Shown one piece after another: positions 1-56,216 of a DNA stretch of 56,216 nucleotides. Position numbers and translations under genes: made by a program. Within the stretch, counting starts at the first letter, position 1. Each line of letters begins with the position of its first letter. The notes beneath the pieces were generated by a model. It was given only the letters and a program-made list of their open reading frames with translations, was not told the origin of the DNA and ran no database searches. Source of the stretch: Thermoguttaceae bacterium (lineage in GTDB: Bacteria; Planctomycetota; Planctomycetia; Pirellulales; Thermoguttaceae); contig JARKPK010000028.1 in assembly GCA_029975295.1 (NCBI GenBank), positions 1 to 56,216 on the forward strand, given 5' to 3'.

Positions 1-293
1 AGGTTCAAACCGGCAACGATGTCCGCCTCTTCCCCCTTGGCCGTTAGCATGACGATCGGCAAATGAGCGGTCTTCGGGTCCTGCTTCAGTCGCCGACAAA
101 TGGCCAAACCATCGATGCCCGGCAACATCAAATCGAGCACGACCAGGTCCACGGGCTTCTTGCTGGTTACTTGAAGCGCCTCTTCACCCGAAGCGACGCC
201 CGCCACTTGATAACCTTCTTTCAAAAGGTTGTAACTGACCAATTCCCGAATGTCGTCTTCGTCCTCGACCACCAGAATCGACGGCTTGATCAT
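1..293 (-). CDS. Response regulator receiver domain, partial (C-terminus beyond window)
   Basis: The reverse strand reads MIKPSILVVEDEDDIRELVSY and continues through LVLLDLMLPGIDG and PIVMLTAKGEEADI. This is a CheY-like receiver with the acidic pair, the phospho-acceptor Asp in LLDLMLPG and the conserved Thr in MLTA. The sequence resembles PhoB/OmpR-type receivers, so a winged-helix output domain is expected beyond base 1, but it is not visible. ATG at 293 gives the canonical receiver N-terminus. The frame stays open upstream to an ATG at 446 behind GGGAGG, which would add about 51 low-complexity residues; the shorter start is preferred. The cognate kinase is not in the window. Confidence 0.85.
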   Translation of the reverse strand, partial: MIKPSILVVEDEDDIRELVSYNLLKEGYQVAGVASGEEALQVTSKKPVDLVVLDLMLPGIDGLAICRRLKQDPKTAHLPIVMLTAKGEEADIVAGLN

Positions 294-446
294 GGGATCG
301 TTTTCCCCCAGTAAACCCAAAGGCCCCGTCACGGTCGCGTGCGGCACGCTGTAGGCCGGCCGATGCGCCGGCTCGCTGCTGGCATGGGCGTACGCCGACG
401 ATCGCAACGCGTCTTTCGTCGCTGGCACTGTTGTTTGAATCACCAT

Positions 447-977
447 CGACCTCCCGCCGGCGGTCCGGAGCTTCCGTACCATAGACGCTCTCGCCGCGGG
501 AATCGCCGGCACACTTCCGCAACGGCAATCGCTCGACATAACGACCGTTTGACCGAGTTCCCATCGATCAAAACGCCGCAACGAGCTTTTTCTAACACGC
601 TCACGTTAGGCTCGCGCTAGCATGTTGTCAGAGTTCGGTTCTCAGCCAAGAAACACCGGCGGAACGGTCGCAAGGTCGCCGCAAAGCGATGATCGGCTAA
701 GGTTTACACCATCGCACGCCCCTTGCGGCGCGGCCCGAGCATCGCTGTCCAATGGCCGCTGGTGCAAGGCAGACAAGTTGGCTGCCCCGGCATATTGCCG
801 ACCACGCGCCCACGCCAGGGGCACAATTCATCGCGTCCGAGCGATCGGCCCGCAAGGGCTCCGAAGCGGCCTATGGCAGCAGCATAAGAAGAAGAACATG
901 AAGAAGTTGCGGCCTTCAAACGATGAAACCGTGCGCAGTGCGCGCCGCCCGTGCATGCAGCGACGGACGAAGAAGAT
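447..977. other. Non-coding gap
   Basis: About 530 bases between the response regulator and the small ORF downstream of apbE. Open frames here are short, overlap each other on both strands and show no recognisable protein. No RNA gene, terminator or clear promoter was recognised. Confidence 0.5.
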
Positions 978-1229
978 TCAGCCTGAAGCCGGCCCGATCG
1001 AACGAGAGAAGACGCCCGACGAATCCTCGGCATCCAGTGTTGTTAGCCGCGGCGGCGAATCGCAGCGTTGCACTCGCGCGCCCAGGCCGGCCGCAGCAGA
1101 GCAGCGGGCCATCACCCCTTGCGCGCGGCGGCAATTGCAGCAGCCCGTCCGCGACGAACGCGTCAGTGCGAACCCGAGCAATGCGACGCTCGTCGAGAAC
1201 ACAACCATGGCGGCCAAGATGGTGAACAT
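978..1229 (-). CDS. Candidate NqrM-like Na+-NQR maturation protein (divergent)
   Basis: This is an 83-residue ORF with ATG at 1229 and AAGGA about nine bases upstream. Residues 3-23 form one hydrophobic helix. A basic stretch and a cysteine cluster follow (TRSSRTGCCNCRR, then MARC and later VQRC). Known NqrM (DUF539) proteins are about 70 residues with one N-terminal helix followed by a basic linker and essential cysteines, usually within a CGGL motif. NqrM delivers iron for the NqrD/E cluster and is often encoded just after apbE, as here. The CGGL motif is absent, the C-terminal half is low complexity, and 239 bases separate it from apbE. It may be a divergent NqrM, a decayed copy or a chance ORF. 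Confidence 0.4.
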   Translation of the reverse strand: MFTILAAMVVFSTSVALLGFALTRSSRTGCCNCRRAQGVMARCSAAAGLGARVQRCDSPPRLTTLDAEDSSGVFSRSIGPASG

Positions 1230-1468
1230 GAGCGGTCATCCTTCGTCGAACGGTCGTTGCAGTCCCATCAGTCCGACTCCGCGGCCCATCGCCCACAACA
1301 CCCGGCCCAAGGCGGTTGATAGCAACAGATCAAAACGCGATTGTGTACGGCCTGCCGCCTCAACACGCAAAAAGGCACTGAACTCCCTCGCCGGCAAGCG
1401 ACCGTTTCTGCGACCATCTCGGTCATTCCGGAGCCCTATTTCGCACGGTTCACTTCGCAAACACAAGT

Positions 1469-2563
1469 TCAATTCGCCTCGGCCAACAACGCAGCAAAAC
1501 CGGCCGTGGTTCGACATTCGAACCCGCCATCAACGCGAACGATCAACAGGACATCCAGCCCGTTTTGCTCGGCCGTGCGCATGGCCTGCTCGGGGCCGAG
1601 CACGCTCAGCGCCGTGGCCCAGGCGTCAGCCGTCATGCACGAGGAATGAATCACGCTGACCGAAGCCAGTTGATGATCGATCGGCCGACCGGTGCGGGGA
1701 TCGATCAGGTGGCAGTAGCGACGCCCCTCGATCTCACGGTAATTGCGATAGTCGCCGGAAGTGGCCAGCGACGCTTGCCGAAGCCGGACCGCGCGAAAGA
1801 CGGTGCGCGCGTCGGGACGCGGTGTCTCGATGGCAATCGTCCACGGCACGCCGGCGGCATTATTGCCCCGGGCTCGCACCTCTCCGCCAATCTCGACCAT
1901 GTAGTTTTCCACCCCGGCCGCTTCGAGCACCTCGGCCGCACGATCGACGCCGAAGCCTTTCGCAATCGCCGAGAGATCAACCGAGCCCCCGGCAATCCGC
2001 CGGCGCACTCGCGGGGGATTTGTTTCCACGTCCACGCGTTGGTAATCCACCAGTGCCCGAGCCGCCGCCAACCGCTCGGGCGACGGAGAGGCCGCCTCGG
2101 CCGACGCAGCGCCTGGGCCGAACTTCCACAGCTTGACCAACGGCCCAACGGTAACGTCAAGGGCTCCATCACTGAGCCGACTGATGCGCAGCGCCTCGGC
2201 CACCACCCGCGCGGTGTCGGCCGACACGCCAAACCAATCCTCGCCGGCGGCATTCCATCGCGAGAGTTCCGAGTTCGGGTCGTAGGTGGACATTTGCCGA
2301 TTGACTTCCATCAGGGCTTCGTCCACCAAGCGTTTCAACTGGGCAGCCGACACCTCGGGGGGAAGCTGCGTCAGCTTCACCGTATAGGTTGTGCCCATCG
2401 TTTCTCCGTGAAAGGCGACGGGGTCGGCCGAACGCCACGACGAGCGGATCAACCACGCCGACGCGGCGAGCAGAAGCACGGCCACCAGAGCCAACGACCC
2501 GCCCGACCGGCGCCGGCCGCTGTCATGCGCGCCAGTGGATTCAACGCGATCGCTGTTCGACAT
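1469..2563 (-). CDS. apbE: ApbE family FMN transferase (NQR flavinylation)
   Basis: The product has 364 residues. ApbE attaches FMN from FAD through a phosphoester bond to a Thr in NqrB and NqrC, outside the cytoplasmic membrane. The protein has an N-terminal hydrophobic anchor at about residues 23-40, then GETMGTTYTVK (the typical family start), a central TVGPLVKLWKFG segment and GSVDLSAIAKGFGVDRAAE, the conserved ApbE core. ATG 2563 is chosen because AAGGG lies six bases upstream and it follows the nqrF stop by 61 bases; a longer frame would run back into nqrF. Its place at the end of the nqr operon matches its role in maturing NqrB and NqrC. Confidence 0.95.
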   Translation of the reverse strand: MSNSDRVESTGAHDSGRRRSGGSLALVAVLLLAASAWLIRSSWRSADPVAFHGETMGTTYTVKLTQLPPEVSAAQLKRLVDEALMEVNRQMSTYDPNSELSRWNAAGEDWFGVSADTARVVAEALRISRLSDGALDVTVGPLVKLWKFGPGAASAEAASPSPERLAAARALVDYQRVDVETNPPRVRRRIAGGSVDLSAIAKGFGVDRAAEVLEAAGVENYMVEIGGEVRARGNNAAGVPWTIAIETPRPDARTVFRAVRLRQASLATSGDYRNYREIEGRRYCHLIDPRTGRPIDHQLASVSVIHSSCMTADAWATALSVLGPEQAMRTAEQNGLDVLLIVRVDGGFECRTTAGFAALLAEAN

Positions 2564-2624
2564 TTCAAGCCCTTTCGGTCGCTTCGGCAGGGCGCCGCGG
2601 CAGGCGCGTGCCGCCCGCGGCAGA

Positions 2625-3854
2625 TCAACCGCCGAAATCGTCAAACAAGATATTTTCGCGTTCCACTCCCAAGTTGTCGAGCAATTGCAAAACGGCCTTG
2701 TTCATCATCGGCGGACCGCACAGGTAATACTCGCAGTCCTCCGGGGCAGGATGGTTCTTCAGGTAGTTCTCGTAGAGAACCTGGTGAATAAAGCCGGTCG
2801 GCCCGGTCCAACGATCCTCCGGCTTGGGCTCGGAAAGGGCCAAGTGCCATTGGAAGTTCGGGTATTGCTCGGCCAAGGCGTTGAAGTCGTCAACATAGAA
2901 TGCTTCGCGGAGGCTCCGTGCGCCGTACCAGAACGAGATTCGCCGCCGCGATCCCCGCCGCCGCAGCAAATCGAACACATGCGAGCGGAGCGGCGCCATG
3001 CCCGCCCCGCCGCCGATGTAGATCATTTCCGCCTCGGTTTCGCGCGGGTGGAAGTCGCCGTAGGGGCCCGACACCAAAACTCGATCGCCGGGCTGAAGGC
3101 TGAACAAATAGCTCGACATGATGCCCGGCGGGGCGTCCGCCTTCTGCGCCGGCGGCAAGGCGATCCGCACGTTGAGCATCACCACCCCGCGCTCGTCGGG
3201 ATAATTGGCCATCGAGTACGCGCGAATGGCCCGTTCGCGCGTGGCCATGCGATAGCGCCAAAGGTTGTAGCGGTCCCACTCGTCGCGGAACTGGGGATCG
3301 ACCTGGAAGTCGCGGAACGACAGATCGTAGGGCGGGCATTGAATCTGGATGTAGCTGCCCGCTCGAAACTCGAAATTTTCCTCGGGCGGCAGTTCGAGCA
3401 CGAGTTCTTTGATGAACGTCGCCACATTGCGGTTCGAGCGCACCGTGCACACCCATTGCCGCACGCTGAGGATCTCCGGCGGGATCACGAGCTTCATGTC
3501 TTGCTTGACCGCCACCTGGCAGGCCAGTCGAACGCCGGTGCGAATCTCCTTCCGCGACATGAAGGCCGCCTCGGTGGGCAGCACGTCGCCGCCGCCGGCA
3601 ACCACTTTCACTTTGCATTGCCCGCAGGTGCCTCCGCCCCCGCATGCCGATGGCACAAAGATTTGCCGCTCGGCCAACGTATGCAGCAGCTTGCCCCCGG
3701 GCGAAACGAGCAACGTCCGCTCGGGATCGCCGTTGATTTCGATGCGCACTTCGCCTTGCGGCATCAGAAAAAGCCGCGCGGAGAGAATCAACACGACCAA
3801 GACCAGCACGATCAAGGTGAACATCGCGACGCCGGAAACGATTTCGATCAGCAT
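2625..3854 (-). CDS. nqrF: Na+-translocating NADH:quinone reductase subunit F
   Basis: The product has 409 residues, the usual NqrF length. It is the NADH-oxidising subunit: NADH to FAD, then to a 2Fe-2S cluster and into the membrane subunits. One N-terminal membrane helix spans about residues 5-28. The plant-ferredoxin-type cluster ligands are C71, C77, C80 and C112, with the expected family spacing. A ferredoxin-reductase module follows with [11 protein letters not shown] (FAD), [12 protein letters not shown] (NADH) and a C-terminal [12 protein letters not shown] 3854 has AAGGGA six bases upstream. The gene lies 91 bases after nqrE and 61 before apbE, within one operon. Confidence 0.98.
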
Positions 3855-3945
3855 GTTCGTCCCTTTCGCACTCGGTAATCGGCGCACGCCAACAATCTCG
3901 ACTCGCCCCTGTTGCGGCCGGCCGTCGGCCGCCCGGGCGCCTGCC

Positions 3946-4557
3946 CTACAGTTGAATCCCCGAAAAGCACATGAACGCCAAAGCGATCAGCCCGACGGTG
4001 ATAAAGGTGATCCCCAGGCCTTCGAGCCCGCCGGGAACTCGGGCGTAGCTGAGCTTTTCGCGCACGGCCGCCAGAACCATGATCGCCAGGGCCCAGCCCG
4101 CTCCGGAACCGATGCCGTAAGTTACGCTTTCGGCGAAGGTGTAGTCGCGTTCCACCATGAACAACGACCCGCCGAGAATCGCGCAATTGACCGTGATCAG
4201 CGGCAGGAAGATGCCCAGGGCGTTGTAGAGCGACGGGAAGTAGCGATCGAGCACCATTTCCAGAATCTGCACCATCGCGGCAATCACGCCGATGAAGCAG
4301 ATCAACGAAAGAAACGACAGGTCGATCTCCCCCAGCCCAAATCGCTCCAGCGCGCCGGGGCGGAGCAAGTAGTGTTGCAAAAGGTTGTTGATCGGCACCG
4401 TAACGGCTTGCACAACCAGCACGGCAATGCCCAGCCCGGTGGCTGTGCCGACCCGTTTCGACACAGCCACATAGGTGCACATGCCGAGAAAGAACGCCAG
4501 CGCCAAGTTCTCGACGAACATCGAGCGAATCAGCAGGCTCAGGTGATGTTCCCACAT
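3946..4557 (-). CDS. nqrE: Na+-translocating NADH:quinone reductase subunit E
   Basis: The product has 203 residues and is almost entirely membrane-embedded, with about six hydrophobic helices. NqrE pairs with NqrD to hold an iron centre inside the membrane and to form part of the sodium path. It begins [20 protein letters not shown] and has [15 protein letters not shown] in the first third; GMCT carries one of the conserved cysteines, and a second is in [12 protein letters not shown] 4557 is preferred because AGGAG lies eight bases upstream; a TTG two codons earlier is less likely. The 153-base gap to nqrD is the longest in the operon. Confidence 0.98.
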
Positions 4558-4710
4558 GCGCAATACTCCTCTACGGCGGTGTCGATCAAACGGCCGCGTC
4601 GAGCGATCGCTTGACGGACCGGCGAGCGAACAAGCACGGCAGCGTCCGAAAGGCCCGCTTCGCTCGATCTTCGGCCGGCGCCCGCCATCGCGTTGCCTCT
4701 GTACGAAACG

Positions 4711-5331
4711 TTAGTGTTCTTTCACATATCCCCGTTGCCAGCGATTCAGCGCCCAAATCGCCATGCCGATCAGGAAGAACGCGCTGGGCGCAAGCAGCAT
4801 CAGACCGTTGGGCATATACCAGCCGCCCTCGGCAATGGTGGGCAGCACGGTGAACCCGAGCAGTGTGCCGGCGCCGAACAACTCGCGCGTCGCGCCCACC
4901 GCCAGAAGAACGATGCTGTACCCCAGGCCGTTGCCCAAGCCGTCGAGCAGGCTCGCCCATGGCCCGTTTTTCATGGCGAACGCCTCGGCCCGCCCCATCA
5001 CAATGCAGTTGGTGATGATCAGGCCGACAAACACCGAGAGCTGCTTGCTGATGTCGTAGGCGAAGGCTTTGAGGAACTGATCGACAACGATCACCGCCGA
5101 GGCGATCACGGTCATTTGCACAATCATGCGGATGCTGCCCGGTATCTGCCGGCGCAGAAGCGAAATGACCACGTTGGAAACCGCCACGACAAACGTCACG
5201 GCCAGGCTCATCGTCAATGCCGTCGAGAGCTTGGTAGTCACCGCCAGCGCCGAGCAGATGCCCAACACCTGCATCGCCACCGGGTTGTTGCGAAAGACGG
5301 GATCGATCAGCGGTTTCAATTGCGATTTCAT
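4711..5331 (-). CDS. nqrD: Na+-translocating NADH:quinone reductase subunit D
   Basis: The product has 206 residues and about six hydrophobic helices. It is the homologous partner of NqrE, and together they coordinate an intramembrane iron site between the NqrF cluster and the NqrC flavin. The start [30 protein letters not shown] and the central [18 protein letters not shown] are diagnostic; the cysteines in LGICS and TNCIV are the expected pair. ATG 5331 fits the family N-terminus. The gene lies 74 bases downstream of nqrC on the same strand. Confidence 0.98.
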
Positions 5332-5405
5332 CGGTGTTCGTTTTCCAACGATTCGAGTTCGTTTGGTGCGAGTCGAGCCCTCAACCGTCGCATCACGCGA
5401 GCGGA

Positions 5406-6236
5406 TCAGCCAGCCGGCCGGGCCGAGCCATGTTCGGCATGTTCGGCGGGTGCGGCGGGTGCGGAGTTCTCCGCCCGAAGCCGTTCGAGCAGCGGGCCGA
5501 AGCCCTGCTCGCCCAGCCAGAATCGCAACAGGTTGGTCACTCCGTTGCCGGTAAGCGTCGCCCCCGACAGCCCATCGACCTGATGGACGGCGTCGGGCGA
5601 ACCGGCATCAACGGCGCCCTTGACCACTTCGAGGCGGGGGCGTCCTTGGGCGTCGAACGCCTTCTTGCCGATCCACAGTGCCTTCCAGCGAGGATTATCC
5701 ACTTCGCCACCCAGCCCGGGCGTTTCGCCGTGGGCGAAGAACGCGAAGCTTTCGATGGTGTTCAGGTCGGGCCCCAGCGCCGCCAGCCCCCACATCGTCG
5801 ACCACAACCCCTTGCCGCGCACCGGAAGAATCACTCGTTCCAGCCGGCCGTTTTGGCGCAGCAGGTAAACCAACTCGTATCGCCCGCGGCGTTTCAACCC
5901 GGCCAAGTCTTCGGTTGGCGAAAGCACCCGGCTGGTTTTCGAATCGCGTTGGAAGGCGACGGAATCGAAGGTTTCCGGATCCATGCCGCCGACCGCCATT
6001 CCCGTGTCGAGATCGATCACCTGCGTTTCAATGCGGCCGAACAGCGCGTCGATGTCGGCCTGCGCGTTCTCATCGATCAGCCCGGCGGCGAGCAACACGT
6101 TCCGCTTGCGGTCCCATGCCCGGTTGCGCTCTTGCAGGGGCCGCAGGGCCACCGTTGCCGCCGAAACCAGCATCGAGCAGACCAAGCAGACGATGGCCGC
6201 GGTGGCCAAAGTGCGGAGAAAGGAATCGCTACGCAT
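5406..6236 (-). CDS. nqrC: Na+-translocating NADH:quinone reductase subunit C
   Basis: The product has 276 residues. NqrC is anchored by one N-terminal helix (about residues 8-30) and has an extracytoplasmic FMN-binding domain. The flavin is attached to Thr227 in the motif DGLSGATLT, the ApbE target sequence. A second family block, [19 protein letters not shown], is present. The C-terminus ends in an Ala/Pro/His-rich tail of about 20 residues that looks dispensable. The start ATG (6236) overlaps the end of nqrB by eight bases, indicating translational coupling. Confidence 0.98.
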
Positions 6237-7521
6237 GGCGGAGGGCCCTCCGGCGAAGATGCGCCTGAACCACGTAGTGATCGATCAACGGCGCCGTTAC
6301 GTTGCCGAATAGGATCGCCAGCATCGTCCCTTCGGGAAACGCCGGATTGACCACGCGAATCAGCACAACCATTGCGCCGATCAACAGGCTGTAAATCCAT
6401 TGGCCGGTCGGCGTCATGGCCGCTGTCACCGGATCGGTGGCCATGAACACCAGCCCAAAGGCCAAGCCGCCGGTCACCAAATGCCAGTGCGGAGGCATGG
6501 AGAACATGGCGTTCGTTTCGCTGCCCAGCGCGAAGAACAGCGAAGCCAAGGCCATGGCGCCGATGAGCATGCCCGTCATGATCCGCCACGAGCCGATTCC
6601 CGTGGCCACCAGCACGATCGCCCCGAGCAAACAGGCCAGGGTCGATGTTTCTCCCATCGAGCCGGGAATGGTTCCGAGGAAGGCGTCGAGCCAGCCGGTT
6701 TGGGCCGTAACCGCCGCCATGCCGCCGGTTGCGCCGGCGCTAAGCGGCGTGGCTCCGCTAAAACCGTCGGCCGCCACCCACACGGCGTTGCCCGAGATTT
6801 GCCCGGGATAGGCGAAGAACAGGAACGCGCGGGCAGCCAGCGCCGGGTTCAGGAAGTTCCGCCCCGTTCCGCCGAACAGTTCTTTGGCGAACACCACGCC
6901 GAAGGAAATGCCCACGGCCACCTGCCACCAGGGAATGCCCGGCGGCAGCGTCAGCGGAAAGAGCAGTCCGGTGACGAAGAACCCCTCGTTCACCTCATGC
7001 CGCCGCAGCACGGCAAAGAGCACTTCCCAACCGAGGCCGACGGCCATCGTCACCAAATAGACCGGCGCGAAATAGAGCGCGCCGAGCAAAAAGTTGGCCC
7101 AAAGACTGTGCGGATCGTGCCGGGCGCCGAGGGCTTTCAGCACAACGCTGCGCCAGCCCAACGGAGCAGACGTCTGCTCGGATTGCGCCGCGCCCCGCTC
7201 AGCGGTCGCGTCCGCGTTCGGCCGTTGGCCGGCGTCGTCCGACTCGGCCGCAGATGTGCTCCTCGCGGCAAGCACGCGATGGGCCTGAAGCCCGGTGTTG
7301 TAGCAGGCCATGAGCACGCAAGGCACAAGCGCCACGAGCACGACGCTCATCATCCGCTTGTAGTCCATGCCGTCGCGGACGTGGCACGAACCGTCGGCGG
7401 TTTCGCCCGGCGTGTAGAAGAAGGTATCGACAACCTCGTAAACAGGATACAAACGCTCCAGCGGCTTGCCTTTGCCGAACAAAGAAGCCATCCGATCGAG
7501 GATGAAGCGGAGGGGTCGCAT
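6229..7521 (-). CDS. nqrB: Na+-translocating NADH:quinone reductase subunit B
   Basis: The product has 430 residues and about ten membrane helices. NqrB is the main sodium-conducting subunit and binds covalent FMN, riboflavin and quinone. The flavinylation motif is GFSGATPLS with Thr258. Family blocks include [18 protein letters not shown] near the N-terminus and [17 protein letters not shown]. An Ala/Ser/Asp-rich stretch at about residues 86-118 is probably a loop expansion relative to proteobacterial NqrB. ATG 7521 has AAGGAC six bases upstream. The gene lies 68 bases after nqrA and overlaps nqrC by eight bases. Confidence 0.98.
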
Positions 7522-7589
7522 CGGGATGTCCTTTCGATCTGGGGGGCCGCCGAAACTTCCCTGCCTGGCGACGTCCGTCTGCTATTCCT

Positions 7590-9023
7590 CTATTCCTCCC
7601 GCTCAATCGCCATCAGCACGCGGCGAAGCATGGCGCCGTAGTCTTGCTTGCCCGGGCAAACATAGCTGCACAATGCGAGGTCTTCTTCCACCAGTTCCAA
7701 AGCGCCTAGCGCCTCGGCTTGTTCGAGATCGCCGTTTTCCAAAGCACGAAGCAAGAAGTTGGGCAACACGTCCAACGGCATCACCTTCTCGTAGCTCCCC
7801 ACAGGAAACACCGCCCGACGGCCGCCGCCCAACGACGGAGTCATGGCAAAACGGCGATGGGCGGCCCATGCGCCCAGAGTGACCCCTTGCACCGAGTGCT
7901 TGTCGGCGCCGGGTCTGAGCCAGCCGAACAACTCGCGCGGGCCGGCGGCGGGCAACACGCTGATTTGCAGATCGTAGCGCCCCAAATAGGCCGTGGGCCC
8001 TTGGGCCGCGCGTCCGCCGAGCACGGAACCGGAAACCACGCGGTGCTCGCCGTCGGCCAGTTCGCCGTCGAGCAGTTGATTCAGCTCGGCGCCAATACGT
8101 GTCCACAACAGGCGGGGGCGAAGCACGCTGGGGCCACCCAGGGCGACCACCCGCTCGACGTCCAGCCGACCCGTGGTGAACAGCCGACCGATGGCCGCCA
8201 CGTCTTGATAGCCGATGTGCCACGCCATGCGATTCCGGCCGGCCGGCGCCAAAAAGTGGATGTGGGTTCCCGGCAAACCGGCCGGATGCGGGCCGGCAAA
8301 CGCCACCGAGGTCCAGCCGGCCGTATCCATGCCGGGAATCGACTCGCCGGGCCGCACGCACAGGAACCTCCGCTCGGCGCCGAGGCGCGCCAGCACGCGC
8401 AAGCCATTGGCGAAATCGGCTTCGCGTTCCGCCAGAACAACCTCGGGCCGGGCGCCGAGCGGGTGGGTGTCAATCGCCGTAACCAGCAACGCGTGGGGAC
8501 TGGTCCGCGGCGACGCGATCCGACCGAAAGGCCGCGTCCGCAGCGAGGTCCAAAGCCCCGACATCAATAGAATGCGACGGACCTCGTCTTCACACAATTC
8601 ATCGATTTCTCGGTCGTCGTAAACCGGAAAGCCAACGCTCTGATCGCCGGAAATCTCGATGACCAGCGAAACAAAACTCCGTTTCTCGCCGCGATTGATC
8701 TGGCGGACCACGCCCGCCGCCGGCGACGTGAACCGAACTTCCGGCATTCGTTTATCGGTCCAAAGCACCTGGCCCAACGCCACCTGATCGCCCACTTGAA
8801 CCGCCAACGAAGGCCGCATGCCCACGTAGTCGGGCCCCACCAAGGCCACCCGATCCACGGCCGCCGCCGTTTCGATCCGCTGCTCGGGCTCGCCGCTGAT
8901 GGGCAGGTCTAACCCGCGCCGTATCGTGATCGTTTTCGAGGCAACCGCCGCGGGGCGACGCGTTCGGAGCTTCGACGCCAGAATGTCGGACAGTACGGAA
9001 ACGCCCCCCAATGGACGATGCAT
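7590..9023 (-). CDS. nqrA: Na+-translocating NADH:quinone reductase subunit A
   Basis: The product has 477 residues and is the peripheral subunit, related to RnfC and NuoF but without cofactor motifs. Recognisable blocks are ITIRRGLDLPISGEPEQ near the N-terminus, DYVGMRPSLAVQVGDQVALGQ, FTSPAAGVVRQINRGEKR (a hammerhead-like lipoyl fold) and the C-terminal ELVEEDLALCSYVCPGKQDYG. ATG 9023 is chosen; the frame runs 22 codons further upstream without a recognisable start. No strong ribosome site is seen. It is the first gene of the nqr operon, 267 bases after the sensor-island response regulator, so it could be read from its own promoter or by read-through. Confidence 0.97.
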   Translation of the reverse strand: MHRPLGGVSVLSDILASKLRTRRPAAVASKTITIRRGLDLPISGEPEQRIETAAAVDRVALVGPDYVGMRPSLAVQVGDQVALGQVLWTDKRMPEVRFTSPAAGVVRQINRGEKRSFVSLVIEISGDQSVGFPVYDDREIDELCEDEVRRILLMSGLWTSLRTRPFGRIASPRTSPHALLVTAIDTHPLGARPEVVLAEREADFANGLRVLARLGAERRFLCVRPGESIPGMDTAGWTSVAFAGPHPAGLPGTHIHFLAPAGRNRMAWHIGYQDVAAIGRLFTTGRLDVERVVALGGPSVLRPRLLWTRIGAELNQLLDGELADGEHRVVSGSVLGGRAAQGPTAYLGRYDLQISVLPAAGPRELFGWLRPGADKHSVQGVTLGAWAAHRRFAMTPSLGGGRRAVFPVGSYEKVMPLDVLPNFLLRALENGDLEQAEALGALELVEEDLALCSYVCPGKQDYGAMLRRVLMAIEREE

Positions 9024-9290
9024 ATGCGGCTCGCTTTCTAAATAGGACCGCGGAAAACGGACTGTGTCTCGATCGGCTCTGGCAGGCAAACGGCCGATTC
9101 GCCTCGCTCACGGCGGCAGGTCGGAAGGAAAGATCGCAATGTCGGAAGCCGGGGCCAATCGGGCACGGGTGCAAACAGTCTCGGTTTGCGCCCTCGTTCG
9201 CTTCCTCGATCGCGCGATCCTCTCTTTGGCGGGATGTTCAGGCAGGGAAAGGCAAAAGCACCATCACACAACAGGCAAGCCGGTTTCGCC

Positions 9291-10472
9291 TCAGCCGTCC
9301 ACCGACTGCGAGGCGGCAGGTTCACCCGCCGCCGGCAGCACGAGCGACACATAGGCGCGATCAGCGTCGCACCGCGACTCCATCGCCCCCTGGCAGCGAG
9401 CCGACCAACGACGAACCAGCGACCAGCCCAACCCGGTCGCCAACAAGTCGCTCGTCGTTGCTGCCGAAGCAGCCATTGCCAAAGCCGGTGCTGCCGAAGC
9501 AGCGGCATCGTCGCCCGACTCAACCGCAACGACTCCTTCCGCTTTCTCGACAGCCAATTCAATCTGGACCATCGGCGGCGTCTTTGCGGCCGCTACTTGG
9601 GCCCGAAGGCAACCGCCTCGACGACCCAACGCGGCCAACTTCGAACACGCCACCGATAGGGCCAGTTCCCACTCGGCGAGTTCTCCCAGACCCCATTCCG
9701 CAATCGCTGGCGGGAGCTCCAGGCCCAGCCCGCGCTGTCGCGCTTCGCCCGCGGCGAAGTCGAACGCAAAACGCATCGCTGCGTTCAGATCGATCGGCTC
9801 TTGCCGTCGGACTCGGGCGCCAGCCTCAATTTGGGCTACCATCTGAAGATCCTCGATCCATCGACCAAACACTGCCGACGTATCCTGATGCAACTGGCGT
9901 GCCGAGGATTTTTCTTCCTCACCCCCCTCCGATGGTCTGGTCTCGCCCAAATCGATCCCATTCAGATCGCCGGATGCCCGATGCCGTTGCCACGCATCGG
10001 CCATCGCCTCAATCAGCAGCAATCGCGACGTTCGCCCCTCTGCGGCCAAGCGTCGGACCTGGCGCGCTAACACCAAACGCACAGCAGCCTTGCGCACTGT
10101 GTTCCGCAGTTCGACCGGCGTAAACGGCTTGGCCAGGAAGTCGTAGGCCCCTCTCTTGGCCGCAGAAACGGCCGAGTCCATCGAAGCGTAGGCGGTAATC
10201 ATGACCGTCAGCAGACTTCGGCCCTGTTTCGACAACTCATCGAGAACGTCTAACCCACTGATACCAGGCATTTTATGATCAAGAAGCAGCAGGTCGATGC
10301 CGCCCACGGCAATCCGTTCGAGGGCCTGCTCGCCTGTTTCCGCCTGCTCAAGGACAAATCGGATGTCGCCCTCTATCTCCGGAGAAGACACTGTATAGTC
10401 GCTCAAGACACGCACGATCCCCAAGCGCATGCCCATCTCGTCGTCGGTTACCAGAACTCGTATCTCTTCCAT
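9291..10472 (-). CDS. Response regulator fused to a degenerate histidine-kinase-like module
   Basis: The product has 393 residues. Residues 1-130 form a receiver with D10-D11, phospho-acceptor D65 in LLLLDHKMPG, ITAYAS and the Lys in FLAKPFTP. The rest resembles a histidine-kinase core that has lost its catalytic parts. A helix RQLHQDTSAVFGRWIEDLQMVAQIEAG looks like the second half of a dimerisation domain. The region around ELALSVACSKLAAL lacks the N-box Asn, and only a weak G-box (TGLGWSLVRRW) remains. ATG 10472 is preferred over 10475 because of GAGG spacing. It is the third gene of the predicted NuoE-kinase-regulator unit. An output through protein interaction rather than DNA binding is inferred. 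Confidence 0.8.
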   Translation of the reverse strand: MEEIRVLVTDDEMGMRLGIVRVLSDYTVSSPEIEGDIRFVLEQAETGEQALERIAVGGIDLLLLDHKMPGISGLDVLDELSKQGRSLLTVMITAYASMDSAVSAAKRGAYDFLAKPFTPVELRNTVRKAAVRLVLARQVRRLAAEGRTSRLLLIEAMADAWQRHRASGDLNGIDLGETRPSEGGEEEKSSARQLHQDTSAVFGRWIEDLQMVAQIEAGARVRRQEPIDLNAAMRFAFDFAAGEARQRGLGLELPPAIAEWGLGELAEWELALSVACSKLAALGRRGGCLRAQVAAAKTPPMVQIELAVEKAEGVVAVESGDDAAASAAPALAMAASAATTSDLLATGLGWSLVRRWSARCQGAMESRCDADRAYVSLVLPAAGEPAASQSVDG

Positions 10473-10666
10473 CATCCCCTCGGTTGAGTCGGAGCAACTG
10501 TTGATTTCGGCGCTGCGCTTCGCCGGTGGCCGGGCAACGCCGGCGAGGCGAAAGCCGCCTGCGTTCCGGCTCGCCAAAAGCGTTCACCAAAACGCGGTGA
10601 TCGGCGCGGAAGTCCGTCGGCGGACGAGACTCCTGCCCGTTCGCCCCCAGACGGATGTCAACCGCT

Positions 10667-12652
10667 TCAGACAGTGCGCGGCAGCAATAGGGTGAACGTC
10701 GAACCGGTCGGGCCGCGCGACGCTTCGGCGTTGGATTCCACACGAATCTCGCCGCTGTGCATTTTCACGATGCCGTAGGTGACCGCAAGGCCCAAACCGG
10801 TGCCCTTGCCCATCGGTTTCGTTGTGAAGAACGGGTCGAATACCCGTTTGAGATTCTCTTCGGGAATGCCGCAACCACTGTCGGCCACGCTGACGGCCAC
10901 CCGGTTTCGATCTTCATGAACGCGAATGCTCAGCAAACCGCCTTGCGGTTCCATGGCTGCGATGGCATTGGTGATCAGGTTCGTCAATGCCTGAACGATC
11001 TGGTCGCGGTCGATCTCGGCCGTCGGATCGGTCAAGTCGCACGAAACGGCAACTTGGACATTGTTCGGAATCGGCAGACCGCGCAACGCCCGTTCCGGCA
11101 GCTCGCTCATGTCCACCGGAACCCGAACGACTTTGTTCTGCCGCGCAAAATGGAGCAACCCGGAAACGATGCGCTTGCACCGGTCAGCCTGCTCGGCAAT
11201 CATCCGCAAGTCGTCGCGCAACCGCGGATCGTCGCACGAATCGGCCAGCAGATGCGCGTACATCAGCACAATACCCAGCGGGTTGTTCACTTCGTGGGCG
11301 ATGCCGGCGGCCAACTGGCCCATGCTCGCCAATTTCTCCGACTGCACCAGCGCCTCTTGGGCGCTGGCAAGCTGCGCATGCGAATCTTCGAGCTCGCCGA
11401 TGGCCCGGCGCAAATTGTCGATCGTCTGCGGAAGGCACATCTCGCTTTCCGCCAAACCTTTGAGCACGGCCACGGCATGTTCGCGGCAGGTGTCGTATCC
11501 GCAGGCGCCGCAATTCAACTCGTCTTCGGGCCGAGTTTTGCCCATTCGGGCCAGAACGGCCGCCAGTTCGTCGCCAGGCGGGGGGATGATTCGTTGATCG
11601 TCGGGCTGGTAGCGCCGAGTCAAATCCAGCTGGGCGAATCGCCGCATTTCTTCGGCCCAGCGATGCACATCGAGCGAAGCCATGCGGGCACGAACAAACT
11701 CCCGAACGCGCCGCCGGCGATTGAACAGCGGAAGCTGGTTCTCGATGCCGGCTCCCATAATGCAGCCCTCGCAGCAAAGCGCCTCGAGCAGGGCCGCGCC
11801 CAGGTCGCCCGAGGAAAACTCTCGAATCGCCTCCAACACTCGAACGCGCCCCTGCGTGGCCACCACCTCGCCGGTGAGCAGGTCCTCGCGGATATCGCCC
11901 GCCTGCAACATTCCGCCGCTGATGGGGAACAACGCGCCGGCCCCGGCATGCGGCGGATCGAAATCGTCGGGAACAACCGCATTGGGTTGAACGCCCCGCC
12001 GCGCAAACAACTCTCGCAGCTCGACGAACGTCAGCACCGCATCCACTTCGCCTGCCAGCAATGGGTCGGCCGCCTCCGCTTTTTTAGCGATGCACGGCCC
12101 GATGAAGACCATCTTCCACTGCGATCCGCGGCGCTTCCGCAACACTCGCGCCGCGGCCACCATCGGCGAAACCACCGGGGCCAAGGCCCCAACCATGTCG
12201 GGATGATAGCGCTCCACATACGCCACAACCGCCGGACAATTCGCCGCGATATGGCGGGCGTCGCTCTCGCCGTTGAGCAGTTGTTGGTAGGCTCGGGCAA
12301 CCAAGTCGGCGCCGAAGGCCACCTCATGGACCCCGGCGAATCCGGCCGCGCGCAGCATGCCGACCAGCGTGCGGTGGTCGTATTCGACGAACTCGGCCGG
12401 AAAGCTCGGCGCCACGCAAGCCGCCACCGGGTCGCGGCCGGCGAGAAGCGTTTCGACCTCGGGCAACGAGCTGCGCACAGCCTTGGCCCCCTGCGAGCAA
12501 ACCCGCACGCAGTTGCCGCAGGCGATGCAACGCTGGGCAATCACTTTCGCCTGGCCCGAAACGATTTGGATCGCCTTGGCCGGACACTCCCGCACGCACG
12601 TGTAGCACATGCGGCAACGCTCTTCGATCGTGTAGATGAATCCTTCAGGCAT
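10667..12652 (-). CDS. [FeFe]-hydrogenase-like iron-sulfur sensor histidine kinase
   Basis: The product has 661 residues. Two 4Fe-4S ferredoxin motifs are seen (C13, C16, C19, C23 and C42, C45, C48, C52). The following hydrogenase large-subunit-like domain (about 75-320) keeps likely H-cluster ligands C139 (AANCPAVV), C187 (FIGPCIAKK), C293 and C297 ([10 protein letters not shown]). The catalytic hydrogenase motif TSCCP is reduced to one Cys, with Asn138 where the proton-relay Cys would sit. A further 4Fe-4S motif follows (C381, C384, C389, C406), then a short coiled helix. The kinase has H453 in [11 protein letters not shown], an N-box at [27 protein letters not shown] and GTGLGLA. There is no membrane segment, so this is a cytoplasmic sensor. 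The signal (H2 or redox state) is inferred from the domain. Confidence 0.93.
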
Positions 12653-12736
12653 CGGTCACTCCCGATGGTTGTCGGCCGCGGCCCGCACACCGGACAGAAA
12701 GAGCGTGAAAACACGTCTCCAAGTCGATTCTTCCGC

Positions 12737-13291
12737 TCAACAGTCGGTATCTTCGTCGTCTTCGCGCTCGCCGGGCGAATCCGCCCCCGCCTGACGCCGA
12801 TAACATGCGACGATCTGCTCCACCGCCTCGGGCGAAACATGCGCATGAAAGGCGCCGTTGACGCACACCGCCGGCGAAAGGCTGCACGCCCCAATACAGT
12901 CCACCGCTTCGAGGCTGAACAGCCCATCGTCCGTTGTTTCACCCGGCAGTATGCCCAAGTGGCGTTGGAGCTCGGCAAGCACCGCCCCCGATCCCTTCAA
13001 GTGGCAGGCGGTGCCCCGACAAACCTGCACGTGGAACCGCCCCACCGGCTGAAAACGAAACGGACGATGCAACCTTGCCAAATTGTACACTTGGCCCGGC
13101 GGAAGACCGAAGTGCCCTGCGATCCGCCGAATCGCTCCTCGCGGAAGGTAACCGTACAATTCCTGTACCGCGTGCAATGCCGGCACCAACAAGGCGCGGT
13201 CGGTGGCACCAAATTGAGCGAGTATCTTCGATTCCCGCGTCAACATCGGGTTTCTTCTCGGTTTGTTCCGAGTCATGGTTCGCGTTGCCAT
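12737..13291 (-). CDS. NuoE/HydC-like 2Fe-2S thioredoxin-fold protein
   Basis: The product has 184 residues, of the 24-kDa subunit type found in complex I and in electron-bifurcating hydrogenases. A helical N-terminal part (ILAQFGATDRALLVPALHAVQELYGYLP) is followed by the thioredoxin-like domain with cluster ligands C91 and C96 (VCRGTACHLKG) and C132 and C136 (DCIGACSLSP). The C-terminus is an acidic tail. The start at 13291 lacks a clear ribosome site; ATG 13276 or 13246 is possible. It lies 84 bases upstream of the sensor kinase on the same strand and no NuoF-like partner is present. A role delivering electrons to the kinase clusters is inferred. Confidence 0.93.
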   Translation of the reverse strand: MATRTMTRNKPRRNPMLTRESKILAQFGATDRALLVPALHAVQELYGYLPRGAIRRIAGHFGLPPGQVYNLARLHRPFRFQPVGRFHVQVCRGTACHLKGSGAVLAELQRHLGILPGETTDDGLFSLEAVDCIGACSLSPAVCVNGAFHAHVSPEAVEQIVACYRRQAGADSPGEREDDEDTDC

Positions 13292-13993
13292 ATTGCTGAA
13301 AGGCTCTGTGTCCGACGAGTCGGACTCGATCGCAAGTTGATTGTTTGTTGCTGCTCACAAAAATCATCCGAAAACCGCCGGGCCACAACGCCGGCTCGGC
13401 CCCGGGAAACGGCTGGGAATGCCCGCGGTGAAAAAACCGACGGACATTCAACGCCCGATCAATGCAACGGCGCTCGAAGGGGAACGCTCGCCGTATTCTG
13501 CGGCTCTACGCGGTGGCTCAATGCTGGGTGATGCACGCCGCGTACCAATTCACCGGCGAATCGCGAGTCATCGGCCGCGAACCTTCCAGCAGAAGGGATG
13601 AATCTGCAGCCGTCACCGCTTCGTACGAGGTCTCAACTCTTTGCTAAGGAACCGTTTCCGTCGCACGGCCGACGCCTTTGGCCGGACGTTCCGCCAGAAT
13701 TCCTGCCGCCCGGGCCGTTTGTTCCCCGAATTCACCCGAAACCGCACGGCCTGCGGCCAAGAGCCTTTTCACCCAACGGCTGGCCAACCTTGGGCTGCGC
13801 GCCGGTTCGTCCGCCCGCTGCCCGGAAACACTGCATTGACCACCCGATTGGACCGCAACCGTCTTTGATGTATGATGGCTTCATACAGTCAGCCGTGCCG
13901 CCTCGATATGCCGCGAACGGCCGCCTGATTGGTCGGCATCCCTTTGAAAAACACCCTGTCGGGGACACCTCGGGCGACACCCGCGGAGGACGC
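13292..13993. other. Divergent intergenic region of the sensor island
   Basis: About 700 bases between the divergently read NuoE-like gene and the sigma-54 activator gene. Apart from the sigma-54-like site at 13532-13547 no conserved protein or RNA is recognised. The frame of the activator stays open back to 13598, but its translation there is Pro/Arg-rich and not receiver-like. Confidence 0.5.
13532..13547 (-). promoter_or_regulatory. Sigma-54-like promoter for the NuoE-kinase-regulator operon (candidate)
   Basis: The reverse strand reads TGGTACGCGGCGTGCA. GG and GC are separated by exactly ten bases, as in -24/-12 promoters; it differs from the consensus TGGCACG-N4-TTGCA at two positions. 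The start of transcription would be near 13521, about 230 bases before the NuoE-like gene. The sigma-54 activator gene next door makes it plausible. Confidence 0.5.
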
Positions 13994-15427
13994 ATGAACG
14001 GCGAAGACAACCGCGACGAGCTGCCCCCCATCACGCCGACCACCGGCCGAGTTCTGGTCATCGACGACGAATTGCCGCTTGGGTTGAGCTGTCGCCGCGC
14101 ACTCTCCTCGGAGGGCTACGACGTGGTTGTCGAAAGCGATTCGGAGGCCGGATTGCAGACGGCCATCTCCGGCGAGTTCGACATCGTGCTGCTCGACTTG
14201 ATGATGCCCAAGCTCGACGGGCTCGAATTGCTCCGTCGGCTCAAGGCGGCCGGGGTGGCTTCGGAAGTGGTGATTATCACCGCCTTCTCCACGCTGGAAA
14301 CGGCGGTGGAAGCCATGCGTTTGGGGGCGGCCGACTATCTCGGCAAGCCGTTCACACCGGCCGAGTTGCGGATGACAATCGACAAGGTGGCCCAACGTTC
14401 GGCACTCATTCGTGAAAACCAGGCGCTGCGACGCGAGTTGGAGGTCGCCCAAGGCTTCGAGGGGATGATCGGCCGCAGCCGGGCCATGGAACGCGTCTTT
14501 TCGCTGGTCAAACGAGTGGCCCCAACCGACGGCACGGTGTTGATCACCGGCGAAAGCGGGACGGGCAAGGAGATGATCGTTCAGGCGCTTCATCGCCTAA
14601 GCCCCCGAAAGAACAGGCCGTTGCTGGCGTGTGATTGCAGCGCGCTGGCCTCGACACTGCTGGAAAGCGAACTTTTCGGCCATGTGAAGGGCGCGTTTTC
14701 CGGGGCGATTGCTTCGAAACAGGGGTTGTTCGAGGCGGCCCATCGCGGCACGCTCTTTCTCGACGAAGTGGCCAACCTCAGTTGGGAAACGCAGGGCAAG
14801 CTTCTCCGGGTGCTCGAGACGAAACGCGTTCGCAAGGTCGGCGATACGGCCGAGCACGAGGTTGAAATCCGGCTCGTGGCGGCCACCAACCGCTCGTTGG
14901 CCGAGATGGTGGCCGAAAACACGTTCCGCGAGGATCTCTACTACCGATTGAACGTTGTGCCGATCGAGCTTCCCCCACTCCGCGAACGCCGCGGCGATAT
15001 CCCGTTGCTGGCCAACTCCTTTCTGACGCGATTGACTGAGAAGATGAACCTCGATGTCCGCGGGTTCACGCCCGAGGCTATGGCCCACCTGGAAAGCTAC
15101 CACTGGCCCGGCAACGTCCGCGAACTGCGGAACATGATCGAGCGCATCGCGATTCTTTGCGACAGCCCCCGAGTCGAAATTCGCCACTTGCCGCGCGAAA
15201 TCCGCGAATCGCCGCCCGGCTCGGCCGTCAGCCGCTTTCCGGAAAGTTGGGACGAATTCCGCCAAATCAAGAACAATGCGGCCCAACAGGCGGCCGCCGA
15301 TCTTGAACGCCAATACCTGACCGAAATACTGGCGCGTTGCGAAAACAACGTGAGCAAGGCCGCGCAACTGATCGGCATGCGCCGCCCCAATCTGCATGCA
15401 TTGCTCAAGAAGCACGGCCTGCGCTGA
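13994..15427 (+). CDS. Sigma-54-dependent response regulator (NtrC family)
   Basis: The product has 477 residues. The receiver (about 18-135) has D24-D25, phospho-acceptor D68 in VLLDLMMPKLDG and the Lys in LGKPFTP. The AAA+ domain follows with Walker A GESGTGKE (186-193), the sigma-54 contact loop GAFSGA (233-238; usually GAFTGA), LFLDEVANL and the RLNVVPIELPPLRERR block. The C-terminus (about 445-477) is a Fis-type helix-turn-helix, NNVSKAAQLIGMRRPNLHALLKKHGLR. ATG 13994 follows GGAGGA closely and gives the normal N-terminus. It is divergent from the sensor-kinase operon and upstream of a perfect sigma-54 promoter, so it probably activates that promoter when phosphorylated by the nearby kinase. 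Confidence 0.95.
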   Translation: MNGEDNRDELPPITPTTGRVLVIDDELPLGLSCRRALSSEGYDVVVESDSEAGLQTAISGEFDIVLLDLMMPKLDGLELLRRLKAAGVASEVVIITAFSTLETAVEAMRLGAADYLGKPFTPAELRMTIDKVAQRSALIRENQALRRELEVAQGFEGMIGRSRAMERVFSLVKRVAPTDGTVLITGESGTGKEMIVQALHRLSPRKNRPLLACDCSALASTLLESELFGHVKGAFSGAIASKQGLFEAAHRGTLFLDEVANLSWETQGKLLRVLETKRVRKVGDTAEHEVEIRLVAATNRSLAEMVAENTFREDLYYRLNVVPIELPPLRERRGDIPLLANSFLTRLTEKMNLDVRGFTPEAMAHLESYHWPGNVRELRNMIERIAILCDSPRVEIRHLPREIRESPPGSAVSRFPESWDEFRQIKNNAAQQAAADLERQYLTEILARCENNVSKAAQLIGMRRPNLHALLKKHGLR

Positions 15428-15516
15428 TTGGCGACGGCGGGCCGTTTTCGCACATTGAAGCCGCTGATCGTTTTCTTAGCCGCTTCTCGAATGCTTCGCC
15501 GTTCGCTTCTGCTTCT

Positions 15517-15578
15517 CAACCACTCTTCAACCACTCTTCAACCGCCTCGCAACCGCCTCGCAACCGCTTCTCAACCGC
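15517..15578. repeat. 11-base tandem repeat, five full copies plus part
   Basis: Consecutive units are CAACCACTCTT, CAACCACTCTT, CAACCGCCTCG, CAACCGCCTCG, CAACCGCTTCT, then CAACCGC. The invariant CAACC recurs every 11 bases, close to one DNA turn, so it appears on one face of the helix. It lies about 430-490 bases upstream of the sigma-54 promoter. A binding array for the NtrC-type activator is possible; a neutral slippage repeat is the alternative. Confidence 0.85.
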
Positions 15579-16003
15579 GCCGACAGCGGCTTGCCGTCCA
15601 ATCATTCACTGTCTTCTGCCGCTAGACATGTTTTGCCCGACCGTACGCCAGAACATCGGCCCTTCGGCGGCGTCCGAATCGCCTCGCAACAACCCCAAAG
15701 ATGTTGGAGCTGACGGGTTGCCGCTAGACCTGACGAGGCTTCGACTAGCCAAAGTGCGGCCTGGGCCCCATTCCGACTGATCGGCGGCGCCCGCCGTCCG
15801 TTCGACTTCAGGGGCAACCTCAGTGAGGGCAGCCCACCATCCTCTAATGTCGTTAGGCCTGCTGTTGGTCAAGCGAAGCTGCACTCGCGAAATCGCGTTT
15901 CCCTTCTGCCGTGCCATGTTTGGCTGTCGGCCGCAGCGAAAAGTCGCTCGCCCGAAAACAATCGGCCCAAAAAATCGCAGCGAATTCCCGACAGCGTGCG
16001 ATA

Positions 16004-16019
16004 TGGCACGAGCTTTGCA
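16004..16019 (+). promoter_or_regulatory. Sigma-54 (-24/-12) promoter
   Basis: The sequence TGGCACGAGCTTTGCA matches the consensus TGGCACG-N4-TTGCA at every defined position, with GG and GC separated by ten bases. Transcription would start near 16030, about 190 bases before the ATG at 16220. It lies between a sigma-54 activator gene and the response regulator it most likely controls. Confidence 0.85.
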
Positions 16020-16219
16020 GAATCGATTCACCGCATCGCCGAAGCGCGGAGGCGGCGGCGCGAGCGTTTCGAGAAACTACTGCGCCGCGGCCGACCGCAG
16101 CGCTTTCGTCGGCTCGCAAATCCAATCGACGGTCGAGAGAAGTCCACCGCCTATCCATCCCAAGAGTCCCCGAACCGACATTCCACGAAGGACCAATTCT
16201 AATCCCGAGGAGCTACGTC

Positions 16220-17791
16220 ATGTTGGCAGAACCCCGCTTGCTGGTTGTTGACGACGAGGAACTGTACTGCGAGGCTTGCCGACGCATCTTCTCGCGGCAA
16301 GGATTCGTCGTCGAGAAGAGTCAGGACGCGCGCCGCGGATTGGAGCTGGCCGAGTCGAACGACTACTCGGCGATCTTGCTCGACGTGCGAATGCCCGAGA
16401 TGGATGGGCTCGAGTTCCTTCGCAATTTGCGATCGACCAAGCCCGACGTTCCGGTCATCTTGATGACGGGCTTTCCGACGATTCCCGGCGCAGCCAGCGC
16501 CGTGCGGCTGAAGGCGTCGGACTACGTCACCAAGCCGTTTACTCCCGAAGAGATCACCCAGGCGGTGCGGAACCTGCTCAATCGCGGCAAACCGGCGCCG
16601 GTGGCCGCCGGCGCCGCCGATCCCTGGACGCCCGCCTCGTCGGAAGTGCGTTTCCTGGGCCGAAGCTGGGCGCAGCCCGGTGTGGACACCACCTTCCGTG
16701 TCGGCGCCGTATTGCCGCGCAGCCGGGTGGGCAACAGCATGGCCGCCACGCTGCCGCGCATCGGCGAAGTGGTGTATCGCGGCCTGCCGCTCATGGATCT
16801 GAACATTGCCGGCGATCCGTGCCGCGTGGCCGTCTCGCCGCTTTCGGGCGTCGTGGTGGCCGTCAATCCGGCCGTGGCCGATCATCCGGAACTGCTCTGG
16901 TCGCGCCCGTGCAGCGACGGCTGGGTGGCCGCCATCGCGCCGACTCGGCCCGAAGAGCATTGGAACCTCTGCCGCCCGCGCAACGTCATTCTCGTCAGCC
17001 GCGATTCGACCGCTGCCGGCGTCCAGGCTCGGCAGTTGGCCGAGTTGGGCTGCCGCGTGCGCATCGAAGCCGATGCCGCCGCGATGGTTGCCGCCGCGCT
17101 GAACGACGAACAGCCCGTGCTGATTTTCGACGAGGCCTCGCTGGGCGCCTATGGCCCGGCCTGGGCCGAACGGGTGAAAATGACCGTGCCGGCCGCGAAG
17201 ACGCTCGTGCTCGGCGCCGACAACAGCCCGTGGGAAACGGCCTATCGGCAGCAGAAGATATTCTTCTACGCCATTCGGCCCTTCGAAGATTACGAGATCA
17301 CCGAAGTGCTCGACGCCATGTTTTGCCCGGGCGCGCGATCGGCCGCTCCCGAGGCGGCACGCTCGCCCTCGGAGCCGATGCGGGGCATCCTCGTCCGCAA
17401 CCATCAGGGCCGCAAGATCTATTTGGCAGCCTTCGACGGCGCGCTCCGCGCCCATCGCGGCCTGGGCTGCGCCATCCGCAAACGGCTGCTCGACCGCTTG
17501 CTGCCCATCGAAACCTATCTGGGCGACAAGCCGTTCGATCCGGCCGAAACGCTGAAAACGGCCAAGACGGTCGATCACCTGTTCGCTCTGATGGTGAAAG
17601 ACATGGGCCGCATCCCCGGCACGCTCGTCCGCGAGCAGGAGAACCATGCCGGATGGACGGAGGGCCGCGGCTCGAACATTACAGTTTGGCACATTCAGCC
17701 CGAGGCGCAAGGCCCACGGCTCGAAGGCCTGCCGCTGGCAACGATCGAAGGTTTGGCCGATCTGATCGTCGAAGAAATTGCCAATGCGTGA
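16220..17791 (+). CDS. Response regulator with GcvH-like domain and uncharacterised C-terminus
   Basis: The product has 523 residues. Residues 5-120 are a receiver (D11-D12, phospho-acceptor D55, T83, K105). Residues of about 150-250 resemble the glycine-cleavage H protein (RVGAVLPRSRVGNSMAATLP, IGEVVYRGLPLMDL, SPLSGVVVAVNPAV, DGWVAAIAP), but the stretch that normally carries the lipoyl Lys reads AGDPCRVAVS and has no Lys, so lipoylation is unlikely. Residues of about 258-370 look like a second, degenerate receiver (NVILVSRDSTAAGVQ, VLIFDEASLG, AIRPFEDYEI). The last 140 residues are unrecognised. ATG 16220 has GAGGAG eight bases upstream. Control by sigma-54 is predicted. No DNA-binding domain is seen, so its output is unknown. 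Confidence 0.88.
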   Translation: MLAEPRLLVVDDEELYCEACRRIFSRQGFVVEKSQDARRGLELAESNDYSAILLDVRMPEMDGLEFLRNLRSTKPDVPVILMTGFPTIPGAASAVRLKASDYVTKPFTPEEITQAVRNLLNRGKPAPVAAGAADPWTPASSEVRFLGRSWAQPGVDTTFRVGAVLPRSRVGNSMAATLPRIGEVVYRGLPLMDLNIAGDPCRVAVSPLSGVVVAVNPAVADHPELLWSRPCSDGWVAAIAPTRPEEHWNLCRPRNVILVSRDSTAAGVQARQLAELGCRVRIEADAAAMVAAALNDEQPVLIFDEASLGAYGPAWAERVKMTVPAAKTLVLGADNSPWETAYRQQKIFFYAIRPFEDYEITEVLDAMFCPGARSAAPEAARSPSEPMRGILVRNHQGRKIYLAAFDGALRAHRGLGCAIRKRLLDRLLPIETYLGDKPFDPAETLKTAKTVDHLFALMVKDMGRIPGTLVREQENHAGWTEGRGSNITVWHIQPEAQGPRLEGLPLATIEGLADLIVEEIANA

Positions 17792-17838
17792 AGCGCGAAA
17801 CGTCGAAGGCGGCCGTTTGCCCGCGACGGCAAGTGCGG

Positions 17839-18402
17839 TCAGGCCCGAGAGAGATACTCGCCGGTGCGCGTATCGACTTTGATGACCTCGCCTTCGGGCA
17901 GGTATTCGGGCACTTGGACGACCAAGCCGGTCTCGAGTTCGGCCGGCTTGGTCCGCGACGTAGCCGAAGCCCCCTTGATCGCCGGATCGCAACGGACAAT
18001 TTTCAACGCCACAGCCACGGGCAACTGAATGCCCACACACTGGTCGTTGTAAATCAGCGCTTGCACGCCTTCGAGATCCTCGGTCAGGTAGAGCCGCTCC
18101 TGCTCGACCTCCTCGTGCGTCAGCGAGTACTGGTTGTAATCCTCCTGATCGAGGAAATGGTAGTGCGTCGGGTCGGAATACATGAACTTCACCGGCCGTC
18201 GCTGGAAGTCGGCCGGTTCCAGCGATTCGCCCCCGCGAAGCGTGATGTCGACCTTTTGCTTGGTGATCAAGTTTCGCGCGCGGTATTTATAGAAAGTCGC
18301 CGCGCCGCGGGCCGACGGACTCTGCACGCTGATCGTCTCGATCAAACAGGGCGACCCGTTGTAGTTGACAATAAAGCCGGTCTTGATTTCTTTGGCAAGC
18401 AT
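17839..18402 (-). CDS. efpL: Elongation factor P-like protein EfpL (YeiP)
   Basis: The product has 187 residues, the EF-P size: a KOW-like N-terminal domain and two OB folds. EF-P family proteins bind the ribosome near the P and E sites and relieve stalling at proline runs. The loop that reaches the peptidyl-tRNA reads SPSARGAATFYK with Arg32 at the tip. This is the EfpL/YeiP signature, in contrast to the modified Lys or Arg loop of standard EF-P. GASATSRTKPAELETGLVVQVPEYL near the C-terminus also fits EfpL. ATG 18402 is the family start; the open frame further upstream is not coding-like. It converges with the GcvH-like regulator gene. Confidence 0.92.
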   Translation of the reverse strand: MLAKEIKTGFIVNYNGSPCLIETISVQSPSARGAATFYKYRARNLITKQKVDITLRGGESLEPADFQRRPVKFMYSDPTHYHFLDQEDYNQYSLTHEEVEQERLYLTEDLEGVQALIYNDQCVGIQLPVAVALKIVRCDPAIKGASATSRTKPAELETGLVVQVPEYLPEGEVIKVDTRTGEYLSRA

Positions 18403-18645
18403 GTTTCGGGGAAAGCTGGTTGACTTCGTCTGAACAAACGCGATTGTTGGCAGCGAGGCTCGGCAACGGCCCCGCGCGCTGCCGAAGCGGCGAGATTCGA
18501 GGACCGACTCGGTCCGCCCGGCCGGCCCAGCGACGAACACTTGTCGCCGGCGCGTACGCCCATCACCGTTAATTACGTTGTACCTGCCGCAGCCGTCGGG
18601 CCGCAAGCCGCCCCAAACCGCGACAATCGGTCTGCTCCGCCGGCC

Positions 18646-19134
18646 TCAATCCTCCAAGACAGCGCCCGACTGCGGATCAAGAGCCACCCCCTTGGTGAGC
18701 TTGGCCAGCGCCGAAAGAACGAGCAAAAGCGAACCGGGATCGAGCATTTCGTCCTCTTCGTCGTCTTCAAAGGCAATCTGCTCGAAATGCAGCACGTCGA
18801 ATCGCGCGTCGAACTGCGGCAACTGCTTAAGCTTGTCGCGGGCGGAACGCGGCAAATCGTCGGGCTTGATCTCTTTCTGAAGTTCCAACGCCTGCTCGGC
18901 AACATCTTCCCCTTCGACAAAACAAACGTCGAGTGCCGCGTAATCGTCGGGAGAAATCAGGGTCAACGATTCGAAATCGCCGTCCTCAGTGGATCGCACA
19001 TTGCTCAATTGATACCGCGAGTCGAGACGGCGAAGGACTTGTTCCACCTTCTTCGCCTTCGGCCGATGCTGCGAATGGAACATCACCAAGTAGGTCTCGC
19101 GCCAGCGATAACCGGGGTTCTCAAACATCGACAT
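18646..19134 (-). CDS. Conserved-looking hypothetical protein
   Basis: The product has 162 residues starting MSMFENPGYRWRETYLVMF. The ATG at 19134 has GAGGG about eight bases upstream. It has no signal peptide, membrane helix or metal motif. The middle is acidic (ISPDDYAALDVCFVEGEDVAEQA) and a strongly acidic stretch, EDDEEDE, lies about 35 residues from the end. The charge pattern and absence of stop codons suggest a soluble cytoplasmic protein. Such short proteins occur widely in planctomycete genomes without known function, but that is from memory. It precedes efpL on the same strand. Confidence 0.75.
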   Translation of the reverse strand: MSMFENPGYRWRETYLVMFHSQHRPKAKKVEQVLRRLDSRYQLSNVRSTEDGDFESLTLISPDDYAALDVCFVEGEDVAEQALELQKEIKPDDLPRSARDKLKQLPQFDARFDVLHFEQIAFEDDEEDEMLDPGSLLLVLSALAKLTKGVALDPQSGAVLED

Positions 19135-19294
19135 GAGCGTCGCCCTCTTTTGACGATTTCGGCTTGCGCGCCGCCCGCGCCCGGCGCTCCCTCGGTTCAA
19201 CGCACCCCGCACACTACTCGGCGACGCAGCGGCCTTGATCCGTTGCGACGGCCGTTCTTCCGCAGCGAGGGCCGCTTTTCGGCTGTGCCGGCGG

Positions 19295-19525
19295 TCATCC
19301 CCCGCCCGGCCGCATCTGACGCGACTGCCAGTCGTCCAACGCGGTCAGCACCGTATCCCGTTGCGCCAACGAAACCGCCCACACGGTCTCGCCGCCCTGA
19401 AGCCGGACCTCGTACTGCCCTTCGCGCGAGCACTCCTCCGACCCACAGAAATGCGGCAACACCGACACCCAGAGAATTCGGTGGAGCGGAACGAATTTGT
19501 CGTCAATCGTGCAGAAACCATTCAT
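19295..19525 (-). CDS. Small hypothetical protein downstream of proC
   Basis: The product has 76 residues from ATG 19525: MNGFCTIDDKFVPLHRILWVSVLPHFC and then CGSEECSREGQYEVRLQGGETVWAVSL. It is compact with three cysteines and an alternating beta-like pattern. The frame stays open upstream with more cysteines (DDCDCPRVYCQSGHWA) and could start at TTG 19615, overlapping the end of proC by 47 bases; the true start is uncertain. Same strand as proC, so probably in one transcript. The function is not recognised. Confidence 0.65.
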   Translation of the reverse strand: MNGFCTIDDKFVPLHRILWVSVLPHFCGSEECSREGQYEVRLQGGETVWAVSLAQRDTVLTALDDWQSRQMRPGGG

Positions 19526-19568
19526 GGCCCAATGCCCCGACTGGCAATAGACGCGTGGACAATCGCAA

Positions 19569-20366
19569 TCATCCCAATTCCTCGCTGCGGCGTGTGGCGG
19601 CCTCGACCGCGGCAATCAACGCCGAACGGAACCCTGCTTCCTCCAACGCCGCCAGCCCGGCGATGGTCGTGCCGCCCGGACTGGCGACACGGTCTTTCAG
19701 CACGGCCGGATGTTCATTGGTCCGCAACACCATTTCGGCGGCGCCGAGAACCGTTTGGGCGGCCAGGGCCAACGCGGTCGAGCGCGGCAACCCCATGCGA
19801 ACCCCGCCGTCGCTGAGCGCCTCGATCAACACATAAACATAGGCGGGGCCCGAGCCGGAAAGGCCCGTCACCGCGTCGAGCAGCCGTTCGTCCACGGCCG
19901 TAATCCGCCCCACAGCGGCAAACAGCCGTTCAACCAATTCCGCGTCGGCGAGGCCGGCGCGCGGGCCCATCGCGTAGGCGCTGGCCGCTTGCCCCACCAA
20001 GGCCGGCGTGTTGGGCATTACCCGAATGAGCCGGGCTTGCGGAAACGCCTCGGCCAACCGTTGCAGACGGACGCCCGCAAGGATCGAGACAACCAGTTTT
20101 TCCGGTCCAATCTGGAGCGTCGCCGCAGCCGACGCAAATTGCTGAGGCTTCATCGCCAGCACAATCGTTTCCGCCGCGGCGACGGCCTCGGCATTGTCGG
20201 CCGCCGCGCGGCAGCCGGTCGATTTTTCGAATGCCTCGCGCGCGGCTGGCGATGGATCGGCCGCCAAAATCCGATCGGGCGCAGCCGTTTTCGAGCGAAT
20301 CCACCCGCCGGCCAGTGCGGCAGCCATCTGACCGGCCCCAATCAGTGCGATCTTCTGTTCAATCAT
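19569..20366 (-). CDS. proC: Pyrroline-5-carboxylate reductase
   Basis: The product has 265 residues, the normal length. It reduces 1-pyrroline-5-carboxylate to L-proline with NAD(P)H, the last step of proline synthesis. The N-terminal Rossmann motif is IALIGAGQMAAALAGGW, followed by VMPNTPALVGQ and the C-terminal signature SGSGPAYVYVLIEALSDGGVRMGL and ASPGGTTIAGL. ATG 20366 gives the expected start. A small Cys-containing ORF follows directly or overlaps. Confidence 0.97.
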   Translation of the reverse strand: MIEQKIALIGAGQMAAALAGGWIRSKTAAPDRILAADPSPAAREAFEKSTGCRAAADNAEAVAAAETIVLAMKPQQFASAAATLQIGPEKLVVSILAGVRLQRLAEAFPQARLIRVMPNTPALVGQAASAYAMGPRAGLADAELVERLFAAVGRITAVDERLLDAVTGLSGSGPAYVYVLIEALSDGGVRMGLPRSTALALAAQTVLGAAEMVLRTNEHPAVLKDRVASPGGTTIAGLAALEEAGFRSALIAAVEAATRRSEELG

Positions 20367-21044
20367 GACTCCATGCTAAATCGCGTGCGAAGAAAAGGAA
20401 AGAGTCGCTTTGCGCAATGTCCTGCTGCAGTTCCCGCCGTCCAATCCCGTTGCTTCGGTGGGCAGGCGATGGTCGCCGCAAAGGGCCCGGCACGGCTCAG
20501 GCCCAAGTGATCCAAGGCCCGATCCGCCGGGCTAGTTGGAGGTTTTTTTCCGGGCAATTTCATCGCTCCCTCTGGCGGTTTTTGGAGAAAGCGGGTATTT
20601 TGTCGTAGAGAGCATCAAGGCAGTTTCCTTCCGTTGGCGGTCGGATGCTCTGACGGCCCGAAGCGATCCGGCCATCGACCGCGAGGTCGGCGCCCTATTT
20701 CGCTGCCGGCTGACGTGTCCCGCAGCTCAGACGATGGTCCGCGCCGACATGCACCGTTGTTCCCTCTCGCCCCGAGCCGACGCCCGTGGGCCCCAGTTGT
20801 GCTCCAAGCCGAATCGGCAGAGATGTCGCCGATTGGCTTTCGATTCCATCGCCATTCAACTCGCTTGAAAGGCCGAACCGCGTAGAATTCAGAAGCGACT
20901 GCGATGCGCTAGCCGCGCCAGGCCGTTGCCGAGAGACGTTTGGGCGAGATCGAAGCCCACGGCCTCCAGCGGCAACGCGGCTCTGCATCGTGAACCTGAT
21001 TGGATCACCACCCGCGGACCATTGCCGGGTGAAGGAGGTGTGCC
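20367..21044. other. Non-coding gap between proC and the DoxX gene
   Basis: About 680 bases with divergent genes on either side. It has an AT-richer stretch with T-runs near 20540-20610, a likely place for divergent promoters, but no motif good enough to call. No RNA gene was recognised. Confidence 0.4.
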
Positions 21045-22112
21045 CTGAACAACCACAAGTTTTCCATCGGATTGGCCGCCGTTGTTGCATTGGTGGCCTT
21101 GCGGCTCGGTTTGGGCTTCCATTTCCTGTACGAGGGCGTGTGGAAGATCAAACATCACGATGAGTTTTCGGCCGAACCCTTCCTTTCGCAGGCCAAGGGC
21201 CCGATTGCGCCCCTGTTCTATGCGATGCTGCCCGACATCAACGGCCGCGCGCGGTTGCAACCGCTTCAATTGGAGAAGATCGACGTTGTCGATCCGAAGA
21301 CGAACAAGTCCCGCAAGGTCGACGCGGTGCGCTGCCCGTGGCTGATCGAGCGTTGGGAAGACATTCGCGCCGGCTTCTTGAACTACTATCGGCCCGCGGC
21401 CAAAGACGAGGCCGCGCAGAAGAATTTCGAGGAGTTGACCAAGCAGGCCGAAGCCGTTTTCGGCCGGCTGAAAGACGAAGTGGAGCAGTCGTACCTGCCC
21501 TCCGTCATTGCCGACATCAACGCATTCTATCAATCGCTCGACCGGTTCGAGCAGCACCCGGAAGCCCGGCAATCAGCGCCCTTTCAGAAGAAACGGCACT
21601 GGGACGACATGATGAAGCTGCGGCAAGAGGCCCAAGGTTGGATTAAAGACCTTGAGCAGCGCGAAGCGGCTTACGTAAAGTCGTTGTACCAACTGTTGGA
21701 CGAGAACCAACGGAAGCGATGGCCGGTGCCGTCGTCGTGGAATCCGTTCGAATGGAGCCGGCTGGAACAGATCAACTTTGCCGTCACTTGGAGCCTCACG
21801 CTCATCGGCGTTTGCCTGTTGCTGGGCTTTTGCACGCCCCTGGCGGCCCTGGGCGGAGCGGGGTTCATGTGCTTCGTGGTGATGACCCAACCGGCCTGGC
21901 CGGGCATTTATCCGCCCGATCCGCCCGTGGTTGGTCACGCCTTGCTGGTGAACAAAGATTTCATCGAAATGCTTTCGCTCTTGGTTGTCGCGTTTACGGC
22001 AGCGGGGCGCTGGGGCGGATTAGACTACTTCCTCAACCACTTGGTGCTTCAGCCGTACCTTTCGAAGCGGTTGGGCGGAAACGCCGCGGCCGAGAAGACG
22101 GCCAAAGCGTAG
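21045..22112 (+). CDS. DoxX-like membrane protein with large soluble insertion, CTG start
   Basis: The product has 355 residues. A hydrophobic helix (about 9-28) ends in LRLGLGFHFLYEGVWKI, typical of the DoxX/DoxD family start. About 200 charged residues follow, with coiled-coil character (for example EELTKQAEAVFGRLKDEVEQ and QGWIKDLEQREAAYVKSLYQ). Three more helices complete the DoxX fold (FAVTWSLTLIGVCLLLGF, AALGGAGFMCFVVMT, IEMLSLLVVAFTAAGRW). The start is inferred as CTG 21045 because a perfect GAAGGAGGT lies six bases upstream and no ATG or GTG fits; TTG 21072 would remove half of the first helix. The two oxidoreductase genes that follow suggest a shared function. Confidence 0.85.
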   Translation: MNNHKFSIGLAAVVALVALRLGLGFHFLYEGVWKIKHHDEFSAEPFLSQAKGPIAPLFYAMLPDINGRARLQPLQLEKIDVVDPKTNKSRKVDAVRCPWLIERWEDIRAGFLNYYRPAAKDEAAQKNFEELTKQAEAVFGRLKDEVEQSYLPSVIADINAFYQSLDRFEQHPEARQSAPFQKKRHWDDMMKLRQEAQGWIKDLEQREAAYVKSLYQLLDENQRKRWPVPSSWNPFEWSRLEQINFAVTWSLTLIGVCLLLGFCTPLAALGGAGFMCFVVMTQPAWPGIYPPDPPVVGHALLVNKDFIEMLSLLVVAFTAAGRWGGLDYFLNHLVLQPYLSKRLGGNAAAEKTAKA

Positions 22113-22230
22113 GCCCGCGGCTGCGGGCTTGGCGGTGGTCGCGCGCCATGGCGCGCCCGTCGCGCGGGCTGGCGGGGGCACGAGTGCGGAATTTCCCTTG
22201 GATTTCATCTCTTGTGAAGGAAACGTGGAC

Positions 22231-23970
22231 ATGACTTACCGTCCCGATGAACACGCTTCGGCCGGCGACGTGACGCGCCGAGACTTTATCAAGGGCGGAA
22301 TCACGGCCGGCGTGGTGGCCGGCGGCGGCGTGGGAGCGTTCTATTTCGGCTACTCCGCGGCCCTGGGCTCGCCGGTGCGTGTGGGGGTGATCGGCACGGG
22401 CGACGAAGGCTGTGTTCTCTTGGGCGCGGTCAACCCCAATTTCGTGCAGGTCGTCTCGATTGCCGACATCCGCCCCTACAACATTTGGCGGGCGTTCCAC
22501 GGCGACCATTCCAGCGAGGCCGCCTTGGAAGCCCGGCCCGGCCTGATGACCACCTACGGCTGGAAGACCGAGGAAGAGGCCCGCCGGCACGTCAAAGTGT
22601 ACGGCCAATACCAGGAGCTGCTCGAAAACGCCAAACAAGACGGCCTGGAAGGCGTGATCATCGCCTTGCCGCTCCACTTGCACGCCCCCTGCGCCGTGAT
22701 GGCCATGCGCAAGGGCCTGCATGTGCTGACCGAGAAGCTCATGGCCCACAGCGTGTACGAATGCAAGGAGATGGGCCGCGTTAGCGAAGACACGGGCAAG
22801 CTCTTGGCCACCGGCCATCAGCGGCACTACAACGTGCTCTACGCTCAAGCAGTCGATCAGATCCGCCGCGGCAAGCTGGGCGATTTGCACTACATTCGCG
22901 CCCAGTGGCATCGGGGCAATTTGCCCGACCGCGACAGTTGGAAAATGCCGCTGCCGCCGAAAGTGAAGGTCGGTGACGACGGATCGGAGATCGAGCCCCA
23001 AACGCGCGATCTGCTGAAGAAACTGGACGATTCGGAGAAAGAGCTGGCCCGCTACGGCGGCGCAGCCCTCGAATCGGCGATGCTGCGGCACCAGCAGTTG
23101 AAGATGCAGGTGGAAGACAAGATCCTGCACGAGAAAGACAAAGACGGCAAGACTCTGGCCGAAAAGTACGGCTACGAAGCGAAGCAATACTCGTACACTC
23201 AAGACGGCAAGACGATCGTTTACGATCGGCCCGCGATCGAAGAATTGATTCGCTGGCGTCTTTGGGATCGCACCAGCGCCGGTTTGATGGCCGAGTTGGG
23301 CAGCCATCAACTCGACGCGGCGAGCATCTTCATCGCGGCCGCGCATGGCGGAAAGAAGCAGAAGCCGCTCAACGTGGTCGCCGTCGGCAACCGCCCGCTC
23401 TTCCCGCCCGACCGCGACGTCGAAGACCACGTCTATTGCATCATCGAGTTTCCCGCCCCCGGTTATGACGAAAAGGACCCGCAAGCGTCGCTCAAACGGA
23501 TCGGCGTGCAATACGCCTCGATCAACGGCAATGGGTTCGGCGGCTACGGCGAGTTGGTGTTCGGCACGAAAGGAACGCTGATCCTCGAGCGCGAACAGGT
23601 GGCCACCTACGATCTGGGGCGAGCAGGCGCGGCCGCGTCGATGCGGATGGGCGGGGGCGGCGGCGGGCCGACCATGGACACCCAAGCCAGCGGGGCAGCC
23701 GGGCCGGCGGCCCGCGGCGCGGCGGAAAAGGTGAGCCGCGGCTACCAAGAGGAAATCGAGCACTGGGCCTGGTGCATCCGCAATCCCGCGCCCGAGAACA
23801 AGCCGCGTTGCTACCCCGAGGTGGCCATGGGCGATGCGATCATCGCATTGGTGACCAACACGGCCGCGCGGGAAGGCAAGCGCATCGAGTTCAAGAAGGA
23901 ATGGTTCGACATCCACAGCGACGAGACGCCTGAGGGCGTCAAGCCGGATGTGAAGCGATACAACGCCTGA
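22231..23970 (+). CDS. Gfo/Idh/MocA family oxidoreductase with Tat-type leader
   Basis: The product has 579 residues. The N-terminus has a twin-arginine pattern, TRRDFIKGGITAGVVAGGG, and predicts export or membrane tethering. The NAD(P)-binding fold follows (VRVGVIGTGDEGCVLLGA), then the family signature VLTEKLMAHS (the EKP-like position reads EKL) and GHQRHYNVLYAQAVD. An insertion of about 100 residues, with DEKDPQ and VEDKILHEKDKDGK, lies between the two family halves. A Gly-rich stretch (MRMGGGGGGPTMD) sits near the C-terminus. ATG 22231 has GAAGGA about nine bases upstream. The substrate is unknown, probably a sugar or sugar derivative. Confidence 0.93.
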   Translation: MTYRPDEHASAGDVTRRDFIKGGITAGVVAGGGVGAFYFGYSAALGSPVRVGVIGTGDEGCVLLGAVNPNFVQVVSIADIRPYNIWRAFHGDHSSEAALEARPGLMTTYGWKTEEEARRHVKVYGQYQELLENAKQDGLEGVIIALPLHLHAPCAVMAMRKGLHVLTEKLMAHSVYECKEMGRVSEDTGKLLATGHQRHYNVLYAQAVDQIRRGKLGDLHYIRAQWHRGNLPDRDSWKMPLPPKVKVGDDGSEIEPQTRDLLKKLDDSEKELARYGGAALESAMLRHQQLKMQVEDKILHEKDKDGKTLAEKYGYEAKQYSYTQDGKTIVYDRPAIEELIRWRLWDRTSAGLMAELGSHQLDAASIFIAAAHGGKKQKPLNVVAVGNRPLFPPDRDVEDHVYCIIEFPAPGYDEKDPQASLKRIGVQYASINGNGFGGYGELVFGTKGTLILEREQVATYDLGRAGAAASMRMGGGGGGPTMDTQASGAAGPAARGAAEKVSRGYQEEIEHWAWCIRNPAPENKPRCYPEVAMGDAIIALVTNTAAREGKRIEFKKEWFDIHSDETPEGVKPDVKRYNA

Positions 23971-23989
23971 TTTCGAGGAGAGCGACCCG

Positions 23990-25837
23990 ATGTATCTAGG
24001 TTCCGAGGAAAAAGAAGTCGGCAAGGCCAATTTCTGCGCCGCGATCGGCAGCAAGGCGGTTCGCTACGACTTCCTCAAGAAGCAGGTTGATCAATCGCTC
24101 GCGTCCAAGAAGGGCCTGGGCGGCTACTATTACGGCTACGGCGGAGTCGATAAGCCGCTCCGCGTCGGTGTGATCGGCACCGGCGACGAGGGGAACGTGC
24201 TGATCGGCGCGCTGAACCCGAACTTCATGGAAGTCGTGGCGATTTCCGACATCCGCCCGTACAACGTGTGGCGGGCGTTCAACGGCGATTGGTACAGCCC
24301 GGCGGCCCAGGCGGCCCGGCCCGGGTTGATGCGCATTTACGGCTGGAAGACGGAAGACGAAGCGCGCAATCGCGTCAAGGTGTACGGCCCCTATCAAGAC
24401 CTGATCCGCAACGCCAAGGAAGACGGGGTCGAGGCGATCATCATCGCCCTGCCGCTGCACCTGCACGCGCCCTGCGCTGTGATGGCGATGAAGGCCGGCT
24501 TGCACGTTCTCACCGAAAAGCTCATGGCGCACAGCGTTCGTGAGTGCAAAGAGATGGTGCGATTGGCCCAGCAGCAAAAGCTCTATTTGGCCGTCGGTCA
24601 TCAACGCCATTACAACATTCTCTACGACAACGCCGTTCAATTGATCCAAAAAGGCGTGCTGGGCGACTTGCATTACATTCGCGCGCAGTGGCATCGCGGC
24701 AACCTGCCCGACAGCGACAGTTGGAAAATGCCGATGCCGAAAGAGCTGAAGCCCACCGATTCACTGGCCAAGAAGCTCGAGAGCGATCAGGCGAAATGGT
24801 CCGAAACCCGCGCCCAATTGCAGAAGGAATTCGAGAAGGCGGAGAAGGAGAAGGACGAAGCGAAGCGGTCGCGTCTGATCAAGCAAATCGGCGATGAGCT
24901 GAGCAACTGGGACAAAAAGCTGGCTCAAATCGCCGCGCAGATCAGCGACAAGACGGTGGAAGCCGAAAAGCACGGCTATACCGATTTGAAGATCACCTAC
25001 CGCGACGCCGACGGCTCGCAAAAAGAATATCACCGTCCGCCGGCCGAGGAACTGATCCGCTGGCGGCTCTGGAACCGGACCGGCGGCGGCTTGATGGCCG
25101 AGTTGGGAAGCCATCAACTCGACGCCTCGGGCATCTTCATCGCCGCCTCGCACGGCGCATCGGGCAAGAACGGACTGAAGCCGGTCCACCCGCTCAACGT
25201 CGGCGCGGCCGGCAATCGTCCGATCTTCCCGCCCGATCGTGATTGCGAAGACCATGTCTTTTGCGTCTTCGAGTTCCCCGCGAAAGACTACGACCCGAAA
25301 GACACGATGAACAAGGCTAAGAAGAAGATCGGCGTGCAATACGCTTCGATCAACGGCAACGGGTTCGGCGGCTACGGCGAAACGGTCTTCGGCACGGAAG
25401 GCACGCTGGTGCTCGAAACCGAGAAAGATGCGATGCTGTTCAAGGGCTCGGATACGGCCGCGAAGGCGCAAGCCCGGCCCCGCGGCGACCGCGCCGTGCT
25501 GGCCAATCTGGCCGACATTACTCCGGCCGACGTTCAGGCCAAGGCCGAACGCGACCGGACCGAGGCGATGGCCGTGGGCATTCTGGCCACCTTGCCGGCC
25601 GAGCGAGGCTACGCGGAGCAGCTCGAGCATTTCGCTTGGTGTGTTCGCAATCCAGATCCCGAGAATCAGCCCCGCTGCGACGGTGTCAAGGCAATGGGCG
25701 ACGCGATCATCGCGCTGGTCACCAATGTGGCCGCGCGCAAGGGGCAGCGCATCGACTTCGACGAGCATTGGTTCGATCCGGCGCGGGACGAAACGCCCGA
25801 AGGCGAGAAGCCCGACCTTTCACGGTACACCGATTAG
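23990..25837 (+). CDS. Gfo/Idh/MocA family oxidoreductase, tandem paralogue without Tat leader
   Basis: The product has 615 residues, clearly a paralogue of the preceding gene: long shared stretches include HRGNLPD, AELGSHQLDA and YASINGNGFGGYGE. It lacks the Tat leader and begins MYLGSEEKEVGKANFCAA. The nucleotide-binding motif is VGVIGTGDEGNVLIGA. A predicted coiled coil of about 60 residues (from KLESDQAKWSETRAQLQKEF to KKLAQIAAQISDK) is inserted before the catalytic half. It starts 19 bases after its paralogue with GAGGAG upstream, so the two are co-transcribed. The two proteins may form a hetero-oligomer across the membrane or one may be regulatory; this is inference. Confidence 0.93.
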   Translation: MYLGSEEKEVGKANFCAAIGSKAVRYDFLKKQVDQSLASKKGLGGYYYGYGGVDKPLRVGVIGTGDEGNVLIGALNPNFMEVVAISDIRPYNVWRAFNGDWYSPAAQAARPGLMRIYGWKTEDEARNRVKVYGPYQDLIRNAKEDGVEAIIIALPLHLHAPCAVMAMKAGLHVLTEKLMAHSVRECKEMVRLAQQQKLYLAVGHQRHYNILYDNAVQLIQKGVLGDLHYIRAQWHRGNLPDSDSWKMPMPKELKPTDSLAKKLESDQAKWSETRAQLQKEFEKAEKEKDEAKRSRLIKQIGDELSNWDKKLAQIAAQISDKTVEAEKHGYTDLKITYRDADGSQKEYHRPPAEELIRWRLWNRTGGGLMAELGSHQLDASGIFIAASHGASGKNGLKPVHPLNVGAAGNRPIFPPDRDCEDHVFCVFEFPAKDYDPKDTMNKAKKKIGVQYASINGNGFGGYGETVFGTEGTLVLETEKDAMLFKGSDTAAKAQARPRGDRAVLANLADITPADVQAKAERDRTEAMAVGILATLPAERGYAEQLEHFAWCVRNPDPENQPRCDGVKAMGDAIIALVTNVAARKGQRIDFDEHWFDPARDETPEGEKPDLSRYTD

Positions 25838-26318
25838 CAACGGCCGTTTGGCGCCTCGTTTCGCCGCGGTGGCAGACTCAGTCGCGCATGTGCCGGGGCG
25901 AATCGCTGCGGCATGGCGTGCCCGGTTTTCCCGGCCGCAGGCAAGCGGCCGGTCTGTTTCTCGGATGAGATTTGGGCCTGCGGCGGCAGTCCGTTGCGCC
26001 TTTTGCTGCAATTGGTGTCGCCGCCGATGTCGCTGCCCGCCGCTAATCCTACGACCGCGGCATCCTCGCCGACTGCCAGGGCGGCTGGCACGCCGCTCAG
26101 CCGACCATGCCCGACGTTCCATCGGAAACGGTCGAGCCCCGCTCGGTGCGTCGGGTGGTTTTCTCGCCGCGCCGCTATGGCATGCCGTTGCGGCCCACTA
26201 TACTGTTTCCGATGTTTGGCCGGGCCTGGCTTCTGCTCGCAGCCCGGCGCGCCGCCGGTCGGCATTGGTCGGCGTTGAGGTATCTCCCCCATCGAATCAA
26301 GCGAGGAGGAAACGCTCT
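25838..26318. other. Non-coding gap
   Basis: About 480 bases. Open frames on both strands are short and Arg/Pro-rich with no recognisable family. No clear promoter or terminator is seen. Confidence 0.4.
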
Positions 26319-27170
26319 ATGGAACGATGGCCCCTGGGTGTGTTCGCAAGCATCGACGCGGGCTTGGGCGTGCGGCTCGAGATTGCCCGCGAATTGCAGG
26401 TTCCGACGATTCAACTCCACGCCCCGCAACCGTCGTCGCGAACGCCCGAGAAGGCAAGGCAGTTCACCGAGCGGCTGAACCAATTGGGCATTCGGCTCAC
26501 CGTCGTTTTCGCGGGGTTCGAGGGGGAAAGCTACGCCGACATTCCCACCTGCCGTCGAACCGTCGGACTGGTGCCGCCCGAGCAGCGCCACCAGCGCATC
26601 GCCGAATTGAAGGCCATTGCCGATTTCGCCAAGCTCTTGGGAGTTGACGCCGTCGGGCTGCACATCGGCTTCGTGCCGCACGATCCGGCCGACCCGCAGC
26701 ACCGGGCCGCCGTGGCCGCCGCGCAGGAAGTGTGCGATTATCTGGCCGCCCAAGGCCAACGACTGCATCTGGAAACCGGTCAAGAGACGGCCGACACGCT
26801 GTTGGCCTTTCTGGCCGCGGTAGGCCGCGACAACCTCTTCATCAATTTCGACCCGGCCAACATGATTCTCTACGGCTCGGGCGACCCGATCGAAGCCCTG
26901 CGCAAGGTGGGACGTTTCGTGCGAAGCGTCCACTGCAAAGACGCGAAATGGGCCGCTCGCCCCGGCGAAGAATGGGGCGCCGAAGTGCCCTTGGGCGAGG
27001 GCGACGTGGGCATGGAGCGGTTCCTGCAAACCCTGGCCGAGATCGACTACGACGGCCCGTTGACCATCGAGCGAGAAATCCCGCAAGAGCCCGACCGGCA
27101 GAAAGCCGAAGTCGGCCGCGGCATTCGCGTGCTCAACGAAATCAAAGCCAAACTATCGAAGCCGACCTGA
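26319..27170 (+). CDS. Sugar phosphate isomerase/epimerase family (AP endonuclease 2-type TIM barrel)
   Basis: The product has 283 residues with the xylose-isomerase-like TIM-barrel pattern: VPTIQLHAPQ, VVFAGFEGESYAD, GVDAVGLHIGFVPH, LHLETGQETADTL, LFINFDPANMILYG, VRSVHCKDAKWA and LTIEREIP. The Glu, Asp, His and Glu at the strand ends are the usual metal ligands of this family. ATG 26319 has a strong GAGGAGGA about eight bases upstream. The substrate is not known; the neighbouring Gfo/Idh genes suggest sugar or inositol-type catabolism. Confidence 0.93.
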   Translation: MERWPLGVFASIDAGLGVRLEIARELQVPTIQLHAPQPSSRTPEKARQFTERLNQLGIRLTVVFAGFEGESYADIPTCRRTVGLVPPEQRHQRIAELKAIADFAKLLGVDAVGLHIGFVPHDPADPQHRAAVAAAQEVCDYLAAQGQRLHLETGQETADTLLAFLAAVGRDNLFINFDPANMILYGSGDPIEALRKVGRFVRSVHCKDAKWAARPGEEWGAEVPLGEGDVGMERFLQTLAEIDYDGPLTIEREIPQEPDRQKAEVGRGIRVLNEIKAKLSKPT

Positions 27171-27201
27171 GCGCCTGCTGCGATTCGCATCGTTGAACGA
27201 G

Positions 27202-27213
27202 GCGTTCGAACGC
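27202..27213. repeat. Perfect 12-base palindrome
   Basis: GCGTTCGAACGC is its own reverse complement, located about 115 bases upstream of the next ATG. It could be an operator half, but palindromes of this size can arise by chance in GC-rich DNA. Confidence 0.35.
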
Positions 27214-27326
27214 GAGAGCCCGCTCCCTTTCTCGCTCGGCAAGAACACGCGCGATCACGTTTTTCGCACTGAAGCTGACGCAAGAAGGCGGCGGCACGGG
27301 AAACGCCGCCGAGATCGGAGGAAGTT

Positions 27327-27644
27327 ATGCCGCAATTGTCCATGGAAGTCGCGCACTCGCTCGGCCGAGACGAAGCATTGCGCCGTCTTCAAAGCAAGTT
27401 CGATCAGGTGCGCCGACAATACGGCGACTCAGTGGGCGAGTTGACCGAATCGTGGCAAGATGGCCGATTTCAGTTCGGTTTTCGGACGATGGGAATGCAA
27501 ATCAACGGGGAAGTCGAAGTGGCCGATACGGCTGTCCGCATGAACTGCGAGCTTCCGTGGACGGCCGCGATGTTCAAAGGAATGATCGAAAGCCGAATTC
27601 GCACGGAACTGGGCGACTTGCTCGACAATCGCGGACCAAGCTAG
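27327..27644 (+). CDS. Polyhydroxyalkanoic acid system family protein
   Basis: The product has 105 residues: MPQLSMEVAHSLGRDEALRRLQSKFDQVRRQYGDSV, then ELTESWQDGRFQFGFRTMGMQINGEVEV, AVRMNCELPWTAAMFKGMIES and a short end. This is the layout of the PHA granule-region family (PF09650), small proteins of unknown mechanism first seen next to polyhydroxyalkanoate genes. ATG 27327 has GGAGGA five bases upstream. No PHA synthase or phasin is in this window, so the local role is open. Confidence 0.85.
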   Translation: MPQLSMEVAHSLGRDEALRRLQSKFDQVRRQYGDSVGELTESWQDGRFQFGFRTMGMQINGEVEVADTAVRMNCELPWTAAMFKGMIESRIRTELGDLLDNRGPS

Positions 27645-27863
27645 TCCGTTCGGTTTGCCGCAACGAAGCTGCGTTGTGCGGCGCCTGTCGGCGACGAAGC
27701 GAGGCCATCGCCCGAAAAGCCCCTTTGTCCGCCTGCGCGAAACGCCGTTTCGTCGCAGCCGGCCCGACGGAGAATCGAAAATTCCGGAACCGCAGGCAAG
27801 CCCGTCGCCAACGCGCCGGCCGATCTTCTTTCTTTCTGATCTTTCCCGGGAGTGTGTGTTGAA

Positions 27864-29024
27864 ATGCCTTTTCCAAAACGCCGCCTGATGACGCCCGGCC
27901 CAACGCAAACGCCACAATCGGCGCGGTTGGCCATGGCTCGCGAGCTGATCAACCATCGCACCGATGAGTTCCGCGCCTTGATTGCCGAAGCGATTGAAGG
28001 CCTGAAGTACGTCTTCCGCACCGCCAACGACGTGATGATCCTCAGCAGTTCGGGCAGCGGCGCCATGGAAGCGGCCGTGGTGAACGCCGCCCCGCGCGGG
28101 GGCAAGGTGGTGGTGCTCGAGTCGGGCAAGTTCGCCGAACGTTGGCGACGCATTGCCGAAGCATTCGGCATCGAAGTCGTTCGCTGCGAATTGCCCTGGG
28201 GTCAAGCGTTCGCGCCCGAGCAAGTGGCCGAGCTGCTGAAGCGCCACCCCGACGCCGCCGCGGTGTTCGCCACGTTGATGGAGACAAGCACCGGCGTTGG
28301 GCACGACATCGCGGGCATCGGACGCGTGGTCGGGCAAACCCCGGCCCTCTTCGTCGTCGATGGCATCAGCGGCGTCGGCGTGATGGAATGCCGAACCGAC
28401 GAATGGGGAATCGATATCCTGGTGGTCGGAGCGCAGAAGGCGCTGATGACCCCTCCCGGCTTGGCGTTTGCGGCGATCAGCGCCAAGGCGTGGCGGCAAA
28501 TCGAATCGTTCCGGCCTCCGGCGTTCTACTTCGACTTGTCGGCCTACCGCAAAGCGGCCGCCCTGGGCGATACGCCGTACACCCCGGCGATTCCCTTGGT
28601 GCTGGCCCTGGTCGAAAGCCTTCGGCTGATTCGGCAAGCGGGAATCGAGAACATTTGGGCGCGGGGCCGGCTGTTGGCCGAAGCCGTTCGCTCGGGCGTG
28701 GCGGCCCTTGGTTTCCGGTTGGTGGCGGAACGGCCCGCCGAGGGGATGACAGCGGCTCACCCGCCGGCAGGAGTCGACGCCAAGCTCTTCCTTCGCAGGC
28801 TCGAAGCGCGATTCGGAGTCAAGTTGGCCGGGGGCCAAGGTCCGCTGAAAGACCGGATTGTGCGAATCGCTCACTTCGGGCAGATCGACGAGTTCGACAT
28901 CCTCGGCCTGCTCGCCGCGATGGAACTGGTACTTGTGGAACTCGGGCAAAAGGTTAAGCTAGGTTCGGCAGTTGCCGAGGCGCAACGAGTGCTTTCCGCG
29001 TCTGCGGCGCGCGGCGACGGATAG
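27864..29024 (+). CDS. Class V aminotransferase, probable phosphoserine aminotransferase
   Basis: The product has 386 residues, PLP-dependent. It starts KRRLMTPGPTQTPQSARLAMA, has SSSGSGAMEAAVVNAAP (cofactor-phosphate region), a conserved Asp in FVVDGISGVG and the Schiff-base Lys192 in VVGAQKALMTPPG. It belongs to the alanine-glyoxylate/soluble-hydrogenase small-subunit branch rather than classic SerC. The gene directly upstream of serA suggests conversion of 3-phosphohydroxypyruvate to phosphoserine, a role known for this branch in other phyla. ATG 27864 is chosen; a GTG four codons earlier is less likely. Confidence 0.92.
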   Translation: MPFPKRRLMTPGPTQTPQSARLAMARELINHRTDEFRALIAEAIEGLKYVFRTANDVMILSSSGSGAMEAAVVNAAPRGGKVVVLESGKFAERWRRIAEAFGIEVVRCELPWGQAFAPEQVAELLKRHPDAAAVFATLMETSTGVGHDIAGIGRVVGQTPALFVVDGISGVGVMECRTDEWGIDILVVGAQKALMTPPGLAFAAISAKAWRQIESFRPPAFYFDLSAYRKAAALGDTPYTPAIPLVLALVESLRLIRQAGIENIWARGRLLAEAVRSGVAALGFRLVAERPAEGMTAAHPPAGVDAKLFLRRLEARFGVKLAGGQGPLKDRIVRIAHFGQIDEFDILGLLAAMELVLVELGQKVKLGSAVAEAQRVLSASAARGDG

Positions 29025-29326
29025 GCGGATCACGCCCGCAACCGGCGGGCGGCCGAGTCGGAAACAAACGATCGGCCGGTCTGTCCGGCCGCCCCGACAG
29101 CACGGCCATCGACGCGCAGAACAACAACGCACGAAGGCCGATCAACGGACGGCCGCTGCTTGCAGGCGGAAATACCGAGGTTGCATCGTTTTTTGTACGA
29201 TCAATAGACCGACCAACTGCGGCGAAGGCCGCATCAACAGCGGCAGTCCGCCGACAACGGGTTTGCCCTTCAACTATTGCTCGCGATCTCGCTCATCGGA
29301 AACACGCAGGGAACGGATGGTGCCAC
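29025..29326. other. Non-coding gap upstream of serA
   Basis: About 300 bases. It contains a GCCCGC/GCGGGC hairpin shortly after the aminotransferase stop and an AT-richer segment around 29186-29220 (with a run of six T) that may hold a promoter. No gene is seen. Confidence 0.4.
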
Positions 29327-30955
29327 ATGCCGAAAATCATCGTACTCGATCCACTTTCGCAAGACGGATTGAACCTGTTGCAGTCGGCCGGGAATCTCGA
29401 AGTCGAGGTGCGCACCGGCCTGAAGGGCGAAGAACTCCGTAAGGCGCTCAACGATTTCGACGGCGCCATTTGCCGCAGCGGCGTGCAGATCACCGCGGCA
29501 GCCCTGGAAGGAAATCATCGCTTGCGGGCGATCGCGCGTGCGGGCGTGGGGGTCGACAATATCGACGTCGAAGCCGCAACCCGGCAAGGCATCGTGGTGA
29601 TGAACACCCCGGGCGGCAACACCGTGTCGACAGCGGAACAAACGATTTGCCTGATGCTCGCCTTGTCGCGCAACGTGCATCCGGCCTACCAAAGCCTGAT
29701 CGAAGGCCGCTGGGACCGTAAGAAATTCACCGGCACACAATTGGCCGGCAAAACACTCGGCATCATCGGGCTGGGTCGAATCGGACAAGCGGTGGCCTCG
29801 CGCGCCCGGGGTTTGGAAATGAGAATCGTCGGCTACGACCCATTCGTCACCGCGCCGCGCGCCAAAGAATTGGGGGTCGAGTTGGTCGATTCGATCGACG
29901 ACATGCTTCCCGTTGTCGATTATCTCACGGTGCATACGCCGCTGACGGACCAAACAAAGAACCTGATCGGGAGCGATCGCATTGCTCGGCTGAAGAAAGG
30001 CGCGCGGCTGATCAACTGCGCCCGCGGCGGAATCTACGACGAAGCGGCACTGGTCGAAGGGTTGAAAAGCGGCCAGATCGGCGGTGTTGCTTTAGACGTT
30101 TATCCGGAAGAACCATGCACGTCGAATCCGTTGTTCGGCATGCCCAACGTGCTTTGCACGCCGCACTTGGGCGCCAGCACGGAAGAGGCTCAGTCCAACG
30201 TGGCGCTCGAAGCCGCGGAACTGCTGATCGACTTTTTCACCACCGGCGCGATCAAGCAATCGGTGAACATGTCGCCGTTGGACCCGAAAACTCTGGCCGA
30301 ATTGCGCGGCTATTTGAATGTGGCCTATCGTCTCGGGCTGCTGCTGGCGCAAGTCGATCACGCCCCGCCGCACACCTGCCGGCTGAACTACAAAGGGGAG
30401 GTCGCCAAGAAAGACACCCGGCTTCTCTCGGCGGCGTTCGCGGCCGGATTGCTCGAACACGCACTGGAAGGCGGCGTGAACATCGTCAATGCCGAAGTGC
30501 TGCTGCGCGAGCGGGGCATCGAATTGGTCGAGCAACGCAACACGGACATCGGCGATTTCACTTCGTTGGTGACCGCTGAGGTGATCAGCGAAAAGCGGAC
30601 CTCGATCGCCGCCGGAACCCTCTTCGGTAATCACATGCCGCGTCTGGTGCAGAAGGGAAATTGCCGCCTGGAAAGCTATCTTGATGGGGTGTTGATGATC
30701 TTCTATCACCGCGACGCCCCGGGCGTTATCGGCAAGGTCGGCAGCATCTTCGGCAAGTATCGCGTGAACATCGCGCAGATGGCCGTGGGCCGTGCATCGA
30801 ATCAGCCCGGCGGCGAAGCCGTCGGTGTGCTCGCGCTCGATTCGCAACCGCCGGCAGAGGCGTTGGCCGAGGTTCTCTCGATCCCCGACATCGCACGGGC
30901 AAGCGTCGTCAAACTCCCCAAAGCCGGCGAGTTGCCCGCCTGGCTGGGCGGCTGA
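29327..30955 (+). CDS. serA: D-3-phosphoglycerate dehydrogenase
   Basis: The product has 542 residues, the long form. It oxidises 3-phosphoglycerate to 3-phosphohydroxypyruvate with NAD+, the first step of serine synthesis. The NAD-binding motif is KTLGIIGLGRIGQAVASRARG; the catalytic Arg lies in LINCARGGIYDE, the Glu in VYPEEP and the His in CTPHLGASTEEAQ. After the catalytic part come an allosteric-substrate-binding domain and a C-terminal ACT domain (VLMIFYHRDAPGVIGKVGSIFG), suggesting feedback control by serine. The ATG at 29327 gives the canonical start PKIIVLDPLS. Confidence 0.98.
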   Translation: MPKIIVLDPLSQDGLNLLQSAGNLEVEVRTGLKGEELRKALNDFDGAICRSGVQITAAALEGNHRLRAIARAGVGVDNIDVEAATRQGIVVMNTPGGNTVSTAEQTICLMLALSRNVHPAYQSLIEGRWDRKKFTGTQLAGKTLGIIGLGRIGQAVASRARGLEMRIVGYDPFVTAPRAKELGVELVDSIDDMLPVVDYLTVHTPLTDQTKNLIGSDRIARLKKGARLINCARGGIYDEAALVEGLKSGQIGGVALDVYPEEPCTSNPLFGMPNVLCTPHLGASTEEAQSNVALEAAELLIDFFTTGAIKQSVNMSPLDPKTLAELRGYLNVAYRLGLLLAQVDHAPPHTCRLNYKGEVAKKDTRLLSAAFAAGLLEHALEGGVNIVNAEVLLRERGIELVEQRNTDIGDFTSLVTAEVISEKRTSIAAGTLFGNHMPRLVQKGNCRLESYLDGVLMIFYHRDAPGVIGKVGSIFGKYRVNIAQMAVGRASNQPGGEAVGVLALDSQPPAEALAEVLSIPDIARASVVKLPKAGELPAWLGG

Positions 30956-31220
30956 CATCGAAGCCCATGCTGATGAGCAGTTGTAGGAAGCCGCGGCTCT
31001 TGGAGGGCCGCTCCATGCCATCGCGCGCGCACCCGCGGCCGGTTTCTTTCGGTCGCGGTTGTTCTGTCGATCGCGAGAACCTTCAGAGGCGGTTCGTCCG
31101 GCTCCGGTAAATCCGCTGCACGTTCCGCCTGTCAAACGGCGATGACGGGGCAAATCCACAGCCCCAGCGAAGTTGCCCCGCACTTCCGCGGCCGCCTTGG
31201 CAGGTCTTTGGTCGCACAGT

Positions 31221-31280
31221 AGTCGGCCGCAGGAAGGTCGGCCGCAGATCTGCCGATTGATGACCTGCCGATTGCTGGGC
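31221..31280. repeat. Two paired 15-base direct repeats
   Basis: Four consecutive 15-base units: AGTCGGCCGCAGGAA, GGTCGGCCGCAGATC, TGCCGATTGATGACC and TGCCGATTGCTGGGC. The first two share GTCGGCCGCAG, the last two share TGCCGATTG. The fixed 15-base period suggests tandem duplication in non-coding DNA. Confidence 0.6.
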
Positions 31281-31390
31281 TGTTTGTCGCCGAGCCGACG
31301 CCCGTCGGCCTGCCAAACGCCGCCGGTTCCAATAGCAACGCTTTCGATGGCCGAATCTCAGTGATTGGTCGGCGTAAAAGCAACCGCCGC

Positions 31391-31416
31391 CGCGCCGCGT
31401 GATTCTTCGCGGCGCG
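31391..31416. other. Strong GC hairpin
   Basis: Arms CGCGCCGCG and CGCGGCGCG (nine perfect pairs) flank the loop TGATTCTT. No T-run follows on either strand, so it is not a classic terminator; it could still fold in a transcript from either side. Confidence 0.6.
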
Positions 31417-31661
31417 TCCGTCGGGCTTGCGGAAAAATCGACGCCTTTTCTTGACGTTTTCCGCCCCGATTCGAGATCGCGCCATTACAACCGGCACAAC
31501 GCGCGCGGTCGCATGCGAGCGATAAGATTTTCGCACACTACCCAAAAGAAAGAGTCCTGTTTCTTGCGGCGATCGACCGATGGAATCAGCAAACCCGCAT
31601 GTCGGTCGCCGCGCCGTGGCGGCCCATTTATTCGTTGACTGCTCACTTTTCGGTTAAAGCC

Positions 31662-31943
31662 ATGGCCGAACTACTGGAACTCGCCGCCCCGCCGCCGTCG
31701 TGTTCGTCGGAAACATCGTTCTGCCTATCGCTATCGTGCCCTTTGAGCGACCGCGTCAGTCGGGCCCTCGAAGGCAACCCTTATCTGGCTCGGCGCAATC
31801 TCCGCTTCGAAACCCATCAGGGACGAGTGGTGCTGCGGGGAAGAGTCGGCAGCTTCTTCCAGAAACAGATGGCGCAAGAGGCGCTGCGATCGATCGACGG
31901 CGTGGCCGAGATCGAAAACGAACTGGAAGTCTGCTGGGATTAA
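31662..31943 (+). CDS. BON domain protein
   Basis: The product has 93 residues. The C-terminal two thirds read DRVSRALEGNPYLARRNLRFETHQGRVVLRGRVGSFF and continue with QMAQEALRSIDGVAEIENEL, the BON fold seen in OsmY and secretin-associated proteins; it is thought to bind membranes or lipids. No signal peptide is convincing. The ATG at 31662 is chosen; ATG 31599 would add 21 residues. Neither has a strong ribosome site. It converges with the STAS gene, whose stop is 25 bases away. Confidence 0.82.
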   Translation: MAELLELAAPPPSCSSETSFCLSLSCPLSDRVSRALEGNPYLARRNLRFETHQGRVVLRGRVGSFFQKQMAQEALRSIDGVAEIENELEVCWD

Positions 31944-31968
31944 ACGTCGCACCGCTTCTCAACGTGCG

Positions 31969-32349
31969 TCAACGCGGCTTGCGCACATTGCCGCTGCCGC
32001 GCACCGCTTCTTCCCAACTCGAGTACGGCGTCAGCCGGTCGTCGAGCCGGAGCGAGGTCAGCACGCGGGCGTCGCGCGGCGACACATGGCAAATCCGCAT
32101 CACGCCGCCCTTGGCCGTGATCCGCCGGTGAAGATCGAGCAACTCGTTGATCAAATGACGATTCAACGCGGGCGATCGGCCCATGTCGAGCACCAGCCGC
32201 CAAATGAAATGCCGCTGGAGCAACTCCCAGATCTCGTCGGCCAACGGGATCGACTCGCAACGCACGGCGTCGAGATTGTCGATCCGAACGAGCAACCAGT
32301 TCGGCCCACGCTGCACGTCAAGTTCCACCCCCGGCGCGATGGTCAACAT
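31969..32349 (-). CDS. STAS domain protein (anti-sigma factor antagonist-like)
   Basis: The product has 126 residues: MLTIAPGVELDVQRGPNWLLVRI, then the STAS core ending LVLDMGRSPALNRHLINELLDLHRRITAKGG and MRICHVSPRDARVLTSLRLDDRL. The usual phospho-acceptor Ser/Thr of SpoIIAA-type proteins falls in the segment MGRSPALNRHLINEL, where Asn replaces the typical Ser, so phosphorylation control is doubtful. ATG 32349 has AAGGAG eight bases upstream, and a sigma-70-like promoter precedes it. Genes of this type are common in planctomycetes; the partner is unknown. Confidence 0.85.
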   Translation of the reverse strand: MLTIAPGVELDVQRGPNWLLVRIDNLDAVRCESIPLADEIWELLQRHFIWRLVLDMGRSPALNRHLINELLDLHRRITAKGGVMRICHVSPRDARVLTSLRLDDRLTPYSSWEEAVRGSGNVRKPR

Positions 32350-32906
32350 GGCAAATCTCCTTCGCTCCCCACGGCCTGCCGATCTCTTCCTGCGCGGAAT
32401 GCCGCAGACTCCAGTATAGCGGTAACGGTTCGGGGTGCAAGAAAGTTTTCCCGACTTTCCAGCAGCCGGCGACGACATCTCGACAATCGCTCTCCAAAGG
32501 CGCGCCGTTTGCACAGCGAACCCGACCAACTCGGAGAGGTTCCCGCGGCCATGGACGAGCGGTAGTGATTGTGCCTCGGCGGGCCCGAACTTCGGATGCC
32601 GCCCAGAGCGTCGCCGAGCAACGGCCGCATCTGCGGTTTCGGGAAGATCGCCTGCGCGGGCCGCAACCGAGCCAACTGCACCGCGGTGAAACAGTACGGT
32701 TCGGCCGGGCCGATGGTCGCCTCGATCGTCCAAAGACGCCGGCGCAGACGCCCCGCACCCAAGCAGTCGCCTTGCCGGCTGCGCCCCTTTTCATCGCTGC
32801 CGTGCTCTGCTACTCTCAGAAAACCAACCACGGCCCTGCTCGCCAGTGCCTCGTATCGGCCAATCGTGTTCCTCTCTTCGTCGCTGCGCGACCACGGAGA
32901 TCCCGC
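32350..32906. other. Divergent intergenic region
   Basis: About 560 bases between the STAS gene and the GMP synthase gene. Apart from the promoter at 32413-32440, nothing is recognised; the open frames that cross it are shadows or upstream extensions. Confidence 0.45.
32413..32440 (-). promoter_or_regulatory. Sigma-70-type promoter of the STAS gene
   Basis: On the reverse strand TTGCAC (32440-32435) and TATACT (32418-32413) are separated by 16 bases. The start would be near 32406, about 57 bases upstream of the ATG. Confidence 0.6.
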
Positions 32907-33839
32907 ATGGATTATCAAGCCTTTATCGAACAGCAGATCGAGTCGATCCGCCGAACCGTGGGAAGCGGCACGGCCATCAATGCCCTAAGCGGCGGCGTCG
33001 ACAGCTCGGTGGTGACCGTTCTGGGGCATCGAGCCCTGGGCGAACGGCTCCGCACCGTGTTTATCGACAACGCCCTGATGCGCGAGGGAGAACCCGACCA
33101 AGTCGTGGCGAGTTTTCGGCGGATGGGCATCCCGGTCGAACTGGTCGATGCGCGCCGTGATTTCCTCGACGCCTTGGCCGGGCTAACCGACCCCGAGGAG
33201 AAGCGCAACGCCATCACTTCGACATTCTACCAGAAGGTGTTCGGCGACTTGGTCCGCGCCAGCGGCGCCAAGTTTCTCATGCACGGCACGATCCTGACCG
33301 ATATCGAGGAGACCGTCGCCGGCGTGAAGCGTCAGCACAACATCCTTTCGCAACTGGGCATCGATCCGCAGCAGCACTACGGTTACCAGGTGATCGAGCC
33401 GCTTGCCTCGCTTCGCAAAGACGGCGTCCGCGAGGTCGCCCGCGCGCTGGGCATGCCGCCGGAACTTTCGCAGCGGATGCCGTTCCCGGGGCCGGCTTTG
33501 GCCACGCGAATCGTCGGCGAAGTGACGGAGGAACGGTTGGCCACTGTGCGTGCGGCCACGCGGATTGTCGAAGAAGAGTTGGCCGCCAGCGGAGCGTTTC
33601 AATACATGGCCGTGCTGCTGGCCGACCGGGCAACAGGCATCCGCGACGGGCGCCGCGAGTTCGGCCAGATCATCGTTGTTCGCTCCGTCGAAAGCGTCGA
33701 TGCCCGCTCGGCCGCGCCCACCGAGGTTCCCTGGCCGACGTTGCATCGCATCTGCCGGCGAATCACCGATCTGCCGGGCGTCAACCGCTGTCTCTACGAC
33801 CTGACCCCCAAGCCGCCCGCGACGATCGAATACATTTGA
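32907..33839 (+). CDS. guaAB: GMP synthase, ATP-pyrophosphatase subunit (stand-alone)
   Basis: The product has 310 residues, the size of the separate archaeal GuaA subunit B. It adenylates XMP and receives ammonia to give GMP. The PP-loop is SGGVDSSV (28-35). The MPFPGPALATRIVGEVTEE block and the C-terminal GVNRCLYDLTPKPPATIEYI are the GMP synthase dimerisation and XMP-binding signatures. No class I glutamine amidotransferase domain is fused, and none is found in the window, so a separate GATase is expected elsewhere. ATG 32907 has GGAGA upstream. It lies 130 bases before carB. Confidence 0.9.
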   Translation: MDYQAFIEQQIESIRRTVGSGTAINALSGGVDSSVVTVLGHRALGERLRTVFIDNALMREGEPDQVVASFRRMGIPVELVDARRDFLDALAGLTDPEEKRNAITSTFYQKVFGDLVRASGAKFLMHGTILTDIEETVAGVKRQHNILSQLGIDPQQHYGYQVIEPLASLRKDGVREVARALGMPPELSQRMPFPGPALATRIVGEVTEERLATVRAATRIVEEELAASGAFQYMAVLLADRATGIRDGRREFGQIIVVRSVESVDARSAAPTEVPWPTLHRICRRITDLPGVNRCLYDLTPKPPATIEYI

Positions 33840-33969
33840 CATTCCCGGGTCTTTGTCTCAGCGATGAGGCGAGGGCTCGGCTCGGATGCCGAACCTTGCC
33901 CAGCGCGACCTCGACCCCGCACCGTGCCGATCACCCGTCCCCCAACCCACTATTCGCGAGACGACTGCC

Positions 33970-37176
<3,207 letters not shown>

Positions 37177-37296
37177 GCGTTCGCCCAGCCACCGTGCAGC
37201 CCAGCGCAACCCTGCGGCCCCGCGCTGATCGGTCGTTGGCCACGCGCGGTCCGCAGCGGTGCTTGCAACCGACGCCCCGTCCCCGCATTGCTGTTT

Positions 37297-37313
37297 CGCG
37301 GAACTGTTCCGCG
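37297..37313. terminator. Hairpin between convergent carB and ruvB (possible terminator)
   Basis: CGCGGAA and TTCCGCG form seven perfect pairs around a three-base loop CTG. It lies between the stop codons of carB and ruvB. Neither side has a clear T-run, so intrinsic termination is uncertain. Confidence 0.4.
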
Positions 37314-37325
37314 GGCCGAGGAGCT

Positions 37326-38363
37326 TTAGGAAAAAAGCGTGCCCTGCCCGGCTCGGTCCTCGCCGGGATCGTTCGGCTGCGCCAGGCCCAAATGCCCAAA
37401 GCCCGACGCTGTCAGCCGGCGGCCTCGCGGAGTGCGAATCAGCAGTTCGCTGCGCAGCAGAAAAGGCTCGACCTCGTCGATGAGCGTGTCGGGCGCGATA
37501 TTCAGCGTGTGGGCGACCGCCTCGACGCCCACCGGCCCGCCGCCGAACACCCGCGCGATCGTATCCAGGTACTTTCGATCTTGCGGATCAAGCCCCAACC
37601 GATCGATTCCCTGCATGGCCAAGGCGTCGCACGCCACGGTGTAGGTGATGCGGCCGTCGGCGCGGCTCAGCGCATAGTCGCGCACCCAACGCAATCGGTT
37701 GTTGGCCAACCGCGGAGTGCCGCGGCTGCGCGCGGCAATTTCTTCGGCAGCGCGGGTTTCGATTTCCACGCGCAGTTTGCCCGCGTTGCGGCCGACGATT
37801 TCAGCCAGTTCGGCTACGGAGTAGAAGTCTAAGTGCTCGCGCATCTGAAAGCGATCGCGCAAGGGGGCCGAAAGGAGGCCCGTTCGTGTGGTGGCCCCGA
37901 TCAACGTGAACGGGCGAAGCGGCATGTTGATGGTTCGCGCATTGACCCCCTCGCCCAAGGTCAAGTCGATGCGGAAGTCTTCCATAGCCGGATACAAGAA
38001 TTCCTCGACCGCCTTGGGCAGCCGATGAATCTCGTCAATGAACAGAACCGAACGTTCTTCGGCATTAGTCAGATAGGGAATGACGTCCTTCGGCGCAGCC
38101 AAGGCGGCCCCGCTGGCGATTTGGCAGCCCACCCCCAAGTCGCGCGGAATACAGGTGGCAAAGGTGGTTTTGCCCAGCCCGGGCGGGCCATCGAGCAAAA
38201 TATGGCCGAGCGGCTCCCCGCGCTTGGCCGCCGCATCGACGGCGATTTGCAAACGCTCGTACACCTCGCGCTGCCCGACCATTTCGCGCATGCTTTGCGG
38301 GCGCAGATCACGATCATCTTCGTTGCCCTGCGACCACGTCTTGATGACGGCTTCGCGTGCCAT
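37326..38363 (-). CDS. ruvB: Holliday junction branch migration helicase RuvB
   Basis: The product has 345 residues. RuvB is the hexameric AAA+ motor that drives branch migration with RuvA. Walker A is GPPGLGKTT, Walker B LFIDEIHRLP, sensor 1 GATTRTGLLSAPLRDRF, and the arginine-finger region and winged-helix C-terminus (TPRGRRLTASGFGHLGL) are present. The lid helix reads GTPRLANNRLRWVRDYA, slightly different from the usual ANRLLRRVRD. ATG 38363 has AAGGAC six bases upstream. RuvA and RuvC are not adjacent. Confidence 0.97.
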   Translation of the reverse strand: MAREAVIKTWSQGNEDDRDLRPQSMREMVGQREVYERLQIAVDAAAKRGEPLGHILLDGPPGLGKTTFATCIPRDLGVGCQIASGAALAAPKDVIPYLTNAEERSVLFIDEIHRLPKAVEEFLYPAMEDFRIDLTLGEGVNARTINMPLRPFTLIGATTRTGLLSAPLRDRFQMREHLDFYSVAELAEIVGRNAGKLRVEIETRAAEEIAARSRGTPRLANNRLRWVRDYALSRADGRITYTVACDALAMQGIDRLGLDPQDRKYLDTIARVFGGGPVGVEAVAHTLNIAPDTLIDEVEPFLLRSELLIRTPRGRRLTASGFGHLGLAQPNDPGEDRAGQGTLFS

Positions 38364-38553
38364 CGTCGTCCTTTCCCTGCCGGCGTCGTCCGACCAATCC
38401 GCGCCCGGCGCCTTCACTGCCTCAAACCGCGGAGCATGCAAACTAGGCCGCTCCGGCGCAAAACCGCCTTCAACCGCCTCACAACGGCGGCGGCCAGGCA
38501 ATATTTTCCAGTGAGTGAACCCTGTTTCAGCTCGACGTTCGCTCGTCTTTCGC

Positions 38554-39525
38554 TCAAGATGCCGCCAACGCGGCAATGGCTGCGGCTGCCGCAACCACCG
38601 CCAAACCGATCCCAACGGCCAACGCGATCCGCCACCACGAAATCGGCTTTTGCCCCGTGGCGCGGCCCGACTGCCCATTGACCAAGAAACGAAACACCCG
38701 ATCTCGGTAGCGGTAGGCCATAATCCAAACGGGCAACAGCACCGGCTCGCTGGCCATCCCTTCGATCAACACGTTGACATGCAAGTTGCGGCACGATCCG
38801 GGCACATAGCGTTGCCGGCAGTGATCGGCCTCAGCCGCTTCTATCGCCCCGACCGCGAGCGGCCGCGCATACTTCCGCGGAACAGAGAACTGTTCGACGG
38901 TGATGTTCTCCAAGTCGACTTGTTCCGGCGGCAGCCCCTGCCCCAAATCGAATGGGCACAAGCCGGCCGTTTCCGCAGGCGTCAGCGCCCCGCTGGCCCC
39001 GATCAACACTCCCTGATGCATTCCGCGATGCTCGCCCGCCAGCGGATACCAGTCGCCGCGGGCGCCGGGGGGCGTCTGGTTCGTATCGGCCGTCCAATGC
39101 GTGTGCGTTTTGGCGGTGAACACCCAGTAGGGCACATACACGGGCCGCATATTCACCACCGCCGCCCGTTGCGACAAATCCCCCGGACGAAAGAACCCTC
39201 GCTGCAAGAAGGCGTGCATGGCCGTGATCGCGGCCGCCTGCTCCACCCGAAACGGCACCACGCGATGCGGGGCCAAGATCTTCGCGTCGGGCCGTGATTC
39301 CAATTCGACCGAGCCGCAAAACGGGCAGCGCAGCGCCTGGGCCTGGGCGTCGTAGCTCATCGAGGCGCCGCACCCGACGCATTGGAAGTTGTACGTCGCC
39401 GTGCGCGCCGTTGCCACGGGCGCCTCGTCGTGCGGCGGCGCTTCGGTGCCGCAGTTCGGGCAGAACAAGTCCTCTTCGTCGAGCAAACTGCGGCAAACGC
39501 CGCATCGCTGCATCAAGTCGGACAT
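38554..39525 (-). CDS. Zinc-ribbon membrane-anchored protein of unknown function
   Basis: The product has 323 residues. Two zinc ribbons open the protein: CGVCRSLLDEEDLFCPNCG and then CVGCGASMSYDAQAQALRCPFCG. The middle part (VVNMRPVYVPYWVFTAKTHTHW, KYARPLAVGAIEAAEADHCRQRY, EPVLLPVWIMAYRYRDRVFRFLVNGQSG) resembles primosomal-protein-like zinc ribbons seen next to C-terminal membrane anchors. It ends in a hydrophobic helix, WWRIALAVGIGLAVVAAAAA. ATG 39525 precedes the first ribbon. Topology suggests a cytoplasmic domain tethered by its C-terminus. No function can be assigned. Confidence 0.85.
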   Translation of the reverse strand: MSDLMQRCGVCRSLLDEEDLFCPNCGTEAPPHDEAPVATARTATYNFQCVGCGASMSYDAQAQALRCPFCGSVELESRPDAKILAPHRVVPFRVEQAAAITAMHAFLQRGFFRPGDLSQRAAVVNMRPVYVPYWVFTAKTHTHWTADTNQTPPGARGDWYPLAGEHRGMHQGVLIGASGALTPAETAGLCPFDLGQGLPPEQVDLENITVEQFSVPRKYARPLAVGAIEAAEADHCRQRYVPGSCRNLHVNVLIEGMASEPVLLPVWIMAYRYRDRVFRFLVNGQSGRATGQKPISWWRIALAVGIGLAVVAAAAAIAALAAS

Positions 39526-39787
39526 CGTTGCTTTCCCCGTTATCTGCGGCCGCATCGCCGCCCAAAGTGATCGGCACCGCTCCGCCGAGGCAGGACCACG
39601 CCTAACTGATCAGTTGCCCGCGCATTCTGCGAAGCGGAACGGACGGCACGCCGAGCTGACTGGAAACGCGCTGCTCGGCAAAGCGTCAAACCGCCGCAGC
39701 GTCCGTTCTCTTCGGCCGTCATTCTCCGAAACGCCAAATACCCTTCTTTGAACGATCTTCCTTCTCAAAAAAGCAAGAACGCGTCCC

Positions 39788-40387
39788 TTACTTCCAGTGT
39801 TGCGATTCGAGCAATCGCTGCACGTACTTGGCCAGAATATCCGTTTCCAGATTCACTTGGTCGCCGGCCTGCCGACTTCCCAACGTGGTGACGGCCAAAG
39901 TGTACGGGATCAGCGCCACGCTGAACCGATCTGCCTGGCTATCGACGATCGTCAGGCTTACGCCGTCAACGGCGATCGAACCCTTCGGGGCCATTTGTCG
40001 AACCAGCGCCGGCGGCACCGAGAACCAAAAGAACGACCAATCGCCGTGATCGTCGCGCCGCAACACCTCGCCCACACCGTCGATGTGCCCGCTGACGAAA
40101 TGCCCGCCGAGCCGCCCGCCCACCGCCAGGGCCCGTTCCAAGTTCACCGGGCTGCCGGCCGCAAGCTTGCCCAAGTTGGTGCGGGCCAGCGTTTCCGGCC
40201 CCGCCTGGAAGGCGAACGTGTCGCCGACGACATCGACCACGGTCAAACAGCAACCATTCACCGATATGCTGTCGGCGACGGCCGTTTCAGCCGCAATCTT
40301 CGCTTCGCGGACGATCAGGCGACATCCGGGCGGTTCCTGCTTGATTTCGGCCACCGTTCCCAACGCTTCGACAATGCCGGAAAACAT
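39788..40387 (-). CDS. ribE: Riboflavin synthase alpha chain
   Basis: The product has 199 residues. It converts two 6,7-dimethyl-8-ribityllumazine into riboflavin and pyrimidinedione. Two homologous lumazine-binding repeats are visible: MFSGIVEALGTV with SISVNGCCLTVVDV, and GHIDGVGEVLRRD with GSIAVDGVSLTIVD. Start ATG 40387 gives the family N-terminus; the reading frame continues upstream without support. GGGAGA lies about ten bases before it. The gene follows pssA with a 128-base gap on the same strand. No FMN riboswitch pattern was seen upstream. Confidence 0.97.
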   Translation of the reverse strand: MFSGIVEALGTVAEIKQEPPGCRLIVREAKIAAETAVADSISVNGCCLTVVDVVGDTFAFQAGPETLARTNLGKLAAGSPVNLERALAVGGRLGGHFVSGHIDGVGEVLRRDDHGDWSFFWFSVPPALVRQMAPKGSIAVDGVSLTIVDSQADRFSVALIPYTLAVTTLGSRQAGDQVNLETDILAKYVQRLLESQHWK

Positions 40388-40515
40388 CGATTGAATCTCT
40401 CCCATGCCCCAGCCAACTTCTCGACTCACGCTCTCCGCTGAACAGCGCGCCGCGCCAACGCCACAGCGACGATCGGCCGCCGCTCTTCCGATGCTCGACA
40501 ACCGGGCTAAGCCGT

Positions 40516-41340
40516 TCAGAAGATCGACTCCTCCATCTTCTTTCGGCGAATCAAATGCAAATACGCCCAATGCGCCGGACCGTACAAGACGAACGCCGTG
40601 GTTACGATCGGCAACGCGTAGCCGCGCATCACCATGGCGGCCACCAGCGCAAACAGCACGGCAACGACATGAGCGAAACTGCGCTGCCCGCGGAAAACCT
40701 GATTGACCACGTGCGGATACGGTATCCGCGACACCATGAGCAGCCCGACAACAATCGCAAAAAACGGCAACGCGTTCTGCAATACCATGTCCACCGTCTC
40801 AGCACAGGCCAACGGGCGACGCCCCTCGTACATGGCGTGCTGCATGATCGCAAAACTGGCCAGCGCCGCGGCGCCGGCCGGGCTGGGCAGCCCATTGAAA
40901 CGCAGGTGCTCATCTTCGTCGCTTGTTTCCACGTTGAAACGCGCCAAACGCAAGGCCGCGCACGCCGCATACGAGGCGGCGATGATCCACACGGCCGGAC
41001 TATGAAAGGCGGTGAAACGCGGGCACATCTTCACCAGCAAGAAGGCCGGCGCCACGCCAAAGGTTACGCAATCGCACAGGCTGTCCAATTGCGCGCCGAA
41101 GTCGCTGCTGGTGCGCGACAGGCGGGCGACATAGCCGTCCAAACCGTCGAACACCATGGCGAGGAAGATCAGCCACCCGCTCAACGCCGCGTTGTACAAG
41201 TCGGCCGCGTTGATCTGCGGCACCGTGCCGGTTTCGGGCTTGCCGATGCGCGCCGCCACGACAATCGCGAAGAACCCGCACACCAAGTTGCCCAGCGTCA
41301 ACAAGGTGGGAAAAACGGCGATGGTTCGAAGCGGCTTCAT
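40516..41340 (-). CDS. pssA: CDP-diacylglycerol--serine O-phosphatidyltransferase
   Basis: The product has 274 residues and about seven to eight membrane helices. It transfers phosphatidyl from CDP-diacylglycerol to serine, giving phosphatidylserine. The CDP-alcohol phosphotransferase motif DG-x2-AR-x8-G-x3-D-x3-D is present in GYVARLSRTSSDFGAQLDSL and its flanking residues. The start MKPLRTIAVFPTLLTLGNLVCGF is typical of this type of PssA. It is encoded 98 bases after psd, so both steps of phosphatidylethanolamine synthesis are co-oriented. Confidence 0.95.
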   Translation of the reverse strand: MKPLRTIAVFPTLLTLGNLVCGFFAIVVAARIGKPETGTVPQINAADLYNAALSGWLIFLAMVFDGLDGYVARLSRTSSDFGAQLDSLCDCVTFGVAPAFLLVKMCPRFTAFHSPAVWIIAASYAACAALRLARFNVETSDEDEHLRFNGLPSPAGAAALASFAIMQHAMYEGRRPLACAETVDMVLQNALPFFAIVVGLLMVSRIPYPHVVNQVFRGQRSFAHVVAVLFALVAAMVMRGYALPIVTTAFVLYGPAHWAYLHLIRRKKMEESIF

Positions 41341-41438
41341 CTGCTTGATTACTCAGCCCAACGCCCTGCTTGCCGAAACGGTCGCATCGATGGCCGCCCC
41401 GGATCGACCGTTCGCCGCCACGGCGAATCGCAACCCGC

Positions 41439-42398
41439 TCAGCCGTGCGACGCCGGATAACGGGCCATCACTGTCGCGCCGGCCAGAACGCGCTGACCCA
41501 GTTGAATTTCAATCTGCAAGTCGTCGCGGTCGGCCAATATCAACTCCGTTCGCGACCCCAACTTGATCATCCCGAACTTCAGCCCGCGTTCAATCACTTC
41601 GCCCGGCCTAAGCGCGCAAACGATCCGCCGCGCGATCGCCCCGGAAATCTGCCGAACCACCATCCGCCGGTGCGGCGGGTCGTCCTCCTCCAAGCCGATC
41701 CACGTGTTCTCGTTCACCTGCGCACTATCGGCGCGAAGCGCGTTGCGGAACTCCCCCGGATGATACCGCAGCTCGATCACCTTTGCTCGCGCCGGCGAAC
41801 GATTGATGTGCACGTTGAAAATCGAAAGGAAGATGCCGATCTTCACCGCCGGCCCGTCGATAAACGGGTCGTGCGACAATCGCGTGATTTCGACCACGCG
41901 GCCGTCGGCCGGCGACACGATCAACCCCGGCCCGTCGGGCGTACGTCGCGGAGGATCGCGGAAGAAAAACACCACCAAACCCAGCAGCACGGCCGGCACG
42001 AACGCCAAGGGCCAGAACCACCAGGCCAGCAGCCCTGTGGCCAACGCCAGCGGCCAACCGAAGATTTGCAATTCGGCCCATCCCCAGCGGGCAATGGGCA
42101 GCCGCCCGCGCCATGCGAAGGGGTCGTCCTCGGGCGGCCAATCGCAGGAGCACAGATTGCGGCAGTATTTCAAATCGCGAGGATCCAGCACTTCGTGCGG
42201 CGCCCCCTCGGCGGAGCCGATCCGCTTGCCCGCCATGCGAGCCACGTAAACCGCCCGAAACCGTTTCAGCCACCAACGCCGCCAGCGGCCCCACAACAAT
42301 TCGATGCGATAGCATGCCCCCCCGCCCGGTTGAACGCCGGCGAAATTCGGCGGCAACGGCTGCACAGGCGCACGGCTCGACTCGGCGGTAGAACTCAT
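41439..42398 (-). CDS. psd: Phosphatidylserine decarboxylase proenzyme (short, archaeal-like type)
   Basis: The product has 319 residues. It decarboxylates phosphatidylserine to phosphatidylethanolamine, using a pyruvoyl group made by self-cleavage. The cleavage site is Gly281-Ser282 in FGMIKLGSRTEL, the variant seen in short Psd proteins. FFFRDPPRRTPDGPGLIVSPADGRV and FLSIFNVHINRSP are the family core. An N-terminal extension of about 100 residues (Arg/Trp-rich, then a two-helix hydrophobic hairpin WPLALATGLLAWWFWPLAFVP) precedes it. ATG 42398 is a reasonable start but without a strong ribosome site. Confidence 0.93.
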   Translation of the reverse strand: MSSTAESSRAPVQPLPPNFAGVQPGGGACYRIELLWGRWRRWWLKRFRAVYVARMAGKRIGSAEGAPHEVLDPRDLKYCRNLCSCDWPPEDDPFAWRGRLPIARWGWAELQIFGWPLALATGLLAWWFWPLAFVPAVLLGLVVFFFRDPPRRTPDGPGLIVSPADGRVVEITRLSHDPFIDGPAVKIGIFLSIFNVHINRSPARAKVIELRYHPGEFRNALRADSAQVNENTWIGLEEDDPPHRRMVVRQISGAIARRIVCALRPGEVIERGLKFGMIKLGSRTELILADRDDLQIEIQLGQRVLAGATVMARYPASHG

Positions 42399-44014
<1,616 letters not shown>

Positions 44015-44085
44015 GCGCGTCGCGCGATCGGCGGGAAAGGAAGTTGGTCAACCTCCGCCCGCGGTCGGAACGCGGCTTGACACAC

Positions 44086-44135
44086 GCGCCGGCGGAGCTT
44101 CAAACGCGTTGGCCCGCCGGCGCATTGTTTTCTTG
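44086..44135 (+). terminator. Intrinsic terminator of eno
   Basis: GCGCCGGCGG (44086-44095) pairs with CCGCCGGCGC (44114-44123), ten perfect pairs with an 18-base loop. It is followed by ATTGTTTTCTTG. This is a rho-independent terminator structure on the plus strand. Confidence 0.75.
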
Positions 44136-44332
44136 AGGACGGATTCTCATTTTTCCGGCCGTGCCGTGAGTTCGTGCGGCCGCAACCGATGGCCGCTGCC
44201 GCCGAAAAGCCGGCGACTTTCGACGGCAGGGCCGGTTCGCGTCGCCGCGTGGGACTGCGATCGAGAGGCAATGGGCAGGACGGCGGTTCCCTGCGGTCTT
44301 CGGCACGGTTCGGATGAGACGGGGTGAAGGGA

Positions 44333-45310
44333 ATGGACCACCTCCAAGATGCGGTAACCGCACACATGCGAACCGATTTCGCCCGGCTGCGCGTCGATCA
44401 GACCGTGGCCGAGGCGCTCGAAGCCATTCGGCGAAGCGCCGTGGGCGGTCGAATCGTCTATTTCTACGTGCTCGATTCCGACGATCGGCTGCATGGCGTG
44501 ATTCCCACGCGAGCATTGTTGCTCAGCCCCCCGGAAAGCCGTTTGAGCGAGCTGATGGTCAAACGGGTGATCTCCGTTCCGCCCGACGCCACGCTCTTGG
44601 ACGTGTGCGATCTGTTCTTGCTGCATCGCCTGCTGGCGTTTCCGGTGCTCGACCAGCAGGGCCGGATGATCGGCGTCATCGATGTCGAGCACTACACCGA
44701 CGAATTGCTTCAATTGGGCGATCGAGAGCTCAACGACGACATCTTCCAATTGATCGGCGTGCGGTTGGCCAAAGTTCGCAAGGCCTCGGTTCCCCAAATC
44801 GTTCGGTTTCGGTTCCCGTGGCTGCTGTGCAACATCGGCGGCGGACTGTTGTGCGCGGTGCTTTCCCAACGGTTTGAATGGGTGCTCGCCGAAGTGATTG
44901 CCCTTGCCCTGTTCATTCCCGTCGTGCTGGCCTTGGCCGAAAGCGTGAGCATTCAAACACTGACGCTGACACTTCAATCGCATCACGGCACGCGGGCCAA
45001 CTGGCGACGCTGGTTCGGCGAACTGGCCGCCGAGGCGCCGGTGGGGCTGCTGCTTGGGCTGGGCGCCGGGACCATTGTCGGCGGAGCCGCTTGGCTTTGG
45101 CTCGGCGCGCCCGCCGTAGGCGTCACGGTGGCCGCGAGCATCACGGCGGCCGTCGGGGTGGCGGCCATGCTCGGCATCGCCGTGCCCGCTCTGCTTTGGA
45201 CCATGCAACGCGACCCGCGAGTCGCCTCGGGCCCAATCGCGCTGGCGCTGACCGACTTGGCCACGCTGACGATCTACTTCGGACTGGCCGCCTTGTGGCT
45301 GACCGGCTGA
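44333..45310 (+). CDS. MgtE-like transporter with CBS pair, no N domain
   Basis: The product has 325 residues. Residues 1-135 form a CBS-domain pair (LQDAVTAHMRTDFARLRVDQTVAEAL and SELMVKRVISVPPDATLLDVCDLF). The rest is a five-helix MgtE-type membrane domain (PWLLCNIGGGLLCAVLS, VIALALFIPVVLALAESVSIQTLTLTL, LGLGAGTIVGGAAWLWL). The last helix keeps the family Asp in ALTDLATLTIYFGLA. The superhelical N domain of standard MgtE is missing, and the usual MGGNVGTQ pore motif reads LAESVSIQ. Mg2+ or another divalent ion is the likely substrate, but these changes leave specificity open. A GTG three codons upstream is an alternative start. Confidence 0.87.
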   Translation: MDHLQDAVTAHMRTDFARLRVDQTVAEALEAIRRSAVGGRIVYFYVLDSDDRLHGVIPTRALLLSPPESRLSELMVKRVISVPPDATLLDVCDLFLLHRLLAFPVLDQQGRMIGVIDVEHYTDELLQLGDRELNDDIFQLIGVRLAKVRKASVPQIVRFRFPWLLCNIGGGLLCAVLSQRFEWVLAEVIALALFIPVVLALAESVSIQTLTLTLQSHHGTRANWRRWFGELAAEAPVGLLLGLGAGTIVGGAAWLWLGAPAVGVTVAASITAAVGVAAMLGIAVPALLWTMQRDPRVASGPIALALTDLATLTIYFGLAALWLTG

Positions 45311-45655
45311 AGGACGTGAACCGTCGGAAACGCCCTCAGCCGAAGCGACGATCGGCCCTGCCCGCCTTGTTCGGTTGTTCTGCTTCACATGCCCTCGGAA
45401 CAACGGCGTTGCGCCGCCGGCCTCAACAACCAACCGAAACCGCGGAAGACAGAGAACGTCCCCTGCCGGCAAGAACGCTCAGCGCGCCAAACGCGCAACC
45501 GATTGCTTCGCCGCGCCGGCGCCCACTTTCCGAAAGGTGCAAATCGAAAATGTATTCGACAATCGCGGCGCAGCAACACCTTCGTACCGGCAATCAATCG
45601 ACCTTGCACAACACAATGATCTACGGAAAGCCACGCCGAGCCGCAAGCCCGGCGG

Positions 45656-45684
45656 TTGCAACAAAAACCGGACAACGCTAAACT
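45656..45684 (+). promoter_or_regulatory. Sigma-70-type promoter candidate upstream of tRNA-Pro
   Basis: TTGCAA (45656-45661) and TAAACT (45679-45684) with a 17-base spacer. Each hexamer matches four of six consensus positions. Transcription would start near 45691, inside the inverted repeat, and run toward the tRNA 132 bases further on. Confidence 0.45.
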
Positions 45685-45702
45685 ATTTGTTCATAAACAA
45701 AT
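45685..45702. promoter_or_regulatory. AT-rich inverted repeat at predicted start site (operator candidate)
   Basis: ATTTGTT-CATA-AACAAAT has seven perfect pairs and a four-base centre. It is strikingly AT-rich against the surrounding GC-rich DNA and directly abuts the predicted -10 element. Repressor operator or start-site hairpin are the main readings. Confidence 0.5.
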
Positions 45703-45822
45703 GCGGATTGTCTGCCGGTAGATGCGTAGCGCAAGGGCGGCAAGCACGTTCGGCCGGAAGGGCCGGCAGTGGTCGGCGCCGTGGGCCCCCGCACGCGCTG
45801 GCACGCGAACGATCCGTTGCCA

Positions 45823-45897
45823 CGGGGCGTGGCGCAGTCTGGCTAGCGCGCCTGCTTTGGGAGCAGGAAGTCGGGAGTTCAAATCTCCCCGCCCCGA
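45823..45897 (+). tRNA. tRNA-Pro (anticodon TGG)
   Basis: A 75-base cloverleaf. The acceptor stem CGGGGCG (45823-45829) pairs with CGCCCCG (45890-45896), with discriminator A at 45897. The anticodon arm is CCTGC-TTTGGGA-GCAGG with anticodon TGG (45858-45860), and the T arm is GGGAG-TTCAAAT-CTCCC. CCA is not encoded. TGG reads Pro codons CCA and, with wobble, others. Confidence 0.97.
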
Positions 45898-46338
45898 TTT
45901 TCGCCAGAAGAGATGTGCAAAATAATTCGCGCGGTCCGTCAGCGACCCAGGGTCCGTTAGAAGGACTGCGTTGTTCGCAAGCCGTTTATGGCTCAACTAG
46001 AGCTGTATTCAGGCGATGTGTTGCCGGCCATTGCGATTGAACATCTGGATGATGTTTCGCTGAGCCCGTGGGATTGGGGCAACCCTTTTCTCCAGAAGAT
46101 GGCGATCGCGTCCGAGCCGCGGTCGAGAGTGATTGGAACTCGGTTGAACAAAGCCGGCATGGACCGATCAACTGCCCTGATTCGATGTGGTAAACCGATA
46201 CCAGTGGAATAAAGCGATGAAAATGGGCGATAAAGCGCATTCAGGCGCGCTCGAATAGGCTGCGAGCCGCTGGCGCGGAGTCGCAAATCCGTAGTTTCCG
46301 CAAGAGCCGAACATCTGAAGAAGAAAAGGCAGATTTTC
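45898..46338. other. Non-coding gap
   Basis: About 440 bases between tRNA-Pro and the small zinc-ribbon gene, less GC-rich than the surroundings. A 74-codon ORF (45988-46212) has no recognisable family or ribosome site and is not called. Confidence 0.4.
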
Positions 46339-46473
46339 ATGCGTACTCGTCCTCGAACGAAAGTCGTCAAGGCCCGCAAAGATCGTCGGTGCAACAAGTG
46401 CGGCGGCAAGCTGAACTCGCAGCGTATCCGTTGCAAGCGTTGCTCCAATGCTCAGGCCATTCCGGGCAAATGA
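46339..46473 (+). CDS. 44-residue basic zinc-ribbon microprotein
   Basis: The product begins MRTRPRTKVVKARKDRRC. It then has NKCGGKLNSQRIRCKRCSNA and ends QAIPGK. Two CxxC knuckles (C18, C21 and C32, C35) spaced as in a zinc ribbon sit in a strongly basic protein, so binding of RNA, ribosome or DNA is likely. AAAAGG lies about ten bases before the ATG. The pattern recalls small ribosomal zinc-ribbon proteins such as archaeal L40e, but the match is by style only. The absence of internal stops alone is weak evidence at this length; the paired CxxC motifs make it credible. Confidence 0.75.
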   Translation: MRTRPRTKVVKARKDRRCNKCGGKLNSQRIRCKRCSNAQAIPGK

Positions 46474-46775
46474 AGCATTGATTGCACGGTGGTTGCAAGC
46501 GGGCGGAGCGCTGCCGGGCGGTACTGCCCAATTCAGGTCGCCCCCCGTTGAGCCTGATGTTGCCCGCTGCCGGGCGCGATTGGCCCGTTGGCTCCAATCG
46601 ATTAATTGGGCGACGGCTTCTCGCGCTCGGGTGCATCCCCGGTTGCCGGCTCGACCCTCGGGTGCAGTTTTACGACGGTGGCATGCTGCGCTCGGCCGAA
46701 GCGCGTTATACTGGCGTTTGACGATCCGGCGATGGTCGCCGGGCCGTGCATCGCGTTCTTCGGGGAGCATTGGCC
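46474..46775. other. Non-coding gap
   Basis: About 300 bases, GC-rich, with no recognised gene, promoter or terminator. Confidence 0.4.
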
Positions 46776-47198
46776 ATGGTTCGCACATTGTGTGTGGGCG
46801 CGGGGTTGGGGCTTCTGGTTTGGTTCTGCGCTGTCGCGCAGGCGGCCGACAAGGCCGACCTGATGGCCGGTGTGTTCGATCCGCCCGCCGGCGTCCGGTT
46901 GCGTTCGGATCAACAGGAACAGTTGCGTAAACTGAAACAGCGATACGAGCCCCCTCTGCGTTCGGCCATTCGCAAGTACGAAAGCGCCACGGAGGAACGA
47001 GAGAGGATTCCGCTGGCCCGCGAAATCACCAAGCTCAAGGCAGAGGTGAAAAACGAGATGGAGCGAATCCTCGCCGCGCCCGACCCCGAGCAAATCAAAC
47101 GGATGCAAGAGGCGCAGCAACGGGCGAGAGAGCAAGCGAAGAAACAGCAACAGAAAGCGCAGGCGGCCAAGAAGAAGAATCAGAAGAAGCGTCACTAA
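46776..47198 (+). CDS. Secreted or periplasmic helical hypothetical protein
   Basis: The product has 140 residues. The N-terminus MVRTLCVGAGLGLLVWFCAVAQA is a signal peptide with a likely cut after AQA. The mature part is almost all helix: LRSDQQEQLRKLKQRYEPPLRSAIRKYES, then KLKAEVKNEMERILAAPDPEQIKRMQEAQQ. It ends in a Lys/Gln-rich tail (AKKQQQKAQAAKKKNQKKRH). The layout recalls small Spy-like or LTXXQ-type helical proteins, but key motifs are not seen. ATG 46776 has GGGGAG nine bases upstream. Confidence 0.78.
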   Translation: MVRTLCVGAGLGLLVWFCAVAQAADKADLMAGVFDPPAGVRLRSDQQEQLRKLKQRYEPPLRSAIRKYESATEERERIPLAREITKLKAEVKNEMERILAAPDPEQIKRMQEAQQRAREQAKKQQQKAQAAKKKNQKKRH

Positions 47199-47752
47199 GA
47201 GGTCTGCGGAAGACGCGTCGGCTGCGCCCCGTGTTAGCCGCTTGTGTAGAGCATGGCTGCCGCGCGTCGGACTCACCGAAAAGCTTCTGCTCGTTGCCGA
47301 AGCGATTCTCCGGCAACCTCGGAAAGGGCGGTGCGTTGACCGCGCTTCATGGGGGCGGTCGTTCGCACTAGCCCCCCGCCGTCAATGCGTAGGCGCCGTT
47401 GGTGCGACCGGCGTGTTGAAGTCTGCAAAGTATGCGACGGCGGACGGACGTTCTTTTCCTGAAGATGGCCGCCAGCCGGGCCGCCGCGGTTCGCTTCTTC
47501 GAAAGAAAACCGTTTGGGGCGCGAGTGCGACCGCTGCTCGGCGTTCGGCCGCACCCGTCGGTTTTCGGCTTGTTTCGACACGCCGCCCACAGACGATGCG
47601 TGTGTACCGACTGATGATCTTGCGGCGCCGGAGCCGCCCAGCCTCGTGCGGAAATCGGCGTGTTCTCCCGGCAGGGGCGAAAACGCAGTGCAACGCCATC
47701 TCGACGTGGAATTGTCATTACAAGATTTGCAGCAAACAAGGGATGTGCGTTG
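47199..47752. other. Non-coding gap
   Basis: About 550 bases before the peptidase gene. Open frames on both strands are Arg-rich and unrecognised. No promoter is clear. Confidence 0.4.
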
Positions 47753-48844
47753 ATGGACTTCGCAAAACGACGCGAACGGGTGCGCCGGGCTCTTCAGCGG
47801 GCGGGGCTCGACGCCCTGCTGGTTTCCTCGCCACTCAACGTGACCTATCTAACGGGATTCACCGGCGACGACAGCTACTTGCTTTTCCATCGCGGCGGCG
47901 AGGTTGTTGTCAGCGACCCGCGATTCACCGTGCAATTGGGCGAGGAGTGTCCCGAGATCGATCTGCACATTCGCAAGCCGGGCGTCCCGCTGACCAGTGC
48001 CCTGGCTCGCGTGCTGCGGTGGGCCAAAGCCGGCAATGTGGGATTCGAATCGGACGCGATGACCGTCGGCGGACTGGAACGGTTGAAGTCGGCGGCAGAA
48101 CGAACAACGTTTCGGGCCATTTCGGGAATCGTCGAGCGACTGCGCGCCATCAAAGATGCCGACGAAGTAGCCGCCATCCGCACGGCGGTCGATTGCGCGC
48201 AGCGGGCGTTCGGAGTGGTTCGGGCCGCGATGCAACCGGACAAGTCGGAAAAGCGCGTGGCCGACGAATTGGATTATCAAATGCGGTTGTTCGGCGCGCG
48301 GCAGTCGGCCTTCGACACGATTGTCGGCGTGGGCCCTCGCTCGGCGTTGCCGCATTGCCGTCCTGGCGTGCAACCGCTGAGCGCTTCGGGGCTGGTCCTC
48401 ATCGATTGGGGGGCGTGCGTCGGCTGCTACCACAGCGACTTGACCCGCGTGGTGGCGACGGGTAAAATCGCCGCGAAATTGGAGCATGTTTATCGCGTTG
48501 TGCTCGACGCGCAATTGCGCGCCATCGCGGCGATTCGGCCGGGGGTGAGCTGCTGCGACGTGGACGCCGTGGCCCGAGCCATCATCGAGCGGGCCGGCTT
48601 CGGCAGCCGCTTCGGCCACGGACTAGGCCACGGCATCGGCCTGCAAGTGCATGAATCCCCCCGACTGGCTGCTGGCAGTGAAGCCGTTTTGCGGGCCGGC
48701 ATGGTCGTAACGGTCGAGCCGGGCATCTATCTGCCCGGAGTCGGCGGCGTCCGCATCGAAGATGACGTGCTCGTCACTCGCTCGGGGAGCGAGGTGCTTA
48801 CCAGCGTCCCGAAACAGTGGGAAGATATACACATGGCCGGCTAG
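47753..48844 (+). CDS. M24 family aminopeptidase (Xaa-Pro peptidase type)
   Basis: The product has 363 residues. The N-terminal creatinase-like domain starts MDFAKRRERVRRALQRAGLDALLVSS and includes NVTYLTGFTGDDSYLL. The catalytic pita-bread domain has the five metal ligands: Asp in LIDWGACVG, Asp in YHSDLTRVV, His in FGHGLGHGIGLQVHE, Glu in VEPGIYLPG and Glu in GVRIEDDVLV. It removes N-terminal residues before proline with two divalent metals. ATG 47753 has AAGGGA nine bases upstream. It lies 113 bases before accB, an order (pepQ near acc genes) also known in other bacteria. Confidence 0.95.
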   Translation: MDFAKRRERVRRALQRAGLDALLVSSPLNVTYLTGFTGDDSYLLFHRGGEVVVSDPRFTVQLGEECPEIDLHIRKPGVPLTSALARVLRWAKAGNVGFESDAMTVGGLERLKSAAERTTFRAISGIVERLRAIKDADEVAAIRTAVDCAQRAFGVVRAAMQPDKSEKRVADELDYQMRLFGARQSAFDTIVGVGPRSALPHCRPGVQPLSASGLVLIDWGACVGCYHSDLTRVVATGKIAAKLEHVYRVVLDAQLRAIAAIRPGVSCCDVDAVARAIIERAGFGSRFGHGLGHGIGLQVHESPRLAAGSEAVLRAGMVVTVEPGIYLPGVGGVRIEDDVLVTRSGSEVLTSVPKQWEDIHMAG

Positions 48845-48957
48845 GCCGCCCGGCCAACGTCCGCGGGGATGTTGGCTTCGTCGCGAAGACCGTGCGAGCG
48901 GCGACCCTGCGCGTTGGCCGCCCCGCCAACGACGCGTCAGACAAAGAGTGAAGAATA

Positions 48958-49476
48958 ATGGCAGCAGAAGATCGGAGTTCCGCCATGCCCGAGCCCTCGT
49001 CCGTGCAGGACGTTTTCGATGTGCGCAAGGTCCGTCGCCTTGTCGAGTTGATGAAGGAATACGACTTGGCGGAAATGGACCTGAAGCAAGGCGAAACTCG
49101 CATTCAGTTGCGTCGTGGCGGGGCGGTCCCGGTTGCCGCCGCCATGCCGCTTCTGGCTCAGGCGCCCGCCCCGTCGCCGGCGGCGACCGAAAAGGCGCCG
49201 GCCGCCGCAGCCGCACCGGCGGAACCGTCGAACGTCAAATTGATCACCAGCCCGATGGTGGGAACGTTCTACTCGGCAGCCGATCCGCAATCGCCGCCGT
49301 TCGTCAAGGTGGGCGATCACGTCGGCCCCGACACCACCGTGTGCATCGTAGAAGCGATGAAGGTTTTCAATCAGATTCCAGCGGAGGTTTCGGGCAAGAT
49401 CACCGCGATTTTGGCCGAGAACGGGCAGACCGTCGAGTTCGGGCAGCCGCTGTTCAAAGTGGCGGTGGGAGAGTAG
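48958..49476 (+). CDS. accB: Acetyl-CoA carboxylase biotin carboxyl carrier protein
   Basis: The product has 172 residues. BCCP carries CO2 on biotin between AccC and the carboxyltransferase in the first step of fatty acid synthesis. The N-terminal helix FDVRKVRRLVELMKEYDLAEMDL is followed by an Ala/Pro linker (AQAPAPSPAATEKAPAAAAA) and the biotinyl domain with the modified Lys135 in VEAMKVFNQIPAE and the preceding SPMVGTFY. The start ATG 48958 is reasonable; an ATG at codon 10 is also possible. accC starts six bases after the stop. Confidence 0.97.
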   Translation: MAAEDRSSAMPEPSSVQDVFDVRKVRRLVELMKEYDLAEMDLKQGETRIQLRRGGAVPVAAAMPLLAQAPAPSPAATEKAPAAAAAPAEPSNVKLITSPMVGTFYSAADPQSPPFVKVGDHVGPDTTVCIVEAMKVFNQIPAEVSGKITAILAENGQTVEFGQPLFKVAVGE

Positions 49477-49482
49477 CAACGC

Positions 49483-50826
49483 ATGTTTCAAAGGATTCTG
49501 GTCGCCAATCGCGGCGAAATCGCCTTGCGGGTGATCCGTGCCTGCCGCGAATTGGGCATTGAGACCGTGGCCGTGTGCAGCGAGGCCGACCGCGGCGCCG
49601 CCTACTTGCAGCTCGCCGATCAGGTGATTTGCATTGGTCCGCCACGCGCCAGCGAAAGCTATCTGCGCATCGATCGGGTGATCAGCGCCGCCGAAGTGGG
49701 CAACGTTCAGGCGATTCATCCCGGGTATGGATTTCTTTCCGAAAATGCCGATTTCGCCGACGTCTGCCGGAGCTGCAACATTGAATTCATCGGCCCGTCG
49801 CACGAAGCGATGGCCTTAGTCGGCGACAAGAACTCGGCCCGCCGCATTGCCAAGCAGGCCGGCGTGCCCACGGTGCCGGGCAGCGAAGGTTTGATCGAAA
49901 GCGAGGCGCACGCCCTGCAACTGGCCCGTGAAATCGGTTTTCCGGTGCTCATTAAGGCGTCGGCGGGCGGGGGCGGACGCGGGATGCGCGTTGCCGTAAA
50001 CGAGCTGGCGTTGAAGAACGGTTTGCAGCAGGCCCAGGCCGAAGCCGAGGCCGCCTTCGGATGCGCCGACATCTATTTGGAGAAGTACGTCGAGCATCCG
50101 CGCCACGTCGAGGTGCAAGTCATCGGCGATCAGCACGGCAATGTGGTGCATTTGTGGGAACGCGACTGCACCATGCAGCGACGGCATCAGAAGCTGATCG
50201 AAGAAAGCCCCGCGCCTACCCTCACGCCCGAAAAACGCGCGGCCGTTTGCGAGGCCGCCGTGCGCCTGGTCAAAGCGGCGAACTACTCGAACGCGGGAAC
50301 AGTGGAGTTCATTGTCGATCAAAAAGGCAATTTCTACTTCATCGAGGTGAATGCACGCATTCAAGTGGAGCATCCCGTCACTGAATTGGTTACGGGCATC
50401 GACTTGATCAAGGCCCAAATCCGCGTGGCCGCCGGCGAACCGCTGCCTTGGAAGCAGGAAGACATCAAACATCGCGGTGTTGCCATGGAATGCCGCATCA
50501 ACGCGGAGGATCCCGACAAGAACTTCCGCCCCACGCCGGGCCCGATCACCGGGTTCTATGCCCCGGGCGGTTTCGGTGTTCGCTGGGATTCGCACGTGTA
50601 CGCCGGGTACACGGTGTCGCCGCATTACGACTCGATGATCGGCAAGCTGCTGGTCCACCAGCCGACCCGGGAAGAAGCCATCGCCTGCATGTTGCGGGCG
50701 CTGAGCGAACTGCGGATCGAAGGAGTGAAGTCCACTGTGCCGATCCACCAGAAAATACTCGCACACGAAGCGTTTCGCACGTCGCGCACCGACACTACGT
50801 TTATCGAGCGCACGTGGGTTTCGTGA
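49483..50826 (+). CDS. accC: Acetyl-CoA carboxylase biotin carboxylase subunit
   Basis: The product has 447 residues, the usual length. It carboxylates biotin on AccB with ATP and bicarbonate. Family blocks are [43 protein letters not shown], the ATP-grasp Gly loop [46 protein letters not shown] and [15 protein letters not shown]-like (here [18 protein letters not shown]). The six-base gap from accB indicates translational coupling. Confidence 0.98.
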
Positions 50827-50889
50827 GCGACCCGCGGCAACGCCGCTCGTGTTCCGTCGTTTGTTTTCGCCTATTGAACTCCAGGAAAA

Positions 50890-50907
50890 GAATGCAGCGT
50901 TGCATTC
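50890..50907. repeat. 18-base inverted repeat upstream of pfp
   Basis: GAATGCA-GCGT-TGCATTC has seven perfect pairs around a four-base centre, about 194 bases before the pfp ATG. It has the same geometry as the repeat at 45685-45702 but a different sequence. Operator or RNA hairpin; no T-run follows. Confidence 0.45.
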
Positions 50908-51100
50908 ACGATTTGCCCGAAAAACAGCCTGCTGTGAGTCAGCCGCTTTGCTTCTCGCGTCCGAAAGGCCGAACCAGAATCAGAGTGCGGCCGTCGGCGT
51001 AAGCAGCGCGCCATCCGTGAGAACCGCTGGCTCGACGGCGTAGCGCATCCGAGAATCATTCGGTTCAACTGTTCCGTCGTTTTTTTGATTAGAGAGAACC

Positions 51101-52423
51101 ATGGCTAATCCGACCAATCCCCTGTCGCGTCCGCCCGTGATGGACTCGCATATTCGCCGCGTGGCGATCCTTTTTGCCGGCGGTCCGGCGCCGGCGGCCA
51201 ATGCGGTGATTTCCACCGCGGCCGTCTCCTTCATTCGAAACAATATCGATGTGGTGGGCGTGCTGAACGGCTATTCCAATCTGATTGAGTTCGGCCCGGA
51301 TCATCCGCTGCAAGAGGGCCGCGACTATATCCGGCTGACGCACGGGGTTTTGAAGCGGACCCGCAACTCCCGCGGAATCATCATCGGCACCGCCCGCACC
51401 AATCCGGGCAAGAACGTCTCGCATCCCTCGCATCTTCAAGACCCGGAGCGGAACAAACCGCTGCGCACCGTGTACGAAGCCCTGCGGTCGATCGGGGTCG
51501 ATGCCCTGATTTCGATCGGCGGCGACGACACGTTGAAGACGGCCAACAAGTTCAAGATGTTTCAGGAAACGCTGCCGCCGGGCAGCCCGAGAATTCCCGT
51601 CGTCCACCTGCCTAAGACGATCGACAACGACTACATGGGCATCGATTTCACCTTCGGCTACTTCACCGCCGTCGAATTTCTCGCGGAAGAAATTCGCAAC
51701 CTCCTGGCCGACGCCGAGGCGAATCGCGCCTACTTCCTCACCGAAGCGATGGGCCGCAGCGCGGGCTGGTTGGCCTACGGCGCGGCGATCGCCGGCGAAG
51801 CGAGCCTGGTGATCAGCGTGGAAGACATCGTGGGCAAGTACGAAACCAGCGAAGAAGTGGTCAACCCTTCGTCCGGCAAGAAGGAGCTCCGCCGGGTAAT
51901 GAACATGCCGGAGGTCGTCAATCGCATCGTCGCCACGATGCGTGTCCGCGAAGAGGCCGAAAACAAACCCTATGGCGTGATTGTGATGGCCGAGGGCTTG
52001 GCCGAACTGCTGCCCTTCAGCCACATTGAAGGCGTTCCCCGCGACGAGCATGGCCATATCGCCATTTCCAGGCTGAACCTCAGCCGCCTGTTCTCCGAGT
52101 TGGTGGCCAAAGAGTATCACCGCCAAACCGGAAGAAAGCGGAAAATCACCGGCCTGCAATTAGGCTACGAAAGCCGCTGTGCCCGTCCAACCGCCTTCGA
52201 TGTCATGCTGGGAAGCCAGTTGGGCGTCGGGTCGTATCGGGCCTTGGTCGAAAAGCGGCTCGACGGCGTCATGGTCTCCGTCTCGGGGCAGATCGAGCTG
52301 AACTACGTGCCCTTCAGCCAATTGGTCGATCCGGCCACGTTGGTCACCGTGGTCCGCTACATCGAGCCGGGCAGCGATTTCCACCGGCTGGCCCGATTCC
52401 TCGAAACCTATGTGAACGACTGA
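51101..52423 (+). CDS. pfp: 6-phosphofructokinase, pyrophosphate-dependent type
   Basis: The product has 440 residues. It phosphorylates fructose 6-phosphate. The residues that decide the phosphate donor are of the PPi kind: GGDDT at 140-144 (Asp143 instead of the Gly found in ATP enzymes) and PKTIDND with Lys172 (ATP enzymes have PGTIDND). Other blocks are ILFAGGPAPAANAVIS, EAMGRSAGWLAYGAAIAGEA and VIVMAEGLAELLP. ATG 51101 follows AGAGAGAACC. A strong terminator lies just after it. A reversible PPi-linked glycolytic step is predicted. Confidence 0.95.
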   Translation: MANPTNPLSRPPVMDSHIRRVAILFAGGPAPAANAVISTAAVSFIRNNIDVVGVLNGYSNLIEFGPDHPLQEGRDYIRLTHGVLKRTRNSRGIIIGTARTNPGKNVSHPSHLQDPERNKPLRTVYEALRSIGVDALISIGGDDTLKTANKFKMFQETLPPGSPRIPVVHLPKTIDNDYMGIDFTFGYFTAVEFLAEEIRNLLADAEANRAYFLTEAMGRSAGWLAYGAAIAGEASLVISVEDIVGKYETSEEVVNPSSGKKELRRVMNMPEVVNRIVATMRVREEAENKPYGVIVMAEGLAELLPFSHIEGVPRDEHGHIAISRLNLSRLFSELVAKEYHRQTGRKRKITGLQLGYESRCARPTAFDVMLGSQLGVGSYRALVEKRLDGVMVSVSGQIELNYVPFSQLVDPATLVTVVRYIEPGSDFHRLARFLETYVND

Positions 52424-52466
52424 CCCCAACGCCGTTGTCCATGCAACGGCCCGTCGGCACCCGATC

Positions 52467-52515
52467 GCCCGCGCCGCAGCGGCTCGTTCCGCGGCGCGGG
52501 CGTTCTTCTTTTCTG
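52467..52515 (+). terminator. Intrinsic terminator of pfp
   Basis: GCCCGCGCCGC (52467-52477) pairs with GCGGCGCGGGC (52491-52501), 11 perfect pairs with a 13-base loop. It is followed by GTTCTTCTTTTCTG. Located 44 bases after the pfp stop. Confidence 0.85.
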
Positions 52516-52615
52516 CGGCCGCCCATGGCGCTGCCGCCGACACGCGCCGGCGCCGGGCGCAAAACGGCGCCATGAGCAACCGCCCGCGAACAAGGCCCTC
52601 GCTATCGTCGGCCGT

Positions 52616-53590
52616 TCAATACACCAAGCCGCAGGCGCGCCGGGCGCGATCCAACACCTCGGCCGCCTTGGCTCGGGCCCGCGCTGCGCCGTCGGCCAGA
52701 ATCTGCCGCACCCGCTCGGGCTGCCCGGCCAGTTCTTCGCGCCGCGTGCGGGCGGCGGCGAAATAATCGACCGCGACATCGGCCAACGCCTTCTTGATTT
52801 CGCCATAGCCGAATCCGCCGCGGCGATAGAGGGCGGCCATCGACTCACGATCCCCATCTGAAGCAAAAAGCGAATAAAGCTGGAACAGGTGATCGGAGTC
52901 AGGATCTTTGGGTTCTTCCATCGGTCGCGAATCGGTCACGATCCGCATGATCTTCTTTCGCAGCGACTTGGGGTCTTCGAACACCTCAAGCGTGTTGCCG
53001 TAGCTCTTCGACATTTTCGCCCCGTCGGTGCCCGGCACCCGCGCAGCGGCGGGCATAACCTTCGCCTTGGGCAGCACGAATGTCTGCCCGAAATGATGAT
53101 TGAAACTGGCGGCTAAGTCGCGAGTCACTTCCAAATGCTGGACTTGATCGTCGCCCACCGGCACAACCTCGGAATCGTAGGCCAAAATGTCGGCAGCCAT
53201 CAAAACCGGATAGGTGAACAGCCCGGCGTCGGCCGGAAGCCCGCGCTCCTTCTTGTCCTTGTAAGCGTGGCATCGCTCCAGCAAACCCATCGGGGTTCCG
53301 GTAAGCAGCAGCCAGCACAATTCGCTCACCTCGGGCACATCGCTTTGCACGAACAGCGTGGCTCGTTGCGGATCGAGCCCCAGCGCCAGCAGGTCGATCG
53401 CGGCGTCAAGCGTATTCTGAGCCAGCTCTTCCCGATCGCGCACCGTGGTCAATGCGTGCAAGTTCGCGATGAAGTAGAAGGCGTTGGGCGTTTGGTGCTG
53501 CAATTCAATGTACTGGCGGATGGCCCCAAAATAGTTGCCCCAATGAAACCGCCCAGTCGGTTGTATGCCGGAAAGAACACGCATAGTCAT
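52616..53590 (-). CDS. trpS: Tryptophan--tRNA ligase
   Basis: The product has 324 residues. Class I synthetase: the HIGH-like motif is [13 protein letters not shown] and the KMSKS motif is present as [11 protein letters not shown]. Tryptophan-pocket blocks are [34 protein letters not shown] and [21 protein letters not shown] 53590 has AAGG about eight bases upstream; ATG 53584 is two codons later. It lies 30 bases after pyrD and is probably co-transcribed with it. A compact form without extra domains. Confidence 0.98.
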
Positions 53591-53620
53591 TGTTGTCGCC
53601 TTGCGGCCTGCGAGAAGAGG

Positions 53621-54667
53621 TCAGAATCGCGAGGAATTGGTCGTTTCGTTCGGGGTGGTCTTGTCGCCAAGCCGGCCCGCCGGCGAACCATCGCCCAAGG
53701 CCCTGCCGGCCTGACCGCACGCGGTCGGCTGGTGCGCCTGTGGGATTCGCAAACTGCCGACGACATCGGCCACGGCCCCGGCCGACAGCGATTGCAGCGC
53801 GCCGGGCAGCGCATCGAGCAGTTCGATGGCGGCGCGCGGGTGATAGAAACTGGCGGTGCCCACCTGTACGGCCGTCGCGCCGGCGACGAGGAACTCCATC
53901 ACATCGTCGATCGTCGCGATCCCGCCGATGCCCACCAACGGAACAGTCACCGCACGGCGAACTTGATAAACGGCCCGCAACGCAATCGGCTTGATGGCCG
54001 GCCCGCTCAATCCGCCAAGCACATTGCCCAACACCGGACGGCGTTTGCGCCAGTCGATGGCCATTCCCAAAACGGTGTTGATCAACGAGATGGCGTCGGC
54101 GCCGCCGTCTTCGGCGGCCTTGGCCACCGTCGTAATGTCCGTAACGTTGGGAGTCAGCTTCGCAATGATCGGATAACCGCACGCGCGGCGGCATCCCTCG
54201 ACCACTTGGCGGCACATCTCGGGCGCAGTGCCGAAATCGACCCCTCCACTGACGTTCGGGCACGATACATTCAATTCCAGAGCGGCCACGCCGGAAAGCC
54301 CGTCGAGCCTGGCGGCCATCGCCACGAATTCTTCGCGGCTCTTTCCCGCAATGCTGACAATAATCGGCGGCCCCAAGCTCGCCAAAAAGGGCATGTGCCG
54401 TTCGATGAACTGTTCGATGCCGTCGTTGTCGAGCCCGATGGAATTGAGCATGCCGGCGGCGGTTTCGCACGTGCGCGGCGGCGGATTGCCCGCCCGCGCC
54501 TGCACCGTAATTGTCTTCGGAAGAATGGCGCCGAGCCGCTTCAAATCCACAAAGCCGGCCATCTCGCGGGCATAGCCGAACGTGCCCGATGCCACCATGA
54601 TGGGATTCGGCAACCGAAGCCTTCCCAATTCCACGCTCAGTTGCACGGTGTTTTTCGGGTAATCCAC
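53621..54667 (-). CDS. pyrD: Dihydroorotate dehydrogenase (class 1, PyrD-B type)
   Basis: The product has 348 residues. It oxidises dihydroorotate to orotate in pyrimidine synthesis, with FMN. Blocks are LPNPIMVASGTFGYAREMAG, NSIGLDNDGIEQF, ALELNVSCPNVSGGVDFGT, IIAKLTPNVTDITTVAKAA, VLGGLSGPAIKPIALRAVYQV, VGIGGIATIDDVMEFLVAGA and VQVGTASFYHP. This fits the class 1B catalytic subunit, whose PyrK partner is not seen here. GTG 54667 gives the usual start and lies about 60 bases from the predicted transcription start; the frame extends to TTG 54724. A C-terminal tail of about 45 residues is beyond the usual length. Confidence 0.95.
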   Translation of the reverse strand: MDYPKNTVQLSVELGRLRLPNPIMVASGTFGYAREMAGFVDLKRLGAILPKTITVQARAGNPPPRTCETAAGMLNSIGLDNDGIEQFIERHMPFLASLGPPIIVSIAGKSREEFVAMAARLDGLSGVAALELNVSCPNVSGGVDFGTAPEMCRQVVEGCRRACGYPIIAKLTPNVTDITTVAKAAEDGGADAISLINTVLGMAIDWRKRRPVLGNVLGGLSGPAIKPIALRAVYQVRRAVTVPLVGIGGIATIDDVMEFLVAGATAVQVGTASFYHPRAAIELLDALPGALQSLSAGAVADVVGSLRIPQAHQPTACGQAGRALGDGSPAGRLGDKTTPNETTNSSRF

Positions 54668-54735
54668 GTCGCAAACCTGTCCGAATTTGAGCGTCGCTGC
54701 GTCAACCTCCGCCCGAATTGGCAATCAAGCCCCGT

Positions 54736-54764
54736 AGTGTAAGCCTCGACCGAGCCAGTGTCAA
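54736..54764 (-). promoter_or_regulatory. Sigma-70 promoter of pyrD-trpS
   Basis: On the reverse strand TTGACA (54764-54759), an exact -35 element, and TACACT (54741-54736) are separated by 17 bases. Transcription would start near 54729. This rules out the longest pyrD start and favours GTG 54667. Confidence 0.8.
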
Positions 54765-54805
54765 TTAACGGGTCAACCGACCAGACGTTTGGAGATACAG
54801 CGCAG

Positions 54806-56173
54806 CTAGCAGATGGCCCGCGCGGGGGGCGGACGGGGCGGCAGGAGGCTGACGCGAGCGGGAAGGCCGAGGATCCGCAGCAATTCCTCGACCGGCAGCA
54901 CCGCATAGGCGTCACCCAGGTAGATGACGACCGGGGCGCGTCCCAGATGCGGTTCGTAGTGCCGCCGGAGACGACGAATGCCTTGGGCGGCAAAGCCCGC
55001 TCCCCGGCGGCTGAGATAGACTTGCACCGTGTTGAACGCCAGGCAGGTCAGCGTCACGCGGGCAAGGTGGATGGCGAAGTCGCGGCCCCAGCGTTGGGCC
55101 TCCAGGCCCCAGCCCTCTTTGAGTTCCCGGTAGGCGTCGTTTTCGATGTGCCAACGAGGACGAAATCCCTGAAACGCGGCGACCCCGTTGGACCACGCGC
55201 GCGTGCTCACGAGGGTCCACGGTTTGTCGTCCGGGCTCGACGGATTCACCGGGCAGATGCGGCAGGCCCACAGACGCGGCGACTCGGCCCCGTAGGCTTG
55301 CGCCGCTTGCAGGAAACTGTCCCAACTGGTCGTTTCCTGCATGGCCGAAATCTCCAGCATCCGCCGTTGTTTGTGCCCCTGAATCACGCGGACATAGCTG
55401 TGCCGACGGGACTTCAGCATCCCCTCGCGCTCCAGGCCCTCCAGGTCGCGATGAATCTCCCGATCGCTGGGCAAAGGCACCAAAACGTCGAGGTTCTTGG
55501 CGAATTTCAGCCACGCCAGCAGGGGACCGTCGGCATACAACGCGTCGAGGAGCAGCAACTCGATGCATCCCGCGCCGCCCAATCGGAGCGCCTGCTCGAT
55601 CAGGCTTCGCGTCACCGCCGCCTCCTTTCCTTTTTCGGACGCGGAGCCCTCCAGCAGACGCCAGGCGACGATCAGGGGACGCCCGCCCGACACGCAGACC
55701 AGGCAGACCAGGCGGCGCCCGTCGCCCAGACCCGTGCCGTCGATCGCGTACACCCGGCCACGCACCAATCCGCGCTCGAACAAGGCACGCACCCCCGACT
55801 CCTGGACCTCCTGCCATGCCTCCTGCGCGACACGCCGCAACGCGTCGCGGAGCGTGTCCGGATGGCAAGGAAGCGATTCGGACTTCCGGTGGGCAAGGTG
55901 CCGGTGACGCTCGTTGTCGCCGATCTGGAGTTGCAGGGGCGACCACCCCAAGTGCAACAGCACCGCCGGGTCGCCAAAGAGCTGCGACGCCGCGCCGCTG
56001 AAGGAATGCACGTCCAAGAACGGCAGCACCGAGGCGGTCCGCAGCAACAACCGGTCCTCAATGCCGTTCCGTTGCCGCCGCGTCGGCAGCCCGTCCAAGG
56101 CGGCGAAGATCCCCAGTTCGTGATGCAGGCCCACCAGATCGTCCAACGGCCCGGACGCCATGGTCGTCACCAT
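54806..56173 (-). mobile_element. IS4-like DDE transposase gene (element ends not resolved)
   Basis: The product has 455 residues from ATG 56173 (GGGGAG nine bases upstream); the frame extends to GTG 56209 and may run past the window edge. The RNase H-like catalytic residues fit the IS4 style: Asp in VYAIDGTGLGDGR, Asp in LLLLDALYADGPLL and Glu in HIENDAYRELKEGWGLE (the Y-R-E-K type signature). The N-terminal part (DDLVGLHHELGIFAAL, LRDALRRVAQEAWQEV) is the usual helical domain. It ends 42 bases from the pyrD promoter -35 element. No terminal inverted repeats could be assigned because the right end lies outside the window. Confidence 0.88.
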
Positions 56174-56216
56174 GTCAGGCCGCTCCCCTCTCTTCAAGCC
56201 CGCAATCACCCCCTCT

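Follow-up and report, generated by a model that had tools for sequence, protein, structure and literature searches.

A Probable Hydrogenase-Like Sensor Joined to a Histidine Kinase, with a Contracted P3 Motif and a Rewired Neighborhood, in a Thermoguttaceae Bacterium

Introduction

A named class of [FeFe]-hydrogenases, group C1 of HydDB, is entered as 'histidine kinase-linked (putative)' in the accessible text of its description (PMC5037454). For Hydrogenedentota, the accessible part of one report describes group C1 proteins carrying HATPase_C and group C3 proteins (BfuT sub-type V) carrying a kinase domain, with 21 of the 53 C1 genes, and almost every C3 gene, located beside bifurcating hydrogenase genes; the motifs P1–P3 were hardly found in the C1 proteins by its authors (PMC11406978). 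The manner in which sensory [FeFe]-hydrogenases transfer their signal is treated as an open question in the available portion of PMC8163306. No experiment on any member with a fused kinase was found in the literature searched.

Here, we analyzed a hydrogenase-like gene in a stretch of 56,216 nucleotides from a Thermoguttaceae bacterium (assembly GCA_029975295.1, contig JARKPK010000028.1), hereafter referred to as the window. The encoded protein, HydS/HK, was compared with its relatives in residue conservation, P3 motif, gene neighborhood, and candidate promoters.

Sequences and Alignments

Residues were counted in a 99-sequence alignment composed of 79 of 80 sampled loci, the window, and the best 19 non-window places obtained when 392 genomes of the phylum were searched with a profile; L077 was left out of the 80-locus sample before counting because of its broken frame. 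The 80-locus sample was drawn partly by the pattern CCEGC, and the remaining 20 rows, including the window, were gathered without it. The frequency of CC was therefore judged on the pattern-free sample, which carries a mild bias towards CC, as profile A1 of the search was built from four rows that were all CC.

The tree was built from 91 rows after removing the P3 columns and position 138, leaving out the mis-framed L141, L143, and L147. In an earlier tree set, the rows of a Bacteroidota side branch (see below), HydA, and nine group C proteins were picked largely by their P3 pattern, and thus the P3 of these rows is circular in that set. Neighborhood counts cover 100 loci, window included.

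Architecture and Distribution of HydS/HK

The reading frame was recovered as an earlier note on this DNA had described it, on the minus strand with 661 amino acids and cysteines at 139, 187, 293, 294, and 297 (Table 1). The note's label of a sensory hydrogenase-like protein without the proton-relay cysteine was sound; the fused histidine kinase, the contracted P3, and the neighborhood had gone unmentioned.

Table 1. Positions of the genes, motifs, and candidate promoter sites in the window.
Feature	Position	Strand	Basis
apbE	1469..2644	minus	
nqrF	2625..3887	minus	family match
nqrE (Rnf-Nqr membrane subunit)	3946..4563	minus	named from place in operon
nqrD	4711..5331	minus	family match
nqrC	5406..6236	minus	family match
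nqrB	6229..7521	minus	family match
nqrA	7590..9089	minus	family match
REC domain and degenerate histidine-kinase half	9291..10577 (start probably near 10475)	minus	only receiver scores in Pfam
HydS/HK, hydrogenase-like sensor fused to histidine kinase, 661 aa	10667..12652	minus	Pfam domains, AlphaFold2, Foldseek
HATPase_c domain with N, G1, F, and G2 boxes	10676..11011	minus	
Phospho-acceptor His453 of HisKA	11294..11296	minus	domain match and box alignment
C-terminal Fe-S motif Cx2Cx4Cx16C (C381, C384, C389, C406), PF04060	11435..11512	minus	
Contracted P3, C293-C294-E-G-C297 (CX2C)	11762..11776	minus	alignment
P2: C187, flanked by G185 (CpI M353 position) and K190 (K358 position)	12092..12094	minus	alignment
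P1: Asn138 (CpI C299 position) and ligand-type C139	12236..12241	minus	alignment
Two N-terminal [4Fe-4S] motifs, C13/16/19/23 and C42/45/48/52	12497..12616	minus	motif and alignment
NuoE/HydC-like [2Fe-2S] protein, probably a kept subunit of a hydCBA operon	12737..13291	minus	PF01257, 1.4e-42
Weak sigma-54-like site, two mismatches, upstream of the NuoE gene	13532..13547	minus	not significant
NtrC-type sigma-54 activator with receiver, divergent	13598..15427 (start probably near 13994)	plus	Pfam
Receiver and H-protein-like (GCV_H) protein	15911..17791 (start probably near 16220)	plus	
Perfect sigma-54 site (-24/-12), preceding the receiver/H-protein-like gene	16004..16019	plus	

The H-domain matched PF02906 at 1.1e-42, indicating the fold of the [FeFe]-hydrogenase H-domain. 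The kinase half matched HisKA (2.1e-14) and HATPase_c (1.5e-25) in the Pfam scan, and its H, N, G1, F, and G2 boxes were all intact, as in a two-component sensor kinase. As the same scan returned no membrane-type domain, HydS/HK is apparently soluble. The AlphaFold2 model, based on 35 aligned sequences, had a mean pLDDT of 87.6 and a pTM of 0.66; in it, a single helix (residues 407–472) runs from the Fe-S motif to the kinase, with low confidence over about 421–460. In a Foldseek search against the PDB, the top matches were [FeFe]-hydrogenases (1.8e-20 for the Desulfovibrio desulfuricans hydrogenase), and the first kinase among the matches was ZraS (2.4e-18).

Two [4Fe-4S] motifs, an H-domain, and a Cx2Cx4Cx16C motif make up the layout of group C (M2f), and HydS/HK has all of them. 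The Ser or Thr of group D (M2e) at the CpI M353 position is replaced by Gly, a group C trait that was found in 99 of 99 aligned sequences (G185). The PAS domain that belongs to group C was absent from HydS/HK in the Pfam scan at an E-value of 0.001.

Metagenome-assembled genomes of planctomycetes are the closest named relatives, and identity to relatives reaches 68%. The distribution is patchy: copies that are full-length or nearly so were listed in four of the 60 genomes around the window's own, namely its own genome, G006, G015 (two copies), and G035. Loci with a kinase-fused sensor include members of Planctomycetota, Bacteroidota, Actinomycetota, Hydrogenedentota, Sumerlaeota, and Caldisericota.

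A Contracted P3 Motif

The earlier note had assigned the four H-cluster ligands to C139, C187, C293, and C297, and had regarded C294 as the unusual extra cysteine. Three of these assignments held, and the roles of the two adjacent cysteines were exchanged. C294 and C297 were present in 99 of 99 sequences, always in CX2C spacing, and position 293 varied (Cys in 86, Phe in 8, and Ala in 5; or 8, 8, and 4, respectively, among the 20 rows outside the pattern sample). Profile–profile alignments, whether global or local and whether against group A HydA or group C rows, consistently put C294 on the first P3 cysteine with a one-residue deletion directly after it; the target rows were chosen by their CX3C pattern, which fixes the motif and leaves the gap placement free. 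Because C294 and C297 are invariant, position 293 is variable, and the profiles align C294 with the first P3 cysteine, the alignments indicate that C294 is the ligand-type cysteine and that C293, at the CpI Ala498 position, is the extra one. The candidate of C293 as P3 ligand was rejected on these counts and alignments, and that of CC as a peculiarity of the window gene was rejected as well, since CC is common in the clade. The four H-cluster cysteines of P1, P2, and P3 are C139, C187, C294, and C297, each found in 99 of 99 sequences.

[FeFe]-hydrogenases typically have CX3C spacing in P3 (CPGGC), and HydS/HK has CX2C. Judged from the sequences, the P3 of the whole sampled clade is CX2C, one residue shorter than CPGGC. 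In the same loci and with no picking by P3, CX2C was found in 81 of 81 kinase-bearing ORFs, and 87 of the 89 other ORFs with a hydrogenase domain had CX3C; the two exceptions were one side-branch copy and one truncated ORF, and 31 side-branch ORFs were counted apart. On the 91-row tree, the short P3 required one change, and its rows formed one side of a branch with an SH-aLRT support of 91, below the mark of 95. When the three mis-framed rows were included, the eight deepest planctomycete sensors were left unjoined to the remaining kinase-fused rows.

In TamHydS, E289 and L291 (CpI M497 position) precede the P3 ligand according to the accessible text of two studies (PMC10407848, PMC11803613). 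The spacing E290-x-L292-x-C294 of HydS/HK fits this numbering, which would place E290 at the E289 position. Neither the shortened P3 nor the Asp/Thr/Ser/Pro variation described below was mentioned in the literature searched, which lay largely outside subscription journals. We regard the shortened P3 and the fused kinase as the more interesting facts about this protein than the loss of the relay cysteine.

The Proton-Relay Position

The translated ORF confirmed that Asn138 stands at the position of the relay cysteine (CpI C299) of group A catalytic hydrogenases. The earlier reader was right about this loss and about its precedent in sensory hydrogenases, but it is already known: TmHydS and TamHydS both have Ala there according to the available text of PMC10407848. 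Across the 99 sequences, position 138 was Asp in 61, Thr in 18, Ser in 9, Pro in 8, Asn in 2, and Ala in 1, numbers that count sequences (mostly from Bacteroidota) and not events; on the 91-row tree, 12 changes at this position were found among 54 family rows. Asn138 was rejected as a clade-defining change, as the sampled sequences most often have Asp here and the ORFs of the Bacteroidota side branch usually have Asn.

For CaHydA, the accessible portion of the report on a screen names C298D as the only variant with high activity and lists C298N with the negative clones (PMC3485046). On this basis, turnover by the window protein is expected to be slower than that of relatives with Asp, provided that these turn over in the first place.

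H-Cluster Occupancy and Maturation

We infer that HydS/HK holds an H-cluster. P82, S83, S162, P163, G185, C187, and K190, as well as C139, were found in 99 of 99 sequences, and A81 in 98. K190 is at the CpI K358 position, presumably a contact of a CN ligand; more generally, we take P82, S83, S162, P163, A81, and this Lys to contact the CN ligands of [2Fe], so that they would be useless for a plain cubane. The 31 ORFs of the Bacteroidota side branch keep the short P3 in 24 cases and have Asn at the relay position in 27, have lost the first P3 cysteine in 7, and retain the Lys in none. As the side branch lacks this Lys in 31 of 31 ORFs, its retention in the kinase-fused family looks selected. 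The side branch also shows that Asn can go along with decay of the site, and this counts against the window copy. It should be added that a P3 one residue short might not hold a bridged [2Fe] site.

The side-branch ORFs (e.g., L064:3314-5170 and L094:3538-5427) are divergent hydrogenase-domain paralogues on the minus strand, upstream of Bacteroidota operons, and at most a weak PAS match was seen in the two that were scanned. They are possibly sensors without a diiron site.

The earlier note had proposed a search for the maturases HydE, HydF, and HydG, and all three were found in the genome, with HydG and HydE on contig C95 and HydF on contig C146; HydE was identified by TIGR03956 (324.5 bits, cut-off 254.6). 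The check is weak because the genome encodes two HydA besides its two sensors, and these catalytic-type enzymes need maturases anyway. HydA-like genes were likewise found in most of the 22 planctomycete genomes with a sensor. HydG was found in 19 of these 22, and no HydG was found in G073, G090, and G152 (76, 90, and 86% complete, respectively). G090 and G152 belong to one family, and both had HydA and a sensor and no HydG candidate in a first look. In G329 (77% complete), the sole Fe_hyd_lg_C genes found were two HydS/HK genes, one of which shares its contig with HydG. Among the 68 loci whose downstream sequence extends for 6 kb or more, HydG, HydE, and HydF were found within 12 kb of the sensor in 47, 30, and 18, respectively.

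The second sensory hydrogenase of the window genome (L031:11407-13494, contig G000:C82) is of the PAS type with a CX3C P3, and it adjoins HydCBA with a canonical TSCCPAW. The HydA on contig G000:C80 (L001), in the gene order hydB-hydA-nuoE, reads TSCSPGW, with the relay cysteine kept and the usual ligand cysteine changed to Ser. Ser at the ligand place of P1 is common in BfuA sub-types according to the accessible text of PMC11406978.

Gene Neighborhood

The usual order across the loci was hydC-hydB-hydA-sensor-REC/kinase, often with hydG downstream. HydA was encoded on the same strand at most 6 kb upstream of the sensor in 75 of the 85 loci with at least 2.2 kb of upstream sequence; the ten scored without HydA include the window, L057, which has one below the threshold, and L153 and L154, which have one on the other strand. 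A REC/kinase gene was located downstream in 74 of the 77 loci with at least 4 kb, counting the degenerate copy of the window. In Bacteroidota operons (L054, L100, L102, L073, L084, and others), the relay cysteine of HydA itself is often replaced by Ala or Asp (e.g., VSACPAW, TGDCPAW).

The window departs from this order. The NuoE/HydC gene lies directly upstream of the sensor, and in the whole window, the sole match to HydB was the sensor's ferredoxin part, and nothing but the sensor itself matched HydA. The best match of the NuoE/HydC protein was the HydC of the L043 sensor operon (165 bits), compared with 115 and 105 bits for the HydC proteins on contigs C82 and C80 of its own genome. As it is closer to the HydC of sensor operons, the simplest reading of these sequences would be the loss of hydBA from a sensor operon. 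The REC/kinase protein was colinear with the intact L030 protein at 36% identity, and its H-box and G-box were absent. It is the only one of 82 full-length copies without both kinase motifs, which the 81 others have; a frameshift was rejected as the cause because the gene is one colinear frame. The local circuit is rewired in that hydB and hydA are missing beside the sensor and the REC/kinase protein has no kinase motifs.

Downstream of the degenerate REC/kinase gene, the window continues with nqrA-F and apbE. The sensor adjoins nqr genes in two of the 100 loci, the window and L048 (on a contig of G015, from the same planctomycete family). A terminator scan gave terminator-like sites at the chance level.

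NtrC-Type Regulator and Sigma-54 Sites

NtrC-type genes, 64–65% identical to that of the window, were also found beside the sensor in L029/L048, L030/L042, and L044. The perfect sigma-54 site of the window was matched by none of 200 shuffles of the upstream region, and shuffling the window in its entirety gave a perfect site in 9 of 100 cases. The receiver/H-protein-like gene was also found with a perfect site in L030/L042 and L029/L048 (0 of 200 shuffles each for L030 and L048). The two-mismatch site before the sensor operon of the window was equaled or bettered in 15 of 200 shuffles. The hydC operon of L030 had a perfect site (0 of 200 shuffles), and sites with one mismatch precede the L044 operon and the L048 sensor (2 of 200 shuffles each).

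In 59 of 61 other hydC operons with upstream sequence, no site with at most one mismatch was found, and the opposite-strand control gave such sites in 0 of 61. Sigma-54 control as a general property of the clade was thus rejected. The two exceptions, L042 and L044, are both planctomycete loci with an NtrC neighbor; therefore, the sigma-54 wiring is a trait of the NtrC-bearing planctomycete branch.

The lipoyl-lysine of the receiver/H-protein-like protein looks lost in all three aligned copies. A link of this protein to H-cluster maturation is conceivable, because lipoyl-H-protein participates in H-cluster maturation in the accessible text of PMC12752695.

Interpretation

The domains, motifs, and gene neighbors of HydS/HK, and the sigma-54 site before the receiver/H-protein-like gene, were observed directly in the sequence. 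We favor the reading, at a probability of about 0.62, that HydS/HK is a soluble one-piece H2 or redox sensor kinase that signals to a receiver, the NtrC-type activator, and sigma-54 promoters. In this mechanism, an H-cluster built by the HydEFG of the genome would be held by C139, C187, C294, and C297, and H2 would be bound or slowly turned over there. The redox state would be relayed by the [4Fe-4S] clusters near the N-terminus, for which the NuoE protein may be the electron partner, and the signal would then run via the C-terminal Fe-S cluster into the long helix bearing His453. The kinase would phosphorylate a receiver, and the NtrC-type activator would fire sigma-54 promoters. As its kinase motifs are lost, the degenerate REC/kinase protein could presumably serve only to accept phosphate or draw it off. 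This would leave the sensor to signal straight to the NtrC receiver, or else to control the neighboring nqr genes or the hydrogenases encoded at other places in the genome.

Other readings start from the same evidence. Eukaryotic Nar1 has the H-domain fold with only a [4Fe-4S] cluster, and HydS/HK could likewise be a redox sensor without [2Fe], whose H-domain holds only a [4Fe-4S] cluster on the CX2C pair, C139, and C187 and whose kinase reads the redox state of the cell, not H2. The contraction of P3 across the whole sampled clade points this way, as do the unconstrained relay position (Pro in 8 of 99), the 3 of 22 genomes in which HydG was not found, and the short-P3 side branch, which has lost the Lys in 31 of 31 ORFs and the first P3 cysteine in 7. 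We nevertheless consider it unlikely, since the kinase-fused family keeps the Lys, P82, S83, S162, and P163 in 99 of 99 sequences and A81 in 98; the proximity of HydG to the sensor, seen in 47 of 68 loci, argues in the same direction, although these operons serve HydA too.

Improbable, by our estimate, is that the cassette is a decaying remnant on its way out of the genome, with hydBA lost, the REC/kinase broken, and Asn138 in place. Such decay would account for the one REC/kinase among 82 full-length copies without both motifs, for the lack of HydB and of any HydA besides the sensor in the window, and for Asn being also the residue of the degenerate side branch; but the sensor is encoded at full length, none of its cluster cysteines or kinase boxes is lost, its identity to relatives reaches 68%, and the NtrC neighbor has been kept, with a perfect sigma-54 site before the next gene. 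We give very little credence to a slow hydrogenase that, with the adjoining NuoE, would form a small NADH-linked enzyme in place of a sensor. TamHydS still turns over slowly without the relay cysteine, as the accessible text has it (PMC8163306), and the NuoE gene does adjoin upstream; yet the NADH/FMN subunit HydB is absent from the window, the fused kinase is intact, and the C298N result in CaHydA, in the portion of the source available, was negative (PMC3485046).

Most likely, then, HydS/HK belongs among the sensory hydrogenases already known as group C, and it is marked by an unusual P3 and by the rewiring of its local circuit. A more far-reaching view, which we hold only tentatively and think doubtful as a whole, is that of a multi-phylum clade of one-piece H2-sensing kinases with a short P3 (CX2C, often CCxGC), a freely varying relay residue, and a new coordination geometry of the H-cluster tuned for signaling, in this case uncoupled from its hydrogenase and placed beside a Na+-pumping NADH dehydrogenase (nqr). 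Because the H-domain, the Fe-S module, and the kinase share a single chain, hydrogen signaling could become directly testable in one tube. The clade is also a natural experiment on the protein needs of the H-cluster, combining P1 variants (Asp, Thr, Ser, Pro, Asn, and Ala) with a short P3, and the sigma-54 sites are candidate output promoters.

Comparison with Known Systems

The kinase core and the adjoining sigma-54 activator resemble those of ZraS/AtoS-type kinases with an NtrC-type partner. The AtoS model matched HydS/HK at 6.7e-59, but its 199.8 bits are far under the cut-off of 646. Unlike these kinases, HydS/HK has an Fe-S/H-domain module as its input.

TmHydS (group C, M2f) and TamHydS (group D, M2e) share the layout and the loss of the relay cysteine with HydS/HK, and the replacement of M353 by Gly is that of TmHydS, according to the available text of PMC8163306. 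At the M497 position, the alignment made here gives HydS/HK a Leu, as in TamHydS (PMC10407848, PMC11803613, as far as accessible). TmHydS has a PAS domain and HydS/HK has none, and the accessible parts of these reports describe a fused kinase for neither TmHydS nor TamHydS.

As in group C1, a hydrogenase-like putative H2 sensor is tied to a histidine kinase, in HydS/HK by fusion. In the C1 reports from Vallitalea (PMC6163223) and Cloacimonadota (PMC8542988), in the text available, the kinase is a separate gene, whereas in HydS/HK both are one polypeptide. The C1 and C3 proteins of Hydrogenedentota, in the accessible part of their report, have a fused kinase-type domain like HydS/HK (PMC11406978), but the window copy differs in having no adjacent hydBA. 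BfuT genes lie beside bfuA/hydA, and the window holds no HydB and no HydA but the sensor itself. If the clade is that of the Hydrogenedentota C1 proteins, its contracted P3 would explain why the search for the C1 motifs failed in the part of that report available (PMC11406978).
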